In this document: one piece after another, positions 1 to 64,000 of the stretch
Numbering within the stretch: position 1 is the first letter of the stretch
Layout of the letters: every line of letters begins with the position of its first letter
Source: Candidatus Peregrinibacteria bacterium CG10_big_fil_rev_8_21_14_0_10_55_24
Lineage (GTDB): Bacteria > Patescibacteriota > Gracilibacteria > Peribacterales > Peribacteraceae
Assembly (NCBI GenBank): GCA_002772745.1
Contig: PFDV01000005.1
Location: forward strand, 135,609-199,608
Direction: 5' to 3'
Length of the DNA stretch: 64,000 bases
Program-made: the position numbers and the translations under genes
The notes under the pieces: generated by a model
Database searches by the model: none
Told to the model about the DNA's origin: nothing
The model's input: the letters and a program-made list of their open reading frames with translations, nothing else

Positions 1-1
1 G

Positions 2-1627
2 AAGTTCTTCGACAGTGTCTCGCCTACGTTCGATGGTAAGAAACAGCAGATATCTCCTCCAAAGATGTGTCCTGCGTGCAGGCAGCAACGCAGGCTCATG
101 TTTCGCAATGAGCGGAAGTTGTACCGCAGCACATGCGCAGCTTCTGCTCTGCCTATTCTTTCCATCTATGCTCCTACAGGTCCGTATACAGTCTTCAGTA
201 GGGAAGAATGGTGGAGTGACAAATGGGACGCGCTCTCATATGGTCGTGATTACGATCCCAAGCGACCATTCAGCGAGCAGTTGAAGTCTCTGTATCAGGA
301 TGTACCTCACGTTGGTTTATATAACGTCAATATCGAAAACAGTTCCTACACGAATTACGCGCTCAACCAGAAGAACTGTTACCTGTTGTTCGGTGCGGGA
401 GACAACGAAGACTGTCTCTACGGGAAATTCGTAGTGTACTGCAAGGATGTCGTTGATAGTTTGGCGGTGTATTCCTGTGAATTGTGTTACGAAGGTATCG
501 CTTCTGAGCAGTGTTACGGTTGCCGGTACTTTGTGCATTCCCGCGATTGTAGCAATTGCACCATGGTGGAAGATTGCCTGGCGTGTTCCGATTGCATCGG
601 ATGCTTCGGTCTGCGGTCGAAGCGGTACCACATGTTTAATAAGGCGTACTCAAAAGAGGAATACGAACGGCAAGCTGAACGGTACAAGAATCTCACGCCG
701 GCCGTTGTGCAGGAACTCCGTGATGGACTGGAAAAGCTCAAAGCAACGTTACCGCATGTACATGCGCATCTGTATGCATGCGAGCACTGCACAGGCGAGA
801 GCGTCTACAACTCGAAGAACTGTTTCTCAGCGTTCGATTGCAAGAATTGCGAGGATTGTAAGTACATTTACTTTTCACCCAAGACTCTCCGAACACAGGA
901 TTGTGCGTTCTGCGCTCCAGATGGTGATAGATTCTGTTACAACGTTTGCTCTACGGTGGATTTGGAGTCCTCTCTTGGCTGTTTCTATGTCTGGTATGGC
1001 AGCAATATGTACTACTCGTTGGAGTGTCACTACAACAGCGATATTTTTGGTTGTGTTGGTTTGCGCCACAAGCAGTACTGCGTATTGAACAAGCAGTACA
1101 CCAAAGAGGAATACGAGAAGCTCGTTTCGCGAATCATCGAGAGCATGCGCGCGGATGGTACATGGGGGGAATACCTAGATGCAGGTGTCAGTCCCTTTGC
1201 CTATAACGAGACAATTGCCCAAGAGTATTTCCCTCTTACCGAGGAAGAAGTACTCAAGCGGGGATGGCAGTGGAGGGAAGAGAAAGACGAGGTCCCAAAG
1301 GTGGAGAAAATCATTCCTGCTGCTCAGCTCCCTGAATCTATCGACGATATCCCCGACGATATCCTCAACTGGGCCATTGAGTGCCAGGAGACAAAAAGAC
1401 CGTTTACGGTGACGAGTCAGGAATTGGATTTTTACAGAAAAATGCACATTGCAGTGCCACGGATTCATCCCGACGAGCGTCATGCGCACAGGCTTGCACA
1501 ACACAGTCAGTGCACACTCTTCTCCCGCGCCTGTGCAAAGTGTGAAAAGCCCATCCAAACCACCTATGCACCCGATCGTCCGGAGATTGTCTATTGCGAA
1601 GAGTGTTACCTGAAAGAAGTGTACTGA
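2..1627 (+). CDS. Cys-rich tandem-paralogue protein, copy 1 (5' end cut by window)
   Basis: The reading frame is open from the first bases of the window, so the start lies outside. The first visible residues (KFFDSVSPTFDGKK) align with residues about 30-45 of the downstream copies. An N-terminal Cys pair (CPACRQQRR) is followed by a middle full of CxxC and single Cys spaced 3-11 residues apart, then a conserved block of about 200 residues (NKQYTKEEYE, EYFPLTEEEVLKRGW, DDILNWAIECQ) and a terminal zinc-ribbon-like CAKC...CEECYLKEVY. No signal peptide or membrane segment is visible in any copy, so a cytosolic metal-binding or thiol-rich protein is the simplest reading. I know this family only as an uncharacterised one; any CoA-transferase-like name would not fit the sequence. 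Confidence 0.85.
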   Translation, partial: KFFDSVSPTFDGKKQQISPPKMCPACRQQRRLMFRNERKLYRSTCAASALPILSIYAPTGPYTVFSREEWWSDKWDALSYGRDYDPKRPFSEQLKSLYQDVPHVGLYNVNIENSSYTNYALNQKNCYLLFGAGDNEDCLYGKFVVYCKDVVDSLAVYSCELCYEGIASEQCYGCRYFVHSRDCSNCTMVEDCLACSDCIGCFGLRSKRYHMFNKAYSKEEYERQAERYKNLTPAVVQELRDGLEKLKATLPHVHAHLYACEHCTGESVYNSKNCFSAFDCKNCEDCKYIYFSPKTLRTQDCAFCAPDGDRFCYNVCSTVDLESSLGCFYVWYGSNMYYSLECHYNSDIFGCVGLRHKQYCVLNKQYTKEEYEKLVSRIIESMRADGTWGEYLDAGVSPFAYNETIAQEYFPLTEEEVLKRGWQWREEKDEVPKVEKIIPAAQLPESIDDIPDDILNWAIECQETKRPFTVTSQELDFYRKMHIAVPRIHPDERHAHRLAQHSQCTLFSRACAKCEKPIQTTYAPDRPEIVYCEECYLKEVY

Positions 1628-1700
1628 GCATGAATGGTGAATTATGAATGGTGAATGATGAACCCATAATTCATAATTCACCATTCATCATTCAGGCTCC
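1628..1700. repeat. Heptamer-based inverted repeat between Cys-rich genes (unit A)
   Basis: The spacer consists of degenerate 7-base units: TGAATGG, TGAATTA, TGAATGG, TGAATGA, TGAACCC, then in reverse sense TAATTCA, TAATTCA, CCATTCA, TCATTCA. The two halves are complementary and can form a long hairpin. Almost the same block occurs at 5194-5273 and 6972-7044, and each is followed by a near-identical first ~65 bases of coding sequence. It may act as a terminator or mRNA stabiliser, or simply as a recombination substrate. Confidence 0.85.
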
Positions 1701-3422
1701 ATGGTTCATACTTTTCCCATGCAGCAAATCTGCGCAAATGCGTGGTGTAAGCAGGGCTTCGAGATCACAGATGAGGATCTTAAGTTCTATGAGAAGGTAA
1801 GTCCTGTCTTCAATGAGAAAAAGGAGAAAATTCCACCACCGACGCAGTGTCCTGAATGCAGGAGACAGCGGAGGCTTGTCTGGCACAACATCATGCATTT
1901 CTATCGGAGGAAATGTGATAGAACAGGAAGAGAAATTCTGTCGAACGTTTCGCCGGATAAGCAGCATACCGTGTACGACATCAATGCGTGGTGGGAGGAT
2001 TCCTGGGATCAGCATAAGGCCAGTCTCTCTTTTGATTTCGGAAAACCATTCTTTGAGCAGTTTGCAGAACTCCTCCTTAAAGCGCCGATACCGAGTCTCC
2101 ATGCGCAACCATCTACAGACGAGAATTGCACGTACACGAATTATGCGTTGTTCAACAAGAACTGCTACCTGATCTTCCATGCAAACGGCAATGAGGATTG
2201 TCTGTATGGCTTTGGCGTGAAGTTCAGTAAGAATGCGGTGGATGTGCTGAACGCGTTCGATTCGGAGATACAGTACGAATGCATAGACTGCGAGAATTGC
2301 TACAACTTGTGCTACTGCAAGGATTGTGAAAACTGCTCCGATTCACTGTTCCTTGACGATTGCATAGGGTGCAAGAATTGCATTGCCTGCCACAACCTCC
2401 GCAATGCGGAGTTCTGTGTCTTCAACAAAAAAACTACCAAAGAAGAATTCGAAAGGTTGCGTGCTGCGATCCTGAACGGATCGTACCGAACATATGAGGA
2501 ATGGAGAGGTAAGTTCGATGCGTTTCTGTCCCCCCGGCCACGCCGTGCCACGATGATCCGGCAATGTGAAGATTGCTCAGGTGATCATCTGTATCGTTGT
2601 CAGAACGTACACGAGAGCTTTGATGTGAAGGATGTACGGGATGGAAAGTACTTGGACAGGATATTCAACGGCCCCAACAGTGATTTGTACGATATCTACC
2701 AGTTCGGTGTGAAAGTGGAGATGTGTTACGAGTGCTCCGTAGTGGGTATCAATGCGTTCCATGTGTGTTTCGGAGCTCTGTGCCGAAATGAAGTGAACGA
2801 TATCCTCTACAGCTTCTTCTGCCAGACATGTAACCATTGTTTTGGTTGCGTAGGACTCCACAATCAGGAGTACTGCATCCTCAACAAGCAGTATACGAAG
2901 GAGGAGTACGAAACACTTGTACCGAAGATTATTGAGCACATGCGTGAAACCGGCGAATGGGGTGAGTTTTTTCCCGTTGAGATCTCGCCATTCTCGTATA
3001 ACGAAACAATTGCACAGGAGCACTTTTCCATGACGCAGCAGGAAGTTGAAGAGAAGGGGTGGAAGTGGCGCAATCAAACGGATGAACCTCCTAAAGTCGA
3101 GAAGATAATTCCTGCGGCCAAGCTTCCCGATTCCATCGGCGATGTTCCCGATGACATCCTCAACTGGGCACTCAAGTGCTCCGTTACCGGCAGACCTTTT
3201 CGCATCGTCAAGCAGGAGCTCGATTTCTACCGCAAGATGCGGCTCCCTGTTCCTCGTCTCCATCCTGATGAGCGCCACAAACGCAGAATTGCCCTTCGCA
3301 ATCCTCGTAAGCTTTTCTCGCGTTCCTGTGCCAAATGCTCTGCGCCCATCCAGACTACCTATACTCCTGAGTGCCCAGAGATTGTGTACTGCGAATCCTG
3401 TTATCTCAAGGAAGTGTATTAG
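1701..3422 (+). CDS. Cys-rich tandem-paralogue protein, copy 2
   Basis: 573 residues starting MVHTFPMQQICANAWCKQ, an N-terminus shared with copies 4 and 5. The order is an N-terminal ribbon with CANAWC and CPECRRQRR, a WWEDSWD block, a Cys-dense middle (about residues 130-410) with repeated NCY, EDC and CxxC units, a conserved C-terminal block (ILNKQYTKEEYE, NETIAQEHF, PDDILNWALKC) and the terminal CAKC...CESCYLKEVY ribbon. The ATG follows the heptamer repeat directly and no Shine-Dalgarno is obvious. The function is not known. The Cys spacing suggests several zinc or other thiophilic metal sites, or a redox buffer. Copies differ mostly in the middle, which suggests diversification with repeated gene conversion of the ends. 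Confidence 0.85.
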   Translation: MVHTFPMQQICANAWCKQGFEITDEDLKFYEKVSPVFNEKKEKIPPPTQCPECRRQRRLVWHNIMHFYRRKCDRTGREILSNVSPDKQHTVYDINAWWEDSWDQHKASLSFDFGKPFFEQFAELLLKAPIPSLHAQPSTDENCTYTNYALFNKNCYLIFHANGNEDCLYGFGVKFSKNAVDVLNAFDSEIQYECIDCENCYNLCYCKDCENCSDSLFLDDCIGCKNCIACHNLRNAEFCVFNKKTTKEEFERLRAAILNGSYRTYEEWRGKFDAFLSPRPRRATMIRQCEDCSGDHLYRCQNVHESFDVKDVRDGKYLDRIFNGPNSDLYDIYQFGVKVEMCYECSVVGINAFHVCFGALCRNEVNDILYSFFCQTCNHCFGCVGLHNQEYCILNKQYTKEEYETLVPKIIEHMRETGEWGEFFPVEISPFSYNETIAQEHFSMTQQEVEEKGWKWRNQTDEPPKVEKIIPAAKLPDSIGDVPDDILNWALKCSVTGRPFRIVKQELDFYRKMRLPVPRLHPDERHKRRIALRNPRKLFSRSCAKCSAPIQTTYTPECPEIVYCESCYLKEVY

Positions 3423-3473
3423 GTGCCAACAGTCCGTTTCCATATTGGATTCGCCCTGAGGGCGTCGAAGGGC

Positions 3474-3503
3474 GAAGAGTGCTACCTCAAAGAGGTATAC
3501 TGA
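3474..3503 (+). pseudogene. Orphan 3' end of a lost Cys-rich paralogue
   Basis: Between copies 2 and 3 lies a 10-codon piece reading EECYLKEVY and a TGA stop, the invariant C-terminus of the family, although copy 2 has already ended at 3422. It is best read as what remains of another array member after deletion, or as a recombination scar. The rest of the 3423-3507 spacer contains nothing else I recognise. Confidence 0.7.
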
Positions 3504-3507
3504 GCGC

Positions 3508-5193
3508 ATGCCCACGTGCAAGAAGTGTCAGGAGGCATTCTTTGTTTCTCAAGAGGAGCAGGCATTCCTTGGGAAGATCGCGTTCACATTTGGAGCAACC
3601 GTTATCCATCCGCCCGAGCCCGTGTACTGTCCGACGTGTCGCATGCTCCTGCGTACGTGTAACCGCAACGAGCGCTTCTTCTACAAGAATGCGTCTAAAA
3701 AATCGGGGAAGGAATTGATTTCCCTCTATGCCAAAGAGCCGCCATGGGGGGTACCATTTGCGATCTATGAGCAGAAGGAGTGGGAGAGCGATGCATTCGA
3801 TCCCCTGGAGTACGGGCGCGATTTCGATTTTTCCCGTCCGTTCTTTGACCAGTTTTCCGAGCTTCTCAAGACGGTTCCCCGTATGGCGCTGTGCACGATT
3901 GGGAATGAAAATTGTACCTACACGACGGGGACGGGCTACTGCAGGAACTGTTACCTGATCAACTCGTCGGAGTACTGTGAGGATTGCTACTACGGTAAGC
4001 TTCTGCAGAGTTCCAAGGACTGCGTGGACTGCTCCTACACGTACAACTCGGAGCTGTGCTATGAGTGCTTCTCCATCCACAAGTGTTACCACTGCACAGC
4101 TCTCCTCTTCAGCCAGAATTGTCAGGATTGCTTGTACTCTTCAAACCTCAATGCGTGCAAGCATTGCTCCTTGTGTACCAATCTCCACCAGAAGGAGTAC
4201 TACTTCCTCAACGAGCCGCTCGAGAAAATGGAGTACGAGAAGAAAATCGCGGAGTTCTGGGGGTCTGCTCAAAAGATGCGGGAAATGAGGGAGAAACTCA
4301 TGAGCCTCAGGGAGCAGCAACCGCAGCGGTATGCCAATATCGTCAACTCGCAGCACTGTACAGGGGACTTCATTGAGAATTCCAAGAACTGTCTCGATTG
4401 CTACGATGTGAATGAGAGTGAGGATTGTCGCTACGTTCAGGTGGGTGTGCAGGTGAAGGATAACTTCGATTGCTCCAACATGTACATCAAGCCGGAACTC
4501 TGCTACGAAACGCTCGGGACGATCGAGGTTTTTAACACCGCATACTCCATCTTCATCTTCCACTCGCAGAACCTCCTCTACTGCGATTACTGTTACCACA
4601 GCAGTGATTGCTTTGGCTGCAGCGGGCTGACACGCAAGAAGTATTGCATCTTCAACAAGCAGTACACCAAGGGGGAGTATGAGGAGCTCGTTCCCAAGAT
4701 CATTGAGCATATGCAGAAGACGGGAGAGTGGGGACTCTTCTTCCCCCCACGCTACGCGCCATTTGCTTACAACGAGTCTCTCGCTAGCGAGTATGTTCCG
4801 CTCAGCAAGGACGAAGTGCTCCAGAGGGGCTTCCTCTGGCGCGATCGTAAAGACGAAATACCCAATGTGGAGAAGGTCATCCCCGGCAAACGGCTTCCTG
4901 ATCGCATTGCAAATGTTCCCGATGATGTGCTCAACTGGGCCATTGAGTGTGAGGAAACAGGAAGGCCATTCCAGATCATCAAGCCGGAACTGCGGTTCTA
5001 TCGCTCACAGAACCTCCCGCTCCCGCGCCTCCATCCCGATGTGCGCTACGACCGACGCCTGGCGCTCAGAAATCCTCGTACGCTCTATGCGCGTACGTGC
5101 GCCAAGTGCGAAAAGGAGATTCAGACGGCATTTTCTCCTGGGAGATCCGAAACGATCTATTGTGAAGAGTGTTACCTGAAAGAAGTGTACTGA
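3508..5193 (+). CDS. Cys-rich tandem-paralogue protein, copy 3 (divergent N-terminus)
   Basis: 561 residues with 38 Cys by my count. Unlike the others it begins MPTCKKCQEAFFVSQEE, so it lacks the shared MVHTFPMQQ opening, and it is not preceded by the heptamer hairpin but by the orphan 3' end at 3474-3503. The plan is otherwise the same: YCPTCRMLLRTC ribbon, WESDAFDPLEYGRD block, Cys-dense middle, ~200-residue conserved block (IFNKQYTKGEYEELVPK, PDDVLNWAIEC) and terminal CAKC...CEECYLKEVY. It may represent an older lineage of the array not homogenised at its 5' end. No export signal is seen. Function unknown. Confidence 0.85.
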   Translation: MPTCKKCQEAFFVSQEEQAFLGKIAFTFGATVIHPPEPVYCPTCRMLLRTCNRNERFFYKNASKKSGKELISLYAKEPPWGVPFAIYEQKEWESDAFDPLEYGRDFDFSRPFFDQFSELLKTVPRMALCTIGNENCTYTTGTGYCRNCYLINSSEYCEDCYYGKLLQSSKDCVDCSYTYNSELCYECFSIHKCYHCTALLFSQNCQDCLYSSNLNACKHCSLCTNLHQKEYYFLNEPLEKMEYEKKIAEFWGSAQKMREMREKLMSLREQQPQRYANIVNSQHCTGDFIENSKNCLDCYDVNESEDCRYVQVGVQVKDNFDCSNMYIKPELCYETLGTIEVFNTAYSIFIFHSQNLLYCDYCYHSSDCFGCSGLTRKKYCIFNKQYTKGEYEELVPKIIEHMQKTGEWGLFFPPRYAPFAYNESLASEYVPLSKDEVLQRGFLWRDRKDEIPNVEKVIPGKRLPDRIANVPDDVLNWAIECEETGRPFQIIKPELRFYRSQNLPLPRLHPDVRYDRRLALRNPRTLYARTCAKCEKEIQTAFSPGRSETIYCEECYLKEVY

Positions 5194-5273
5194 GCATGAA
5201 TGGTGAATTATGAATGGTGAATGATGAACCCATAATTCATAATTCACCATTCACCATTCAGGCTTCAGGCTCC
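5194..5273. repeat. Heptamer-based inverted repeat, unit B
   Basis: Nearly the same sequence as 1628-1700, with TGAATGG/TGAATTA units and their reverse complements TAATTCA/CCATTCA, plus an extra duplicated GGCTTCA just before the next ATG. An in-frame ATG at 5214 lies inside the repeat, but the family N-terminus (MVHTFPMQQ) begins at 5274, so I take 5274 as the start. Confidence 0.85.
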
Positions 5274-6971
5274 ATGGTTCATACTTTTCCCATGCAGCAA
5301 ATCTGCGCAAATGCGTGGTGTAAGCAGACCTTCGAGATTACGGACGAAGATCTTGCGTTCTATGACAAGGTCAGCCCCGTATTTGGGGATAAGAAGGAGC
5401 AGATCCCTCCGCCAACACTCTGTCCTCAGTGCCGTCAGCAGCGCCGGTATGCCATACGCAACGAGCGCAACCTCTACAAGAGAACGTGCGATCTGTGTAA
5501 GAAGTCGATCCTTTCCATGTACTCTCCGGACAAGCCGTTTCCCGTGTACTGCCCAGAGTGCTGGTGGAGCGACAAGTGGCACGGAACCACGCACGGGCGT
5601 GAGGTCGATCTCACCCGTCCCTTTTTCGAGCAGATAGAGGAGCTACAGTGCACGGTTCCGCGGATCAGTTTGTACCTCGTCAATTCTCAGAACTGCGACT
5701 ACTGCAATTTCCTTGGGGATTGCAAGAACTGTTACCTGACGTTTGGGTCCGTGTACAGTGAGGATTGCCTGTATGGCTCTGCCTACTATGCGAAGAATTG
5801 TGTGGATAACCTGGTGACGCGCGAGTGTCAGTGGAGTTATGAGTGCACGGATTGCCGGCAACTCTACTCATGCTTTTATTGCCAGGATTGCTACCACTCC
5901 GATCATCTTTTCTTCTGCTACGACCTGCAGGGATGCAGCGAGTGCATCGCCTGTGCGGGCTTGCGGAATGCCAAGTATCACATCGGGAATAAACAGTACG
6001 ATAAAAAAGAGTACGAGGCCGTGAAGCGCGATCTAAATTTCTGCAATCCGACTCAGAAAAAGGAGTGGCTTACAAAGCTCCAGAAGGTCAAACAGACGAC
6101 TATCCGGCACTACATGCCCAGCAGCAATGTGCAGAATGTCAGCGGCACACACATCTACAACTCCAAGAACACGTTCCGGTCCTTCTTCGTCGATCGTTGC
6201 GAAGACTGCGCATACTGCATGCAGGTGGTGGATCTCAAGGACTGTTATGACAACAACTACACGGAGGAGAATGAACTCTGCAACGAATATCTGGGGATGT
6301 ATGGCGCGACGAATGCGTTCTTCTCCACGTTTTCGCGCAGTACCTATGAGGTCTACTACTCTGAGTACTGCATTGGAGCTAAGTATATGTTTGGTTGTAC
6401 CAACGTGCGTGATCGGGAGTATTGCATCCTCAACAAGCAGTACACCAAGGAGGAGTATGAAGAACTCGTTCCCAAGATTATTGAACACATGCGCTCAACG
6501 GGTGAATGGGGTGAGTTCTTCCCCGTGGCACTCTCTCCCTTCGCTTACAACGAGACCGTCGCTCAGGAGTACTTTCCTCTGAGTGAGGAAGAAGTCCTCA
6601 AGCGTGGTTGGAAGTGGAGAGACCAGAAGGATGAGATTCCCAAAGTTGAGAGGATCATCCCCGCAGCGAAGCTTCCCAATTCCATCAATGACATCCCCGA
6701 CGACATTCTCAACTGGGCCGTCGAATGCGAAGCAACCAAGCGACCTTTCCGCATCATCAAGCAGGAGCTCGACTTCTATCGCAAGATGCGTCTCCCTATA
6801 CCGCACTTCCACCCCGACGAACGCCACAAGCACAGGATGGCGCTCAGGAATCCCCGCAAGCTCTTCTCCCGCACCTGCGCGAAGTGTGAAAAGCCCATCC
6901 AAACCACCTATGCACCCGATCGCCCCGAAATCGTCTACTGCGAAGAGTGTTATCTGAAAGAAGTGTACTGA
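5274..6971 (+). CDS. Cys-rich tandem-paralogue protein, copy 4
   Basis: 565 residues from the family start MVHTFPMQQICANAWCKQ. It has an N-terminal ribbon (CANAWC, CPQCRQQRR, CDLCKK), the WWSDKWHG block, a Cys-dense middle, a spacer helix with Lys/Gln-rich sequence near residues 255-285, a second Cys cluster, and the invariant C-terminal ~200 residues ending CAKCEKPIQTTYAPDRPE...CEECYLKEVY. Its last ~60 codons are close to copy 1 at the DNA level, while its first ~60 codons match copy 5, which points to gene conversion at both ends. Function unknown; probably cytosolic and metal-binding. Confidence 0.85.
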   Translation: MVHTFPMQQICANAWCKQTFEITDEDLAFYDKVSPVFGDKKEQIPPPTLCPQCRQQRRYAIRNERNLYKRTCDLCKKSILSMYSPDKPFPVYCPECWWSDKWHGTTHGREVDLTRPFFEQIEELQCTVPRISLYLVNSQNCDYCNFLGDCKNCYLTFGSVYSEDCLYGSAYYAKNCVDNLVTRECQWSYECTDCRQLYSCFYCQDCYHSDHLFFCYDLQGCSECIACAGLRNAKYHIGNKQYDKKEYEAVKRDLNFCNPTQKKEWLTKLQKVKQTTIRHYMPSSNVQNVSGTHIYNSKNTFRSFFVDRCEDCAYCMQVVDLKDCYDNNYTEENELCNEYLGMYGATNAFFSTFSRSTYEVYYSEYCIGAKYMFGCTNVRDREYCILNKQYTKEEYEELVPKIIEHMRSTGEWGEFFPVALSPFAYNETVAQEYFPLSEEEVLKRGWKWRDQKDEIPKVERIIPAAKLPNSINDIPDDILNWAVECEATKRPFRIIKQELDFYRKMRLPIPHFHPDERHKHRMALRNPRKLFSRTCAKCEKPIQTTYAPDRPEIVYCEECYLKEVY

Positions 6972-7044
6972 GCATGAATGGTGAATTATGAATGGTGAAT
7001 GATGAACCCATAATTCATAATTCACCATTCACCATTCAGGCTCC
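6972..7044. repeat. Heptamer-based inverted repeat, unit C
   Basis: Third copy of the hairpin block, differing from 1628-1700 by about one base (CACCATTCA in place of CATCATTCA). It again separates the stop of one Cys-rich gene from the MVHTFPMQQ start of the next. Confidence 0.85.
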
Positions 7045-8754
7045 ATGGTTCATACTTTTCCCATGCAGCAAATCTGCGCAAATGCGTGGTGTAAGCAGAT
7101 CTTCGAGATTACGGACGAAGATCTTGCGTTCTATGACAAGGTCAGCCCCGTATTTGGGGACAAGAAGGAACAGATCCCTCCGCCAACACTCTGTCCTCAG
7201 TGCCGGTCGCAGCGCAGGATGGCGTTTCGCAACGAGCGCAATCTCTACAGCAGGAAGTGCGGTCTTTCGCAGGAGGGCATGGTTTCCATCTACTCTCTGG
7301 ATAAGCCGTTCCCCGTGTACGGATCGGATGCGTGGTACGGTGATGGGTGGGATCCCCTGAGTTTTGGAAGGGAGATCCAGTGGGATCAGCCATTCTTCGT
7401 TCAGTACCAGGCGTTGCAACGGGTGGTGCCGCGCTTAGGACTCATTGGTGTGCTCAATGAGAACTGCTCCTTCGCAAATCACTTGTGGCATAGCCGCAAC
7501 GTGTACCTGAGCTTCGATATGGGGTTCTGCGAGGATGTGCTCTACTCCTATGCCACGTACCACTCCCAGAATTTGATTGATTGCGCGTTCTCGCGCAACT
7601 GCGAACTCTCCTCCAACCTCCTCGATTGCACCAAGTGCTACCAGTCATCCCACTTGCAGGATTGCGAGGGCTGTCAGGACGTGCACTTCAGCTTCGATTG
7701 CCACCAGTGCAACAACATCGCGTTCTGCTGGAATTTACGTGGTAAGAAGAATCATGTCTTCAATAAGCCGGTCAGCGCCGAGGAGTTCCAGGCGGTTCTG
7801 CAGGATATTCGATCGGGCTCCTTTGTGATGTTGCAGAAGCACCTCCAGGCGTACACCGGCGATGTACTTCAGAAGGCAATTCGCAAGGCGCATCATAATC
7901 TGCACTGCGAGGACTGCAGAGGCGATTATCTCCTCCACTCGCGCAGAATCCGCTACTGCTTTGACTGCGAGACATCGGACGACCTGGCCTACTGCAACAG
8001 GATGGACGAGAAGATCGTCTCTTCCATGGATTTGGATAACGCATCTGCGGCAGAGCTTGCCTACGAGGGCACTTCCATCGCCGGACACAGAATCTCGTTC
8101 TGCAATGCCAGCTACGATATTTCCAACAGCAACCTGCTGTACTGCGACACGCTTATTGCCTGCACGGACTGCTTCGGCTGTATCGGTCTCAAGCGCAAGC
8201 AGCACTGTATCCTCAACAAGCAGTACACTAAGGAAGAGTACGAAGCACTCGTTCCTAAGATCATCGAGCATATGCAACAGACGAAAGAATGGGGGGAATT
8301 CTTCCCCGTGGAGTTCTCTCCGCTTGCGTACAACGAAACCGTTGCCCAGGAGTACTTCCCTCTCACTAAAGAGGAAGTCCTCCAACGAGGATGGAAATGG
8401 CGTGACCAGAAGGATGAGATTTCCAAGGTGGAGAAGGTCATCCCCGCCGCCAAACTTCCCGATTCTATCGAGGACATTCCCGACGACATCCTTAACTGGG
8501 CCATTGAGTGTGAGGCAACCAAGAGGCCTTTCCGTATCGTCAAGCAGGAGCTCGATTTCTATCGGAAAATGCGGCTCCCCATTCCCCATTTCCATCCTGA
8601 CGAGAGGCACAGGAGGAGAATGGCGCTTAGGAATCCCAGAAGGCTCTGGAAGAGACCCTGCGGGAAGTGCGGAAAAGAGATGGAGACGACGTACGGTCGG
8701 GAGAGAACGGAAACAGTGTATTGCGAGGCGTGTTATCTCAAAGAGGTATATTGA
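7045..8754 (+). CDS. Cys-rich tandem-paralogue protein, copy 5 (last of the array)
   Basis: 569 residues. The first ~60 are nearly identical to copy 4 and the C-terminal block is typical (CILNKQYTKEEYEALVPK, PDDILNWAIECEATKRPF). The terminal ribbon is variant: CGKCGKEMETTYGRERTE...CEACYLKEVY, with more basic residues than the other copies. The middle keeps CxxC and DCxxC units (LDCTKCYQSSHLQDCEGC). The array ends here; the following spacer uses a different heptamer. Function unknown, with the same plan as the other copies. Confidence 0.85.
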   Translation: MVHTFPMQQICANAWCKQIFEITDEDLAFYDKVSPVFGDKKEQIPPPTLCPQCRSQRRMAFRNERNLYSRKCGLSQEGMVSIYSLDKPFPVYGSDAWYGDGWDPLSFGREIQWDQPFFVQYQALQRVVPRLGLIGVLNENCSFANHLWHSRNVYLSFDMGFCEDVLYSYATYHSQNLIDCAFSRNCELSSNLLDCTKCYQSSHLQDCEGCQDVHFSFDCHQCNNIAFCWNLRGKKNHVFNKPVSAEEFQAVLQDIRSGSFVMLQKHLQAYTGDVLQKAIRKAHHNLHCEDCRGDYLLHSRRIRYCFDCETSDDLAYCNRMDEKIVSSMDLDNASAAELAYEGTSIAGHRISFCNASYDISNSNLLYCDTLIACTDCFGCIGLKRKQHCILNKQYTKEEYEALVPKIIEHMQQTKEWGEFFPVEFSPLAYNETVAQEYFPLTKEEVLQRGWKWRDQKDEISKVEKVIPAAKLPDSIEDIPDDILNWAIECEATKRPFRIVKQELDFYRKMRLPIPHFHPDERHRRRMALRNPRRLWKRPCGKCGKEMETTYGRERTETVYCEACYLKEVY

Positions 8755-8845
8755 TTGGTATCGAGTATTCGGTATTGAGTATTGCGCGAGAATCTTCTCA
8801 CTACTTGATACTTGATACTCTATACTTGATACTCATTCACCCCGC
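8755..8845. repeat. Heptamer repeat with inverted arms (different unit)
   Basis: Four units of GTATYGA-like sequence (GTATCGA, GTATTCG, GTATTGA, GTATTGC) are followed 25 bases later by reverse-sense units TACTTGA, TACTTGA, TACTCTA, TACTTGA. The arms are partly complementary. The design (7-base period, inverted halves, placed just before an ATG) matches units A-C although the sequence is unrelated. Confidence 0.7.
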
Positions 8846-8849
8846 TTTC

Positions 8850-9437
8850 ATGCGTCGTGTTCTTCCTCTTCTCCTTGTCTCCTGTGTGCTGCTTTCCTCC
8901 TGCGGAGGCGATGCTGCGATTGTGTCTCTTCGGCCGCCCAAAGGCAATCCGGAGGGGATTGTGCTCGTCGAAGAATTTGCCGATTTTGAATGTCCGTACT
9001 GTGCGCCGACACACACCGGTGTCGTAGCGCCCCTGATTGAGGCATACGGCGATGTCATTCGGTATGAATGGAAACACTTCCCGCTGCGTACCATTCATCG
9101 CTATGCCATGGATGCGTCAGAGGCGAGCGAGTGTGCTGCGGACCAGGGGAAGTTCTGGGAGTTTGTGGATATCGCCTTTGCGCACCAGGAAGATCTCTCC
9201 TATGAAGCGTTGCTCTCGTGGGCAGAAACAATCGGATTGGATGTTTCACGCTTTGAGCGTTGCTGGAAATCCCATGAGAAACGCCAGGTTGTCCTTGCGG
9301 ATTACGAGGAGGGACGCAAAAGGGAGGTCAACGGGACACCGACGTTCTTCGTCAACGGTCAGCCGGTTCCCAACGGTTTTGATACGTTGAGTGCGGCAAT
9401 TGAAGAGATACTCAAGGAGTACAAGATGCGGTTATAA
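8850..9437 (+). CDS. Exported DsbA-like thioredoxin-fold lipoprotein
   Basis: 195 residues. The signal peptide ends in a lipobox (LLSSC, Cys18), so the protein is probably membrane-anchored outside the cytoplasm. The fold follows DsbA-type oxidoreductases: beta strand, then FECPYC with the CPYC redox pair at 48-51, an inserted helical part, then the cis-proline loop GTPTFF (Pro164) and a terminal strand-helix. It would form or shuffle disulfides in exported proteins, for which the large secreted Cys-repeat protein at 46195 is a candidate client. An ATG further upstream in frame would place a non-signal extension over the repeat, so 8850 is preferred. No partner such as DsbB or VKOR is seen nearby. 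Confidence 0.85.
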   Translation: MRRVLPLLLVSCVLLSSCGGDAAIVSLRPPKGNPEGIVLVEEFADFECPYCAPTHTGVVAPLIEAYGDVIRYEWKHFPLRTIHRYAMDASEASECAADQGKFWEFVDIAFAHQEDLSYEALLSWAETIGLDVSRFERCWKSHEKRQVVLADYEEGRKREVNGTPTFFVNGQPVPNGFDTLSAAIEEILKEYKMRL

Positions 9438-9483
9438 GCAAATCGCCGATTGTACCTCTCTCTGTTGTCTCTTGAGTCGCGTA

Positions 9484-9951
9484 TTATGCAGACGGATTTT
9501 CCGGGCTATCCTTCCCCAAGGGGTTCAAGAGATCGTCTATCTTAGTTCGTACCTCTTTGACGGCGGGGCTTGTGTCTCCTAATTCAATTGCCCGATCTAA
9601 GGATCTTCCCGCTTCTTCTACTGCGATATCAGATGGTTCTATCCCACCAGCAAGAGATTTGACACGCGCGCTGTATGTCTGCTGTGCTTCTGGGGATTCT
9701 GCGAAAAGCGATTTCCTCATTGCTGCCAATTGAGTTCCGGCAAGGTCGAAATAAGCCTCAAGAGTAGCGATTTCTCTGGCTGCACTCTCTGGATTATTGT
9801 CTTCTATCGCTTTATGGAGGGCTGAAAAACCCCTATCGATTTCATTGCGACTCGAAGAAGTATATGAACGACTTGTGAGTCTATTGATGGTAGTTTTGGC
9901 CCACTTAGGTGTGTCTGCTGGGCTTGCACCTGGTCTGATACTAAACGCCAT
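9484..9951 (-). CDS. Hypothetical protein, helical
   Basis: 155 residues, no signal peptide or membrane segment. The sequence is Ser/Ala/Glu-rich and predicted by eye to be mostly helical (NEIDRGFSALHKAIEDNNPESAAREIATLEAYF). I do not recognise a family. It is monocistronic, with a good sigma70-like promoter upstream, and is flanked by A+T-richer DNA than its neighbours. Confidence 0.6.
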   Translation of the reverse strand: MAFSIRPGASPADTPKWAKTTINRLTSRSYTSSSRNEIDRGFSALHKAIEDNNPESAAREIATLEAYFDLAGTQLAAMRKSLFAESPEAQQTYSARVKSLAGGIEPSDIAVEEAGRSLDRAIELGDTSPAVKEVRTKIDDLLNPLGKDSPENPSA

Positions 9952-10009
9952 ATAACATTGGGGGAAGAACTAAGGGGAAGTTTTTGTGAGCCTTACCAAT
10001 CTCAATGGT

Positions 10010-10038
10010 ATAATACCATTAATTTTACTTTTAGTAAA
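10010..10038 (-). promoter_or_regulatory. Sigma70-like promoter for the 9484-9951 gene
   Basis: On the minus strand TTTACT (10033-10038) and TATTAT (10010-10015) are separated by 17 bases. The -10 sits inside a 17-base palindrome (AATGGTAT-A-ATACCATT), which could be an operator. Confidence 0.45.
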
Positions 10039-10056
10039 TATGCCTTTTGAGCCTCT

Positions 10057-10641
10057 CTACTTGCTCAATTGTGCGAATCCGTGGATGCGCTTGAGTTTGG
10101 TCTCGAAGAGTACCACCGAGCGCATGCTCTCCGTGTCTGTTCCTGACGGGACAACGTACTCTTGTGCTCCGTATGGTGAATCGAGAGTGCCTACATCAAC
10201 GCTCGTCTCGTCGGGGAATGTGACATCGCGCGGGTCGATCACCGTGGTCAGGTAGAGATGAAGATCGGGTCCCGGTTCCGTCTCGAAGAGTGTGCTCATG
10301 TAGAGGGTATTTCCCAAGAGGAGAGTTTCGCCACGCGCGAATTCCGAAACCATTACGAATCCCCCACGTTTCCCCTCGTACTGCAGGCGGCGCGCTTCGC
10401 GGGCGACCCCCTGCCAGACATCGCGTTCCTCTTGAATGATGCGTACGTTTGTTTCGTCCTCAATCAGGGGATCTTTCTGGATCTCGAGTTCGGTGAGACG
10501 ATCGACCACGGCTTCTGCATACCGCTCAGCGAAGAGGGGATTCTTCAGGCGCTCTGCGAGCGAAGGTTGCTGCGATTTGCCGCAGGCGCTCAAAAGGGTC
10601 AGACAAAGGCTCAGTGAGAGCAGGGAATGACGGAGTTTCAT
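10057..10641 (-). CDS. DM13-domain lipoprotein
   Basis: 194 residues. The signal peptide has a lipobox ending at Cys20 (LLSAC). The C-terminal half resembles the DM13 domain: a G..L..NTLYMSTLFETEPGPDLHLYLT core followed by VDVGTLDSPYGAQEYVVPSGTD and a final strand pair. DM13 is a beta-sandwich found on exported proteins and has been proposed to bind or pass electrons or ligands; the role here is open. The N-terminal ~80 residues after the lipobox are charged helix. It is read away from the upstream unknown protein at 10693. Confidence 0.75.
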   Translation of the reverse strand: MKLRHSLLSLSLCLTLLSACGKSQQPSLAERLKNPLFAERYAEAVVDRLTELEIQKDPLIEDETNVRIIQEERDVWQGVAREARRLQYEGKRGGFVMVSEFARGETLLLGNTLYMSTLFETEPGPDLHLYLTTVIDPRDVTFPDETSVDVGTLDSPYGAQEYVVPSGTDTESMRSVVLFETKLKRIHGFAQLSK

Positions 10642-10692
10642 AGAGAGAGGGGATGGTACGTTGGCATACTGTGCGTGTGTTCTGTGTGAAGA

Positions 10693-12459
10693 TCAAGGGT
10701 GAAGGGCGTACTGTGGTCCGCGGCTTTCCTGCCGTCTCTCTTTGGCGACCGGCGCTGTCTGCAGCATTCCGTACGGTCCCAATGCGCGCAAACAGCGTTT
10801 GATGATGCGGTTGGTGTGGTTCACTGCATAGGCTTGCAGTTCGTAGGGAACATCCTCAGGGACGAGTGTGGACCAGTAGCGGAAGCGATGGCTGTCTTCC
10901 TCTCTCATCCTGGCAATCAGAGCGTCATGCCCGGCCATGCTGGTATGGAGAATTTGTGGTTTATTGAGGTTTGTGTAGGTGTAGGAGGCGATGGAAGGCT
11001 TCTTGAAGGCATCAACGTCGCGGTTGAGCATGCGCTCTTTTTTTCTGGTTCCGCTCTGGAGCTGGCGTTTCGTATCCTCCGCGGCACGCTCGCGCAGACG
11101 CACTTCCTTGTTTTCGTCGAGATGGTGGTGCACGTGACACCAGACGCGGTTGTACATGAGCGCCGAAAGGCAGTCGAACTTGCCTGCTTTGATGGCTTTG
11201 CGGCAGAGCTCCGCGAGTGGAAGAGGCAGGGATGCGAGAGCTTCCTGGAGTTGAGCATACGCGACATTCGGAGGCGTCTCGCGCGTGGGCTTGGCGCTCT
11301 TCGGCTTGTTCTCCTTGAGATATTTGCGCATGGAGCGGACCTTTTCCAGATCTTCTGAGGAAAGCCCCATCCCTTCGGCTTGTGCGATGAGTATCTCTGC
11401 GGCATCCCAGTCCTGGTAATCCAGTTCGTGCCGAATGTTGATGAGGATCGGCGTTTCTTTGGAGATATCCACGAATCGTCGTTCCGCTTCCTCTACGTAG
11501 GCAAGGCGCTTGGCATAATGCCAATCGAGGAATTTCTCCGTACTCACAAAGTAGAAGCTGCGCGGAGTGCCTTTCTTCCTGCGGTTGCATTCGATCTTAT
11601 CGAATCGCCGTCGCACGGAAGTCCAGTTGCGCACGAGCTCCGGAAGGGAGGACACACCTTTCCCACTGATGAACGCGGCGATTTTCTCGGGAGCAGCAGA
11701 ACTCTCCATGATTTTCTGGAGCCACTTGCCCACCTTGTTCTTCGAGAGCACCTCATCGTGCGCTGCTTTCTCCAGCGCCTGTTTTGCCTGGACGAAGAGC
11801 CCCGTCCTCCCCGTGCGTTGAGCTTCTATTGCAGCAAGGGCTTCATTGATGGTGTTCATTTTCTCCTCCAGGTTCTTGAAGGTGTTCTTCCGGGCCTTCT
11901 TCACTGCCGCGAGCTCGCGAGCAGCGGGCATTTGTACGAGAAGTTTTTCCATACGTTCAGTGTTTTCATGGAGTGCACGGCGTTTGCCCAAGTACACAGG
12001 GAGCTTTTCCTCGATGAATACTTCTTTTTGCCACCAGTGGAAGTTTGCGGAGACGAACTGGTCACGCAGGTTCTTGGCAGCACGTGGGGAGAGCCATCCC
12101 TTTGCTTCTCCTCGAGCCACCTCCGTATAGAATGTGCGTTCCAATTCCACGACTTTTTGCGCCGTTTGGGGGATGTAGAGGTCGCGGTTCTCCTCCAAGG
12201 CGCGTGTTTTGTCTTCGAAGGTTGTCTTGCCCACGCGTTCCAGAGATTCATCGGAGAGCGCGCCCTTGGCGTACGTCGCCATATCACGTTCTGTGAACAT
12301 GGTTGATGCAGCGACAAGTTCCTGCAGGCGGCCCACGCACTCCTGCCTTACGGCTGCGCACGTACTCTGCGCATGCCAGTCCTCTTTGGATCGCGCTCCA
12401 TCGCCCGATCCCGCCATTGTCAGGGGGCCGAATTTTTGCTCCGAATGCACCATGGCCAA
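10693..12459 (-). CDS. Hypothetical protein, long helical/coiled-coil
   Basis: 588 residues, soluble, very rich in Glu, Lys, Arg and Ala, with extended heptad-like stretches (about residues 60-260). The C-terminal part is more mixed (YTYTNLNKPQILHTSMAGHDALIARMREEDS). I recognise no catalytic motif. Several Met codons at the start (12459, 12453, 12417) are possible; no Shine-Dalgarno decides between them. It stands alone between the DM13 lipoprotein and the divergent dcd gene. Confidence 0.75.
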   Translation of the reverse strand: MAMVHSEQKFGPLTMAGSGDGARSKEDWHAQSTCAAVRQECVGRLQELVAASTMFTERDMATYAKGALSDESLERVGKTTFEDKTRALEENRDLYIPQTAQKVVELERTFYTEVARGEAKGWLSPRAAKNLRDQFVSANFHWWQKEVFIEEKLPVYLGKRRALHENTERMEKLLVQMPAARELAAVKKARKNTFKNLEEKMNTINEALAAIEAQRTGRTGLFVQAKQALEKAAHDEVLSKNKVGKWLQKIMESSAAPEKIAAFISGKGVSSLPELVRNWTSVRRRFDKIECNRRKKGTPRSFYFVSTEKFLDWHYAKRLAYVEEAERRFVDISKETPILINIRHELDYQDWDAAEILIAQAEGMGLSSEDLEKVRSMRKYLKENKPKSAKPTRETPPNVAYAQLQEALASLPLPLAELCRKAIKAGKFDCLSALMYNRVWCHVHHHLDENKEVRLRERAAEDTKRQLQSGTRKKERMLNRDVDAFKKPSIASYTYTNLNKPQILHTSMAGHDALIARMREEDSHRFRYWSTLVPEDVPYELQAYAVNHTNRIIKRCLRALGPYGMLQTAPVAKERRQESRGPQYALHP

Positions 12460-12553
12460 CGCATTCTAGAGTTATCAGGATGTCGTTGGAATGGCGGGCG
12501 AATACATTTTCTATTCTGGTTTTGAGAGGGGAGTGTGGTACGCTCTTTTTCCC

Positions 12554-13144
12554 ATGATTCTCTCCGATGCGGATATCCGGCATGCCATAGAGACGGGACG
12601 CGTGGTTATTACAAGCTCCCGTCCGGCGCTCTTTGAGCATATCCATGCGAGTTCTATGGATCTGCGGCTGGGCAACACGTTCAAGCTCTATGAGCACAGC
12701 AAGTTCGCGGTGCTCGACCCCAAGAACCCCGCGACCTTCGCGGGTAATATGCGCACAATCACCGTCCCGGAGGGGGAGCCCTTTGTCGTGCAACCTGGGG
12801 AATTTGTTCTGGGGGTCACGCTGGAGCGCATTCGGGTTCCCGATGATCTTGTGGTGCGCGTGGAGGGGAGGAGCTCCTTGGGGCGTTTGGGAATCATCGT
12901 CCATTCCACAGCGGGTTTTGTGGATCCCGGCTTCGAGGGCACGATCACGCTGGAAATCAGTAATCTCAACCGTTTGCCCGTATGCCTATACCCGGGAATG
13001 CGCGTCTGCCAGATTGCCTTTGAAGAGATGTCCAGTCCGGCGCAGATGCCGTACAACAAGAAACCCGGGAGCAAGTACCAGGGACAGGAGCTTCCCGAGG
13101 AGAGTCGCTTAAGTTCCGATGTCGAGTTTGCGCAGGCTCCGTGA
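12554..13144 (+). CDS. dcd: dCTP deaminase (Dcd family)
   Basis: 196 residues. The family core is intact: SSMDLRLG near residue 33, VEGRSSLGRLG (103-113), HSTAGFVDPGFEG (117-129) and the catalytic Glu in TLE (134). The enzyme deaminates dCTP to dUTP, or in the bifunctional type makes dUMP directly; the sequence alone does not tell me which. ATG 12554 was chosen because the family begins MILSDxDIR; the upstream in-frame ATG at 12491 would add a non-conserved extension. Confidence 0.93.
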   Translation: MILSDADIRHAIETGRVVITSSRPALFEHIHASSMDLRLGNTFKLYEHSKFAVLDPKNPATFAGNMRTITVPEGEPFVVQPGEFVLGVTLERIRVPDDLVVRVEGRSSLGRLGIIVHSTAGFVDPGFEGTITLEISNLNRLPVCLYPGMRVCQIAFEEMSSPAQMPYNKKPGSKYQGQELPEESRLSSDVEFAQAP

Positions 13145-13229
13145 GGATCTCCCGCCCATTCGATTGCGTGTTGTGGTGCCTCTGCGTACCATGCTGGTGC
13201 GTTTTTCGAGTGTTCTTTTAGGAGCTTCT

Positions 13230-13251
13230 GGACGATTAGCTCAGCTGGTTA
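13230..13251 (+). pseudogene. 5' fragment of a tRNA gene
   Basis: GGACGATTAGCTCAGCTGGTTA is a canonical tRNA 5' quarter (acceptor strand plus D-arm), but no anticodon arm, T-arm or matching acceptor strand follows before the intact tRNA-Val begins 31 bases later. A truncated tRNA next to an accessory gene pair can be a scar of integration or excision. Confidence 0.6.
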
Positions 13252-13282
13252 CCCGTCTTCGCTGCGCAATCGAGCCTGGAAC

Positions 13283-13358
13283 GGGCGGCTAGCTCAGTGG
13301 TTAGAGCGTTCGGTTCACATCCGAAAGGTCGTAGGTTCAACTCCTATGCCGCCCACCA
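13283..13358 (+). tRNA. tRNA-Val (anticodon CAC), CCA encoded
   Basis: The acceptor strands GGGCGGC (13283-13289) and GCCGCCC (13348-13354) pair fully. The D-arm is AGCTCAGTGGTTAGAGC, the anticodon stem TTCGG/CCGAA frames the loop TTCACAT with anticodon CAC, and the T-arm reads GTAGGTTCAACTCCTAT. A is the discriminator, and CCA is encoded at 13356-13358. Confidence 0.95.
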
Positions 13359-13443
13359 ACTACACGGGAGGTAGTACCAAAAAAATTCATAACAAAAAAG
13401 GCTGCCTACAGGGTGGCCATCAAGGACAAAGAGAATGCAAAGT

Positions 13444-14184
13444 TCAAACTTTTTGAACTCTTAGCATGCCGCGCCACCCCCTATTGGGGTAATGGTCGCG
13501 GGCATCGAACATGTCTACGCGGACGTGATCACCATTGCGACCGCCGAGTAGGGCGTCACCGGTGCTGCGTGTCTGCGCATCTGTCTTCAGCCAACTGCAA
13601 GTCCTTTTGTCAAAATCTACTACTGTTTGCATGAGGCGATAAAATTCCTCAGACCATATCTCCACACCAAATTCTTCTGCCATATCCACGGCATTGCCTT
13701 TGAACTTAGTATTAATGCATTCTCCGGCTTCCTTGTCGTAGACACAATTTCTGCGACCGGCCGGAGATTCCGCCGAACAATCGGCAAAGACAAACGCATC
13801 GTCTTCGATTGCCACAATGTCTGGAAAGCCGCCGGTCTCTTCCATTCTCGAGAGACTCCACAGTGCAATTGGATTGGCTTCGAGGGCTCTCTTTACGTCC
13901 GCAAAGTTGATAGCTTTCCGGTGCTTGTAATGATCAGGACTATTAATAAAACGATGTTGAAGGATTTGAAAAAGTTTTTCTTTCTGCTGGGCTGTAAGCT
14001 CGCGTTTTTGCTCGGCAGCGGGCTCACTGGATTCCGGCGCTTTTGCGGCAGTTTCGGGGTCGTCACCCTCAAGGAGAGATTTTGTCTCCTCTCGTGTCGT
14101 GTTTCGCATCTCTCGCTGAATTCCTGCGACAGCATCTGCGTGTCTTTGCATTTCTCGAGAAAGACGCTCATGCAGAGTTGTCAA
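13444..14184 (-). CDS. DUF4256 family protein
   Basis: 246 residues. The C-terminal ~180 match the DUF4256 pattern I know from Firmicutes and others: LFQILQHRF, KRALEANPIALWSLSRMEETGG, DCSAESPAGRR, a DMAEEFGVE block, FDKRTCSWLKT and a terminal RGWRGMLRV. The N-terminal ~65 residues are a charged, Ser/Glu-rich extension. No biochemical function is established to my knowledge. The gene points towards tRNA-Val, has its own consensus-like promoter, and is A+T-richer than the housekeeping genes around it, so it is probably acquired. Confidence 0.85.
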   Translation of the reverse strand: MTTLHERLSREMQRHADAVAGIQREMRNTTREETKSLLEGDDPETAAKAPESSEPAAEQKRELTAQQKEKLFQILQHRFINSPDHYKHRKAINFADVKRALEANPIALWSLSRMEETGGFPDIVAIEDDAFVFADCSAESPAGRRNCVYDKEAGECINTKFKGNAVDMAEEFGVEIWSEEFYRLMQTVVDFDKRTCSWLKTDAQTRSTGDALLGGRNGDHVRVDMFDARDHYPNRGWRGMLRVQKV

Positions 14185-14249
14185 TGTGTCTGTGCCCGAT
14201 GCTTTTTGTGGTTCGGTTGCGATTGTTCTAAGAAAAGGAGAATAAGTGA

Positions 14250-14277
14250 ATTATACGTATGTTTATTGTTATATCAA
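14250..14277 (-). promoter_or_regulatory. Sigma70-like promoter for the DUF4256 gene
   Basis: Minus-strand TTGATA (14272-14277), 16-base spacer, TATAAT (14250-14255), about 65 bases upstream of the chosen ATG. Confidence 0.65.
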
Positions 14278-14395
14278 ATCTCATTTCTGGCAAGTGTATT
14301 GCAGCAAAAGAGCAGTTAGGCGAAATGGCAAAAAACCTCTGCTATAGTTCATCGGAACAATTGCGAAATACGAATGTCTTTCCTACCTCAACAAC

Positions 14396-15010
14396 ATGAT
14401 CGATGAACTCATAACCGCCTTTGTCTTAGGCCTTATAGGAGGAGTAATTCCTGGTCCTGTGCTTACTGCTATTTTCACTGAGATACTTCAATCGAGCTTA
14501 TTGCGGAGCTTCCGCATAATCTTCATGGCAATGTTCACAGAAACAGTAGTCGCACTGACTAGCTTATTGCTATTGGCATCTTTAAACCTTTCCGAAGCTG
14601 TATTCCGTGGACTCTCATTTGTCGGCGCAGTAATCCTCATCTGGATTGCAATCTCTATATGGAAAATCCGAACAATTGATACCGGTAAACGAGTACGCTT
14701 TGGCTTCTGGAAAATATCAGCAATGATTTTGGCTAATGGTGTTTTGTGGACATTCTGGATCACCATATGCGTGCCCAAAGCAATATTCCTCGGCCAGGAA
14801 TTATTCCTCGGTTCTTATATATTTCTGGCGCTCGTAGAAATTGGATGGCTGGTTTCTACATCAGGAGTCGCATTGATCTTTTCAAGATTCAGGAATCTTC
14901 TATCTAAGCCAAAGGCAGTTCCAATAGTATTCAAAATCTTTGCTTGCACGTTTGTGTATTTCGCAATTGATATGACCTATCAGAGCATCAAGTTCTTTCT
15001 GAACCAATGA
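14396..15010 (+). CDS. LysE/RhtB-type transporter
   Basis: 204 residues with six hydrophobic segments. The N-terminal signature GLIGGVIPGPVLTAI corresponds to the conserved G-x-x-PGP of LysE/RhtB exporters, which remove amino acids or related small solutes from the cytoplasm. The substrate cannot be told. It is divergent from DUF4256 and shares its A+T-rich, probably acquired island between tRNA-Val and the hairpin region at 15011-15211. Confidence 0.8.
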   Translation: MIDELITAFVLGLIGGVIPGPVLTAIFTEILQSSLLRSFRIIFMAMFTETVVALTSLLLLASLNLSEAVFRGLSFVGAVILIWIAISIWKIRTIDTGKRVRFGFWKISAMILANGVLWTFWITICVPKAIFLGQELFLGSYIFLALVEIGWLVSTSGVALIFSRFRNLLSKPKAVPIVFKIFACTFVYFAIDMTYQSIKFFLNQ

Positions 15011-15211
15011 TGATTTTTGCCACATTTCCTAACACGGGTTACCCGGTTCGCCGTGGCTCCTTTTCAAAGATTCAGCGGAAGTCGCCACGGCTCTCCAAAA
15101 TTTGGCGGCGGTAGGCTCCTTCGGAGCAAATTGTACCGTCGGCAAATATCGCATAGCCCGAAACGTTACACAACATGCTCCGTCATTGCACCTTTATGTT
15201 TTCTTTCCTCT
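15011..15211. repeat. Non-coding region with nested inverted repeats, one shared with 52400-52432
   Basis: No gene is seen here. It holds GCCGTGGC/GCCACGGC arms about 25 bases apart, a CACGG/CCGTG hairpin around GGGTTACCC, and GTAGGCTCC-TTC-GGAGCAAA (15110-15131). The last resembles GTAGCTCC-TGCA-GGAGCGAA at 52409-52427, next to cassette repeat R1, so it may be a dispersed REP-like palindrome. Confidence 0.5.
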
Positions 15212-15607
15212 TCACGGTTGGTTTTTTCGCCACCGTTGCTCCATTTTTCCGATGCGCTTGTGGTCGAGCCCGAAGTGGTGCCCGATCTCATGCCACACAG
15301 TTTCTCTGATCACGCGGGGGACTTCTACCTCGCTCCCCGCAACCTGCTCGATGGGTTCCCTAAAGAGCATGATCTTGTCGGGGAGCTTGCCACTGAAGGT
15401 GCGTCCCCACTCCGTGAGCGGGATACCCTGGTAGAGTCCCAAGAGGAGTTTTCCCCTATGTATTGCTTCCCATTCCTGCGACGGGCGATCCTCAATGATG
15501 ATCACCATGTCCGTAAGGGCGGCGCGTATGTGCGAGGGGAGTGCCTCCACAGCTTCCTTGGCTACGGTAATGAATCCACTCTTTTCCATTGTGTCGTGTT
15601 GTAGCAC
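15212..15607 (-). CDS. Zincin-like metallopeptidase family protein
   Basis: 131 residues. The motif HEIGHHFGLDH near residue 106-116 is the HExxHxxGxxH zinc site of small soluble metallopeptidases of the COG3824-like type, preceded by the usual ILFREPIE and VIRETVWHE context. The target is not known. Starts at 15607 and 15589 are both possible; the second gives MEKSGFITVAKEAVEALP, close to the usual beginning of the family. Confidence 0.85.
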   Translation of the reverse strand: MLQHDTMEKSGFITVAKEAVEALPSHIRAALTDMVIIIEDRPSQEWEAIHRGKLLLGLYQGIPLTEWGRTFSGKLPDKIMLFREPIEQVAGSEVEVPRVIRETVWHEIGHHFGLDHKRIGKMEQRWRKNQP

Positions 15608-15662
15608 GCCTTGTCAGTGGCCCATTCATTGACATAAGGCAGTAATAGTGTGCCATGTGCGC

Positions 15663-15845
15663 ATGACTCCACAAGAAGAATACGATTCTCCTGTTGATGC
15701 TCCCGATAGGGTACGACAGGATGCCCCCTCACGTTTCGCTGTTGATGCGGTCTTTAATCAATTTGCCGGCGCACGCGTTGCGTTGCGTTTTGGCAATGTT
15801 TTGGTGGGCGCTGCCGATTTCAATGAGGATTTCGATACGAAGTAA
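15663..15845 (+). CDS. Small hypothetical protein
   Basis: 60 residues (MTPQEEYDSPVDAP..), acidic, no hydrophobic segment. It is divergent from the metallopeptidase and lies before the copper unit. I recognise nothing in it; it could be a chance ORF. A TTGACA at 15629-15634 lies upstream but without a convincing -10. Confidence 0.35.
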   Translation: MTPQEEYDSPVDAPDRVRQDAPSRFAVDAVFNQFAGARVALRFGNVLVGAADFNEDFDTK

Positions 15846-15893
15846 TGTCCTCTCCCACACAGTGCAATTTGCGTTGACTCTCTTTGCGTAATC

Positions 15894-15928
15894 GTATACC
15901 ATATACCAGTACCCGGTACCCCTACCTA
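15894..15928. repeat. Heptamer repeat and possible CsoR operator
   Basis: Five 7-base units lie immediately before the csoR-like ATG: GTATACC, ATATACC, AGTACCC, GGTACCC, CTACCTA. CsoR-type operators are known as G/C-tract inverted sequences bounded by TA-rich ends (TACCC..GGGTA); GTACCCGGTACC here is palindromic and could be one. Equally it may be another member of the short tandem repeats scattered through this window. Confidence 0.45.
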
Positions 15929-16198
15929 ATGCTCCCCACGCACAAGCAGAAGGCCCTGGCTGCGCTCAAGCGCTTGAATGGTTTGAGTGCGAAGCTGCAG
16001 CAGATGCTGGAAGACGATGCGTACTGTCCCCGGGTTCTGGAGATCGCTCTGGCTATGAAAGGGCATATTGAACATATCCAGGCTCAAGTCCTGGAAAGTC
16101 ACCTTCATACCTGTGCTCCCAAACATCTCGCGTCTTCCAAAAGTCGGGACGGGTTCATTCGCGAACTCCTTACCGTCATCGGTCTTTCTAAGCGCTGA
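15929..16198 (+). CDS. csoR: CsoR/FrmR-family metal-sensing repressor
   Basis: 89 residues, all helical. The Cu(I)-type ligand pattern is present: Cys in DDAYCPRVLE on helix 2 and His plus Cys in ESHLHTC, which corresponds to the C-H-C set of copper-sensing CsoR. These repressors bind operator DNA when metal-free and release it on binding Cu(I). It is followed after 4 bases by a His/Met-rich exported protein and then an RND efflux unit, so it probably controls the set and itself. Start 15929 gives the usual short N-terminus before KQKALAALKRLNG. Confidence 0.85.
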   Translation: MLPTHKQKALAALKRLNGLSAKLQQMLEDDAYCPRVLEIALAMKGHIEHIQAQVLESHLHTCAPKHLASSKSRDGFIRELLTVIGLSKR

Positions 16199-16202
16199 TT
16201 GC

Positions 16203-16583
16203 ATGCGTCTCGCCACCTTCGTCCTCACAGGCAATTTTCTCTCCATTCTCTGCATGGGGGTATGTCCAATGCAGGACATGCCTCTGGCTCCCGTTTCGAT
16301 GCAACAACACGCGCATCATCAGGAGCAGATGATGCATGACGACATGCATCACGGTACCGGGGAAGAACAGCCTTGTTCTCGGTGTGATCACGAACCCAAA
16401 CCTGTTGCCCTCCAGGCCCCCATGCAACCAGATTCCGGTGTGATACACCATGCTCTTGTTGCTAGCTTCACGCTTCCTCTGCTTGCAATCCATGACTCTC
16501 TTCTGTTGACGCACTGGCCGGCGGCGGGTCCACCGTTGGTGGCACCGCCGTTCCTCACCGGAACGGTCGTCCTGCGCGTGTAG
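16203..16583 (+). CDS. His/Met-rich exported protein
   Basis: 126 residues. An N-terminal hydrophobic segment is followed by a stretch dense in His and Met (MQQHAHHQEQMMHDDMHH) and a CSRCDHE site; a second hydrophobic segment lies near residues 85-100. Such sequences bind Cu(I)/Cu(II) or Ag(I) outside the cytoplasm. The gene begins 4 bases after the csoR-like stop, strongly suggesting co-transcription and a role as periplasmic or surface metal chaperone or buffer. No named family recognised. Confidence 0.7.
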   Translation: MRLATFVLTGNFLSILCMGVCPMQDMPLAPVSMQQHAHHQEQMMHDDMHHGTGEEQPCSRCDHEPKPVALQAPMQPDSGVIHHALVASFTLPLLAIHDSLLLTHWPAAGPPLVAPPFLTGTVVLRV

Positions 16584-16681
16584 AGCATCGCTGTGCTTTT
16601 CTGTGCCTGGCGCAATCTATGCGCTCGGTGCTTGTGCACAGCTTTTCCTTTTGCCTGTATTTCTTTCTTCCCCATTTTCCC

Positions 16682-16909
16682 ATGAATATGTTCACTCGTT
16701 CCCTCCTCGTTCTCTCGCTGATTTCCCTTGCTGCATGCTCCGCATCGCAGGCTCCGCTCACCGAAGAAGAGCAGGCCGCCCGATACGGAATGACACTCCA
16801 GGAATACCGTCAGGAGAAAGAAGCAGCCGCCCGCATGGGTATGAACTGGGAGGAGCATATCAAGATGATCCAGATGAATTCCGGCTCCATGAATATGGAG
16901 CACAACTGA
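16682..16909 (+). CDS. Small Met-rich lipoprotein
   Basis: 75 residues. The signal peptide ends in a lipobox (SLAAC, Cys19). The mature part is short, helical and Met-rich at its end (MGMNWEEHIKMIQMNSGSMNMEHN). It sits between the His/Met-rich protein and the efflux adaptor, so metal binding at the membrane surface is a reasonable inference. The YGMTLQEYR and MGMNWEEHIK repeats look related to each other. Confidence 0.7.
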   Translation: MNMFTRSLLVLSLISLAACSASQAPLTEEEQAARYGMTLQEYRQEKEAAARMGMNWEEHIKMIQMNSGSMNMEHN

Positions 16910-16923
16910 TTCCCCCTTCTTCA

Positions 16924-18759
16924 GTGCAGACACTTTTCCACACCACCGTGCACATACTCCGCAAGGCGTTCCCGCCTCAGCGCCGGGCGCTTGCGGCGTG
17001 GACGGGCGGTGCACTGCTCCTCGTTTTTCTCTCCGTCACGGTGTATGCGGCGGTTCGTGAGGAGCAGCCGTCTGTCCTTGTACAAACAGGATACTCAGAT
17101 GCAGCCGATGCCGACATGGGATCCGGCAATACCCTCATCCAACCAGAACTTCTGAGCGGATCGTCCTCGACGATGCTCTTAGGATCCGTTCTCTCCAATG
17201 ATACTGCCAATATCTATCCGCGACGCGACGGTATTATCGAGGACATCTACGTGGACATCGGCGACCACATCGAGAAGAACCAAGTGATCGCCCTCCTGCT
17301 TCCCCAGGGGGTAGAGGGGCAGAGTGCCGCCATGATCGCCGAGCAGGGCGCCCGCAGGGATCAAGCGGCATCGGAACTTAGTTCGGCCAAAATCGTTGCT
17401 GAACAGATGGTGAGCAATGCGGTACAGCAGGTTCTTGAAAAGGAAACGGAACTCACCGTTGCCAAACGCGAGCAGCAGGCCGTCTTGAAGCGATTTGCCG
17501 AACTCGATGCGAATGTTTCCCAAATGAATGAACAAGCACTCACGGCTGTGCGCAGTGCTCGCCAACTCATTGAGCAGATCCTGACCGGTTCCAACTCCCG
17601 TTCCGGTGAGGACATCCACGAGGAGGATATCCGGCGGCAACTGGGTCTCCTCAACACGCAGATCCGCTACACCATCGCGCCACAGTTCACAGAGCTCGAT
17701 AGTCTGGAGCAACAGATGCTCTCCGCGGAGGAGCACGAGCGTGCGAAATTTTTGGAACAGATCATCGACGTCGCTGATACCGCACTCTCCACCACGGTAT
17801 CGCTCCTCGGTGCAACACCTTCGGTGCCGAACGCACAACCCGGTCTCTTCACGCAGGAGGAGATTGCTGCGTTGACTCAGAGCGTCTTCGGCGCTCAGCA
17901 GAACTTATTCATGGCCAAGGAGAAGTTCCAGAATGCTCGCATAGCCTTAGAAACACTCTCCTCGTCCGAGCCGGAGCTCGCCCTTGCGTACCGTACCGAA
18001 TCTGTCGAGGGTGCTATGAGTAACAGTGTGCGTATGCTGGAAGCACAGCTCGGTACTGTGCGGGACAGTGTCCGGCTTACCGAGGCAAATCAGCAGCAGA
18101 TGGTTGAACGTCAGCGCAGCATGCTCAGTGTTGCGGATGCCATGCTCCAGTCGGAAGTCGCACAGAGCGGGCATCGGCAAATCCGGTCGCCGTTCTCCGG
18201 GACAGTCTCAAAGCGTTTCATCGAAGTGGGCCAGATCGTCATGTCCTCCATGCCGACATTCGAGCTCGTCGATGTTTCGACGAGCTTGGCGAAGAAGGCA
18301 AAGCAGGAGATTGAGTTCGGTCTGCCCGAGGATCTCATGGGCACACTGCTCATGGGCGAAGAACTGTTCTTCACTCTCGCTTCGGATTCGGGCACTCCCC
18401 ACCGTGCAACCGTGAGCCGCGTCAGCCCGCAGGTGGACAGCGAATCACGCACCATCACTGTCCGTGCACGCGTGGAAGACGACGTTGCACTCCCCAACAA
18501 TGCGAGTGTACGCGTCCACATCGAACGCAGGGCGTTGCCCGTGTACCGTCTGCCTTCCTATGCCGTCAAACGCATGGGAGGCCGCAACGTCATCTGGACG
18601 CAGAACCCGGATGGAGGGCAGCCGCTCTCCATCTCCGTTGACGTGCTCTCTGAGGACGGTGAATTCGCGGAAGTCACCGGCGATCTTTCTCCAGAGACTC
18701 TCGTTCTTCCCAACCCACCCGAATTCCTTATTAACGATGATTCCCCAAACCCGTCATGA
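16924..18759 (+). CDS. RND efflux membrane fusion (adaptor) protein
   Basis: 611 residues if GTG 16924 is used, 14 bases after the lipoprotein stop; no ATG gives a sensible N-terminus. One membrane segment (about residues 23-42) is followed by half of a lipoyl-like domain (DGIIEDIYVDIGDHIEKNQVIALL), a very long coiled-coil hairpin (about 130-420), the second lipoyl half (IRSPFSGTVSKRFIEVGQIVMSS), and beta-barrel and proximal domains. It is about 200 residues longer than CusB, mostly in the coiled coil. It overlaps the pump gene by ATGA, so the two are translated together. No gene for an outer-membrane channel is present. Confidence 0.85.
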   Translation: MQTLFHTTVHILRKAFPPQRRALAAWTGGALLLVFLSVTVYAAVREEQPSVLVQTGYSDAADADMGSGNTLIQPELLSGSSSTMLLGSVLSNDTANIYPRRDGIIEDIYVDIGDHIEKNQVIALLLPQGVEGQSAAMIAEQGARRDQAASELSSAKIVAEQMVSNAVQQVLEKETELTVAKREQQAVLKRFAELDANVSQMNEQALTAVRSARQLIEQILTGSNSRSGEDIHEEDIRRQLGLLNTQIRYTIAPQFTELDSLEQQMLSAEEHERAKFLEQIIDVADTALSTTVSLLGATPSVPNAQPGLFTQEEIAALTQSVFGAQQNLFMAKEKFQNARIALETLSSSEPELALAYRTESVEGAMSNSVRMLEAQLGTVRDSVRLTEANQQQMVERQRSMLSVADAMLQSEVAQSGHRQIRSPFSGTVSKRFIEVGQIVMSSMPTFELVDVSTSLAKKAKQEIEFGLPEDLMGTLLMGEELFFTLASDSGTPHRATVSRVSPQVDSESRTITVRARVEDDVALPNNASVRVHIERRALPVYRLPSYAVKRMGGRNVIWTQNPDGGQPLSISVDVLSEDGEFAEVTGDLSPETLVLPNPPEFLINDDSPNPS

Positions 18760-21700
18760 TTGATGCATTCATTACACTGGCATTCCGCAATCGCATCACC
18801 ACGATGATCATTTTCTCGGGGCTCACGTTCCTCGGAATTCTGGCATTCCGCAGCATGCCGATTGATGCCATTCCGGATCTCTCCGAGAACCAGGTGATCG
18901 TGATGACGGAGTGGATGGGACAGAACCCAAAGAACATCGAAGATCAGATCACCTATCCGATCACTGTGAGCATGCAGGGGCTAGCGGGAGTGCGCGACAT
19001 CCGGGCGACTTCCATGTTCGGTGTTTCCATGGTGACGATCATTTTTGAGGATGACGTGGATATCTACTTTGCGCGGGATCGTGTTGCAGAGCGGCTCTCA
19101 CTCAATCGCGCGGAACTCCCACCAGGTGTCCTGCCTGTTCTCGGGCCGGATGCAACCGGACTGGGACATATTTTCATGTATACCCTGGAAGGTCCGCAGC
19201 GAACGCTCACGGAGTTGAGAACCCTCCAGGACTACACCGTGCGCTACGCGCTCCAAAGCGTTCCCGGCGTTGCCGAAGTGGCATCGGTCGGTGGCTATGT
19301 GCTGTCCTACCAGGTCACGCTGGATCCCATAAAACTCAGCCAGTATGACACCAGCATCATGGACGTGATGGAGACGCTTCGCAGCGGGAACAACAACGTC
19401 TCTGGCACAGTGGTCGATGCGGGAGGCCGCGAAATTGCCGTACAGGGCACAGGATTCTTCACGGAGCCGGAGGAAGTCGGCCGCCTGGTCATCGGCAGCC
19501 GTCCCGATGGAATTCCATTGACGATTGACGACGTTGGAAGCGTGCGTTCTGCTGGTCTGCAGAGACGTTCCATCCTCGCGGATCATCAGGGCGAAAGAGT
19601 GGGCGGCATCGTTGTGATGCGCTACGGGGAAAATCCGCTGCGGGTTATCGAAGGCGTCAAGGAGCGCATCCGTTCTCTCGAAGAAACGCTCCCCTCCGGT
19701 ATCACGATCAAACCGTTCTATGACAGAACGGACCTCATCCGCGGTTCCGTGCACACCGTGCAGGAAGCGCTCATTGAGGAAATCGTCATCACCGCTCTTG
19801 TGCTCGCCCTTTTCCTCTGGAATTTCAGCAGCGCGCTCATCATCACTATCGGGCTCATCACTGGCGTTCTCATCACGTTCATTCTCATGTGGATCTTCGG
19901 ATTGCCGAGCAACATCATGAGTCTTGGAGGCATCATCATCGCCATCGGTGCCATGGTGGATGCGGATATCGTTGTGTGTGAGAACATCTTCACGCACCTC
20001 ACGCGGACTCCTCCAAAGAACCGCCAGGAACGGTTGCAAACCATCCTCCGTGCCACCCTGGAGGTCGGCAAACCCATCATTCCGGCCATGATGATCATCA
20101 TGCTCTCCTTCCTTCCCATCTTTGTGCTGACCAATATGGAAGGGAAGCTCTTCATCCCGCTCGCCTTTACGAACGTTTTCGGCATGATCGGTGCTCTGCT
20201 CACGGCACACTGCTTCGTACCGGCACTCTGTACGTACACTCTGAGGGGAAAGCTCAGCGAAGACGAGAAGATTCCTCTCGTGCGCTTGCTGCAGCGATGG
20301 TACCGGCCATTCCTCCATCGCGCCCTGAACCATCGCATGGGTGTGCTTACCATTGCGATTGCACTCTCACTCTTCGGAATCGGCGCGGCAACGCAGATCG
20401 GCTCCGAATTCATGCCTCCGCTCGATGAAGGGTCTATCTTGTACATGCCCATTGCGCTCCCCGACGTCTCGGAAGAACGTGTCCAAGAGCTCCTGCTCGC
20501 CACGAATGCGATCATCGGCCGTATTCCGGAGGTCGAGACGGTTGTCGGCAAGGCGGGACGAGCGGCAACGGCCACAGACCCTGCTCCGATGGCGATGCTG
20601 GAGACCTTTATCACCCTCAAACCGCGCAGCGAGTGGCGCAAAGGAATGACGAAAGAAAAGCTCATTGCCGAGATCAATCATTCGATTCAGATTGACGATT
20701 TCTGGAACAGCTTCACGCAGCCGATCATTGGACGCATTGATATGCTCACGACTGGCGTACGCACGCAGCTGGGCCTCAAGATCTTTGGAGAGGACCCTGT
20801 AGTCCTTGAACAACTTGCTCTGAGAGCCGAGGGCATCCTGACTGGCATTGTCGGGGCCGCTGACACCGTTGCCATACGCCAGATGGGGCTTCGCTACCTC
20901 TCCATTAATCTCGATGATCATCAACTGGCACAGCTTGGTGTTCGCAAGGACCATGCGCTCGCAACCATAGCCGCAGGTGTGGGTGGAGAGGTCGTCACGA
21001 AATCCATAGATGGCCGCAAGCGCATCCCTATCGAGGTTCGTCTCGAGCAGTCATTCCGAGAGAATGTTGATGACATTCGCTCTCTTCCTCTGATGGGCAG
21101 GGGTATGCAGCCGGTCACGCTGGGAAGCGTGGCGGAGATCCGTGTGGAGGACGGCCCAGCGATGATCGGCAGTGAGAATGGAATTCCCCGTATCATCGTG
21201 CAGACGAACGTACGAGGGCGGGACATCGGTTCCTATGTGGAGGAGGCCACAGCGGCAATACGTGAACAGCTTCCACTCCCAACGGGATACTCTTTCGAGT
21301 GGGCCGGACAGTACGAGAACCAACTCCGTGCGAAACACCGTCTGGCAATCGTCATACCGTTGGTACTGCTTGCGATGTTCGGATTGCTCATCTTCACGTA
21401 CAAAGATTTGGCGCTGGTCGCGCTCGTCATGCTCACGATACCCCTCGGTCTTGTCGGTGGTGTACTCAGCCTCTTCCTCACGGGCTACAACTTCTCCGTT
21501 GCGGTCTGGGTGGGATTCATCGCACTCTTTGGCAATGCAGTGGAGACGGGTGTCGTGATTATCGCCTACCTGGAGAACGCATTCCGTGAGCGCTTCAATC
21601 TCCCGCTCTTCGAAGGAAGTAGCGACACCAAAGGGGATCCGTTGCCTGTCACCAAGGCGGGAATCCGCGAGGCGATCCTCGAGGGTGCTACCCGCCGACT

Positions 21701-21908
21701 CCGGCCTATTCTCATGACCGCCGTCGCTTCCATCCTCGGTCTCGTCCCACTCCTCGTTGCCACCGGACCCGGTGCGGATGTGCAACGGCCGCTCGCACTT
21801 GTCGTCTTCTTCGGCCTCACGACATCGGTGTTCCTCTCGCTCATCGTGCTCCCCGTCCTCTTTGCCGTACTGCGAGAGCGGCAAGCGGATCGCAGTATTC
21901 CTGCATAA
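18756..21908 (+). CDS. CusA-like heavy-metal RND efflux pump
   Basis: 1050 residues, the normal length of HME-RND pumps, with 12 expected membrane helices and two large extracytoplasmic loops. HME features are clear: RSMPIDAIPDLSENQVIV at the start, EDQITYPITVSMQGLAGV, FGVSMVTIIFEDDVDIYFARDRV, the TATDPAPMAMLETFITLKP segment and RIDMLTTGVRTQLGLKIFG typical of the CusA/CzcA group. In helix 4 the family charged residues appear as GAMVDADIVVCEN. Substrate is probably Cu(I)/Ag(I), from the CsoR-like regulator and Met-rich partners; this is inference from context. Proton-driven export from the cytoplasm or outer membrane face. Confidence 0.92.
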   Translation: MIDAFITLAFRNRITTMIIFSGLTFLGILAFRSMPIDAIPDLSENQVIVMTEWMGQNPKNIEDQITYPITVSMQGLAGVRDIRATSMFGVSMVTIIFEDDVDIYFARDRVAERLSLNRAELPPGVLPVLGPDATGLGHIFMYTLEGPQRTLTELRTLQDYTVRYALQSVPGVAEVASVGGYVLSYQVTLDPIKLSQYDTSIMDVMETLRSGNNNVSGTVVDAGGREIAVQGTGFFTEPEEVGRLVIGSRPDGIPLTIDDVGSVRSAGLQRRSILADHQGERVGGIVVMRYGENPLRVIEGVKERIRSLEETLPSGITIKPFYDRTDLIRGSVHTVQEALIEEIVITALVLALFLWNFSSALIITIGLITGVLITFILMWIFGLPSNIMSLGGIIIAIGAMVDADIVVCENIFTHLTRTPPKNRQERLQTILRATLEVGKPIIPAMMIIMLSFLPIFVLTNMEGKLFIPLAFTNVFGMIGALLTAHCFVPALCTYTLRGKLSEDEKIPLVRLLQRWYRPFLHRALNHRMGVLTIAIALSLFGIGAATQIGSEFMPPLDEGSILYMPIALPDVSEERVQELLLATNAIIGRIPEVETVVGKAGRAATATDPAPMAMLETFITLKPRSEWRKGMTKEKLIAEINHSIQIDDFWNSFTQPIIGRIDMLTTGVRTQLGLKIFGEDPVVLEQLALRAEGILTGIVGAADTVAIRQMGLRYLSINLDDHQLAQLGVRKDHALATIAAGVGGEVVTKSIDGRKRIPIEVRLEQSFRENVDDIRSLPLMGRGMQPVTLGSVAEIRVEDGPAMIGSENGIPRIIVQTNVRGRDIGSYVEEATAAIREQLPLPTGYSFEWAGQYENQLRAKHRLAIVIPLVLLAMFGLLIFTYKDLALVALVMLTIPLGLVGGVLSLFLTGYNFSVAVWVGFIALFGNAVETGVVIIAYLENAFRERFNLPLFEGSSDTKGDPLPVTKAGIREAILEGATRRLRPILMTAVASILGLVPLLVATGPGADVQRPLALVVFFGLTTSVFLSLIVLPVLFAVLRERQADRSIPA

Positions 21909-21935
21909 GCTTCCGCAAGCCGCTACACTGGTAGG

Positions 21936-22583
21936 GTGCCGATCACTCCCGACCGCCTCCTTCACATCGACGACGATCTCCTCGCTGTATGCAAATTGAG
22001 CGGGGAGCTGGTCGTACGCGGCAAAGGTCCGCTCCAGCGCTTGCCCCTCTTCGATTTTCTGCGCAAGGAGTACCCGGGATTACGGGTACTTCATCGTCTG
22101 GATTTTGAGACTTCTGGCGTTGTGCTCTTTGCGCGGACGAAACAGGCGGCAGACAGCGTGCTTACATCGGGTTTTTCGGGATGGCGCAAGACGTACATCG
22201 CGCTCGTTGCAGGACGCGTCGAGGGCAAAGGAGACGTCATTCGTAAAAAACTGCCCGCCAGAAGCGGGGGATTCGTTGATGCTGTCACCACGTATCGTGT
22301 TCTCAAGCGTTTCGACGACGCGTCGCTTATCGAAGCAGAAATGACCTCAGGTCGTCACCACCAGATCCGCAGGCACTTCGCCTTCATCAATCACCCCCTC
22401 CTCCTCGATCCCCAGTACGGGGATGCACGCCGTAACGCAGCGTTCACCCGCAAGACTCGGTATCGAAAATTCTTCCTGCATGCTTCCTGCGTCGATTTGC
22501 CGCATCCGGTGACGGGGAAAAATCTCCGCATTACAGCGCCGTTGCCCAAAGCGTTTCGTCAGGCGCTTACGTACCTGAAATGA
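21936..22583 (+). CDS. RluA-family pseudouridine synthase
   Basis: 215 residues from a GTG start. The catalytic motif HRLDFETSGVVLFAR contains the conserved Asp; further family blocks are WRKTYIALVAG and SGRHHQIRRHFAFINHPLLLDPQYG. There is no S4 domain, and the length fits the minimal RluA/RluC type that isomerises uridines in 23S rRNA or tRNA. The exact target is not predictable. It begins 27 bases after the RND pump and may ride on that transcript. Confidence 0.9.
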   Translation: MPITPDRLLHIDDDLLAVCKLSGELVVRGKGPLQRLPLFDFLRKEYPGLRVLHRLDFETSGVVLFARTKQAADSVLTSGFSGWRKTYIALVAGRVEGKGDVIRKKLPARSGGFVDAVTTYRVLKRFDDASLIEAEMTSGRHHQIRRHFAFINHPLLLDPQYGDARRNAAFTRKTRYRKFFLHASCVDLPHPVTGKNLRITAPLPKAFRQALTYLK

Positions 22584-22630
22584 CAACATGCCTTCCTCAC
22601 GGAGCCTCTTCTTGCTAGGCTCTCTTGCGT

Positions 22631-23587
22631 ATGCGCGTCCTCTCGGGCATCCAGCCTTCTGGCCAACTCCACTTGGGCAACTACTTCGGGTCCATTGTGC
22701 CCAACCTCGCGCTTGTCGGTCAGGCTGAGCAGAACTTCTTCTTCATTGCCGATCTCCATGCGCTGACATCCATGCAGGAACCCGCTGTGCTCAAGCAGGC
22801 GCGTGAAGACATCGTGCTCGATTACCTTGCATGTGGATTCGACCCCACAAAGGCCATCATCTTCGAACAATCGCAAGTCCCTGAGCACACACAGCTCCTG
22901 TGGATCTTGAGCTGCATCGCCCCCATGGGACTTCTGGAACGCGCGGTGAGTTACAAGGATAAAGTACAGCAGGGGATACGTGCATCGGTGGGTCTCTTCA
23001 CCTATCCGGTACTTATGGCTGCCGATATTCTCCTCTACAGGGCCACGCACGTTCCTGTGGGCAGGGATCAGAAGCAGCATGTGGAGATTGCGCGGGACCT
23101 CGCAGGAAAGTTCAATGCTGCATTCGGTGAGGTGTTCGTTATACCCGAACCCGTCATTCAGAAGGACACCGCCGTGGTTCCTGGTACCGATGGACGGAAA
23201 ATGAGCAAGAGCTACGGGAACGTGATTCCGCTCTTCGGGAACGAGAATACCCTCAAGAAAGCCATCATGGGTATCGTCACCGACTCCAAAGACGCTCATG
23301 CCCCCAAAGATCCGGATACCTGCGTTGTGTATCAGATACACAAGCTCTTTCTGAGCGGTGCCGAGGCCAAGGCTCTCGCGCAGGAGTACAGGAGCGGCCT
23401 TGCCTACGGAGAGGCAAAGAAGCGTCTCCTTGCTACCGTGCTGGAGCACCTGGCTCCCCTGCGTGAGCGGCGCCTCGGTCTCAAATCCTCGGTGGCCAAG
23501 GAGGTTCTCGAAGCGGGTCGAAAGAAGGCGCAGGAGGTGGCACATACCACGATGGCCCACGTACGAGAATCCACCGGATTGAGCTGA
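22631..23587 (+). CDS. trpS: Tryptophanyl-tRNA synthetase
   Basis: 318 residues. Class I signatures are present: GIQPSGQLHLGNYFG (HIGH-like, near residue 15) and KMSKSYGN near residue 195, with the TrpRS-specific DLHALT and GRDQKQHVEIARDLA. It charges tRNA-Trp. ATG 22631 is preferred over TTG 22625. The usual length is 320-335. Confidence 0.96.
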   Translation: MRVLSGIQPSGQLHLGNYFGSIVPNLALVGQAEQNFFFIADLHALTSMQEPAVLKQAREDIVLDYLACGFDPTKAIIFEQSQVPEHTQLLWILSCIAPMGLLERAVSYKDKVQQGIRASVGLFTYPVLMAADILLYRATHVPVGRDQKQHVEIARDLAGKFNAAFGEVFVIPEPVIQKDTAVVPGTDGRKMSKSYGNVIPLFGNENTLKKAIMGIVTDSKDAHAPKDPDTCVVYQIHKLFLSGAEAKALAQEYRSGLAYGEAKKRLLATVLEHLAPLRERRLGLKSSVAKEVLEAGRKKAQEVAHTTMAHVRESTGLS

Positions 23588-23632
23588 AACCCGTTCTGTG
23601 GTACAATAAAGGTGAACATCCACATCCTCCCT

Positions 23633-24361
23633 ATGAAGCACACACCGCATTCCTTTCGGTTCGTTCTCACCGCGGCCGTTCTCACGTTTTTGGCCCCCCT
23701 TGCCATGGGTCCGGCTTCCGTGGTGACTCAGAATCTCCCGGGGGCTCTGGTGAGCAGTGTAACCTCGCAGGAAGACCTGCGTACAGAAGCCCTGCAGGAT
23801 CGTGTGCGCGTGCGTCGTCAGACCCGCCAGTACTGGCAGGCTATCGAGGCCTATCAGAACCGCGTGCGTGCGGGAGAGGAGGGACTCACACCTCCCTCCG
23901 TGGATGACTACCAGTCCATTCTCCAGTACTTGCGCGCCATGCCAAGCGCTCAGGAGGATACGTCTTCTCCTGCCCCTGAGGGTGAAGCGACCCATCCGGC
24001 AGCTACTGACGATTCTGAGGACGATACGGTGAGCAGCCTCACTGCGCAGGAATTGAGTGATCAGGATCGTCTGCTCTTGCGTCGCTACGTGCGGGCAAAC
24101 AGCTGTCCCGAATCCCTAAAGAACTACCTGCCCGGTTTCTTTGATTTGTGCAATGCCATGGCTCAGGACGCAGCCAAGGAGCCACGCGTGGGGCTCGTCA
24201 ACGTCAACCAGCAACTCCATTCCGTGCAGTACAGGGATATTCTGCCCAATACGCTCAAGGCGCGTCTGCAGATGATTCAGCAGTCGCTGAATCGCAGCAG
24301 CAGACGTACGGACCTGCCGACGCCGATGCGCTACGAGCCCACCTATTCGGGCGAGGAGTGA
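23633..24361 (+). CDS. Exported hypothetical protein
   Basis: 242 residues from ATG 23633 (GTG 23612 is in frame). An N-terminal signal-like segment (FVLTAAVLTFLAPLAMGPAS) is followed by helical sequence with an acidic, Pro/Ser/Thr-rich linker around residues 100-130 and a Cys pair (NSCPE..FFDLCNA). No family recognised. It lies between trpS and maf on the same strand. Confidence 0.65.
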   Translation: MKHTPHSFRFVLTAAVLTFLAPLAMGPASVVTQNLPGALVSSVTSQEDLRTEALQDRVRVRRQTRQYWQAIEAYQNRVRAGEEGLTPPSVDDYQSILQYLRAMPSAQEDTSSPAPEGEATHPAATDDSEDDTVSSLTAQELSDQDRLLLRRYVRANSCPESLKNYLPGFFDLCNAMAQDAAKEPRVGLVNVNQQLHSVQYRDILPNTLKARLQMIQQSLNRSSRRTDLPTPMRYEPTYSGEE

Positions 24362-24434
24362 TCGAAAGGAAGGAAAAGAATCAAAGGAAGCTGAGGAGCA
24401 AAAAGGAGCACGGGGCTGGTAAGATGTCCCCATC

Positions 24435-25013
24435 ATGCATCACCTTATTCTCGCCTCAGCCAGTCCGCAGCGTCGCAGGCTCTTCGAAGGGCTTGGTGTT
24501 CCCTTCACCGTGGTTCCAAGTGCGATTGATGAGGCGGCCTGCAAAGAAACAGATCCTCTGATGCGTGCACAGATTCTCGCACGTCTCAAGGCTGAGGACG
24601 TAGCAGAGCGTCACCCTGATGCGTGGGTCATCGGCTGTGATACTCTCGTTGTTTCTCCTCAGGGGAAGGTTCTGGAGAAGCCGCGCGATGCCGCCGAAGC
24701 CCGTGTCATGCTCAGGGAACAGAGCGGGGGTATCTCGCTCGTGCACTCCGCGCTTGCGCTCCTCAGTCCGGCTAGCACGCGGCATGAGGGGATCTCCACT
24801 TCCCGCGTGCGTTTTCGTCCGCTCACACCCGAACACCTCGATTGGTGGATCGGCACCGGACTTTGGGAAGGTCGCTCAGGTTCGTTCCAAATTGAGGGGC
24901 CAGGACAGCTCATGATTGATCACCTCGAAGGCGATTGGTCGGGGGTAGTCGGGCTACCTGTTTCCTTGCTCGGTGAACTCGCCCACGCAGCGAGAATGCC
25001 GTACTTCATGTGA
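24435..25013 (+). CDS. maf: Maf-family nucleotide pyrophosphatase
   Basis: 192 residues. Maf hallmarks: LILASASPQRRRLFEGLGVPF at the N-terminus, DEAACKETDP, VIGCDTLVVSPQGKVLEKPRD with the catalytic Asp, and EGRSGSFQIEGPG followed by VVGLPVSLL. Maf proteins hydrolyse non-canonical or canonical NTPs to NMPs and are linked to septum formation. The 3' end overlaps the convergent IMPase gene by 8 bases. Confidence 0.93.
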   Translation: MHHLILASASPQRRRLFEGLGVPFTVVPSAIDEAACKETDPLMRAQILARLKAEDVAERHPDAWVIGCDTLVVSPQGKVLEKPRDAAEARVMLREQSGGISLVHSALALLSPASTRHEGISTSRVRFRPLTPEHLDWWIGTGLWEGRSGSFQIEGPGQLMIDHLEGDWSGVVGLPVSLLGELAHAARMPYFM

Positions 25014-25833
25014 GCCTGCCCATTTGCTCGAAGACGAATCCTCTCAATTCTTCGAAGATTTCCGCTGTGCATGCGAGCCCCCGGATGGCGCTACGGACGT
25101 TGCCGGGTTCCTCAAAGACATACTCGCTCCTTCCGCCCGCTTCCTCAATCATCAGGAACCCCGCCGCGATATCCCATAGACGCGGCCCCAGGAAGAACAC
25201 GCCGTCATTGCATCCCTTGAGCACCTCGCCGATCTCCTGCGCGGCACTGCCGTAGTTCTCCACGTTTGCGCAGCGAGGAACGGTAACCATGGGGATGCCG
25301 TTTATGTCTTGGATACGGTGGATCAAATTGGAACAGAGGATTGCGTCGTTCATGTTCCTCGTGTGGCGCAGGCGCACCGGCGTGTTGTTGAAGAATGCGC
25401 CTCCCCCTCGTATTCCATGGAAGAGCTCCTTTCTTCGCGGGACACAGGTGACGCCGCATTGAGTAATTCCTTCTTTCTGCAGGGCGATGATGACACCGAA
25501 ATTATCGCGGTTATGGATGAATGGAGTCGTCCCGTCGAGCGGGTCAACAATCCAGGCGAAGGGGCAAGAAGGGTCTCCCAACGCTTCGGCACCGTCCTCC
25601 TCCGCGACGAAGCGATAGGCAGGATCGAACTCGTGCAATCGGGCAATGATGCGTCGCTGCGATTCCCTATCCACCGCGGTAACAAAGTCCCGAGGCGAGC
25701 TCTTTGTGGCTATGCCAAGGTTCGCTCCGGCAGTTTCGGGGCGGATCTTTTTCTGCTCTTCCACAAGAAATTCCGCGGCCTCCTGCGCGACTTCTCTGGC
25801 AAAGTCGAGTGCCATTGCGCTCTCTTTGCTCAT
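25006..25833 (-). CDS. Inositol monophosphatase family protein
   Basis: 275 residues. The metal and phosphate sites are VAEEDGAE, WIVDPLDGTTPFIH and LWDIAAGFLMIEEAGG. The usual DGTTNF reads DGTTPF here. The family dephosphorylates inositol phosphates, and in some members 3'-phosphoadenosine phosphates or fructose-1,6-bisphosphate; the substrate is not certain. The ATG overlaps the stop of a 46-codon acidic ORF by ATGA. Confidence 0.88.
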   Translation of the reverse strand: MSKESAMALDFAREVAQEAAEFLVEEQKKIRPETAGANLGIATKSSPRDFVTAVDRESQRRIIARLHEFDPAYRFVAEEDGAEALGDPSCPFAWIVDPLDGTTPFIHNRDNFGVIIALQKEGITQCGVTCVPRRKELFHGIRGGGAFFNNTPVRLRHTRNMNDAILCSNLIHRIQDINGIPMVTVPRCANVENYGSAAQEIGEVLKGCNDGVFFLGPRLWDIAAGFLMIEEAGGRSEYVFEEPGNVRSAIRGLACTAEIFEELRGFVFEQMGRLT

Positions 25834-25970
25834 ACGGGATCGCCCTGGGGATCGTGTCCCTCGCCGACACGCGTACCGATGTCGTCGCCCAGGTTGTAGT
25901 CTCCTGTTTCACCGCAGGGTTCGGGAACTCGCTCGTCGCCATTGTTATCGTCATCATCGTCGTACCACAT
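25830..25970 (-). CDS. Small acidic ORF coupled to the IMPase gene
   Basis: 46 codons: MWYDDDDDNNGDERVPEP.. to ..GEGHDPQGDPV. Its stop overlaps the IMPase start by ATGA, the same coupling used elsewhere in this operon. It fills the otherwise unexplained gap between 26007 and 25833. Twelve Asp in 46 residues suggest a cation-binding or disordered peptide. It may be a leader ORF or a chance frame. Confidence 0.4.
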   Translation of the reverse strand: MWYDDDDDNNGDERVPEPCGETGDYNLGDDIGTRVGEGHDPQGDPV

Positions 25971-26006
25971 AGACAAAACCGAGCATACCGGTTCTTCGGA
26001 TGAGTG

Positions 26007-26354
26007 TCACGCAGGATCGTCTGCGCCAAGGAATTCCGGCAAGGCACCCCATATTCTGTTGATGAAAGCGATGCTCTGTGCAAATCGTTCCGGCTCGGAT
26101 CCGTCATGGCCCAATGCGGTTTTACAGGTCGGTGAGATGGGGCAACCGCTCCCAAGGCTCACGATCCCCGCGCAGACCAACGTGCAATCGTCGTGGATGT
26201 ACCCGCGAACGATGTCGATGTGGGCGGCTGTACAGGGGAAGAGCAGTACATCCGGTTCGCCACCGTTCTGTTGGAGGACGGCAAACTTCACGCTTCCACC
26301 TCTCCTCAGTGTCGTGCAGGTTTGTTGAGCATCTTCTGGGAGGAGGAAGTTCAT
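26007..26354 (-). CDS. Hypothetical protein
   Basis: 115 residues, no signal peptide. Six Cys lie in the sequence (TCTTLRRGG, FPCTAAH, DDCTLVCAG, SGCPISPTC), some in pairs that could bind a metal. No family recognised. The start overlaps the YgjP-like gene stop by 4 bases, so the two are translationally coupled. Confidence 0.6.
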   Translation of the reverse strand: MNFLLPEDAQQTCTTLRRGGSVKFAVLQQNGGEPDVLLFPCTAAHIDIVRGYIHDDCTLVCAGIVSLGSGCPISPTCKTALGHDGSEPERFAQSIAFINRIWGALPEFLGADDPA

Positions 26355-27055
26355 GATGCGAGCGGTGGAAGTCGGTATCCCAGGAGACGTTTCTTGGCCT
26401 CGCGATACGTGGGCATCGCTCGCTCCACCTCACGCCAAAAAGCATGGGAGTGGTTTTGAAAGCGCACATGAGCCAGTTCATGGACAATGATGTACTGGAG
26501 AATTTCCGGTGGCATACACAACAGCGCCGCATTGATCATAATGGTGCATCGAGGGGAGCAGCTGCCCCATTGCGAGCCGGCGAACTTCAGTCGCACATCT
26601 TTAACCCGGACGCCGAGCGTTCGTTCGTTGATCTCTTTCACGAGTGCGATCGTGTGTGGTGTTTCTGCATCGGAGAGAAGCTTCCAGAGCAACCGATGAA
26701 ATCCCGGTCTACGTAGCAGCGGTCCTACGGTGATTACCCAGCCGGAGGAGTGGCGCTCGACACGGGTTGCCCCGCCCGGTTTCAGTGCGATGTGGTACCG
26801 GCGTCCCGTAGGGAGCGTGACCGTCAGACTCTGGTTTCCGTTGAGTAGAGGGCTAAACGGGTCGATGCAGTGGAGTTTGTCAGCCTTCAGTACCCGCTGC
26901 GTCATCCGTCTGAGGAGTGTTTGGATGTGCTCCTGTTCCTGCGTATGTGAAAGATTCCGTGCCAAGCGGATGATGATTGTTTCGTCGCGGAATACCGCTC
27001 GAGAATGCTTGTTTCTGGTGTGTTCAATACGGTGGCGGATGCGTCTCCTCTTCAT
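26351..27055 (-). CDS. YgjP-like metal-dependent peptidase (DUF45)
   Basis: 234 residues. The signature is SQWGSCSPRCTIMINAAL then VHELAHVRFQNHSHAFW, which gives the HExxH zinc site and third ligand of the YgjP/SprT-like group. The N-terminal ~110 residues are basic and less conserved. Proteolysis of a DNA- or protein-bound target is plausible for the group but not shown here. It lies 9 bases after the 340-residue exported protein in the same operon. Confidence 0.88.
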   Translation of the reverse strand: MKRRRIRHRIEHTRNKHSRAVFRDETIIIRLARNLSHTQEQEHIQTLLRRMTQRVLKADKLHCIDPFSPLLNGNQSLTVTLPTGRRYHIALKPGGATRVERHSSGWVITVGPLLRRPGFHRLLWKLLSDAETPHTIALVKEINERTLGVRVKDVRLKFAGSQWGSCSPRCTIMINAALLCMPPEILQYIIVHELAHVRFQNHSHAFWREVERAMPTYREAKKRLLGYRLPPLAS

Positions 27056-27063
27056 GGAGAACG

Positions 27064-28086
27064 CTAGTATAGAACACCGCGCAAGGGAGGAGTGATCGGG
27101 AGCGAGAGTTGGCGGCGCAGGGGACGGGGGAGGTAGGGATCGTATGCGGGTTCGGGCTCGGGCTCGGGTTCCTTGACCATTTCGGGCTCAGATTGCGCAG
27201 GAACTGTCACCTCCGGTACCTCGGCAACGGGCGCGCTGCCGTGGTATTCATCTTCGTTCTCTGCGACTCTGAGACACGTGTGGAGGAGCACGAATGCCTC
27301 TTCCAGCTCGGTTGTTGCCGGCGGGAGGTCCTTGGCTGCCGTTACTTCTGTCAGCGCGGTTTCTGCATCGCTTAAACATCGGAGAGTTTGCCCAACGCTT
27401 GGGTCTTCCCCTTCATCTTGCGCAGTGGGAAGAGCTTGTACGAGGATGTGAGCGATCCATGTCAGAAGCACGTCGGCGCGTGCGTGGGTTTCTGCCAGCC
27501 ACAGAGGTGTGCGGTAGAGCGTTGCAAGATTTTGTTTTGCGATGCTGCAGGATTCCTCCGTCTGAAAAACACCGGTATCGATGCCGTCGAGAATCGTAGC
27601 AATGGCCTGCTGCATGGTGTCGATGGCAGCCAGAAGCTCCGTACGGATTTCATTGCTCAATCCGGCACGGTTTTCCACCGAGCGGCGTTCCCTGCGCAGC
27701 CATTCCCCGTCGAGTGTCAGTTGTGTTCGGAAGCAGCGCAGGATGACGCCCAGACGTTGGTCCCGGTTACTGTGGCGGATTTCCTCTCTGCACTGTGCTT
27801 CGTAGGCGAGCGTTTTCTGCCAATGTTCGGTAAACCATACCTGTTGGGCTTGCTGTTCGCTCCTGCTGCTCTGGAATCTGAGGAGGAATCCTCGTGCACG
27901 GTTTTCCCGTTGCTCTTCTCTCGTTGGAACGGGTTCAGCCAGTGCTCCGGTTGCAGTGCTCACCGTTTCGAGGTCGTTGAGCTGTGCTCGCAACGAGATT
28001 TGGAGCATGCCCACGCTTGCCATGCTCACGGCTATGGCGGAGAGGATAACGGCGGTTGCAGATCGGCGGTGACGGGAGAAACCCAT
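27064..28086 (-). CDS. Membrane-anchored hypothetical protein with PEP tail
   Basis: 340 residues. One N-terminal membrane segment (about 10-32) is followed by a long helical extracytoplasmic region with frequent Arg, Glu and Gln, and a C-terminal linker made of Glu-Pro repeats (EPEPEPEPAYDPYLPRP) encoded by a period-6 GGGCTC/GGGTTC repeat at 27148-27172. No family recognised. It lies 11 bases after the GH15 gene. Confidence 0.65.
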   Translation of the reverse strand: MGFSRHRRSATAVILSAIAVSMASVGMLQISLRAQLNDLETVSTATGALAEPVPTREEQRENRARGFLLRFQSSRSEQQAQQVWFTEHWQKTLAYEAQCREEIRHSNRDQRLGVILRCFRTQLTLDGEWLRRERRSVENRAGLSNEIRTELLAAIDTMQQAIATILDGIDTGVFQTEESCSIAKQNLATLYRTPLWLAETHARADVLLTWIAHILVQALPTAQDEGEDPSVGQTLRCLSDAETALTEVTAAKDLPPATTELEEAFVLLHTCLRVAENEDEYHGSAPVAEVPEVTVPAQSEPEMVKEPEPEPEPAYDPYLPRPLRRQLSLPITPPLRGVLY

Positions 28087-28097
28087 TGCGATGAGGT

Positions 28098-30158
28098 TTA
28101 AGGAATAGGGGAGAGGTTCTTGAGTTCGTGTTCCCGCTCAAGGTACAGAAGAACCGTTTCAACGTACGCTGCGTGGCTCCATGTGAGCGGCGCAACAGAC
28201 AGATGTTCGCCGCTGAATGGATTGATCTGCTCAGCCAGGATTCCCGTATGGGATGCATGTTTACAGGTCCACTTCAGCACGTCGCGCGGTTTTTCCAAGT
28301 CCTCAAGAGAACGGGCTCTGGCGATATGCCACTGCGCGTCCCAGAGTGTCGTGATGACCCAGGGGTTCCCCGGGATTTCCTTCGAGGGTGTTGTAACAGC
28401 GTGGTACACGTCATTCGTGTAGCGTGCTAATCCTCCAATGGGTGTATGGACAGTGAGATGTTCTTCCAGTTGTTCCATCGTGGAGACGATGCGCGGATCC
28501 TCGGCCGGGAGAATCCCCAATTTCCACAGGAAGCATAGGCTTGCATCCGGGGTGGTATCACGACTGACGGTTACGCCGTCTTTCCGCTCGATGCGCTTGA
28601 GGAATCGCTTGAGTTCATCGTCATACAGGTGGAACAGCAATCCCTGTTTCATGGCATCTGCCGCCATCTGGTAGCGTTCGGAGTGCTTGTGGTGTCCCAG
28701 AACGTGCGCAATGTGCGATGCGGCCTGCAACCCGGCGATGGTGCAGGCGGTGGTATAGGTGAACACGCCGCGGTGCTCCTCCCATGGGTCGTAGCTCGCA
28801 AGCGGGAGACTGGTTTCCTCCTCGCGAAAGTCATGGAGAAATTGAGCAGCGCGCTTTGCGAAGTGCCCCCACATTTCCTGCAGGAATTCGAAGTCCTGAT
28901 TCTTCTCAAAGTGATGCCACAGCGCGTAGAGCACCAAGGCGGTCTCGTCCTCCTGGATCGGGAGTTGCGGTTCCCCGTTTCGTAACCAGGGATGCCACGA
29001 TGATCCCAACGAGGTATCGGGATTGTACTTGTGCAACAGGTAGCCGTCCGGCGTCTGTACCGTCGCACAGAACTCGAAGAATCTCCGTGTGACTTCCATG
29101 TATCCCGCATCGTCCAGGGCTGTACAGATCAACGCGCCGTCTCGCGGCCATACGTAGGTGTACGTATCACGGTTGAATGCCATGATGTCGCTGTCTGCCG
29201 CCGCGACGATGCCTCCCTTGCTGTCCGCATGCATGCGCATGGTGAGCAGGCTGCGCTTGAAAAGCTCGACCAAGTCACCGCTGAGCGATCCGAAGTCATG
29301 CGGAGTCTTATTCACCCAGCTCTTCCAGTAATTGTGGCAATTACGATGCATGCGCTCCACACCTTCCGTGAGTACGGTTTCCTGGAGTGCAATGACATCC
29401 TCAAGCTCCTTCCCGGCGCACACCCACAGGGTGAGCGTTGTATCTTTCCCCGGTTCGATACGGCAGTAAATTCCCACGGTGGAATCCACGGATCCCTGTT
29501 CAATTGGATTTCGAGAGAGCTCTCCATCCTCTGCGTCTCGCCACGTTCCCTCCAGCCCCTGGTACTCGCTCTTCCCGACAGTGAATGAGGAAATTCCGCA
29601 GGTCTTTAGGTGTTCCATACGCCGAAGGGCCGAAGCGTAGCGTCCCCCCTTCGTTCCCGATCGACAGACTGTGGGGCAATCCGTATCTCCTCCGACGAGA
29701 AAATAACGACGTTGGCGGTAATGGATGATGGTGTTCGTATACGGTTCGTAGAATGCCGTGTCCTTCTGTTTGTCTCCGTAGATGTGGAAGTCGTGGTTGA
29801 AGAAGCAGCGAACCTCTCTCGGTTGATTATCGATACTGCGCAGCGTAAATCTGCGGATGAGTACGTTGTATACTGGATGCACAAAATCCTCTGCGGTTGC
29901 CTCGATTTGGAGATCCTCGTTTCGCAGTAGAGCGAGACCTACCATGGTTTCTGGTTTGTACTGGGAGGAAATTTGCCAACTGGGGTCGCTCAGCCATCGA
30001 ATACCCTTTCCCTCCACCCACATGCCCACACGGTGGCGATCGCCGTATCCCGTGTGATCTTCCATCCCGACGTGCGGGAAGTAGAAATCGCACATCTCCA
30101 TTCGATGGTCGAATGTGGCGAGCATCATGCCGTTGCCGAGGACAAGTGCGCGAGGCAT
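28098..30158 (-). CDS. Glycoside hydrolase family 15 (glucoamylase/trehalase-like)
   Basis: 686 residues with the two-part GH15 plan: an N-terminal beta-sandwich (about 1-270) and an (alpha/alpha)6 barrel. Barrel motifs: YVWPRDGALI, LPIQEDETALVLYAL with the general acid Glu, and ILAEQINPFSGEHLSVAPLTWSHAAYV with the catalytic base region. No signal peptide, so it acts in the cytosol on maltodextrin, glycogen-like glucan or trehalose. It follows GH57 and GT4 genes within 10 bases each, which together make an alpha-glucan synthesis and turnover set. Confidence 0.92.
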   Translation of the reverse strand: MPRALVLGNGMMLATFDHRMEMCDFYFPHVGMEDHTGYGDRHRVGMWVEGKGIRWLSDPSWQISSQYKPETMVGLALLRNEDLQIEATAEDFVHPVYNVLIRRFTLRSIDNQPREVRCFFNHDFHIYGDKQKDTAFYEPYTNTIIHYRQRRYFLVGGDTDCPTVCRSGTKGGRYASALRRMEHLKTCGISSFTVGKSEYQGLEGTWRDAEDGELSRNPIEQGSVDSTVGIYCRIEPGKDTTLTLWVCAGKELEDVIALQETVLTEGVERMHRNCHNYWKSWVNKTPHDFGSLSGDLVELFKRSLLTMRMHADSKGGIVAAADSDIMAFNRDTYTYVWPRDGALICTALDDAGYMEVTRRFFEFCATVQTPDGYLLHKYNPDTSLGSSWHPWLRNGEPQLPIQEDETALVLYALWHHFEKNQDFEFLQEMWGHFAKRAAQFLHDFREEETSLPLASYDPWEEHRGVFTYTTACTIAGLQAASHIAHVLGHHKHSERYQMAADAMKQGLLFHLYDDELKRFLKRIERKDGVTVSRDTTPDASLCFLWKLGILPAEDPRIVSTMEQLEEHLTVHTPIGGLARYTNDVYHAVTTPSKEIPGNPWVITTLWDAQWHIARARSLEDLEKPRDVLKWTCKHASHTGILAEQINPFSGEHLSVAPLTWSHAAYVETVLLYLEREHELKNLSPIP

Positions 30159-30167
30159 GGGATCGGG

Positions 30168-31487
30168 TTAAGATTTTTGTTTGAATGTGAGATTCAGCAA
30201 CGACAGCAAACCTCTTGCGGGTTTCTTCTCCTTCGGAGTCTCCAGTCGTTGCTTCAGGTCGCAGAGTGCGTGGCTAAAGCGTCGGTATGCCTCGTAGGGC
30301 GAATCGTACGGACTGAAATATTTGTGCACGTCTCCGTCGCTCCAGTACTTGGTGCACATGTAGTAGAAGTGATCCGAAGTTTGCAGGAGTCGCCAGAGAT
30401 CAAGGAGATTGCTGTCCCCTCGTTCCTTCACTGCTTTCTCAAGGGAAAAGAGGCTCTCCAATGCTGAACGTTGAATGGCGTTCTCCTGCCATGCGGAGAG
30501 GTCACGCTCCATATCCGCCCAGGAGATGGCATGGTGCGCGTCGTATACAGGGGTTTCCTCCTCCTTCCAGAGGTCAATCACCTGCGAAGGCGTCGCTGCA
30601 CGGATGCCGCGCTTCTCCCAGAGTTCTGGGAGTGAGCGCAGGAACGAGAAAATTCCCGTGTCTTCCCACTGGTGTTCTCCAAAGGTCTCATAATCCATGA
30701 ACAGATTGATACTGTGCCCGCCACTCTGAACGAGCCAGTCGGTGAAGCGGTCACTGGTGAGCGGAAATCCGACCCAGGATCGGTCCGAAAACCGGAAGGC
30801 GACGTCGTCGGAAAGACGGTAATTCTTCAGGAGGACTGTAATCTGCTCGGGGGTCTTCCCACCCTGTCGCTGCTGGTGAATGACTCGTCCAATTTCCTTG
30901 GGGAGGGTGAAGGTTGGCGGAGTGAATGGCACATTGGGGCTTCGTCCGTTGAGGAGATGGTCTGCGCCCTCCGCCAGAATTCCGCGGAAGCCCATCAGTC
31001 GTGCGATCTGGGACAACTCGTTGCTGTAGATGAGCTCGGTGTTGCGAAAGACAGTCGGTCTCTGGCCGAAGAGCTCCTCAATCCGTTGCGCATGGATATG
31101 CACTTGTTCGGTGAATTCCTCCAGGGATTTGAGTGAGCTTAAAGAGTGGTAGTAGGTCTCTGCGAGAAACTCCACCTTGCCGGTTTGTGCCAGGCGCTGG
31201 AACGAGCTGAGCACGTCGGGTCCGTACTCTTTGCACTGTTCCAGGAAGACTCCGGAAAGCGAGTAGGCTACGGAGAAATTGGGATACGTCCTGAGCAGTT
31301 CTTCTATGAGTGCGTTTGCCGGGAGGTAGCACTTCTCCGCTACTTTTCGGAAGATCGCTCGGTTCTTCTCGGCATCGAAATACTCCGGTTTTCCCTGTCC
31401 AATCTCGGTGATGCGGATATCCCGCAACCGGTAGGGTTGATGGACTTGGAAGTAGAGGCATATGAGTGGCATGTGTTGGGGTGTCAT
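30168..31487 (-). CDS. Glycoside hydrolase family 57 (alpha-amylase-like)
   Basis: 439 residues from ATG 31487 (31472 is an alternative). GH57 regions: LYFQVHQPYRLRD near the start, AYSLSGVFLEQ, FRNTELIYSNELSQIARLMGF with the nucleophile Glu, ILAEGADHLL, and LFMDYETFGEHQW with the acid/base Asp. These cytosolic enzymes cleave or transfer alpha-1,4-glucan. The start was set just downstream of the GT4 stop at 31493. Confidence 0.92.
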   Translation of the reverse strand: MTPQHMPLICLYFQVHQPYRLRDIRITEIGQGKPEYFDAEKNRAIFRKVAEKCYLPANALIEELLRTYPNFSVAYSLSGVFLEQCKEYGPDVLSSFQRLAQTGKVEFLAETYYHSLSSLKSLEEFTEQVHIHAQRIEELFGQRPTVFRNTELIYSNELSQIARLMGFRGILAEGADHLLNGRSPNVPFTPPTFTLPKEIGRVIHQQRQGGKTPEQITVLLKNYRLSDDVAFRFSDRSWVGFPLTSDRFTDWLVQSGGHSINLFMDYETFGEHQWEDTGIFSFLRSLPELWEKRGIRAATPSQVIDLWKEEETPVYDAHHAISWADMERDLSAWQENAIQRSALESLFSLEKAVKERGDSNLLDLWRLLQTSDHFYYMCTKYWSDGDVHKYFSPYDSPYEAYRRFSHALCDLKQRLETPKEKKPARGLLSLLNLTFKQKS

Positions 31488-31492
31488 TGGTG

Positions 31493-32707
31493 CTACGAAA
31501 GAAGGGATTGATAAATGCTGCGTACCTGCGATGCCTGTTTCATCCAGGTGAGATGCTGGAGCGAACGGGGCGCTTCCGACCTGAGTTGCTGTGCAAGCGG
31601 TTGCTCGCGCAGGATCGTGAGCACGCAATCCGCCATCTTCTCCGTGTCCCAGAAATCTATGGCAAAGCCGTGGCGTACCACTTCGCTTGCTCCCGATTGC
31701 TTGGAGATGATCACCGGAGTTCCGTGTGCCATGGCTTCTAGGGCTACGAGTCCGAAGGGTTCAGAAAGGGATGGCATTACGAAGCAGGCCGCTTGGCTGT
31801 AGAGCTTATCGGCTTCGCGGTTTGCCACTTTTCCCGTGAAGAGAATGCAATCCTGGAGGCCCATGGCGCAGGCGCGGTTGATGACTTCCGCCATCATGTT
31901 TCCTTCTCCTGCAATCACGAATGTCACGTCGGGACGGAAGCGATGCACGGCGGCAGCCATTTCCAGAAATTGGATGGGACCTTTCTGGATGGTCAATCTT
32001 CCCAGGAAGAGCACCATGGGCGGCTTGGGTGCCGAGGAGATTGCCTGTATCGGTGGCTCACGATCTTGTGCGGTAATCGGCTGGATGGCGTTGTGTACCA
32101 CGGAGATTTTCTGTGCAGGTATGCCGTAGTGTTCGGTGAGGAGGTTCTTCGTGTAGTTGCTGACGGCAATGATGCGGTCGGCAGCCTGAAATCCCTTTCG
32201 TTCCATTCGGTAGATCCACTCATTGGGATGGAAGTGCGTGCGATCGAGTTCCGTTGCATGGATGTGCGTCACAAGCGGCTTATCATGGTAGCGGGCTGCC
32301 GCCATGCCGGCGCCGTAGGTCATCCAGTCATGGCAGTGCACGATGTCAGGATTCGTATCCTGTGTCATATCCACACTCATGGCCGTGAAGTGGGCGACGG
32401 CTTCGGGGAGATCCGCTCCGTAGATCTGCTGGAGTTCCTTCGACATGCGCACGGTGCGCATGGCGTACCCCTCGCTGCCCTCGTAGGGCGAGAGCATGCT
32501 CTGAACGCGGATGCGCTCCACATGTTTTTCCGTGGGCGAAAGAATGGCAAGATCTTCACTCTCCGTCGGTACGGGGTGGGGGAGAACGAGGGTGATCTGT
32601 ACGCCGTTTTTAATGAGTCCCTGCACCAATCCCTGACACGCAACACCCAGTCCACCGAGGTGGAGAGGGGGGTACTCCCAGCCGAACATGAGAGAGCGCA
32701 GCGACAT
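31493..32707 (-). CDS. Glycosyltransferase family 4 (glycogen synthase-like)
   Basis: 404 residues, GT-B fold. N-terminal GWEYPPLHLGGLG is the nucleotide-sugar-proximal G-rich loop; HCHDWMTYGAGMAAARYH lies in the middle; and the C-terminal domain has LFLGRLTIQKGP, VIAGEGNM and the SEPFGLVALEAMAHGTPVI segment with the E-x7-E pair. Given the GH57 and GH15 neighbours it probably extends an alpha-glucan. First gene of a long minus-strand operon with an extended -10 promoter upstream. Confidence 0.9.
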   Translation of the reverse strand: MSLRSLMFGWEYPPLHLGGLGVACQGLVQGLIKNGVQITLVLPHPVPTESEDLAILSPTEKHVERIRVQSMLSPYEGSEGYAMRTVRMSKELQQIYGADLPEAVAHFTAMSVDMTQDTNPDIVHCHDWMTYGAGMAAARYHDKPLVTHIHATELDRTHFHPNEWIYRMERKGFQAADRIIAVSNYTKNLLTEHYGIPAQKISVVHNAIQPITAQDREPPIQAISSAPKPPMVLFLGRLTIQKGPIQFLEMAAAVHRFRPDVTFVIAGEGNMMAEVINRACAMGLQDCILFTGKVANREADKLYSQAACFVMPSLSEPFGLVALEAMAHGTPVIISKQSGASEVVRHGFAIDFWDTEKMADCVLTILREQPLAQQLRSEAPRSLQHLTWMKQASQVRSIYQSLLS

Positions 32708-32745
32708 GGATGTATGTTTTGCTCCGCACGTGTGCGAATCTCATG

Positions 32746-32754
32746 ATTATAGCA
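32746..32754 (-). promoter_or_regulatory. Extended -10 promoter for the alpha-glucan operon
   Basis: Minus strand TGCTATAAT, i.e. the TGn extension plus a perfect TATAAT, about 40 bases before the GT4 ATG. No good -35 is seen. Confidence 0.55.
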
Positions 32755-32817
32755 TGTTTCTGCCAAGAATACCAGACTCCTGGACATCGGATCCCCTTGG
32801 GGTTCTTCTTTGGGTTT

Positions 32818-33747
32818 TTATCCCTCCTGGAGCGCAAGAATGCGCCCTTTCAGGAGATCCAGTACTCTCTCGAGGTCCTCGTTGATGATGAGATCGTCGA
32901 AGAGGTGTCTCTGCTCCTCAAAGAACAGCAAATCCTTCTCGGCATTCTGCATGCGCTCCGCAATACTCGCTTCGGAATCCCTGCCTCTGCTGCGCAATCG
33001 ATGGAGAAGATGGCTGAGCATCACACGCTTGCTCTTTCCCGGGGGGAGCAAGCCACACGAGAGAATGGAGCGACGACCGTAGTGGCCGGCAAGCTCCTGC
33101 AGGAGCCCCATTTCCGTGATGACAATGGGAATTTTCCCGCTCTTCCAAATACCTTCGATGTCTTGTGAGCGGTAACCGTACCACCGCTCTTCCGTGGTGG
33201 AGGGAATACGCGTTGCTGCGATGATGTCTCCGCGCTTGCGTAGCATGTGGAATTCTCGAGCCGTCACGTAGGCATATTCGTCCCCATCGTGGGGTTTGGG
33301 CTCGCGTGTGGTGACAATAGGCACGCGCTGTGCGTATTCGCCAATCTTCGTTGAAAGGAGCGTACAGACGGTGGTCTTACCCACGCCGGAGGGCCCCGTG
33401 AGCGACAAAATGTATCCGGGGAATACGCGCAAGGGCGCCACTTTCCCGGCAACTGCTTCGTAGCAGATGGCGTACACTCTCAGTCCTTGCGCGGTGATGT
33501 GACTCAGGCGTCGATGCGGTTTCACCTGTTGGCCGATACACAGATTGTCGGGCGTGCTCGTAAGCATTTCTCCCAGTGCCTTCGTCCCGTCATGGAGTTC
33601 GATCAGGGCCACGGTGCGTTGGCGCTGAGGAAACCCTTCCGGAGGATGTGCGATGGTGGTGAAGGAGAGGATCGTGCCTTCCTGCATTTTGCTGCGATGT
33701 TCTCGCTGTGCTCGTGCGGCTGCCGCAGGGTGACGGATCGTGCTCAT
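32818..33747 (-). CDS. DUF35-like OB-fold fused to guanylate-kinase-like domain
   Basis: 309 residues from ATG 33747, whose ATGA overlaps the thiolase stop. Residues ~23-98 look like the OB half of DUF35 (GTILSFTTIAHPPEGF, TVALIELHDGTKALGEML, IGQQVKP, GLRVYAICYE). The Cys4 rubredoxin-like part usual in DUF35 is missing. Residues ~112-305 are guanylate-kinase-like: GPSGVGKTT (118-126), VTTREPKPHDGDEYAYVT, and the C-terminal INEDLERVLDLL. In archaea a stand-alone DUF35 protein bridges acetoacetyl-CoA thiolase and HMG-CoA synthase; the two genes just upstream here encode those enzymes. The fusion partner is unexpected. It may be an ordinary Gmk with an appended docking domain, or a GMP/ATP-linked regulator of the complex. 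Confidence 0.75.
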   Translation of the reverse strand: MSTIRHPAAAARAQREHRSKMQEGTILSFTTIAHPPEGFPQRQRTVALIELHDGTKALGEMLTSTPDNLCIGQQVKPHRRLSHITAQGLRVYAICYEAVAGKVAPLRVFPGYILSLTGPSGVGKTTVCTLLSTKIGEYAQRVPIVTTREPKPHDGDEYAYVTAREFHMLRKRGDIIAATRIPSTTEERWYGYRSQDIEGIWKSGKIPIVITEMGLLQELAGHYGRRSILSCGLLPPGKSKRVMLSHLLHRLRSRGRDSEASIAERMQNAEKDLLFFEEQRHLFDDLIINEDLERVLDLLKGRILALQEG

Positions 33748-34892
33748 GAGGCGTATTCCAAAATATGAATGCCACACGTTGCCCCTGCTCCGCCGAAGTT
33801 GTGCGCAAGGCCCCATCGTGAGCCGGAGGCTTTCAGCTGCTTCGCAACATCATTGATCTGTTTTACGCCGGTGGCACCAACGGGATGACCGCAGGCTTTT
33901 AAGCCGCCACTCGCATTGAATGTCGGTGCGGTACTCCGTTCTCTGTAGCGACGAATTCCTTCACCAGGCGCAGCAAATCCCAAATCTTCAACACTGAGGA
34001 GTGCCGCGATGGAGAAGCAGTCATGCAGCTCCACATGTGCGATATCTATGGGGCTGATCTGTGCTTCGGCAAATGCGCGTTGGGCCGCTTCACGCGTGGC
34101 GGCGAAACTCGTAATGGTCGGGCGCTCCGTGATACTCAACGTATCCGTGCAGACCTGCGAGGCAGCGATACGCACGGGTCCTTCAAATTTCGTTGAAAGG
34201 AGGCATGCGGCGGCCCCGTCGCTTACCGGAGAGCAATCAAGCAAGCGCAGAGGATCGGCAACGAGCGTGCTCTCGCTAATCACGCGTGCGGGGATAGGGG
34301 ACTGAAACTGCGCAAAAGGGTTCGACGCGGCATTCGCATGGTGTCGTGCGCTCACCAGGCTCAAGTCCTCGCGTGTGAGACCGTATTCCTCCATGTACCG
34401 TCGCGCGATGAGTCCGAAGATTCCCGGAAAGGTGAGGCCGGATGGCGATTCCTTCTCACTGTCCGCCGCGCCCATAAGGGCGGCGGCAATTTCCTCATTG
34501 CGTACGTCCGTCATCTTTTCGACGCCAAGAACGAGCACCGTCTGCGCACGATTACTCTCCAGGAGACTCAATGCCGTGTGCACGGCGACGGAACCGGAAG
34601 CGCATGCGGCCTCCACGCGGATGGCGGGAGGGCGGTGGGGGAGGAGGCTTGAGGCAATTGCTCCAAGGTGCGCCTGTGCGCTCACCCGCTCGGCAAGCAT
34701 GTTTGCGACAACCACGAAATCCACATCGAGTTCCGTGCATGGAGCATCTTCCAGGGCTGCGTGGACTGCTTCTTCCATCAGTGTACGGAGTCCCTTATCC
34801 CAGTGCTCGCCAAAAGAGGTTTGTCCGGTGCCGATGAGTGAGACGGAGGAGGCCAAAAAGGGGGTTAGGGTTGGGGTTGGGGCGCAGTGCAC
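33744..34892 (-). CDS. Thiolase (archaeal/SCP2-type acetoacetyl-CoA thiolase)
   Basis: 382 residues. The active Cys is in VEAACASGS (Cys97), with later catalytic blocks VELHDCFS, GHPVGATG and the terminal NFGGAGATCGIHIL. The short length and these motifs fit the archaeal thiolases that condense two acetyl-CoA and sit in a complex with HMG-CoA synthase and DUF35. The start overlaps the HMG-CoA synthase gene by 28 bases. Its N-terminal PTPTLTP is encoded by the same period-6 repeat that encodes the end of the synthase in another frame. Confidence 0.88.
   Translation of the reverse strand: MHCAPTPTLTPFLASSVSLIGTGQTSFGEHWDKGLRTLMEEAVHAALEDAPCTELDVDFVVVANMLAERVSAQAHLGAIASSLLPHRPPAIRVEAACASGSVAVHTALSLLESNRAQTVLVLGVEKMTDVRNEEIAAALMGAADSEKESPSGLTFPGIFGLIARRYMEEYGLTREDLSLVSARHHANAASNPFAQFQSPIPARVISESTLVADPLRLLDCSPVSDGAAACLLSTKFEGPVRIAASQVCTDTLSITERPTITSFAATREAAQRAFAEAQISPIDIAHVELHDCFSIAALLSVEDLGFAAPGEGIRRYRERSTAPTFNASGGLKACGHPVGATGVKQINDVAKQLKASGSRWGLAHNFGGAGATCGIHILEYAS
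34861..34882. repeat. Period-6 GGGTTR repeat at the synthase/thiolase overlap
   Basis: Units GGGTTA, GGGTTG, GGGTTG, GGGCGC on the plus strand. It is read as PQPQP at the end of HMG-CoA synthase and as PTPTLTP at the start of thiolase in another frame. Telomere-like in sequence and possibly G-quadruplex forming. Confidence 0.75.
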
Positions 34893-35899
34893 TGGAGGTA
34901 ACGGTCATAGCTCACGTACTCGAGAGTACGCGCATCGCGGGGAAGCTCAACGCCATCGCGTAGCATGGTCATCAGGAAGGCGTCGGAACCCGCCCCCGAT
35001 CCGTAGGAAACAAGCAGGATGCGTTCATCCTTCTTCGCCTTCATAAGGACATGGACAAGCCCCAGGAGCGAGCAGGCGCTGTACGTGTTGCCGATGTGCG
35101 GCACAACGAATCCCAAAGCCATTTGCTCCGTGGTCAACTTGAATTTTTTGGCGACCTTGGCGGGGAACTTTGCATTGGGCATGTGGAGCACCACATGGTC
35201 GATAGTAGCGAGGTTTACTTTGCTAATCTCCAGAATGCCTTTGAGTGCTTCTTCCACATGGCGGAAGTACGCCGGTTCGCCTGTATAGCGTCCTGCATGC
35301 TGCGGGTAACGCTCGCCGTTCGCGCGCCAGAAATCCGGCGTATCTGTGGTAAAGGAGAGTGTCGTATCGATACGACAGAGGGCGTTCTCGGCGTTCTCGG
35401 GGCCCAGGATTATTGCGGCTGCTCCGGCTGCCGCTGTGTACTCCAGTGCGTCGCCAGGCCGTCCCTGGGCGGTATCTGTCCCTATCGCGAGACCATAGGT
35501 GATCTGTCCGGCACGCACCATGCTATCCACAATCTGCATCCCCGCCGTTGCAGCCTTGCATGCAAATTCCAGATCTGCGCAGTGACAGAAAGGATGTGTA
35601 TTGATTGCAGCGGCAACCATCCCGCTCGTAGGCTTTACGGCGTAGGGATGGCTCTCCGATCCCACGTAGACCGCGGAGATTTGCGAGGAGAGGATTCCCG
35701 CAATGGTGAGTGCTTGCTCTGCTGCCTCACACGCCATGGTGAAGGAGTCTTCCCCCGCTTCGGGCACGGTCTTCTCTTCCACGCCAAGCCCTTGCAGGAT
35801 TGCAGCGCTATCCTGGTGCCAATGTGAGGCAATTTCCTGGGTGAGGATGCGCAGGCGCGGCAGGTACATGCCGAAGCCGATGATGGCGGAACGTGGCAT
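34865..35899 (-). CDS. Hydroxymethylglutaryl-CoA synthase, archaeal type
   Basis: 344 residues. The family triad appears as Glu82 in VGSESHPYAVKPT, Cys114 in EFACKAAT and His239 in VLHMPNAKFP, with SYGSGAGSDAF near the end. The short form and the MPRSAIIGFGMYLPRLRI opening resemble archaeal enzymes rather than the longer Firmicute or eukaryotic ones. It adds acetyl-CoA to acetoacetyl-CoA, the second step of the mevalonate route. The gene lies between HMG-CoA reductase and thiolase. Confidence 0.92.
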   Translation of the reverse strand: MPRSAIIGFGMYLPRLRILTQEIASHWHQDSAAILQGLGVEEKTVPEAGEDSFTMACEAAEQALTIAGILSSQISAVYVGSESHPYAVKPTSGMVAAAINTHPFCHCADLEFACKAATAGMQIVDSMVRAGQITYGLAIGTDTAQGRPGDALEYTAAAGAAAIILGPENAENALCRIDTTLSFTTDTPDFWRANGERYPQHAGRYTGEPAYFRHVEEALKGILEISKVNLATIDHVVLHMPNAKFPAKVAKKFKLTTEQMALGFVVPHIGNTYSACSLLGLVHVLMKAKKDERILLVSYGSGAGSDAFLMTMLRDGVELPRDARTLEYVSYDRYLQCTAPQPQP

Positions 35900-35935
35900 C
35901 GCGCCGAGTCTAGCAGAATTCCCGCCCGCAAAAGC

Positions 35936-37102
35936 CTAACGAGCAAGCTTTTTATGTGAAGAGGCAAGGCTCTGTGATGCCTGAGCCGCCAGGAGCGAAA
36001 TTTCCCCTGCAAGAACGGCTGCGCCTACTGTTTCGGCGAGTTTGGCCGAAGGGTGCAGCTTCCCCTTTGGCCCGCAGAGGAGATTGAGGCACTGCTGTTG
36101 GGCGGGGAGCGCGGTTCCTCCGCCCTGTACGCCGACGAGTACTGCGGGAAGGCGTACCGATACAGCGATCCCATCACCATTCTTCTCCACGTTCGTGTCG
36201 GCGAGTGACCCTTCCACGACGTGTGCAGCGTCCTGCCCCGTGGCCAGGTACAACGCGGCGACGATGTTGGCTGCGTGGAGATTGGCACCGATGGCTCCGG
36301 CGATCTTCGAGCCGAGCGTGAGCTTCGCGTGTGCGACATTGATGAGCTTCTGCGGTGTTGTTTTGAGCACGTCGGCAATGATAGCGGGGGAGAGCAGAGT
36401 CTCAGCTCGTACGGTGAACCCACGTCCCCGGTCGTGCGTGCGTTTGCTGGGCTTCTTATCCGAGTCGACGTTCCCGGCGACCGTGATGAGTTCCATTCCC
36501 GCGATCTCGCGCACGATCCAGTCGCCGATTGCCTGCGCGGCGATGGTGATCATATTCATGCCCATGGCCTTGTCGGTATCACCGTAGAGCGTGAGGAAGA
36601 GGTGATCCTCCGCCGCATCAATGTCAAAAGAAGTTATCCGAAGGTGATCGCTCGTTTTTTCGCCGATGTTGCGCCATTCAGCAGAGCGCTCTTCGAGTGT
36701 TTTTTGGAGAGTGGCCTGAGTATTCGAGCCAGAAATTCTGAAGCAAACTGACCGTGTAATGCCAATCCTTTGCGAGGACGTTCGTACACCATCACTGAGT
36801 GTAAGCGCTTTACAACCGCGGTTCACACTCGCGACTAACGCCGCTTCTGTTGTGGCGAGTGGCAGGACGATGTCACACGATTCTCCGGAGGAGAACACCA
36901 CGCGCAGGGGCCCCGCTATCCCGATAGGAATAGGAACATGGCCTATCATCTGCTCGCAGTTCCTCTCCTCCGCACTGCCCAGCTTCTGCGGGTCCGCACG
37001 CAGCGCATTGAGCGGTGTGCCCCACTCTCCCTCGACGCGTTTTCTGCGCTCCTCACAACGCTCAACAGGGGAGAGGCCGTCGGGTATGTTGCGGAGATCC
37101 AC
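35936..37102 (-). CDS. Hydroxymethylglutaryl-CoA reductase (class I-like)
   Basis: 388 residues from GTG 37102, which overlaps the preceding small ORF stop by one base. Conserved blocks: ERNCEQMIGHVPIPIGIAGP, LATTEAALVASVNRG with the catalytic Glu (86), DKAMGMNMI for NADPH binding, AANIVAALYLATGQDAAHVVEGS, and the catalytic His near the C-terminus (SSHKKLAR, His383). No membrane domain. It reduces HMG-CoA to mevalonate with 2 NADPH. The DAMGMNM-type loop and TGQDAAH favour class I. Confidence 0.94.
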   Translation of the reverse strand: MDLRNIPDGLSPVERCEERRKRVEGEWGTPLNALRADPQKLGSAEERNCEQMIGHVPIPIGIAGPLRVVFSSGESCDIVLPLATTEAALVASVNRGCKALTLSDGVRTSSQRIGITRSVCFRISGSNTQATLQKTLEERSAEWRNIGEKTSDHLRITSFDIDAAEDHLFLTLYGDTDKAMGMNMITIAAQAIGDWIVREIAGMELITVAGNVDSDKKPSKRTHDRGRGFTVRAETLLSPAIIADVLKTTPQKLINVAHAKLTLGSKIAGAIGANLHAANIVAALYLATGQDAAHVVEGSLADTNVEKNGDGIAVSVRLPAVLVGVQGGGTALPAQQQCLNLLCGPKGKLHPSAKLAETVGAAVLAGEISLLAAQASQSLASSHKKLAR

Positions 37103-37425
37103 TATGGAGATTCTATAGTAGCATCGCCATTATTACTGCTAATACATGTTTGTAATTTTCTGAGGAATTCTCCACGCCAATCATTCAGTGGTTCAGCTTT
37201 TCTTGTGTTTTCCAGTTTCAGAAACATATCACCTAGAAATCGTTTAAGGTCTGCGATTGCCTCTTCCGGTGTACGTCCTTTTCCGCTCATGAGTCTGCCG
37301 AAATCAGGTGCATTGGCAAAGTAATCATCTCCACCTCTTCGGATTGTTATCCGTATGGGGTTCGTGACAACGAGAGGCGTATCGATATCGCTGAGAGCAG
37401 TGATTTCGGCAGTCGTTTCAGTCAT
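37102..37425 (-). CDS. Small HicB/UPF0150-like protein
   Basis: 107 residues. The middle (DDYFANAPDFGRLMSGKGRTPEEAIADLKRFL) resembles the HicB-like fold in which a strand pair precedes an EAI..L helix. No HicA-like toxin is adjacent, and there is no DNA-binding tail that I can recognise. It is inserted in the mevalonate operon between decarboxylase and reductase and overlaps the reductase start by one base. Family assignment is tentative. Confidence 0.55.
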   Translation of the reverse strand: MTETTAEITALSDIDTPLVVTNPIRITIRRGGDDYFANAPDFGRLMSGKGRTPEEAIADLKRFLGDMFLKLENTRKAEPLNDWRGEFLRKLQTCISSNNGDATIESP

Positions 37426-37482
37426 GGCAAAATCGCGGTTAAATTTAGGGTTTCATTGATATAAAAGCAAGAATTTATGCGA

Positions 37483-38487
37483 TTAAACCAAGTGAGCACC
37501 CCCTCCAACTTTCGTCTCGAAGACCTGGCAGTCTTTTTGTGCGTGCGCAAAATCTCGAATAGCACCAGCCGCCTCCTCCGTGCAGACGAGGTGCACCGTT
37601 GGCCCCGCATCCATGGTATAGAGGACAGGGAGATGACGCTGCCTCCTTAAGCTCTCCACTTCGTGGATGATGCGGTGAGTTTCACCCGAAAGGTACTGCA
37701 GGGGAGGATCACTCGTCTCCATGACGTGGTGCATATCCAGGCTATCTTCCTCCGCTACTGCTTGGAGCTTTTCGAAGTCCCTCGTGAGGACAGCATCAAC
37801 GCACGCCTGTTGTCGTCGCGTGGTGATTGCGGTGATGCGGGCAGGGTAAAAAGGACTTGTATGCGCTGTTGCGTGCCCCTCCGTAGATCCCACTGTTTTC
37901 TCCTCCATACTGGGAACAACCACGATGTCGTGGAGCGGCCAATGTTTCTCCTGCGCGCACTGTTCCCCGTACGCGCTGTCAATGGCGTCACCCTCTCCGG
38001 CGATGAGTGCAGTGAACCCTCCGAATATGCTCCGTGCAGCGGAGCCCGAACCGAGTCTTGCAATAATACTTGTCTGCTTGTCGGTGAGCGCGATCGTCGG
38101 CGAAATGAGCCCTTGGTACGCCCGTGCAAGGCAACTGAAGACGGCAGCGGAAGAGGCGAGGCCGATTGCAGGGGGAATCGCCGATCGTATGGTGATGGTG
38201 ACGGAGGCCGGTATGGCGTTGGGAACTCCTAGATGTTCAAGGTAACGCTTCGTGAAGTCGAGGTGCTTCTGGAAGCGCGCAATGTCCTTCTCTTTGAGTG
38301 ACCGCTCACTTCCGTCCGATGCGAACGATTGCACACCCAACACCTCCGCATGATCGAGATCAATTTCTACGGTTGGAGCATCCAAGGTCATGGAGACTGA
38401 ATCCGCCATGGGGATTCTCAGAGCATCGAAACGATTGCCCCAGTACTTTATAAAGGCGATATTCGGTGTGGAGCGGGCGGTGGGCAT
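37483..38487 (-). CDS. mvaD: Diphosphomevalonate decarboxylase
   Basis: 334 residues. GHMP-kinase fold with decarboxylase motifs: NIAFIKYWGN near residue 9 (usually KYWGK, here Asn replaces Lys), IPMADSVSMTLD, PPAIGLASSAAVFSCLARA as phosphate loop, GSGSAARSIFGGFTAL and TMDAGPTVHLV with the catalytic Asp. It converts mevalonate 5-diphosphate to isopentenyl diphosphate. The Lys-to-Asn change and the absence of a phosphomevalonate kinase gene nearby leave open a shift in substrate. Start 38487 gives the family N-terminus. Confidence 0.88.
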   Translation of the reverse strand: MPTARSTPNIAFIKYWGNRFDALRIPMADSVSMTLDAPTVEIDLDHAEVLGVQSFASDGSERSLKEKDIARFQKHLDFTKRYLEHLGVPNAIPASVTITIRSAIPPAIGLASSAAVFSCLARAYQGLISPTIALTDKQTSIIARLGSGSAARSIFGGFTALIAGEGDAIDSAYGEQCAQEKHWPLHDIVVVPSMEEKTVGSTEGHATAHTSPFYPARITAITTRRQQACVDAVLTRDFEKLQAVAEEDSLDMHHVMETSDPPLQYLSGETHRIIHEVESLRRQRHLPVLYTMDAGPTVHLVCTEEAAGAIRDFAHAQKDCQVFETKVGGGAHLV

Positions 38488-38492
38488 GGGGG

Positions 38493-38524
38493 ACTGGAGT
38501 ACTAGAATACTAGAGTACTGGGGA
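38493..38524. repeat. Period-8 repeat between mevalonate kinase and decarboxylase
   Basis: Four units ACTGGAGT, ACTAGAAT, ACTAGAGT, ACTGGGGA. The mevalonate kinase stop (CTAG read on the minus strand) lies inside it, so the last residues (NSPVL) are repeat-encoded. AGTACT cores make it partly self-complementary. Confidence 0.7.
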
Positions 38525-39385
38525 ATTGGGCGGGATCCTGATCCACGATAGCGAATGCGCGGTTGCGATATCCTCAATTTTCCCCGGATTGTCTCCCGTG
38601 GCCAGCACCATCCCGCCACCGCCCGTGCGCGCTCCGGCCCCCAGCACCTTCGCAGCGCCGCCGGCTGCCTCTATTTCCGCGGCGAGTTCCTGAACCTCGT
38701 ACGGCACCACACCCAGGGTAACCTGGGCACGGTGGTGCTCTTTGAGTACTGTAGGGAGATCTGTTCCATCCAAGAGCATCTGCGTGCATGCGCCTATCGT
38801 CGCGAGCGCGTCAGCGCAATCCTCCTGGTTCTCTCTGATCCACTCTACAAGCTCTCCTGTAGTTTCGTTCGGTGTTCCCGTATCGATGAGGAGTGCATCC
38901 TTGAGCAGGTTCTTGGGGAGCTCAATGGGTTGAGGTTCCCTTTCTCTCCGGAAGAGCAGAGGTCGCTCCTCCCAGATCACTGCAAAGTCGATGCCGCTGC
39001 CCTGAGGGTTCATTCTCTGTTCGATGGAGAGAGCTTCCTTTTTACACTCTTTTCCCAAGAAACATCGGCTCACGGCGACAACGAGCGCTGTGGATGATCC
39101 CATGCCCTTGCGCAGAGGGATTTTGTTCTCGATGACGAGTTTCCCTTGGAAGATCATCCCCTTGCACTGAGCGACGGCATGGAGGATGTCCAGGAGGTAT
39201 GCATCCCACTGCGCTGATCGTTCAGAATCCTCCCACACGACATCAATACCACCGCAAGTCCGATCTTCGTTGAACGTTGCGCGGAGCGTGAGCGGCGCAG
39301 GAATGGCTATCCCTGGCCATCCGAAGACCACTGCATATTCGCCGGAGAGAATGAACTTGCCCGGTGCTGATCCTTCCGTACTCAT
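38510..39385 (-). CDS. Mevalonate kinase
   Basis: 291 residues, GHMP kinase. Motif 1 is SAPGKFILSGEYAVVFGWPG, motif 2 (ATP loop) PLRKGMGSSTALVVAVS, motif 3 KVLGAGARTGGGGMVLA. It phosphorylates mevalonate at the 5-OH. A phosphomevalonate kinase role is possible since only one such kinase is in the operon, but the N-terminal sequence favours mevalonate kinase. Start overlaps the UppS stop by ATGA. The C-terminus is encoded by the period-8 repeat. Confidence 0.82.
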   Translation of the reverse strand: MSTEGSAPGKFILSGEYAVVFGWPGIAIPAPLTLRATFNEDRTCGGIDVVWEDSERSAQWDAYLLDILHAVAQCKGMIFQGKLVIENKIPLRKGMGSSTALVVAVSRCFLGKECKKEALSIEQRMNPQGSGIDFAVIWEERPLLFRREREPQPIELPKNLLKDALLIDTGTPNETTGELVEWIRENQEDCADALATIGACTQMLLDGTDLPTVLKEHHRAQVTLGVVPYEVQELAAEIEAAGGAAKVLGAGARTGGGGMVLATGDNPGKIEDIATAHSLSWIRIPPNSPVL

Positions 39386-40062
39386 GCGCCGAAACGTCGG
39401 GCGCGTACGGAATATTCCTCTATCGCTCTCCTGAGGTCTTCCGCCCTAAAGTCCGGAAAGAGTTTCTGAGAGAATATCCACTCGGCGTACGTGCTCTGCC
39501 ACAGAAAAAAGTTGCTCGTGCGTTGTTCTCCGGAAGTGCGCACAATGAGGTCGATGTCCGGAAGTTCCGGATGATCCAGTGCGCCTCGTAGGATCTCTTC
39601 GTCGATGTTCTTTGTATCTTTGAGCTTGTGCATTGCGCGCAGGATCTCGTCTTTTCCTCCATAGTCCACAGCCAAGTGGAGCGCAAATGCGTCATTAGTC
39701 CGTGTTTCTGCTTCCACCTCCTCTATCAACGTCACCAGTGAAGAGGGGAGCCGATCGCGTCTCCCAGAATGGAGGAAGCGCGTGCGCTGTTCTTGGAATC
39801 CTTCGCGCTCTCTCTGCAGGTATTCCTCAAGCATAGTCATGAGCTTGTCGATCTCCTGCGAGTTACGTTTCCAATTCTCCGTGGAGAAGCACCAGACGGT
39901 GAGTGTGGAGATCCGTGGATCCTTTCGGCACCACTGTGTGATCTCTTTGAAGTTCTCAATGGCTTTCTCATGCCCTTTCCACGGGTCCAGTTTGTGTGCC
40001 TTGGCCCAGCGACGATTCCCGTCGGGGATGAGAGCCACATGGAGCGGGGTTTCATTGGGCAT
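39382..40062 (-). CDS. uppS: Isoprenyl (undecaprenyl) diphosphate synthase
   Basis: 226 residues. Cis-prenyltransferase motifs: HVALIPDGNRRWAK (catalytic Asp14), TVWCFSTENWKRN, DLIVRTSGEQRTSNFFLWQSTYAEWIF and DFRAEDL. It builds the lipid carrier for cell-wall synthesis from the C5 units made by the same operon. The start is ATG 40062, which overlaps the idi stop by 11 bases; an upstream ATG at 40116 would lie wholly inside idi. Confidence 0.93.
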   Translation of the reverse strand: MPNETPLHVALIPDGNRRWAKAHKLDPWKGHEKAIENFKEITQWCRKDPRISTLTVWCFSTENWKRNSQEIDKLMTMLEEYLQREREGFQEQRTRFLHSGRRDRLPSSLVTLIEEVEAETRTNDAFALHLAVDYGGKDEILRAMHKLKDTKNIDEEILRGALDHPELPDIDLIVRTSGEQRTSNFFLWQSTYAEWIFSQKLFPDFRAEDLRRAIEEYSVRARRFGA

Positions 40063-40582
40063 CGGGATTTCTAAGGATAGCGTGAAGGGCGATGAGAAAC
40101 CATGGGGCGTACGCATGGGGGTGTTTCGCCATCTCCTTCGTGAGGGCCTGGATGGAGATCCACTTGAGTTCGGCGACCTCTTCGGGGTTTGGGTTGAGGT
40201 TCGGGTTCGGGCCGGTCAGGTCGCCCACGAGAATCGTGTCGTACTCGTACTCTGCCCCCCGGCCCTTGGGGTCTGGGGCACGGTAGACGAAGGACGCCAC
40301 AATGCGTAAGGGGCACGAAAAACCACATTCCTCCTGTAGTCGTTCTTGAGCCGCTTCCGTGACGTTCTCCCCTTTCTGTAGATGTGAGCAGCAGGTATTG
40401 GCCCAGAGATTGCCGAAGAGTTTTTCGCCGTTGCGGCGCTGTATGAGGAGTTCTTTGCGGTCGGAGCGGAATACGAAGACCGAAAACGCGCGATGGAGCA
40501 GTCCTTTTGCGCTGTGCGCGCTTGCAATGTCCATTGTGCCCGTCGGCGTGCCGTTCTCCGTGCAAAGGACCACATGTCGCAT
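40052..40582 (-). CDS. idi: Isopentenyl-diphosphate isomerase, type I
   Basis: 176 residues. Type I features: LLHRAFSVFVFRSDRKELLIQRR, LWANTCCSHLQKGE with the catalytic Cys and His, the Nudix-like EAAQERLQEECGF, and the EYEYDTILVGDL segment with a metal/catalytic Glu. It interconverts IPP and DMAPP. A stretch PNPNLNPNPEE is encoded by a GGGTTN period-6 repeat (40184-40211) at a loop that varies in the family. First gene of the mevalonate operon. Confidence 0.92.
   Translation of the reverse strand: MRHVVLCTENGTPTGTMDIASAHSAKGLLHRAFSVFVFRSDRKELLIQRRNGEKLFGNLWANTCCSHLQKGENVTEAAQERLQEECGFSCPLRIVASFVYRAPDPKGRGAEYEYDTILVGDLTGPNPNLNPNPEEVAELKWISIQALTKEMAKHPHAYAPWFLIALHAILRNPDAQ
40184..40211. repeat. 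Period-6 GGGTTN repeat inside idi
   Basis: GGGTTT GGGTTG AGGTTC GGGTTC GGG on the plus strand, translated on the minus strand as an Asn-Pro-rich loop. Same unit type as 34861-34882, 41899-41920 and 61111-61135. Confidence 0.75.
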
Positions 40583-40663
40583 GAAGCCACTCTACGGGCG
40601 GATTTGAACAATCGCAACGTTCTAAACTTTTTTTCCAGATGCCAGGTGCGCTAAGCTCAGTCC

Positions 40664-41749
40664 ATGGATTTTCCTCTCCTTGCATTGCATACGGCTCGAT
40701 TCCCCCTGCTTTCCTACAGCATTGGTGAAGATACCGTTGGCGCCCTTCTTGTAGCTGTCGGCACATTTGTGGTGGTGTACATTGCGCTCGCAGTGGCTTG
40801 GAAGTATGTGTTGCATCGTATTCATGCATACGCGAAGCGGACGAGACTCTCCATTGATGATGCCATTGTCGGTGTTCTTCGAGGAGTCGGAGCTCCGTCC
40901 TATTTCGTAATCGCTCTTTTTGTCGCCGTACAGCCCCTTGTACTCAGTCCTGTCATGCACATGGGCATTAAGGTGGCGCTGCTCGTCGTGATTATCGCCG
41001 AAACCATCAAGATCGCTGAACGTGTGACCCAATTCTTTCTTATCAAAGGCATGCGTCTCTCGGGAAGTGGGGTAAGCGAAGAGCAGCGCGTATCGTCCGT
41101 GTTCTCCGTTTTCATCAAGATCGTCCTGTGGTCCTTGGGGTTGCTGCTCATCCTCTCCAATCTCGGGTTCAACGTCACGTCGCTCATGGCGGGATTGGGC
41201 ATCGGCGGTCTTGCAATTTCTCTGGCGCTTCAGAATGTGCTTGGTGATATGTTCAGTTCGCTCTCTATTGCCATTGATAAGCCCTTCAAAGAAGGGGATT
41301 TCATCATCGTGGGGCAGGAAAAAGGCACGGTGAAGCACATCGGGCTCAAGACTACGCGTATTGAGTCGCTCCAAGGAGAAGAGATCGTCATTTCCAATAA
41401 CGAACTCACCACCGCGAGGGTGCAGAACTTCAAGAAGATGGAACGCCGCCGCTCCATTTTCGTCTTCGGAGTGACATATGCGACTCCTGCAGACAAGCTC
41501 AAAAAGATACCCGGGATGATCAAGGACATCATCCTCGCGCAAGAGAAGACTGCGTTCGACAGGGCACATTGGAAGGAGTTCGGCGACTTCAGCCTCAACT
41601 TCGAAATCGTGTACTACGTGCTCTCCAATGAGTACAACATGTACATGGATATCCAGCAGGCGATCAACGTGGCGATTTTGGAAGCATTCCAAAAAGAGGG
41701 GATCGAGATCGCCTTCCCGACGCAGACTGTGTATGTGGAGAAGAGCTAG
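40664..41749 (+). CDS. Mechanosensitive channel, MscS family
   Basis: 361 residues. Several N-terminal membrane helices are followed by the pore helix (SLMAGLGIGGLAISLALQNVLGDMFSSLSI), the beta domain (DKPFKEGDFIIVGQEKGTVKHIGLKTTRI) and the alpha-beta C-terminal domain. It releases solutes on hypo-osmotic shock. Divergent from the mevalonate operon; its 3' flank is the structured element at 41755-41891. Confidence 0.93.
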   Translation: MDFPLLALHTARFPLLSYSIGEDTVGALLVAVGTFVVVYIALAVAWKYVLHRIHAYAKRTRLSIDDAIVGVLRGVGAPSYFVIALFVAVQPLVLSPVMHMGIKVALLVVIIAETIKIAERVTQFFLIKGMRLSGSGVSEEQRVSSVFSVFIKIVLWSLGLLLILSNLGFNVTSLMAGLGIGGLAISLALQNVLGDMFSSLSIAIDKPFKEGDFIIVGQEKGTVKHIGLKTTRIESLQGEEIVISNNELTTARVQNFKKMERRRSIFVFGVTYATPADKLKKIPGMIKDIILAQEKTAFDRAHWKEFGDFSLNFEIVYYVLSNEYNMYMDIQQAINVAILEAFQKEGIEIAFPTQTVYVEKS

Positions 41750-41754
41750 GTACT

Positions 41755-41891
41755 GTTCACATATACGAGAATTTTTCTCTTCTTCTAGCCAAAATATCCC
41801 TTGAGCGCCGCACCCGGGAACGGGTGCTGCTGAGTGTAAATTATCTCAAGCAGCAGCCCTTCGTGGCTGCGGTGCCTGGGGATATGTGAAC
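41755..41891 (+). ncRNA. Candidate structured RNA or MITE-like palindromic element
   Basis: A 137-base block is closed by a perfect 10-bp pair GTTCACATAT (41755-41764) and ATATGTGAAC (41882-41891). Inside are three further helices: GAGAA/TTCTC, CTTGAG/CTCAAG (41800-41805, 41845-41850) enclosing GCACCCG-GGAA-CGGGTGC (41810-41827), and GCAGCC/GGCTGC (41853-41870) with TTCG in its loop. GNRA- and UUCG-type loops appear on the plus strand. It lies between the convergent ends of mscS and clpB. ACT flanks both ends, as a 3-bp target duplication would. Nothing codes here. Confidence 0.5.
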
Positions 41892-41898
41892 ACTACCT

Positions 41899-41920
41899 AG
41901 GGTTTGGGTTCAGATTCGGG
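41899..41920. repeat. Period-6 GGGTTN repeat
   Basis: AGGGTTT GGGTTC AGATTC GGG just downstream of the structured element and 3 bases before the clpB stop. Confidence 0.65.
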
Positions 41921-41922
41921 CG

Positions 41923-44529
41923 CTACGCGTTCACTGCCAGGGTGAGTATCTTCCCCTTCTTTCCAACGGTGACCGTATTGCCCTCCTTCACCTTGCCCTC
42001 AACGATTTGCAGGGAGAGCTCATCGAGGATTTCGTTCTGGATAAGTCGCTTGAGGGGCCGGGCGCCGAACACGGGATCGTAGCCCTTCAGGGCGATCTGT
42101 GCCGCTGCCTCTTTGGATACCTTGAGGGTGATGCCCTTCTTCTCCAGACGCTTTGCAACACGCGTGAGCTGGAGATCCACGATCGTGGCAATCTCCGTTT
42201 CGGTGAGACTCTCGAAGACGATGACCGAGTCGATGCGGTTGAGGAACTCCGGACGGAATGCCTGGTTCAAGATCTTCTGCAGATCGCTGTCCGGTTCGAG
42301 CATTGCCGAGAGCACCTTGCCATCTTTCCTGCGCTTGGCCCGTTCCTCGGCGTAGGCGCGGATGAGATCCGAACCCAGGTTGGAAGTCATAATAAGGATC
42401 GTGTTCTTAAAGTCCACAGTCCGTCCCTTTGCGTCCGTGAGCCTTCCGTCATCGAGCACCTGCAGGAGGATATTGAAGATCTCGGGATGCGCTTTTTCGA
42501 TCTCATCGAGGAGGATCACCGTGTACGGATGGCGTCGTACGGCTTCCGTGAGCTGTCCTCCCTCCTCGTATCCCACGTAACCGGGGGGGGATCCCACCAG
42601 GCGTGCAACGGAATGTTTTTCGGAGTACTCCGACATGTCGATCCTGGTGATGAGCTTCTCGTCGTTGAACAGGAACTCCGCGAGTGCCTTCGCAAGCTCG
42701 GTCTTCCCCACGCCGGTGGGTCCCAGGAAGATGAACGATCCGATGGGACGATTTTCCTCCTGGATGCCGGCACGGCTGCGACGCACGGCATTCGAAACGG
42801 CCCGGATGGCCGGCTCCTGACCGATCACTCTCTTCTTGAGATCGTCTTCCATGTGCGTGAGCTTCGCCGTCTCCTCCGTCACCATCTTGCTCACGGGGAT
42901 GCCCGTCCAGCGCGAGACTACGCGGGCGATGTCTTCCTCCGTCACTTCTTCACGCAGCAGAGGGGTCTCCTTCTGGATCTTCATGAGGTCCTTCTGTGCT
43001 GCTGCAATCTTCTTCTCCAGGTCTGGGATCGTGCCGTAGGTGATCTCGGCCACGCGCTGCAAATCGCCGCCGCGCTCGGCTTGTTTGGCCTCTTCGCGCA
43101 GCCGATCAATCTCCTTGCCCGATTCCTTGATGACGTCGATGACCTTCTTCTCGTTCTTCCACCGCAGCTCAATCTCTCGTTGTTCTTCCTTGAGTCCGGC
43201 GAGCTCTTTTTCAATTTCTTTCAGGCGCTGCTTTGATACTTCGTCTTTCTCTTTCTTGAGCGCCTCGCGTTCCACCTCGAGCTGGCGGATGGTGCGGTCC
43301 AGCTGATCGAGTTCAGTAGGTTTACTGTCGGTTTCGATGCGCAGGACCGATGCAGCTTCGTCCATCAGATCGATGGCCTTGTCCGGCAGAAACCGGTCCG
43401 CGATGTAGCGATCTGAGAGCATGACGGCGGCGACAATGGCATTGTCCTGAATGCGCACGCCGTGGTGCACCTCGTACTTCTCTTTGATGCCGCGCAGGAT
43501 GGAGATCGCGTCCTTTATCGACGGAGGTTCCACCATCACCGGCTGGAAGCGCCGCTCAAGTGCGGCGTCCTTCTCCACGTGTTTACGGTACTCCTTGAGG
43601 GTGGTTGCGCCGATGGTGCGGAGCTTCCCCCTGGCAAGCGCTGGTTTGAGCAGGTTCCCCGCGTCCATGGCTCCCTCTGCCGCGCCCGCACCGACGATCG
43701 TATGGAGCTCGTCGATGAAGAGGATGATCGCGCCATCGGATCCCTCAATCTCCTTGATGACGGCCTTCAGGCGATCCTCGAACTCTCCGCGGTACTTGGT
43801 GCCGGCAATCATGGCGCCCAGGTCCAATGCAAGGATGCGTTTGCCCTTGAGTGTTTCGGGTACGTCGCCCTCCATGATTTTCCTTGAGAGCCCTTCTACA
43901 ATTGCAGTTTTTCCCGTGCCGGGTTCCCCCACGAGGACGGGATTGTTCTTCGTACGGCGGCAGAGGATCTGCATGATGCGGCGGATCTCGTTGTCGCGAC
44001 CGATCACCGGATCGGTCTTCCCCTCCGCCGCGAGTTTGGTGAAGTCCTGCGTGTACTTTTCCAATGCCTGGTACTTGCTCTCGGGATCGGGGTCGGTCAC
44101 CCGCTGGTTTCCGCGCAGGGCCATGAGTTCCTTGAGGACGTCCTTGTGCGTGAGTGGCAGCACCGCTTTCACCTCGGGTTGATCGAGGAGCGCGAGCAGG
44201 AGGTGTTCCGTGGAGATGTACTCGTCACGCAGCTTGCCTGCCTCACTCTCAGCGCTGTCGAGCGCCTTCTTGAGCTCCGGGGAGAGATATGGCTGCACCG
44301 CTCCGGCAACGGTGGGGAGTTGTGCAAGCTTCTCCTGTACGGTCTCGCTCACGCGGTCCGGGTCCTGTTCCATCTTTCTCAGGATTGTGGGAACCAATCC
44401 CTCGGGCTGTTTTACGAGCACGAGTAAGAGGTGGAGCGGCGTGAGCGCCTGATGGTTCAGTTTTCCACTGAGTTGCATGGTGCCCTGGATCGCCTCGGCG
44501 GCCTTGGTGGTGTAGCGGTTGAAATCCAT
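41923..44529 (-). CDS. clpB: ATP-dependent disaggregase ClpB
   Basis: 868 residues, the usual length. Order: Clp-N repeat domain (1-150), NBD1 with GEPGTGKTA, a coiled-coil middle domain (~400-530) rich in Lys/Glu, and NBD2 with GPTGVGKTE and [17 protein letters not shown]. It rescues aggregated proteins together with DnaK. ATG 44529 ([15 protein letters not shown]) is the family start; an in-frame ATG at 44568 would lie inside the CIRCE operator. Regulated by HrcA through that operator. Confidence 0.97.
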
Positions 44530-44561
44530 GGGAAAGGGGAGAATCCGCAAAGCAGCGCTGA

Positions 44562-44588
44562 TTAGCACTCTCTATTGTAGAGTGCTAA
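44562..44588. promoter_or_regulatory. CIRCE operator (HrcA binding site)
   Basis: TTAGCACTC - 9 bases - GAGTGCTAA, a perfect match to the CIRCE consensus, 33 bases upstream of the clpB ATG. It lies equally close (22 bases) to the divergent RelA/SpoT gene, so HrcA could influence both. Confidence 0.95.
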
Positions 44589-44610
44589 TCAAGAGAGTCA
44601 AGGCGGAAAG

Positions 44611-46059
44611 GTGCTCGCTTTGGTATGCTTGCATCACTTCATGCAATCAGCAGAACTCGTTCGCCGTGTGGAAGGAACCTGGTCTGCCAAGGATCTGCAT
44701 CGATTGGAGCATGTTTGTGCTTTTGCGAATGCACACCTCCGGACTGTCATGCGTCGGAGTGGGGAGAACTACGCCAAGCATGGTTATGAAGTGGCCGTTG
44801 CAGTATGCGAAGCGCGCAAAGATCCCTCTCTGGTTCTTGCAACAGTGCTCCATGATCTTCCACTCTGTGAACAAGGCGAAACGCTCTTCACAAAATCTCC
44901 TCTCACGGAAGAGGAACAGCAACTCTCCTGTAAAATGCACGGTCTGCGTCGCCTGCACATTGATGAGAAAACAAAAGATCTGGATGCGTTCCTCGATGCG
45001 TTCCGTACGGATGAGCGTTTGCTCCTCCTGAGGATGGCGCATCGTCTCAACGATGTTCGCCATTTGCAGCGTTTCCCCATTGCATTGCGCAGAGCTATCG
45101 CGCGCGAAACACTTCACATGTATGGAGCAATTGCCGGGAGGATGGGAATGCAAGCCTGGCGCCATGAGCTAGAGGATACCTGCTTCCCCATCGTGCATCC
45201 TGTGATGGTGCGCCAGTTGCAGCAGCGCTTCCTTTTCCATAAAAAACTCGATGATGTCTGTCTGACACACGCGAAACACTATGTACACGAGCGCCTGTTA
45301 CGCCAGGACATCCACTGCGAACTTCAGGGACGTCTCAAATCTCACTATTCGACTTATCGCAAGATGGTCCTTAAAAAACGCAGGTTTGAGGAACTCACCG
45401 ATCGCCTGGCGTTGCGCATTCTTGTCGAAGAGCCGATGGATTGTTACCGCGCACTCGCCGTGGTGCATGCGTGCATGCACCCCATCCCTGGCAAGCTCAA
45501 GGATTACATCGGAGCCCCCAAGGAGAACGGGTACCAATCCATTCACACCGTCGTATACCCGCTGCCCGGTGTCACGGAACAGCCCATCGAAATTCAGATT
45601 CGTACGCGGGCAATGCATGAGCTCTGCGAATTCGGGTTCGCCGCGCATGGGGAGTATAAGAATGCGCTCTATGCTCTGGATCAGCGGCCCTCACGCGTGG
45701 TGCTTCTGCGCAATCTGGAGGGTTTACGCGGTGAAGCACGCTCGCCGCAGCAGTTCGAGCAAGCGCTGCGCAAGTACTTCCGTGACGATCACATCGCTGT
45801 CTTTGATGGAGAGAATAACCTTCTCCATTTACGTTCTCCTGCGACAGTACTCGACTTTGTGTGTCTTGCGTATCCGCGACGGTGGAAGATGCTCAAGAGC
45901 GTTCGTGTGAATGGTCGACAACAATCCTTTGATTATCCCCTCAAGGACGGTGATACCGTTGAAGTCAGGTTTGGACGCACGGTAACTGCTGAGTCCTCTT
46001 GGACAGGTCTCTGTCGGCATGCGGCCACCCGGAAACTTGTTCGGTTCGGTATTCCGTGA
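44611..46059 (+). CDS. RelA/SpoT homologue ((p)ppGpp synthetase, HD domain altered)
   Basis: 482 residues from GTG 44611 behind an AAGG-containing leader; ATG 44641 is the alternative. The HD domain is recognisable (KHGYEVAVAV, VLHDLPL, RMAHRLNDVRHL), but the HDxxEDT of hydrolases reads HDLPLCEQ, so hydrolase activity may be lost. The synthetase domain looks intact: GRLKSHYSTYRKM, LTDRLALRILV, GKLKDYIGAPKENGYQSIHTVVY, IEIQIRT, EFGFAAHGEYK. A TGS domain (HIAVFDGENNLLHL) ends the protein; the usual ZFD and ACT are missing. Confidence 0.9.
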   Translation: MLALVCLHHFMQSAELVRRVEGTWSAKDLHRLEHVCAFANAHLRTVMRRSGENYAKHGYEVAVAVCEARKDPSLVLATVLHDLPLCEQGETLFTKSPLTEEEQQLSCKMHGLRRLHIDEKTKDLDAFLDAFRTDERLLLLRMAHRLNDVRHLQRFPIALRRAIARETLHMYGAIAGRMGMQAWRHELEDTCFPIVHPVMVRQLQQRFLFHKKLDDVCLTHAKHYVHERLLRQDIHCELQGRLKSHYSTYRKMVLKKRRFEELTDRLALRILVEEPMDCYRALAVVHACMHPIPGKLKDYIGAPKENGYQSIHTVVYPLPGVTEQPIEIQIRTRAMHELCEFGFAAHGEYKNALYALDQRPSRVVLLRNLEGLRGEARSPQQFEQALRKYFRDDHIAVFDGENNLLHLRSPATVLDFVCLAYPRRWKMLKSVRVNGRQQSFDYPLKDGDTVEVRFGRTVTAESSWTGLCRHAATRKLVRFGIP

Positions 46060-46148
46060 AAATTTTGATGAGCAGGCGGGGAAGGGAATATATTCTCTCA
46101 ACATCATCCTTCGTCGCTTCAAGGTTCACGCGACCACAATTGGGCTTT

Positions 46149-46172
46149 ATGAAAATAGTGTTTTTCATTTGA
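46149..46172 (+). terminator. Possible weak terminator of the RelA/SpoT gene
   Basis: ATGAAAA - TAGTG - TTTTTCAT hairpin with an A+T-only stem in the 123-base spacer before the next gene. Weak stem, so low confidence. Confidence 0.3.
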
Positions 46173-46194
46173 TGATGGGAACATGTTTTACCCT

Positions 46195-49035
46195 ATGAAC
46201 AAGCACACTCTCTTGGGCCCTGCCCTCACGTTCTGCGTGGCGCTTTTTGCGCTTGCTTTCCCTGCGTCGGCGCAGGATGCTCCGGCTGTGGACAGTTTCT
46301 TCGATGTCTTCTTCGAGGTAACGTTCCCGCAGTTGCCGGATCCTCCTCCTGTCGAAGGTTGCCTTCGTTGTGAGGGACTCCTGGATCTCATCAACGGGAT
46401 CGAAAACAATCTCGATGATATGAATACACGTGCAAACAAACTCCTCGCAGAATTACGCGAGGTTGAGGTTGCCGTGCGCAGCGCCCAACGGGATCTGGAA
46501 GAGGCACGCAGACGCCTGCGGGAATTTGTCGATCCCGAGAGTTGGGGCCCGGGCGAAGATCGGGTTGTGGATTCAACGGAATTGGAGATCCAGAAGGCGT
46601 TCAACCGAGAATTGTGGGAGCAGTATCAAGATGGTGATATCACAGCAGAAGAGCTTGCACAGGCGTGGGAACGAGGACCCACGGACGCGGAGCGAGAGCG
46701 TCTGCACAAGGCATTGGAGAAGGAGCTCAAACGCACGGTAGATACTGCCGAAGATGCGTTGGAAGAACTGCAAGAGCAGGAGCGCAAACTCTCCGGTGAT
46801 CTCCAGAAACTCAACGACGAAATGGTTGCTGATATTCAAGAACTCAACACGCTCACCGCGCAGTACAAGGATTGTCTGGAACGTTGCGGGGCGGGTGAGG
46901 ATGTCGATGTCATTGACGACTACGGCATTCCTCCCGCCGAGAATGACGGAGGATTCCTCGGGTGGCTCACGGGACTCTTCAGAGGGATTTTCCGCTTCGG
47001 TGATGCAGTGCCCGATATCAATCCTGAGGATCTCGATCTCTCCGGTGCCACGCCTCTTCCGTCCACTGGCGAAGGGGAAGACCTCATTCCCGGAGCAGAT
47101 GTTCCCCTCGACGATTTTCTGGCGGGTTTGCCCACACTTGATTTCGGCGAACTCATTCCAGCTCTGCCTCCCATACCCGATGTGGCAGAATGCGTTGCGT
47201 GTGAAGATCTTCTTGAGGTGCTTACAACCGCGGAATCGGAGGCGGATGATGTCGCAGAGGATTTTGAATCTTCTCTCTGGGATCTGCAGGGAGCTCAACG
47301 TGCTCTGGAACGCGCGCAACGGGAGCTCGACGCGGCACGCAAGCGTCTGGAGCAGTTCGACAATCCCTCCAGCTGGGCTGAGTCCGGAGGACGCAGGCTT
47401 GATTCGAGCGATCTTGAGGCCATTCGCGCATTCAACCGCAACGTTTGGCAACAGTATCGCGATGGAGATATTTCCGCGCAGGAGGCCTCTGATCGGTGGA
47501 GTGCGGGGCCGAGCGATGCGGAGCGACAGCGTCTGAAGGAGCAACTGCATGATGCTCTCGCTGCGGATGTTGCGGCGAAGGAAGCGGCACTTGCCGAGCG
47601 CAACAGTGACGTCGAGAATGCGCAGGCGGAAGCGGATCGCCTGGAGCAGGAACTCGCCGATCTCCTCGATGAGATTGATGCGCTCCTCGATGAATACCTG
47701 GATTGTCTGCTGCGCTGCAGGAAGCAGGCCGAGGACGGTCTCCCTCCCGGCGATGATGATGAGGACGGTGAAGACGATGAAAGTGCCGATTGCGAGTTAC
47801 CCGCGCTCCCCTTGGGCCTTTGCAAGCGCACGTGCTCCGGCGAGTGCGAGGAGCTCCCTCGCGGCGATCGGGGTCCGCAGTGCTACATCTGCAAGGAAGA
47901 TGAGGACACCGATGAAGAGGAGGAGCAATCCTGCGATCCTCCTGCGCTCACCTTGGGTCTCTGCGAGCGCACATGCGATGGAATGTGCGATGCACTCTCC
48001 CGTGACGATGGTGGTCCTCAGTGTTACGCGTGCATCGAGAAGTTGGAGGGGGATGAGGATACCTGTCCGGCGGATGCATGGGTTCTGAACGAGTGTCGCC
48101 GGCGGTGCGAGGATACGGAGCAGGGAACGTGTGAGCCCACACGTGTACAAGAAGGGTTCCAATCCTGCTACTCATGCAAGGAATTTGAACCGGAGGAGCG
48201 AAAAGAAGTGTGTGAGAATTCAACGATGGATAAGCAGACATGCAAAAAGGAGTGTGAGCAGCGCGGCAAGGGCACGTGCGAGCGGGAGTACACGACTATG
48301 ATGGGGCTTGAATGCTTCACATGCGAAATACGCGAAGAGGAACCTGTGGAAACATCATGCGATTCCCCGACAATGCCAGAAGATGCCTGCGAAGCGCAGT
48401 GCAACGGGGACTGCCGCTTTGTCTATCGAACGGGCGACGGCAAGGAGTGCTTTGAATGCCGCGAACGAGAAGAGCAGCCTCGGTGTCCGCAGGGGACGAC
48501 ACCTGATCGGGATCTCTGCGAAGATCAGTGTCCGGCAGATGGCGTTTGCAAAGAGGAGAATGGCTGCTATTCGTGTGTGGTAGTCCACTGCCCCGGCGGC
48601 ACCTTCCGTTCTGAGGGTGATTGCCAAGCACAGTGCGACGGAAGCTGCACGGTTGCCGCAGAACAGGATGGTGTGCAGTGCTGGCGGTGCCAGAAGGATT
48701 GTGAAGATCTGTGTGAGGAACACGGGTACAACCCCGGGGACACCGACTACACGCAACAGATCCTTGCAGAGCTCAATCAGTGGCAGTGTGTCTCGGGGGC
48801 GGGAATCTCCATCGAGACGGCGACTTTCAACGGCGATTGTCACTGCTCAAAGGATCCAAAGGTGACGGTTGATCAGACGAAACCCGTTTGTAAGGGGACT
48901 CCATGCGGTGATGTGCAATGCGGGGAGTCTGCCAGTTGCACCGAAGGCAACACCACGTACACGGTTAATTGCAACTGGGGTGGGTGGGAGAAGGTCGCGC
49001 CAAATCAGTTCCGGCCGGTCTTCGGGGTGCAGTAG
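46195..49035 (+). CDS. Large secreted protein: duplicated coiled-coil domain plus seven six-Cys modules
   Basis: 946 residues from ATG 46195 (46183 also possible). Signal peptide to about residue 26 (ALAFPASAQ). Two related helical domains follow (about 56-245 and 335-520), each opening CxxCE..L and closing with DCL.RC, and each containing a WxxGP.D.ER.RL motif after an FNR..W.QY.DGDI segment. An acidic linker (DDDEDGEDDE) leads to seven modules of about 35-40 residues with the plan C-x10-C-x3-C-x3-6-C-x10-14-C-x2-C, then a Cys-rich tail ending YTVNCNWGGW. No anchor is seen. Disulfide formation probably needs an exported oxidoreductase such as that at 8850. Role unknown; adhesin or surface fibre is a guess. 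Confidence 0.85.
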   Translation: MNKHTLLGPALTFCVALFALAFPASAQDAPAVDSFFDVFFEVTFPQLPDPPPVEGCLRCEGLLDLINGIENNLDDMNTRANKLLAELREVEVAVRSAQRDLEEARRRLREFVDPESWGPGEDRVVDSTELEIQKAFNRELWEQYQDGDITAEELAQAWERGPTDAERERLHKALEKELKRTVDTAEDALEELQEQERKLSGDLQKLNDEMVADIQELNTLTAQYKDCLERCGAGEDVDVIDDYGIPPAENDGGFLGWLTGLFRGIFRFGDAVPDINPEDLDLSGATPLPSTGEGEDLIPGADVPLDDFLAGLPTLDFGELIPALPPIPDVAECVACEDLLEVLTTAESEADDVAEDFESSLWDLQGAQRALERAQRELDAARKRLEQFDNPSSWAESGGRRLDSSDLEAIRAFNRNVWQQYRDGDISAQEASDRWSAGPSDAERQRLKEQLHDALAADVAAKEAALAERNSDVENAQAEADRLEQELADLLDEIDALLDEYLDCLLRCRKQAEDGLPPGDDDEDGEDDESADCELPALPLGLCKRTCSGECEELPRGDRGPQCYICKEDEDTDEEEEQSCDPPALTLGLCERTCDGMCDALSRDDGGPQCYACIEKLEGDEDTCPADAWVLNECRRRCEDTEQGTCEPTRVQEGFQSCYSCKEFEPEERKEVCENSTMDKQTCKKECEQRGKGTCEREYTTMMGLECFTCEIREEEPVETSCDSPTMPEDACEAQCNGDCRFVYRTGDGKECFECREREEQPRCPQGTTPDRDLCEDQCPADGVCKEENGCYSCVVVHCPGGTFRSEGDCQAQCDGSCTVAAEQDGVQCWRCQKDCEDLCEEHGYNPGDTDYTQQILAELNQWQCVSGAGISIETATFNGDCHCSKDPKVTVDQTKPVCKGTPCGDVQCGESASCTEGNTTYTVNCNWGGWEKVAPNQFRPVFGVQ

Positions 49036-49054
49036 GAATACGTATGCGATGCAT

Positions 49055-49090
49055 CAGCAGCCTCCGTACGGAGGCTGCTGATATTTTATG
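49055..49090 (+). terminator. Intrinsic terminator
   Basis: A 26-base perfect palindrome CAGCAGCCTCCG-TA-CGGAGGCTGCTG (49055-49080) is followed by ATATTTTA, 19 bases after the stop of the large secreted protein. Confidence 0.8.
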
Positions 49091-49110
49091 AGGTACGGTG
49101 AAGTCTGTGT

Positions 49111-49731
49111 TCATTCGGCTTGCCCCTTCCTTGCCATTGCCTCTACAAAAGCAGATTCCTTCCCGTCGTACGATGCCGCGGTTTCTGCGATTTCGAGAAC
49201 GATGAAATCGCGGAGTTTACGCGCGAGGTACTCTCTACTGAAAAAGTGGCGCTGGTGTTCGTAGAGGTACATGTCCTCTTCAATTTTCTCTCCCTTGCCA
49301 AATAGGGGATCGTGGACCGACTTACACTTTACAAAGAAGTATCCCTCCGGTTTGAGCATGCGGTGAATGTTTAGGAATATCCGGTCGGTCGTTCGATCAT
49401 CAAAATAGTGGAGGCTTAAGTGTGCGTATATGGCATCGAAAGACTCGTCAGGAAAGTCCATGTTCTCCATGTTCATGACGCGAGCGTCTATGGATGGATT
49501 CTTCGTCATGAGCTTGCAGATCGCTTCCTGAGAGAAATCGATAGCCGTAACGTGCATGTTCTTCTCGGTGAAGAACAAGGCGTCCCTTCCGTCGCCGCAC
49601 CCTACGTCCAGGAGCGAACTCTGTGGATGATCTTTGAGGTAGTCGTACGCCTTGATCGTGAAATCGAGCGGAGAAACCATCTTCCGTTTTTTGTACGTCG
49701 CATCCCAGAGCTCTTTTGCGGGGTCTGTCAT
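49111..49731 (-). CDS. Class I SAM-dependent methyltransferase
   Basis: 206 residues. Rossmann motif I is SSLLDVGCGDGRDALFF, with ITAID-type motif II (VTAIDFSQEAI) and motif IV-like FDAIYAHLSLHYFDD. The sequence resembles TehB-like methyltransferases, but substrate prediction is not possible. Short, soluble, single gene. Confidence 0.85.
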   Translation of the reverse strand: MTDPAKELWDATYKKRKMVSPLDFTIKAYDYLKDHPQSSLLDVGCGDGRDALFFTEKNMHVTAIDFSQEAICKLMTKNPSIDARVMNMENMDFPDESFDAIYAHLSLHYFDDRTTDRIFLNIHRMLKPEGYFFVKCKSVHDPLFGKGEKIEEDMYLYEHQRHFFSREYLARKLRDFIVLEIAETAASYDGKESAFVEAMARKGQAE

Positions 49732-49782
49732 GGTGGGAGCATAGCACGGGACAGAGAGTCAGCAGTGCTGCACACGGGGGTC

Positions 49783-50277
49783 TTAAGAGGCTGTGTTCAT
49801 CAGCTTCCTCACTTCTTCAAACGATGGGAATGCATCGTTGGTCCCTTTTCTGATGTATCGCACGCGGATATTTTGTGCGAATCCCCCGTCTGCGTTTTCC
49901 CGATCTCCCACCACAAAGGAGACCGACAAATCAATATCGTGTTCATGGAAGAACGCATCCACCATTCCTGTCTTCGGCTTTCTGCAATTGCAGTGATCTT
50001 CCTCGGAGTGCGGGCAGAGGAAAATTTCGTCGAATGCAATCCCTTCGCGTGCCAGTTCATCCAAGAGTATTTTTTGCGTTTGCTTGAAGTTTTCTTCGCT
50101 GTCGTCATTCACGGTGAGGTCCTGATTCGTAATCATCACGAGTTTGTATCCATGCTCTTTCAATGATTTGAGGCTCGCAAAGACTCCTGGAAGTATGCGA
50201 AAGTTCTCCGGTCGTATGATGCCATCGGGTGGCTCGTAGATCAGGGTTCCGTCTCGATCAAGGAAGGCTACTTTCAT
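49783..50277 (-). CDS. HAD-IIIA phosphatase, HisB-N/GmhB-like
   Basis: 164 residues. FLDRDGTLIYEPPDG with the two catalytic Asp, MITNQD (motif II), the zinc loop CPHSEEDHCNCRKPKTGM, and VGDRENADGGFAQN (motif IV). The EPP after DRDGTLI and the zinc loop match the histidinol-phosphatase half of HisB more closely than GmhB. No histidine genes are adjacent, so the substrate may be another sugar or amino-alcohol phosphate. Confidence 0.87.
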   Translation of the reverse strand: MKVAFLDRDGTLIYEPPDGIIRPENFRILPGVFASLKSLKEHGYKLVMITNQDLTVNDDSEENFKQTQKILLDELAREGIAFDEIFLCPHSEEDHCNCRKPKTGMVDAFFHEHDIDLSVSFVVGDRENADGGFAQNIRVRYIRKGTNDAFPSFEEVRKLMNTAS

Positions 50278-50290
50278 AGGGCCGCATGGG

Positions 50291-50530
50291 TTAGTAGGCG
50301 CAGTGTCGACTGCCCGAGCAACGGGGAGAAGACTTTTTACGAGGCAGCGGTTTGACAGGTTTTCCTTTAGAGCTACGGCAAATCAGGATGCAGATTTGTC
50401 CGGGAGGACACACAGACTCGCAGGGCTGTTTGTTCGCGGGCTTTGGTCTGCTCTGGGAGTAGGCAAGTGTGGAATCCGGCAGGAGGATGCATGTTATGAG
50501 CAGGAGAGCTGTTAAGAAGCGTTTGGTCAT
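50291..50530 (-). CDS. Small secreted Cys-containing peptide
   Basis: 79 residues. Signal peptide (FLTALLLITCILLPDSTLA) followed by a basic, Pro/Lys-rich mature part with five Cys (CESVCPPGQICILIC, PRCSGSRHC). It could be a disulfide-stabilised exported peptide. No family recognised. It has a plausible promoter upstream. Confidence 0.6.
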   Translation of the reverse strand: MTKRFLTALLLITCILLPDSTLAYSQSRPKPANKQPCESVCPPGQICILICRSSKGKPVKPLPRKKSSPRCSGSRHCAY

Positions 50531-50540
50531 AGGGGTATCT

Positions 50541-50568
50541 ATGGTAGGTGGTCAAATATTCTTGTCAA
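50541..50568 (-). promoter_or_regulatory. Sigma70-like promoter for the small secreted peptide
   Basis: Minus strand TTGACA (50563-50568), 16-base spacer, TACCAT (50541-50546), 10 bases from the ATG, so the leader would be nearly absent. Confidence 0.45.
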
Positions 50569-50678
50569 TGCGAGGTTTCCCGCCACGCCGTAGTACATAT
50601 CTGTGGAAGTGATCAGGAGCTCTTAAGGAACGTGTGCCCACGTGCGGGTATACTTTAGAGGATTCCTTCCCTCCCTCT

Positions 50679-51044
50679 ATGCTCAAAGAATTCCGAGACT
50701 TTGCGATGAAAGGCAATGTTCTCGATCTTGCAGTTGCAGTCATCATCGGCGGTGCATTCGGCAAAATCATCACCTCACTTGTTGGCGATGTGCTCATGCC
50801 CATCATCGGGTTACTGCTTGGGAAAGTCGATTTCTCCGGCCTTGCGATCACGATAGGCAGCGCCACCATTACCTATGGGATGTTCATTCAGTCTGTTATT
50901 GACTTCCTCATCGTTGCTTTCTGCATTTTTCTGATGGTTCAGCAGCTCCAGCGATTCAAGAAGAAGGAGCCGCCTGCCGCCACCCCAGAGATTCCTGCCG
51001 ATGTGAAACTCCTCACGGAGATCCGCGATCTCCTCAGGAAGTGA
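50679..51044 (+). CDS. mscL: Large-conductance mechanosensitive channel
   Basis: 121 residues. MscL signature: [44 protein letters not shown], second helix [24 protein letters not shown], and the charged C-terminal bundle. Emergency osmotic release valve; with MscS at 40664 the window holds both channel types. ATG 50679 fits the family start; an in-frame upstream ATG is not conserved. Confidence 0.96.
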
Positions 51045-51057
51045 TCGCCTTCCGTGG

Positions 51058-52203
51058 TCATTCCTGCAGGGCTTCCTCATCTTCCTCTGTTCTTTCTCTG
51101 GCCCATGTTTGGAATTGCTCAAACAGTTCTCTAAGAGTCGTGAGCGAATTCGTGACGAGTGCCTTACCATCCTGTAGTCGAGACATCAGGTCCTGCGACT
51201 CTCTCGTTCTCGTGAGGAGACGGGCTAGTTGGGGGTTCGTGGTTGCGAGATGTTTCTTGAATGCGCGTTTATTCTTCTTCTGGCGACTATCTGCAACATC
51301 GAGGGTTCCTGCGTAAATCTTCGCACACGCTTCCGTGAAACTCTCATCTCCATTCAGCAGGAGTCGGTGATCATCGTCATCCTGTTCGCGTGCCCAGAGG
51401 ATTCCTTCGTCGAGAGTCGCAGCGCCATGGGCGACCGTGATCGGACACTCGTCTGGGAGTGGTTCTTTGAATTTTGCGTGCATGTGAGGCTGGTTGAGGT
51501 TCACGCTCTTACGCAGGATGGGATCATCCGCAATTGCCTGCTGGTACCCCGCGCCGGTGGCTTGCAGGAGTTCGTTGGAGAGAGGGGAATTCCCACGAAG
51601 CAGGATGGCAAATTCGTCTCCTCCCGTGGCGATGGGTGTCACATGCAGCCCGTTGCGCTCCAGCCAGAGTCGTGTCGAACTTTCCTTCTCCGTGAGAACT
51701 CTGGCGATTCCCTGGAGGAGCACTCCGGTTTTCGTATGGCCGACGAGTTCCCTGATAGATCTGGTGCCATTCATGTCAAAAGCGACCAGACCCACCTGTT
51801 TGAGGCTCTCCGGGGATGCGCTCTCCATGACATGATGTTCGATTTCCTGCGCAACCAGAAGTCTGCCGAGTCTCTGCGTTTTGATGTTGTGCCCGTCCGT
51901 GGAGTACACATGGTTAAAGAAGCTGGCCATGGCGGTAGCCCGCGTGATTCCTTCCATTTCACATGCCTGTTCGCCATGGAGTTCCCCATCGCGAGGCATG
52001 CCGTTGTCGATTCTGTGGAGCGTGAGTGTTGCCTGCAAAAGACGTCGCTGGTTTTCGCTGAGGCATTCCACCAGGTGCTTGGTACTGCTCAAATCGTCTG
52101 GCTCTGCATGATTGCGCGCATGCAGTTCCCGCAGCGCAAGCATGATCTCCTCAAGAGTCTGTTGTTCCTTAGGCTCGTGCTTTTCGAGGAGGGATTTCGA
52201 CAT
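51058..52203 (-). CDS. GGDEF-domain protein (putative diguanylate cyclase)
   Basis: 381 residues. The middle has a GGDEF-like fold: VGLVAFDMNGTRSIRELVGHTKTGVLLQGIARVL, then TGGDEFAILL with the literal GGDEF motif. The usual D-x-FK..ND positions are replaced by FDMNGTRSIREL, so activity is uncertain. The flanking N- and C-terminal parts are helical and not recognised. No sensor domain or membrane segment. It lies at the outer end of the cassette array, with a strong promoter that follows repeat R1, so it may be the oldest cassette. Confidence 0.75.
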   Translation of the reverse strand: MSKSLLEKHEPKEQQTLEEIMLALRELHARNHAEPDDLSSTKHLVECLSENQRRLLQATLTLHRIDNGMPRDGELHGEQACEMEGITRATAMASFFNHVYSTDGHNIKTQRLGRLLVAQEIEHHVMESASPESLKQVGLVAFDMNGTRSIRELVGHTKTGVLLQGIARVLTEKESSTRLWLERNGLHVTPIATGGDEFAILLRGNSPLSNELLQATGAGYQQAIADDPILRKSVNLNQPHMHAKFKEPLPDECPITVAHGAATLDEGILWAREQDDDDHRLLLNGDESFTEACAKIYAGTLDVADSRQKKNKRAFKKHLATTNPQLARLLTRTRESQDLMSRLQDGKALVTNSLTTLRELFEQFQTWARERTEEDEEALQE

Positions 52204-52280
52204 GGTGGCGAGCGCGAGAGAAAGGGGACAGGGAAAAATACCGGTACATCGCGCTTCCGCGCGGCGGTGCAGGGCGCAAA

Positions 52281-52308
52281 TTTATAGTAAACTGTATGTA
52301 TTTGTCAA
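52281..52308 (-). promoter_or_regulatory. Sigma70 promoter for the GGDEF gene
   Basis: Minus strand TTGACA (52303-52308), 16-base spacer, TATAAA (52281-52286), about 75 bases before the ATG. Confidence 0.7.
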
Positions 52309-52434
52309 GTATTCTCCTTTCCCCCTAAAGTAAAACAAAGGCCCAGCTCCTTTTGCGGGCTGCGCCGAGGCATCTGGCATCATGACCACAACATAGCGAA
52401 ATCTCGGCGTAGCTCCTGCAGGAGCGAAGCCGGA

Positions 52435-52492
52435 TGGAGCGGGTTACTGGATGTTATTCAAACTGTGATGCGTCCGACAAGGAGTTTGTGAC
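52435..52492 (-). repeat. Cassette-junction repeat R1
   Basis: 58 bases. It begins TGGAGCGGG on the plus strand, which is the reverse complement of the tRNA-Gly 3' end CCCGCTCCA, and continues with the conserved pieces GGATGTTATT, GCGTCCGACAAGGAG and TTTGTGAC. It lies 8 bases beyond the stop of the 399-residue gene. On its outer side is a GCTCCTGCAGGAGC palindrome. Confidence 0.8.
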
Positions 52493-52499
52493 TATCACA

Positions 52500-53699
52500 T
52501 TATTTTTGTCTGGGGAATTCAACCATGCCGTTGATGCCGTTGGAAATGACTCGAATTTTACGGAGAGAACCTATTCGACATCGAGGGATCAAGTCTTCAT
52601 CGTTTCCAAGCATGACGGTCACAGGAGCTTTTTGCATCCAGCGATAGTGTCCATGGGGAAGGAGTTGACTTTCGCCACTACATGCAAGATATGCAGCGAC
52701 GTTTGTTGGTTGGATAGAAAGATCGGTGCTCTCGTGTGTACTGGTATTGGCGTAGATGTAGGCAGCATCGTTGTCCTTCTTCCTTCGCTTGACGCCGTCG
52801 TCATCGAGGAAGGCGACAGGAAATGATACTCCTTCCTCCGGTGTAGTACCGTACGCCCCGTATGGGAAGACGACGCGACTTTGGATGCGAGGATTATCGG
52901 AGGATTTCGGTTCAAACTCAGCACGGGGAGAGAAAAGCTTGAATAGACGTGCTTGATAGAAGAGAACCTCATTCGTCACGTCATCAAAGCCGAATTCCAT
53001 TTGATACGAATGTGTGTGGGGCATCAGACCGCTATCTCGGACATGCCTGTAAAATGCAATGATTGCATCGATGTGTCTGATATCGGATTCTTCGTATATT
53101 TGTTTTCCCTGATGAAGAGTCTCTATCGCATCAATTCTTTTGCCGTCATCTGTACAGACCTCTTCTTCCATCACCGCTTTTATTTTTTTCATGTATGCCT
53201 GAATCGCTGGATCGAGAGGGGTAGTGACTCCTACCCGATAGATTCCAGGCTGGTGAGGATGTTCGAGGATGGAGCCACGTGCACCTGTGTTGCAGTCCTG
53301 CACAAGCACTCCCACTTTTCCGTCAAATGGCTGCCCGAATTCATACTCAATATAAGAACGAACTTCTGGTTGTTGTACATGAGCTAATACATCTTGGATC
53401 GCTCTTCGTGTTTGCAATATCCCCTGAAGGTTGGGGATAGTCTTCAAGACATCCACCATTCCAAATACGTCCAGCGGGTGATACGCACGAACGATTTTCT
53501 TCCGGTCAAAATTCATCGTTCTCAAATGCGGCTCACTATCATCTCCTGGCTGAATGTCGGTTGTTCCGCTCGGAAGATGTTTTTCAAATCCTTTCTTTTC
53601 CCTTAGAAACTGGTATCCACCTGCCTTACTCCCTCCCCGTGCAAGTTGGAGTTTCGCATTTGAGTTTTGCCATTCGATTGATTCGAACGGGAAGGCCAT
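52500..53699 (-). CDS. Hypothetical cassette protein (399 aa)
   Basis: 399 residues, soluble. No family recognised. Notable stretches are GGSKAGGYQFLREKKGFE, DVLAHVQQPEVRSYIEYEFGQPFDGKVGVLVQDC, LEHPHQPGIYRVGV and HTHSYQMEFGFDDVT; a Gly-rich N-terminus and an acid-rich centre are compatible with an ATP-grasp or PEP-synthase-related fold, which I would not assert. It has its own promoter and is bounded by R2 upstream and R1 downstream, making a one-gene cassette. A+T-richer than the chromosomal core. Confidence 0.8.
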   Translation of the reverse strand: MAFPFESIEWQNSNAKLQLARGGSKAGGYQFLREKKGFEKHLPSGTTDIQPGDDSEPHLRTMNFDRKKIVRAYHPLDVFGMVDVLKTIPNLQGILQTRRAIQDVLAHVQQPEVRSYIEYEFGQPFDGKVGVLVQDCNTGARGSILEHPHQPGIYRVGVTTPLDPAIQAYMKKIKAVMEEEVCTDDGKRIDAIETLHQGKQIYEESDIRHIDAIIAFYRHVRDSGLMPHTHSYQMEFGFDDVTNEVLFYQARLFKLFSPRAEFEPKSSDNPRIQSRVVFPYGAYGTTPEEGVSFPVAFLDDDGVKRRKKDNDAAYIYANTSTHESTDLSIQPTNVAAYLACSGESQLLPHGHYRWMQKAPVTVMLGNDEDLIPRCRIGSLRKIRVISNGINGMVEFPRQK

Positions 53700-53709
53700 G
53701 AAGCTGTAT

Positions 53710-53738
53710 ATTAAATAAATTAAATGTATTTATGTCAA
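53710..53738 (-). promoter_or_regulatory. Promoter of the 399-aa cassette gene, near-leaderless
   Basis: Minus strand TTGACA (53733-53738), 17-base spacer, TTTAAT (53710-53715). The ATG follows only 10 bases later, so the transcript would start within a few bases of the coding sequence. Confidence 0.6.
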
Positions 53739-53776
53739 TGAATGTTGATTGGCTTCTTTTAAGCAAAATATCTAGG

Positions 53777-53835
53777 TGGAGCGGGTGATGGGAGGTTATT
53801 GCAACCGTAATGGGGGGTACTAGGAGTTTGTGTCC
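53777..53835 (-). repeat. Cassette-junction repeat R2
   Basis: 59 bases beginning TGGAGCGGG, with GGTTATTGCAACCGTAAT and CTAGGAGTTTGTGTCC. It overlaps the end of the 244-residue gene: the last residues (DTNS) and TAG stop are repeat-encoded. Single short form without the hairpin extension present in R3 and R4. Confidence 0.8.
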
Positions 53836-54554
53836 TTACTCTCCAACGCATTCGAAGGTTCTTGTGCGAAGTACACTGTGACCCGCAGCACTCGACCCCC
53901 AAATAGCTCGTCTCTGTTGTCTTCCTGTATATCATAGCCGATGACTTTAGCTTTACGCTCATATGCAGCATTGATAATTCTGCTGTGCAGTAGGTCTACA
54001 TTCTCCAAGAATTCTTCTCTGGCATCGACCAACCATTCCTCATCAATTGGCCTCCAGATCTCTTGCGTTATTGAACCGGCTAATTTGTACTCGGTTTCGT
54101 CAAACAAATCTCGTGGGAAGATTTTGCCACATGGCCTCTTAGGTTTCTCCATGTGCATCTGATCTATTTCACCGCTTACGTCGCGAAGCTCAGTGGAGCC
54201 GTTTTGATTTATGTAAATGAGTTCCGGAGGAATAGCATCTTGAATCCTGAAGGGCACCAAATAAAAATCTGCATTTTTCCGCTTATCGGGTGTGCTTTCC
54301 AATGGAGCTCTGATGCTCTTGCGGACGGATTCCACGGCTTCAGCTGTGCTCAATAGTTCAGACCTGCGCAGCAGTGTGAATGTCCGCCCGTCTTCTCCTA
54401 TGGCCTCTACCCGAAACAAAGGCAATCCCTCGTGTACTTTGCTCGTGACCTCAATTGAGCGGATATGATTCGCCTCAATATACTTTGCGATGTCATCATC
54501 CTTCCGCAATTGGTGTTCGAGTGCCTTGCTCCATGGCTTAGGCTGTTGTTCCAT
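53820..54554 (-). CDS. Hypothetical cassette protein (244 aa)
   Basis: 244 residues, soluble, charged. No family recognised. The middle contains DFYLVPFRIQDAIPPELIYIN and the C-terminal third has YERKAKVIGYDIQEDNRDELFGGRVLRVTVYF, a pattern of alternating strands. TACAAT lies 11 bases before the ATG, so a near-leaderless transcript is likely, but the -35 is weak. Bounded by R3 and R2. Confidence 0.75.
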   Translation of the reverse strand: MEQQPKPWSKALEHQLRKDDDIAKYIEANHIRSIEVTSKVHEGLPLFRVEAIGEDGRTFTLLRRSELLSTAEAVESVRKSIRAPLESTPDKRKNADFYLVPFRIQDAIPPELIYINQNGSTELRDVSGEIDQMHMEKPKRPCGKIFPRDLFDETEYKLAGSITQEIWRPIDEEWLVDAREEFLENVDLLHSRIINAAYERKAKVIGYDIQEDNRDELFGGRVLRVTVYFAQEPSNALESKDTNS

Positions 54555-54654
54555 TGTTAATTAACATTGTACCCTAATATTGTAGTTTTTGCCAGACATG
54601 CCCGTCTCGAAATATGCCTGCCAATCTTACAGTTGTATTTCCACTTACCAGTAC

Positions 54655-54683
54655 AAAAATAAATGGCTTGAATAAGCCATAAA
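54655..54683 (-). terminator. Intrinsic terminator at the R3 junction
   Basis: On the minus strand ATGGCTT-ATTC-AAGCCAT is followed by TTATTTTT. It lies just past the R3 copy of the tRNA 3' end and would end transcripts coming from the HD-domain gene. Confidence 0.65.
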
Positions 54684-54688
54684 TTAGG

Positions 54689-54876
54689 TGGAGCGGGCAA
54701 GCACCACGTCGTTTCGCTCCTCTGTACTGCCTTTCATTCGATTCACTGCGTTTCCTTCGGCAAGCTCAGGATCATTGCTCATCGCATGAAAGCTCCAGAA
54801 TTGCTGAGGCAATTCTGGAGCGGGTGGCTGGAATCTATTACAACTATATGGGTCCGACGAGGAGCTAATCTCTGTC
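54689..54876 (-). repeat. Cassette-junction repeat R3 (long form)
   Basis: Two copies of the tRNA-Gly-like end bracket a ~115-base spacer. The inner core R3b (54816-54876) carries TGGAGCGGG, GGAATCTATTACAAC and GTCCGACGAGGAGC. Next comes a perfect hairpin CTCCAGAATTGC/GCAATTCTGGAG (54793-54820) that includes the tRNA-like CTCCA. After ~90 bases the outer end TGGAGCGGGCAAGC (54689-54702) matches the tRNA end at 13 of 14 bases. Spacer pieces TTTCATGC and GAATGAAAGG (minus strand) recur in R4. The 343-base gap between genes at 54555-54897 holds this element, the terminator and a promoter. Confidence 0.8.
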
Positions 54877-54897
54877 ATAAAATCCCCTCACAGTCGG

Positions 54898-55767
54898 TTA
54901 CGAATTCGCTCTATCGCACAAAAATAATTCAGGATCCTGCTTATTATCAGGAGCCAGTGCCTTTTGAAGGTCCGTGGCAATCATCTTCGCAACGATTACC
55001 TGCCAATCAGCATAGGACTTCATCTGGCGAAGTTTTTTGGCATCGTCGCTGTTGATATCTCGGATTGTTACTGCTTTTCCGCTTGCATCAAACCCGAAGC
55101 CTTCTATAAAGAGAAAGGCATATCGATTGGGAAAATCTGAAAGTGCCATCCGCTCCTCACATGTGACGTAGTACGTTTGTTCTTCACTTCCATCCTTCGG
55201 GAGGGTAGACGAAGTCATATCGTCGGCAATATGCACCACTTTCTCGGCATTGGTACGTTTGGGATTGAGGAAAATCGCCCCTTGACTATCGATTTGCAAA
55301 AATGACATGAGGCTATTGTGGCCTGTTTCTTTGCCAGCAGCTGCAAGATAATCTAAAAGCTCGGGATGGATATTTTCTCCTTTAAGTTTCTCTCGAATTG
55401 CTTCATACGCCTGACCCGAATACACATCCGCACAATTCAATGCTCCAGACTTCTGTGCTTTTTTGCGCATCACTTCATATCTCTTGTTTGCATCGTGCAC
55501 GAGTGCTCGCTCCACGGCTGTCGGATCCAATTTCTCTGCGAGATGGGCAACAGCAACACAGTGGCGACCAATATTTGTGAAACTTTCAACATCTTCCGGC
55601 TGTCCGGGTAAGTACGGATTTTTCAGAATCACTTCCCGACTCGGATGCACTCCTCCCACTTCAAGAATACGCATTGCCTCAGGAAATCGTTGTTCGTATT
55701 CATGCAGCTTTTGCTGTAGCAGGGATTTGTCGACTGGTTCAAAATTTCCGAATTCAATGGCTTCCAT
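54898..55767 (-). CDS. HD-domain phosphohydrolase-like cassette protein
   Basis: 289 residues from ATG 55767; longer frames run through R4 and are not credible. The HD pattern is His69 in GRHCVAVAHLAEKLDP, His91-Asp92 in ALVHDANKRYEVM and Asp181 in VVHIADDMTSS, i.e. the H...HD...D set of metal-dependent phosphohydrolases. The C-terminal ~100 residues are unassigned. A nucleotide or signalling phosphoester is the likely substrate. It has a promoter placed exactly at the end of the R4 tRNA-like sequence. Confidence 0.75.
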   Translation of the reverse strand: MEAIEFGNFEPVDKSLLQQKLHEYEQRFPEAMRILEVGGVHPSREVILKNPYLPGQPEDVESFTNIGRHCVAVAHLAEKLDPTAVERALVHDANKRYEVMRKKAQKSGALNCADVYSGQAYEAIREKLKGENIHPELLDYLAAAGKETGHNSLMSFLQIDSQGAIFLNPKRTNAEKVVHIADDMTSSTLPKDGSEEQTYYVTCEERMALSDFPNRYAFLFIEGFGFDASGKAVTIRDINSDDAKKLRQMKSYADWQVIVAKMIATDLQKALAPDNKQDPELFLCDRANS

Positions 55768-55774
55768 GTTATAT

Positions 55775-55802
55775 ATGATATAATTTAGTGTTACTTTGTC
55801 AA
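55775..55802 (-). promoter_or_regulatory. Leaderless promoter of the HD-domain cassette gene
   Basis: Minus strand TTGACA (55797-55802), 16-base spacer, TATCAT (55775-55780); the ATG is 7 bases after the -10, so transcription should start at or next to the A of ATG. The -35 directly abuts the CCA of the tRNA-like end of R4. Confidence 0.7.
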
Positions 55803-55958
55803 TGGAGCGGGCGAGCCCTAAAGGACTTCCTTTCATCCTGCTCATTTCGTCACTGAGTTCCTCATTCGCAGCATGAAACACTCCAAACGCTAAAGCGTTT
55901 GGAGCGGGCGGCTGAATGTTATTACAATTGGAATGCAGTCCTGTTAGGAGTTTCTGTC
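55803..55958 (-). repeat. Cassette-junction repeat R4 (long form)
   Basis: Outer end TGGAGCGGGCGAGC (55803-55816) is identical over 14 bases to the 3' end of tRNA-Gly at 57395-57408. Hairpin CTCCAAACGC-TAAA-GCGTTTGGAG at 55881-55904. Core R4b (55900-55958) has TGGAGCGGG, GAATGTTATTACAA and TTAGGAGTTTCTGTC; it encodes the last residues (DRNS) and stop of the streptomycin-kinase-like gene. Same architecture as R3, with a different hairpin sequence. Confidence 0.85.
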
Positions 55959-56837
55959 TATGAGTTTTTCGAGAGTTCTCACACAAACAATGTCGTATTC
56001 TTCATTGTTCTCCACTGACCAACAGCATGAAATTACGCTCTGCACAAAAGCTCTCCCAATGACTCGTGAAATATTTGTTTGGAGTGTTTCCGCAAAAATG
56101 GTAGCTCTTTGCATGAAGATATTCTCAATATTTGGATTCTGAGAAATTCCCTCCGGATTATAGAAAAATGCTCCAACTTCACATATTGGATCGCCAATGA
56201 CACCCTGTGGATCGATTGTGAGCCACCCCCGTTCCTCGTCATAGAGAATATTTTCGTGGTGTAAATCGCCGTGCAGCACCCTCTCACAAGATTTTGTAGC
56301 TTCGAGTGCATGATGTGTTGCTCGTGCTTTCTCAATGAGTTCTCTGGGGATGTCATGATCATCTCCAATTCGTTCTGTGACATCGAGCCACTTGGTCACT
56401 GTTGGAAGAGTGTGTTGAGTCGGAGGAGTTGCTGGTAGTACCTTCATCACTTCAGCGGCAATCGTTGTTGCCTCTTCATCATCTTTGATTGTCGTGAGAT
56501 CATACCCAGGTTCTACTTTTTCCAAGAGTATGGAGCAGGTTTCATTGTCTCTTTCTAAAATCTTTATGGACTTTTGACCATTGAATGCATCCAATGCCTG
56601 TATTTCAGTATGAATTTCTGATGCAGGATACCCAATCTTCAATATTGCACTTTCGCCATTGGGCCTTTTAGCTTCTGCAACAAAGTTGCAGTAGGCATTC
56701 TCAAATGGTGTGCCAACAGTAATGCGCATTCTATCCTCGCATCTATTTACGATAGAAGGTAACTCCTCTAGCCACTTCGCTCCTTTGTCGTTCCATCGGT
56801 TTGTCACTGCGGTTGAAAGCTTGGGTGGGATGTACAT
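55944..56837 (-). CDS. APH(6)/StrB-like phosphotransferase
   Basis: 297 residues, kinase-like fold. The catalytic loop RVLHGDLHHENILYDEERGW holds Asp191 and Asn196, and IDPQGVIGDP the metal Asp209; Lys67 in AILKIGYP is the ATP ligand. These are the features of the streptomycin 6-kinase/hydroxyurea-kinase group. Whether it modifies an antibiotic or a cell metabolite is unknown. It starts 10 bases after the P-loop kinase gene, so the two form one cassette. The C-terminus and stop are inside R4. Confidence 0.85.
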   Translation of the reverse strand: MYIPPKLSTAVTNRWNDKGAKWLEELPSIVNRCEDRMRITVGTPFENAYCNFVAEAKRPNGESAILKIGYPASEIHTEIQALDAFNGQKSIKILERDNETCSILLEKVEPGYDLTTIKDDEEATTIAAEVMKVLPATPPTQHTLPTVTKWLDVTERIGDDHDIPRELIEKARATHHALEATKSCERVLHGDLHHENILYDEERGWLTIDPQGVIGDPICEVGAFFYNPEGISQNPNIENIFMQRATIFAETLQTNISRVIGRAFVQSVISCCWSVENNEEYDIVCVRTLEKLIDRNS

Positions 56838-56847
56838 TGTGAAGATA

Positions 56848-57378
56848 TTAATTCAAATCTAATTGAGAGTCATGTAGCCAAACACTTAGTGAGCCTGCAA
56901 TTTTTCTCGCAGTTTCCTCAGCATTCTCATTGCCATTATCAACGATACATTCCGGTTCGAATGATTCTTTGAGCTCATGAAATTGTGCACGGAGTGATAT
57001 GACTTGTTCTTCCCCGGAAGTCCAACAGTCTCTCTCTTTATCTCTTTGAATGAGGATGTCCTCAGAGGGTAGAAGCAGTTTGAATACGACGTCATTACCG
57101 AATGTCTTTTTAAATGTATCTATGATGGTGCCAAGCATGATGTAATCGACAATAACACTATTGCCATTGAGGTAGTGTTCATTTGTTCTACGGAGAAGTT
57201 CTCCTTTTAGGGCTGCAAGTTTTTTTGGATACTTCTCAATATCAATGAGACCTGGAAACAATTCCTGATTTATATCGTCGCCCTTGATCAGAGGAATGCC
57301 TAATTTCTCAGAGAGTAGTTCTGTTACGGTTGTTTTACCTGCACCACATGGGCCGGTAATGACGATAATTTTAGGCAC
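56848..57378 (-). CDS. P-loop nucleotide/small-molecule kinase-like protein
   Basis: 176 residues from GTG 57378. Walker A GPCGAGKTT at 9-17, then IKGDDINQELFPG, similar to the chloramphenicol phosphotransferase and gluconate or adenylylsulfate kinase group; a lid-like segment with Arg (IQRDKERDCWTSGEEQ) lies near residue 115. Substrate unknown. The start is only 17 bases after the CCA of tRNA-Gly, so the mRNA is probably co-transcribed with the tRNA and freed by tRNA 3' processing. Confidence 0.75.
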   Translation of the reverse strand: MPKIIVITGPCGAGKTTVTELLSEKLGIPLIKGDDINQELFPGLIDIEKYPKKLAALKGELLRRTNEHYLNGNSVIVDYIMLGTIIDTFKKTFGNDVVFKLLLPSEDILIQRDKERDCWTSGEEQVISLRAQFHELKESFEPECIVDNGNENAEETARKIAGSLSVWLHDSQLDLN

Positions 57379-57394
57379 AGATGAATGTCTTGGA

Positions 57395-57469
57395 TGGAGC
57401 GGGCGAGCGGAATCGAACCGCCGTCTTCAGCTTGGAAGGCTGACATAATAGCCATTATACGACGCCCGC
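57395..57469 (-). tRNA. tRNA-Gly (anticodon TCC), CCA encoded
   Basis: Acceptor GCGGGCG (57463-57469) pairs with CGCCCGC (57399-57405). The anticodon stem TCAGC/GCTGA frames CTTCCAA with anticodon TCC. T-arm GGCGGTTCGATTCCGCT; discriminator T, then CCA at 57395-57397. TAGAAT (minus strand, 57484-57489) could be its -10. Its last 14 bases are copied at R3 and R4 and, in shorter form, at R1 and R2. Confidence 0.95.
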
Positions 57470-57515
57470 GTGTTTGAATGATCATTCTACCTGATGCGTT
57501 TGCCACTCTATTCCA

Positions 57516-57603
57516 GGCGAGCGTAATCCCTGCCTGCCGGCAGGCAGGGAACCGCCGTCTTCAGCTTGGAAGGCTGACATAATAGCCATTATACGACGCC
57601 CGC
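57516..57603 (-). pseudogene. Broken second copy of tRNA-Gly
   Basis: The 5' 54 bases (57549-57603) are identical to the intact tRNA-Gly from the acceptor 5' strand to GGCGGTTC. A palindrome then interrupts the T-loop, after which GATTACGCTCGCC continues the tRNA with a changed base. The 3' acceptor strand is damaged (CGCCTGG instead of CGCCCGC) and there is no CCA. Confidence 0.85.
57528..57549. repeat. 22-base perfect palindrome inside the tRNA-Gly copy
   Basis: CCCTGCCTGCC followed by its exact reverse complement GGCAGGCAGGG, placed between the two halves of the T-loop (GGTTC and GATT) of the second tRNA-Gly. Confidence 0.85.
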
Positions 57604-57640
57604 AATCGTGGAAAGGATCGCAGTGCGAGGATACTGGGAA

Positions 57641-57940
57641 TCAATCTTTTTGTGAAGCGCCCAGACTCGTTTCCAGGATCTTCTTGGTGCTGGGCTTGTG
57701 CCAGGGTGTGCAGGTGAGGATGCGCTTGAATGCAAGGAGCGATCCTAAGAGTACCCCGCGCTTCTCGATCATCTCCTTGGCGTACGCCGAACAGGTGGGG
57801 GAGTGGCGGCAGTAACCGGAGGGCCACAGGGACGCAAGCGGCCCATGGTCCGGGGAAAGTGTGCGCTGGTAGAGCGTTATGCCCAGTGCGATCCCCCTGC
57901 GGGGAGCGTGCCAGAGCAAGAGGAGCAGTTTGCGCATCAT
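57641..57940 (-). CDS. yidD: Membrane protein insertion efficiency factor YidD
   Basis: 99 residues from ATG 57940 (57937 also possible). Conserved core: ALGITLYQRTLSPDHG, GYCRHSPTCSAYAKEMIEKRG and the C-terminal RILTCTPWHKP. YidD helps the YidC insertase at the membrane through an amphipathic N-terminal helix. Unusually it is not next to rnpA/yidC here. Confidence 0.93.
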   Translation of the reverse strand: MMRKLLLLLWHAPRRGIALGITLYQRTLSPDHGPLASLWPSGYCRHSPTCSAYAKEMIEKRGVLLGSLLAFKRILTCTPWHKPSTKKILETSLGASQKD

Positions 57941-57983
57941 GATCGGGAGCGGTAGGCTACACGGTAAGCCTTTCTCCGCTCCT

Positions 57984-58241
57984 ATGCCAAGCATGTACTC
58001 CGTTGCCAACGGTCTTGAGATCGCCATTGCGATCATGCTCATCGTGCTCCTCTACCATGCGCTCTTCATTGCCGTGGATTTGCGGCGCATCCTGCGTCGC
58101 GTGGATGACGTGACCAAGCAGATCGAAGAAGTCATCATGAAGCCGATCTCCATGGCGGACCACGTGCTTGAGTGGATCATGGAACGCATTGAGCAGGACC
58201 AGAAGAAGAGCAAGAACAAAGCAAAACCTGCAAAGAAGTAA
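57984..58241 (+). CDS. Small single-pass membrane protein
   Basis: 85 residues from ATG 57984 (or 57993). One N-terminal membrane helix (GLEIAIAIMLIVLLYHALFIAV), then an amphipathic charged helix and a Lys-rich tail (KKSKNKAKPAKK). It is followed 9 bases later by a similar-sized membrane protein, so the two may act together. No family recognised. Confidence 0.65.
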   Translation: MPSMYSVANGLEIAIAIMLIVLLYHALFIAVDLRRILRRVDDVTKQIEEVIMKPISMADHVLEWIMERIEQDQKKSKNKAKPAKK

Positions 58242-58250
58242 CTCCTCCTC

Positions 58251-58544
58251 ATGGTCAACAAAGCTCTTCCTTCCTCCGAAGACCGCCTAGTGCGTTCACT
58301 CGACCGGCTCAACACCTCCGTCACCGCACTCATCGAGCTCCAGACGGAGCAATCGAAGACGAGCAGGAGGCTGGGATTCTTCTTCCTGCGCGGCGTGTTC
58401 TACGGTTTGGGCATCTTGGTTGCCATCGCCATCATCATTCCCATTGTTATCCAAATCCTCCACTCGGTGCAGTGGGTCCCCCTACTCGGAGATTTCCTCA
58501 TTGAGGTCATCGAGCGCATGGAGCAGGCGAGTCAGGTACGGTGA
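58251..58544 (+). CDS. DUF5665-like membrane protein
   Basis: 97 residues. An N-terminal coiled-coil-like helix (DRLVRSLDRLNTSVTALIELQ), then FLRGVFYGLGILVAIAIIIPIVI as membrane segment and WVPLLGDFLIEVIE, a pattern like DUF5665 proteins. Function unknown. Confidence 0.65.
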   Translation: MVNKALPSSEDRLVRSLDRLNTSVTALIELQTEQSKTSRRLGFFFLRGVFYGLGILVAIAIIIPIVIQILHSVQWVPLLGDFLIEVIERMEQASQVR

Positions 58545-58580
58545 TACGGCGCCGCTTTGCGCGTACGGGGAGAAACCGCT

Positions 58581-59069
58581 TTAAATCACCTGTTGCTTAT
58601 CGATGAAGACGCGGATGAACAGGCGTTGCACCATTTCGATTGAGGTCTCGATGATCGATGCCAGGAGCGCGTTGAGTCTGCGGATGCGCGCGTAGAGCAT
58701 GTTCTGATGGTAGGCGGCTCCCGGTTTTGCGATGCGCCGCGCTGAACGTTGAATCTCCTTCTGCAAGGTACGGACCTCCTTTTCAATGTGCTTCTTGAGT
58801 TCCTGGCGCATCACTGTGGGCGCAGGCAAATTTGCAATCGCCTGATCGCGCTGCGAAGTGCCCGTAGCGCCTCCCTGTTGTACCGCTCTTCCGCCGGCAC
58901 CTCCCATATCTCCCGAGCGATCTTCACCCAGTCGCTCCGAGATGCTGTTGAGCGTATCGATCATCTCCAAAAGGCCTTCCAATTTCTTGGGCTGCTCTAC
59001 GACCAGCGCGTTGTGTTGCTCGAGGGGGGATGTGATGCCGCCCTGTTCCGGAGCTGTGTTTTGCGCCAT
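58581..59069 (-). CDS. Hypothetical helical protein
   Basis: 162 residues from ATG 59069. A Gly/Gln-rich, disordered-looking N-terminal half with a KKLEGLLEMIDTLNSISERLG helix is followed by a C-terminal helical hairpin (EKEVRTLQKEIQRSARRI; NMLYARIRRLNALLASIIETS). No family recognised; convergent with the DUF5665-like gene and divergent from the HIT gene. Confidence 0.65.
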   Translation of the reverse strand: MAQNTAPEQGGITSPLEQHNALVVEQPKKLEGLLEMIDTLNSISERLGEDRSGDMGGAGGRAVQQGGATGTSQRDQAIANLPAPTVMRQELKKHIEKEVRTLQKEIQRSARRIAKPGAAYHQNMLYARIRRLNALLASIIETSIEMVQRLFIRVFIDKQQVI

Positions 59070-59164
59070 GATGGTACTATTTTCTCTCTTTTTAGCCAAA
59101 AAGTCAATTTCCTCTCCCTTGCGTTTTCCATGGTATGCTCCGGAATGCTTTTCCTCCCCATTCC

Positions 59165-59521
59165 ATGGTTGGTACAACTATCTTCCACAAGATCGTTCGT
59201 CGAGAGATTCCTGCGGATATTGTCTTTGAGGATGACGATATCATGGTTTTTAAGGATATCCATCCCAAGGCACCTCTCCATCTGCTCTTCATTGCCAAGC
59301 GTGATGAAGACTTCGTTCCTTCCATTGACGATCTCACCGAGAAGACGGCGCACGTTCCGGGGCTCCTCATCCGCAAGGCGCAACAATTCGCCAGGGAGCA
59401 TGGCATCAAGGGATACCAACTCCGCTTCCACGTGGGCAAAGACGGAGGGCAAGAGGTGTTCTACTTGCACCTACACTTTCTGAGCAATCAGAAGCTCGAG
59501 CAACAGCAAAGTGAGCGTTGA
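59165..59521 (+). CDS. HIT-family nucleotide-binding protein (altered triad)
   Basis: 118 residues. HINT-like core: TIFHKIVRREIPADIVFEDDDIMVFKDIHPKAPLHLLFI and the terminal VFYLHLHFLS. The first His of the HxHxH triad is Tyr here; the middle (nucleophile) and last His remain. Family members hydrolyse nucleoside phosphoramidates; activity may be reduced or changed. ATG 59165 matches the usual start. Confidence 0.9.
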   Translation: MVGTTIFHKIVRREIPADIVFEDDDIMVFKDIHPKAPLHLLFIAKRDEDFVPSIDDLTEKTAHVPGLLIRKAQQFAREHGIKGYQLRFHVGKDGGQEVFYLHLHFLSNQKLEQQQSER

Positions 59522-59522
59522 A

Positions 59523-60929
59523 TTACGCGCTGAATCCCGCCTCCTTCGCAGCATCGGCTGAGGGGAAGTACACCCGATTCTCCTCCTTGATTTTCTTGCC
59601 CTGCGCGGAGTCCACGGGGTAGTACTTCTTGCCGGTCTTGGATGCGATAAATTGCGCCGCTCCTGCCGGAAGTTCTTCGGTGGCAATGAGCTGTTGCTGC
59701 TTGGGGGCTTTCACTTCCGCGTCGCTTTTCGTCGGTTGCTCCATAATCCTCTTCGCAATTTCTGCCTGGGCTTTTTCCGCTTCTTCCTGCTCCTGGCGCA
59801 GCCGTTCGAGTGTTGCCTTGTCGATGGGCTTGAGCGCTTTGATGGACAGGCCGATACGTCGTTCATCCACGTCGATATTGATCACCTGGGCATCGATTTT
59901 CTGTCCGATGGTGAGCACCTGCGCGGGATCCGTCACTTTGTGGTGCGCGAGTTCTGTCAGGTGCACAAGACCGTTGATGTCCTTTTCGAGCTTGATAAAA
60001 GCTCCATAGTCCGCAAAGCGTACCACCGTTCCGGCAACTTTTTTCCCCACGGGGTAGCGTTCGGCGATCTCCTCCCACGGATCCTTGGTGAGTTGTTTGA
60101 TGGAGAGCGAGAGCTTGTCGCCCTCGATGCCGATGACTTTCACTGTCACGCGGTCGCCGACCTCCGCGAATTCCGCCGGGTTCTTTACATGACCCCAGGC
60201 GATTTCCGAGATGTGGACCAGTCCTTCCAGGCCGTCGAATGCGACGAACAAACCGAACTTCACCACGCCTGTGACTACGCCGTCCTTCACATCACTACTC
60301 TTGAGCTTCTCCAGAGCCTTGGAGCGTTCCTCTGCCATGGCCTCGCGCTCTGAAACCACAATCTTGCCGGCTTCCTCATCCATCGTGATGATCTTCACCA
60401 CAAATTTATGTCCGATGAACTTACCCAGTCGGTTGATGATTTCACCGGGGTCCGCGTTGTTCACGCGCGGGTAGTGCATGGGAGCCAATTGGCTCACTGG
60501 CAGGAAGGTGCGAATACCGTCGATGTTCGCAAGCAGGCCACCTTTGTTCGCTTCCTGGGGGATGAACTCCATCGATTCATCCTTCGTCACAAGATCGTGG
60601 AAGCGGTCCCAGGCCTTCTGCTGGCTGGCCATGCGTAAGCTCAGGACAATCAGGCCGTCGTTGTTCTCCTCTTCCAGGACCATCGCAGAGACGCTGTTCC
60701 CCAATGTGAGGCTCTTGAACGTACTGAAGGAATCCCTGAGTTCCCGACCGCTCACAATCCCTGTCATTCCGCCCTGGAGGTCTACAAGCAACTTGTTCTT
60801 TCCACGGAATACCACGGAGCCTTCCACCAGCTCACCCGGACGTACGCGGACAATGGGGGGAGCTGCCTTGAGGAGTTCCTCCATGAGGATATTCGGCTTC
60901 GGATTCTTGCGCGTCGTTGTGCGTGCCAT
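59523..60929 (-). CDS. rpsA: S1-domain RNA-binding protein (ribosomal S1-like) with C-terminal ribbon
   Basis: 468 residues from ATG 60929. Four S1 domains in series (about 35-100, 115-190, 205-275, 290-360; e.g. GVVTGVVKFGLFVAFDGLEGLVHISEIAWG and GTVVRFADYGAFIKLEKDINGLVHLTEL), a Gln/Glu/Ala linker, and a ~45-residue C-terminal unit (FIASKTGKKYYPVDSAQGKKIKEENRVYF) of the type seen in Ada-like or endonuclease-associated motifs. It is shorter than six-domain S1 and probably acts in mRNA delivery to ribosomes. The C-terminal unit lacks Cys ligands. Confidence 0.88.
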   Translation of the reverse strand: MARTTTRKNPKPNILMEELLKAAPPIVRVRPGELVEGSVVFRGKNKLLVDLQGGMTGIVSGRELRDSFSTFKSLTLGNSVSAMVLEEENNDGLIVLSLRMASQQKAWDRFHDLVTKDESMEFIPQEANKGGLLANIDGIRTFLPVSQLAPMHYPRVNNADPGEIINRLGKFIGHKFVVKIITMDEEAGKIVVSEREAMAEERSKALEKLKSSDVKDGVVTGVVKFGLFVAFDGLEGLVHISEIAWGHVKNPAEFAEVGDRVTVKVIGIEGDKLSLSIKQLTKDPWEEIAERYPVGKKVAGTVVRFADYGAFIKLEKDINGLVHLTELAHHKVTDPAQVLTIGQKIDAQVINIDVDERRIGLSIKALKPIDKATLERLRQEQEEAEKAQAEIAKRIMEQPTKSDAEVKAPKQQQLIATEELPAGAAQFIASKTGKKYYPVDSAQGKKIKEENRVYFPSADAAKEAGFSA

Positions 60930-61168
60930 AACGAAGAGAAGGTGCAAGTGGGAAGAGTAAGGGGAGTGAACGGCGTCCTTGCACGAGCAACGCCGCATTC
61001 CGCAGGAGAGAGTGCAGGTTTCTCACTGGAGTGTCAAACGCTTTCTCGAATGATTCGGGTTCGAATATGTGCAGGACAACCAAGCCTGGTTGGCATTGTC
61101 CCAGTGATGCCGAACCCCAACCCGAACTCCAACCCTCTTCGTTCTGAGGACAACCGCCTCTGGTTTCT
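60930..61168. other. Gene-free stretch with an imperfect hairpin and a GGGTTN-type repeat
   Basis: 239 bases between rpsA and the TraC-like gene. It holds an interrupted inverted repeat (GGACAACCAA near 61072-61081 against TTGGCATTGTCC near 61090-61101) and, at 61111-61135, the C-rich form of the period-6 repeat (GAACCCCAACCCGAACTCC). A plus-strand ORF here looks spurious. Confidence 0.55.
61111..61135. repeat. Period-6 repeat, C-rich orientation
   Basis: CGAACCCCAACCCGAACTCCAACCC-type run, the complement of the GGGTTN units found at 34861, 40184 and 41899. Confidence 0.65.
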
Positions 61169-62065
61169 CTACAGCGTCAGCTCTTCCGTATTGAGCGCCC
61201 CCTTCAACTTCTGTTCCTGACTGGTTCGCGGGTTATAGAGCGAGTAGTAGAGCTCGATGAGCTCATTGGTCTTCAGGCGGCGAGAAATGAGTCCCACGTT
61301 GTGGAGTCCTGACTCCACCAGGTTCACGCGGTCACGCAACAGAATGCTGCGCTGTTGGAATGCGCGATTCCTCTGCGCCACTTTGAATGCGCTATCGTCG
61401 ATTTTCATCCAGCTCAAGAATTGCGACAAAGTGCTCTGCTTTGGCGGGTTGTCATCTTGGGGGACGACGACGTAGAAGCGCTTCTGCATGATGTCCGCGA
61501 CATCCACCAGTTTTTCGATGAATGCGGCGTACATCAGTGCCTGATCGCGCAGGAGCGGTTTCTGTTCCAGGGCGGCGGCACGCTGACGGATTTGCAGGAT
61601 GTAGGGCTCGATGTTCACCTTGGTGGACGTGATGACGATTTGCACCGGGAAGGTGAGCGTATTCACAAAGTTCTCATATCCGGCGATGATGCCTTCCTGT
61701 TCCGTCTCGCTCTTCAGGTTGAAGTTGAGGGGATCCACCAGCAGGACCGAGCGCAGTCCGCCGTTCTTCAGGATCACCGTGTCGTTGCGAATTTCCGAGA
61801 TCGGGATGTAGCGTTGAACGGAAACTTTCTTTGGACGCTTACGCTGACGGACCGTATCTTGCAGCTTTTCGATGAATGTCTTCTTCTTCCCCTCCTCTGC
61901 ATCCAGAGCATCTTCAAGAGCAGTATCTTGTTTTGCTTCCTCTGGAGCATCCGCGCTCTCCAGATCCTCCATCGCGTCCTCGTCATGCGTAGCCTCCTCC
62001 GGCTTTGGCTCTGTAGCGGCGAGCGGAGCGTTCTCTGCCTGTGGTTGCGGCGTTGTGTCAGCCAT
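61169..62065 (-). CDS. TraC/VirB4 N-terminal-like protein
   Basis: 298 residues. An acidic, Ala/Glu-rich N-terminal ~60 residues leads to a domain resembling the N-terminal part of TraC/VirB4 ATPases: VQRYIPISEIRNDTVILKNGGLRSVLLVDPLNFNLKSETEQEGIIAGYENFVNTLTFPVQIV. There is no Walker A motif, so the ATPase part must be separate or lost. It starts 3 bases after the PrgI-like gene. Together they suggest part of a type IV secretion or pilus-related membrane machine. Confidence 0.75.
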   Translation of the reverse strand: MADTTPQPQAENAPLAATEPKPEEATHDEDAMEDLESADAPEEAKQDTALEDALDAEEGKKKTFIEKLQDTVRQRKRPKKVSVQRYIPISEIRNDTVILKNGGLRSVLLVDPLNFNLKSETEQEGIIAGYENFVNTLTFPVQIVITSTKVNIEPYILQIRQRAAALEQKPLLRDQALMYAAFIEKLVDVADIMQKRFYVVVPQDDNPPKQSTLSQFLSWMKIDDSAFKVAQRNRAFQQRSILLRDRVNLVESGLHNVGLISRRLKTNELIELYYSLYNPRTSQEQKLKGALNTEELTL

Positions 62066-62068
62066 GGA

Positions 62069-62707
62069 TCATGCAGGGTGGGGAGGGGAGAGATCCCGCA
62101 TAGGGGATGAAGGTTGGGTTTTTGCCGGCTCGTTTCGCTGAGTGATACCGTCCAGAGGCGTGTTGGTTGCAGTGGTATCGACGGAAACACGACTGGGATC
62201 AACGGGCTTGGGAGGCCCATTGAATTCGGGGGTGTCCGGGCGCACGTTGGGGTTTGGACTGACGTCCGGATCGTACTTATGTGCGCTTTCATCAAGGAGT
62301 GAACTCAGCTGTTGGAGTTTATCCTTGCCGACAGGCTCGGTGGATTCCTGCTCATTGGTGCTCTGTTGTGTCTGGAAGTATGAACGTACATTGATGCGGA
62401 TTCCGGCACGCGGCTGCCAGACGCGCATGGAAGGTTTCTCTGTTCGCTCCACTATCAGGAGGAGGATTCTCAAGAGACTCAAGTTCTGCACCTTTACAAA
62501 AGCGAATGCCGCTGCAATGACGAAGGGGATCCAGGCCACCAGCAGATGGAAGGTCGATATGAGCCCGGATTGCTTCATGATGTTCCAGATGACAAAGCTG
62601 ATGCCGCCACCGATGAGGCAAATGATGACCTGCCTGAGCGTGATCGGCCCGATCAGGCGGTCTTCGATCTGCACGTTCTGTGGTACCTTGACGGGTTCCA
62701 GGGCCAT
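62069..62707 (-). CDS. PrgI-family membrane protein
   Basis: 212 residues from ATG 62707. The N-terminal part (VPQNVQIEDRLIGPITLRQVIICLIGGGISFVIW) is the PrgI-type opening with two membrane helices, followed by a long Pro/Ser/Asn/Thr-rich tail that includes SPNPNVRPDTPEF, encoded in part by a GGGTTT-like repeat. PrgI proteins accompany VirB4-like ATPases in Gram-positive T4SS and in CPR genomes. Confidence 0.8.
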   Translation of the reverse strand: MALEPVKVPQNVQIEDRLIGPITLRQVIICLIGGGISFVIWNIMKQSGLISTFHLLVAWIPFVIAAAFAFVKVQNLSLLRILLLIVERTEKPSMRVWQPRAGIRINVRSYFQTQQSTNEQESTEPVGKDKLQQLSSLLDESAHKYDPDVSPNPNVRPDTPEFNGPPKPVDPSRVSVDTTATNTPLDGITQRNEPAKTQPSSPMRDLSPPHPA

Positions 62708-62839
62708 GGAAAGCGGAGAAATCCCATTATTGTAGCACAGAATGTGGCTTGTTCCAAGTGCGCAGGATGCGCAAAGCCAAAGCAATCAACACGCACAGAA
62801 CGTTCAACAATGGTTCCTTTCCAGGCTCTTTTCCCATGG

Positions 62840-64000
62840 TCAGGTTGTGACGGACTGCGTCACTCTGTGACGCGGAGGAATCGCTTTCTGCTGCGCTTCC
62901 CCTGGCAGGAACTCCAGTTGATCCTCCCCCTTGCGTACCACGTGGATTGTGTCGCCTTCGTTGAAGATGCCCTTGAGGATATGCTCCGCAATTTCGTCCT
63001 CCACCATTTCCTGAATCACTCTGCGCACGGGGCGGGCGCCGTACTCCGGGTCGAAGCCCTTCTTAGCAAGCAGACTCAGGGCTTTGGGCTCCATATCCAA
63101 GCTGAAGCCTTGCTTCTTGAGGCGCTCTTCAAGCATGTCGAGGTGTAAGCGCACGATCTTGCGGATACTCTCCTGCCCCAAGGCATTGAAGACAATGATG
63201 TTATCGACGCGGTTGAGGAACTCTGGGCGCAGTGCATTCTTGAGTTCACTGAGCACCTCTGCACACTTCTCCTCATAGTCGTGCTCCTCCTTCTGGGCTT
63301 CGCTCTCCACGCGGAAGCCGATCTTGGCTGCCTGTTTGGTCAGCTTCTCCGCTCCAATATTACTGGTCATGATGATGATCGTATTCGTGAAATCCACTTT
63401 CTTCCCCTGTCCATCCGTCAGTGTTCCGTCCTCGAGGATTTGTAGGAGAATGTTGAAGAATTCGGGGTGAGCCTTTTCCACCTCGTCGAAGAGAACGACG
63501 GAATAGGGCTTTCTGCGTACGGCTTCGGTGAGTTGACCGCCTTCCTCATACCCCACGTATCCGGCAGTCGTTCCCGTCAAGCGCGAGACGTTGTGTCGTT
63601 CCATGAATTCGGACATGTCAATCTTAATGAGAGAATCCTCTTTGCCGAAGACCTCTGCCGCAATGGTACGGACAAGTTCGGTCTTCCCGACGCCTGTGGG
63701 TCCCAGGAAGAGGAACGATCCGATTGGACGGCGAGCGTCGCTCAAGCCCACGCGACTACGACGGATGGCTCGTGCGACTTTCTTAATCGCCTCGTCCTGT
63801 CCCACGACGCGCTTCCTGAGTACGCCTTCCAGGTTCTGCAATCGTTTGCGTTCGGAACGCAGGAGTTTGGTTACGGGGACGCCCGTCATACGAGCGATCA
63901 CTTGAGCTATGTCATCGTCGTTGATTTGCAGTGGCGTGCGACGGTCTCCGTCCTGCGCGCTCTTGAGGGTCTGGAGCTGATCCTGCAGTTCTTCCTGCTG
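62840..64000 (-). CDS. ClpC/ClpA-like ATPase, C-terminal part (5' end outside window)
   Basis: The frame is open to the window edge (387 residues visible). It covers the end of the middle domain (QINDDDIAQVIARMTGVPVTKL), NBD2 with [34 protein letters not shown] and sensor-2 GARPVRRVIQ, then a short tail (QSVTT). It lies minus-strand, separately from the ClpB gene at 41923. A linker between NBDs cannot be judged, so ClpC versus ClpA/ClpE is open; ClpC is likeliest. Confidence 0.9.
   Translation of the reverse strand, partial: QQEELQDQLQTLKSAQDGDRRTPLQINDDDIAQVIARMTGVPVTKLLRSERKRLQNLEGVLRKRVVGQDEAIKKVARAIRRSRVGLSDARRPIGSFLFLGPTGVGKTELVRTIAAEVFGKEDSLIKIDMSEFMERHNVSRLTGTTAGYVGYEEGGQLTEAVRRKPYSVVLFDEVEKAHPEFFNILLQILEDGTLTDGQGKKVDFTNTIIIMTSNIGAEKLTKQAAKIGFRVESEAQKEEHDYEEKCAEVLSELKNALRPEFLNRVDNIIVFNALGQESIRKIVRLHLDMLEERLKKQGFSLDMEPKALSLLAKKGFDPEYGARPVRRVIQEMVEDEIAEHILKGIFNEGDTIHVVRKGEDQLEFLPGEAQQKAIPPRHRVTQSVTT

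Follow-up and report, generated by a model that had tools for sequence, protein, structure and literature searches.

Integrons are the best-studied system for stockpiling single-gene cassettes. SCC elements carry a large serine recombinase (LSR; Ccr), insert at the 3' end of rlmH and stack in tandem, and some of their members possess no recombinase. Tycheposons and other tRNA-anchored islands and satellites use tyrosine recombinases. Here we compare these systems, on the basis of general knowledge, to an array of gene cassettes located behind a tRNA-Gly(TCC) gene. Our literature search found no earlier description of such a cassette system.

The window, i.e., the whole stretch of 64,000 nucleotides that was analyzed (G000:C8:135609-199608), belongs to a 1.29-Mb genome of 13 contigs. 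As TGA is read as sense in some members of its class, we infer a lineage of the class Gracilibacteria (Patescibacteria), possibly Peribacteria. A sequence-only reading had described four repeats, R1 to R4, tied to gene ends and sharing their own end with tRNA-Gly(TCC); our alignment and core search confirm that these are real (Table 1). Aligned over 65 bases, R1–R4 present a mean column identity of 79% and constitute a single motif: a left box, a right box and a terminal ...CCCGCTCCA, which is the tRNA 3' end. The sequence TGGAGCGGG was found seven times between 52435 and 57403, with every copy on the + strand (0.62 expected over the entire 64 kb). The repeat was also said to supply the stop of the gene in two cases, and the stops of the genes at 53820-54554 and 55944-56837 indeed lie within R2 and R4, respectively. 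R1 starts 4 bases and R3 21 bases past the stop of the respective gene. Finally, matches of 14/14 and 13/14 bases to TGGAGCGGGCGAGC had been assigned to two of the repeats. Both matches exist (at 55803 and 54689), but they are not part of R4 and R3 and represent separate sites located 90–130 bases beyond. TTGACA (55797-55802) begins immediately past the CCA of the former, and the latter is followed by a hairpin, a T-run and the left-end motif GTAAGTGGAAATACAACT.

Judging from the sequence, the gene of cassette 2 more likely starts at ATG 55769, and a Pfam search of this HD-like protein returned no match. The GGDEF-like gene called beyond R1 in the sequence-only reading stands only weakly. In three other genera (L265, L267, L270), homologues were found behind the same tRNA at a distance of a few kb, and the support for this gene as a conserved far flank of the array is only moderate. 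We dropped the flank following R1 as proof of an empty site, since the same hairpin sequence recurs behind other tRNA and R cores. A genome-wide scan for the StrB-like protein yielded merely distant relatives in other phyla and was uninformative on the array. Separately, a second, damaged copy of tRNA-Gly lies upstream of the functional tRNA-Gly(TCC), at 57530-57603. It shares 55 identical bases, its T-arm is interrupted by CCTGCCTGCCGGCAGGCAGG and its acceptor end lacks the last 7 bases; Rfam still scores it as a tRNA.

Table 1. Features of the cassette array in the window and the basis of each call.
Feature	Coordinates	Strand	Basis
tRNA-Gly(TCC), array anchor	57395..57469	-	ARAGORN, Rfam
tRNA-Gly(TCC) 3' end, CCCGCTCCA in sense, shared core	57395-57403	-	core search
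Cassette 1 gene a, P-loop kinase (AAA_18)	56848..57378	-	Pfam
Cassette 1 gene b, StrB-like kinase (APH_6_hur), stop within R4	55944..56837	-	Pfam E=3.6e-33
R4, cassette 1 3' site, terminal core CCCGCTCCA	55900..55963	-	R1-R4 alignment, R model
Second core behind R4, 14/14 copy of tRNA-Gly 3' end, no R	55803..55816	-	
Cassette 2 gene, HD-like protein, with revised start at ATG 55769	54898..55769	-	translation
R3, cassette 2 3' site	54816..54877	-	R1-R4 alignment, R model
Second core behind R3, 13/14 copy of tRNA-Gly 3' end	54689..54702	-	
Cassette 3 gene, unknown 244-aa protein, stop within R2	53820..54554	-	ORF, Pfam
R2, cassette 3 3' site	53777..53838	-	R1-R4 alignment, R model
Cassette 4 gene, unknown 399-aa protein	52500..53699	-	ORF, Pfam
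R1, cassette 4 3' site, distal end of recognizable array	52435..52496	-	R1-R4 alignment, R model
GGDEF-like gene, distal flank beyond R1	51058..52203	-	Pfam, weak: E=0.006

We further analyzed the anatomy of R. The site spans about 63 bases, with a left box (TCATGGACACAAACTCCTAG..GGAC.CATCA) and a right box (GGTTGTAATARATTCCAGTAACCCGCTCCA) that resembles the T-arm and acceptor strand of a tRNA. Conservation is one-sided: per base, it amounts to about 1–2 bits for most of the right box as far as CCA and is mostly below 0.3 beyond. The junction is followed by coding sequence, by terminator-like hairpins or by a promoter of the TTGACA type that starts at the first base; TTGAC constitutes the first five bases of the left end in nine cases. 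A subset of left ends contains GTAAnnGGAAATACAACT, an inverted right-box-like motif, 37–48 bases in, and left ends are otherwise unconserved. The hexamer preceding GCTCCA partly tracks the anchor: TATCCC was found at Gly(CCC) only, and CC(A/G/C)CCC mostly at tRNAs that read TCGCCC. Variants of R such as ACAGAGCTCCA occur in the same arrays, which shows that the strictly common part is GCTCCA. We place the putative exchange point within these six bases, based on sequence comparison alone. Folding of R produced no consensus pairs and was no better than shuffles, and we rejected an attC-like hairpin; Rfam returned no match to R. Short REP-like palindromes were observed at fixed points of some R (L328 9462-9556, L331 9360-9432 and the G080 array in L317/L318), either between the boxes or after TTCCAG with a duplication of CCAG.

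The consensus search proposed in the sequence-only reading was productive both within the genome and among relatives. In the same genome, the R1–R4 model recovered one more array, located at tRNA-Gly(CCC) (G000:C8, ~218.7-221 kb); its R sites and that tRNA have the same end, TATCCCGCTCCA. A model built from 22 sequences detected R in 39 of the family's 74 genomes, representing 26 of 40 genera, and its presence is variable within genera. In a sample of 288 genomes of the class, some members of which read TGA as sense, all 31 R-positive genomes fall within this one family and no R was found in the other families. Neither the left box nor the right box matched 774 kb of unrelated loci. On the fetched stretches that contain tRNA-Gly, all 55 R matches (partial matches counted) lie downstream of it on the same strand, with no contrary case, which supports the suggestion that a tRNA takes the place of attI as the anchor. 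Another 23 R matches lie on stretches without tRNA-Gly, some of them close to contig ends, and at least two of these (L322, L387) come after tRNA-Thr genes that also end in GCTCCA. In the relative G080, the array comprises about 14 cassettes across 20 kb, with weaker distal R copies. A viral origin was rejected, as IMG/VR searched with R patterns and the LSR described below gave no match. In G025, the R array whose sites end in GAGCTCCA, GGTGCTCCA or GGCGCTCCA contains an operon for trp biosynthesis (L129 8034-12281), and a tRNA pattern search found no anchor for this array. In G011, an insertion with argB/argC-like genes at tRNA-Gly(TCC) (L270 8360-11241) terminates in 18 nt copied from the tRNA 3' end, without R, and represents another type of insertion at this tRNA.

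Cassettes present a median length of 1.1 kb (n = 50 delimited) and mostly consist of a single gene followed by R. The stop codon falls at -40 to +100 of R in 35 of 45 cassettes (17% for random points), and in 10 of the 45 the stop is the same TAG at an identical position within the left box. Their contents are accessory: Fic, ClpP, GNAT, AHSA1, alpha/beta hydrolase, GIY-YIG and PLP decarboxylase, to which translations add a DHFR-like gene and the trp operon of L129. The 0.68-kb DHFR-like cassette lies immediately after tRNA-Gly(CCC) in G021 and is second in the tRNA-Gly(TCC) array of G026, a different genus. The two copies are 87% identical in DNA, from the first base past CTCCA through to R, and their flanks are unrelated. 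Because the similarity is bounded exactly by CTCCA and R, at two anchors and in two genera, we conclude that the unit moves; this is the clearest proof of a mobile unit. Together with the stop-codon statistics, it supports the earlier view of the cassette as a unit with a 3' site. Conservation of the arrays in distant relatives or random scattering of R would have refuted that view, and neither was observed: gene content differs among genomes, compared here with one genome per species, and R is not scattered.

These arrays resemble integrons in several respects. Both have an anchor and a head-to-tail array, in which a cassette mostly comprises a single gene with a single 3' recombination site; the 3' site overlaps the stop, the genes are accessory and the junction is conserved mainly on the cassette 3' side. 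Tested for cassettes movable as units, the arrays met this expectation. Other tested properties differ from integrons: no IntI-type tyrosine integrase is linked to R arrays, there is no attI but the 3' end of tRNA-Gly, and R lacks attC hairpin folding. In addition, R cassettes often possess a promoter of their own, and the enzyme linked to them belongs to the serine recombinases.

The sequence-only reading had suspected a tyrosine recombinase, but the evidence favors an LSR. A clade of LSRs in the family abuts tRNA 3' ends, with Gly, Thr, Asn, Arg and Cys targets, and the last codons of these genes (TGG, TGG AGC or TGG AGC GGG) are the complement of the tRNA 3' end; at tRNA-Gly, the C-terminus ..WSG is encoded by it. 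Those at tRNA-Thr, Asn, Arg and Cys, with coding sequences ending in the tRNA 3' end (TGG from CCA), were observed in L217, L221, L387 and L389-L394. A serine recombinase clade that targets tRNA 3' ends looks unusual. The proteins present Resolvase, Recombinase and Zn-ribbon domains and are similar to the A118 and SPbeta integrases. All three complete LSR elements at tRNA-Gly were observed to end in R, located 6.6 kb (L119), 7.6 kb (L325) and 6.4 kb (L395) away. The LSRs of L119 and L325 share 58% amino acid identity, and the R of L119 is the top match to the R model across the family. In L388, an LSR lies at tRNA-Gly and the stretch stops at the contig end; in L387, the LSR lies at tRNA-Thr and a weaker R is found at a distance of 11.4 kb. 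Finally, G080 contains an LSR remnant: the last 27 codons of such a gene immediately follow an R core and occupy the left end of a Fic-gene cassette. From the LSRs adjoining tRNA-Gly with R at the far end and from this remnant, we propose that the LSR acts on R and the tRNA end, with the cassettes as passengers. The system resembles SCC elements: the element carries an LSR (only in the full-length L119, L325 and L395, and in none of the cassettes), a single conserved gene is targeted at its 3' end, units stack in tandem and some members have no recombinase. It differs from SCC in targeting tRNA-Gly rather than rlmH, in its single-gene units of about 1.1 kb with one-sided conservation, and in its hosts, one family of small-genome bacteria.

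The best explanation, and in our view a probable one, is an integron-like cassette system that is anchored at a tRNA and mobilized in trans by the LSR of related full-length elements. R of a cassette would recombine with the 3' end of tRNA-Gly, or with another R, inserting the cassette directly past CCA and leaving the tRNA intact. We infer that recognition is limited to what lies left of the junction, either R or the tRNA acceptor end; any DNA may then come next and cassettes can stack. If only this half is read, tRNA|X and R|Y would keep their site type, so that insertion and excision, with inferred circular intermediates, would need no change of type. The enzyme would most likely be the LSR of the full-length elements sharing the same R, although its action on cassette R sites is inferred, as is mobilization in trans. 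Single-gene cassettes would be non-autonomous passengers or deletion derivatives. Three observations count against an LSR. Ordinary LSR attP sites have specificity on both sides of the crossover, unlike the left ends here, which are unconserved save for the inverted-motif subset. LSRs at tRNA-Gly were found in few genomes (three complete, two partial) relative to the 39 with R; no close LSR was found in the genome of the window, where movement would need a helper from outside. The hexamer that follows the anchor would fit a crossover further upstream. Moreover, relatives hold LSRs at many other tRNAs, and the co-location of LSR and R could be partly coincidence.

The absence of an LSR from most R-positive genomes would also be expected if successive LSR islands had inserted at tRNA-Gly and each had shrunk to a gene and its attR, i.e., R, leaving a fossil record rather than an exchange system. 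The LSR remnant beside the Fic-gene cassette and the weaker distal R copies of G080 fit such accretion and decay. We nevertheless consider it unlikely, since deletion scars would not give left ends that begin exactly past CCA, nine times with TTGAC first, and since two genera share the 0.68-kb DHFR cassette as a complete unit behind different anchors.

Less likely still is mobilization by a tyrosine recombinase, either the housekeeping Xer or an additional 280-aa enzyme (IntX, L001), a mode known from classical genomic islands. Tyrosine integrases usually target tRNA 3' ends, and both the tRNA-like right box and the partly anchor-following hexamer would agree with it. Like tycheposons and other tRNA islands, the arrays have tRNA-anchored variable cargo and integrase-less members, which here would depend on a helper, and they met the tested expectation of a tRNA anchor with a restored tRNA end. 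They differ in being single-gene units with a conserved 63-base end, and no tyrosine recombinase tracks R sites. The two in the genome of the window are located away from the arrays, in agreement with the earlier claim of no local integrase: we found no tyrosine integrase in or near the arrays, and none was seen inside an R-bounded element. Many R-positive genomes have Xer as their only tyrosine recombinase. IntX lies in glycosyltransferase clusters, not at arrays, and is present in other families without R. An early association, in which 7/7 carriers were R-positive with weak matches counted, vanished in 74 genomes: about 15 carry IntX and 9 of these 15 have R, close to the overall 39/74. As a side observation, a second tyrosine recombinase of 270–300 aa lies beside a glycosyltransferase gene in several genera (L001 1462-2349; L172, L174-L176); it may act as a switch for phase variation in a surface polysaccharide cluster.

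A reading of R as a conserved signal of RNA or transcription (a terminator or an element of the 3' UTR) that marks gene ends and was spread by ordinary gene transfer is very unlikely: R lies at gene 3' ends and often provides the stop codon, but it has no Rfam match, does not fold above shuffles and is strictly tied to tRNA-Gly and the tRNA 3' sequence.

If an LSR does move these cassettes, the system could represent a second natural solution to gene-cassette capture, with a serine recombinase, one-sided sites, a tRNA platform and the 63-base R as the counterpart of attC, in which any gene could be captured and the site type would be the same before and after integration. We raise this only tentatively. 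One-sided sites, if true, would by inference amount to integron logic with another enzyme and platform, and the system would offer a recombinase with unusual site logic. As a distinct, clade-wide system, it would show how bacteria with very small genomes gain accessory genes such as kinases, DHFR, acetyltransferases, Fic and even a trp operon.
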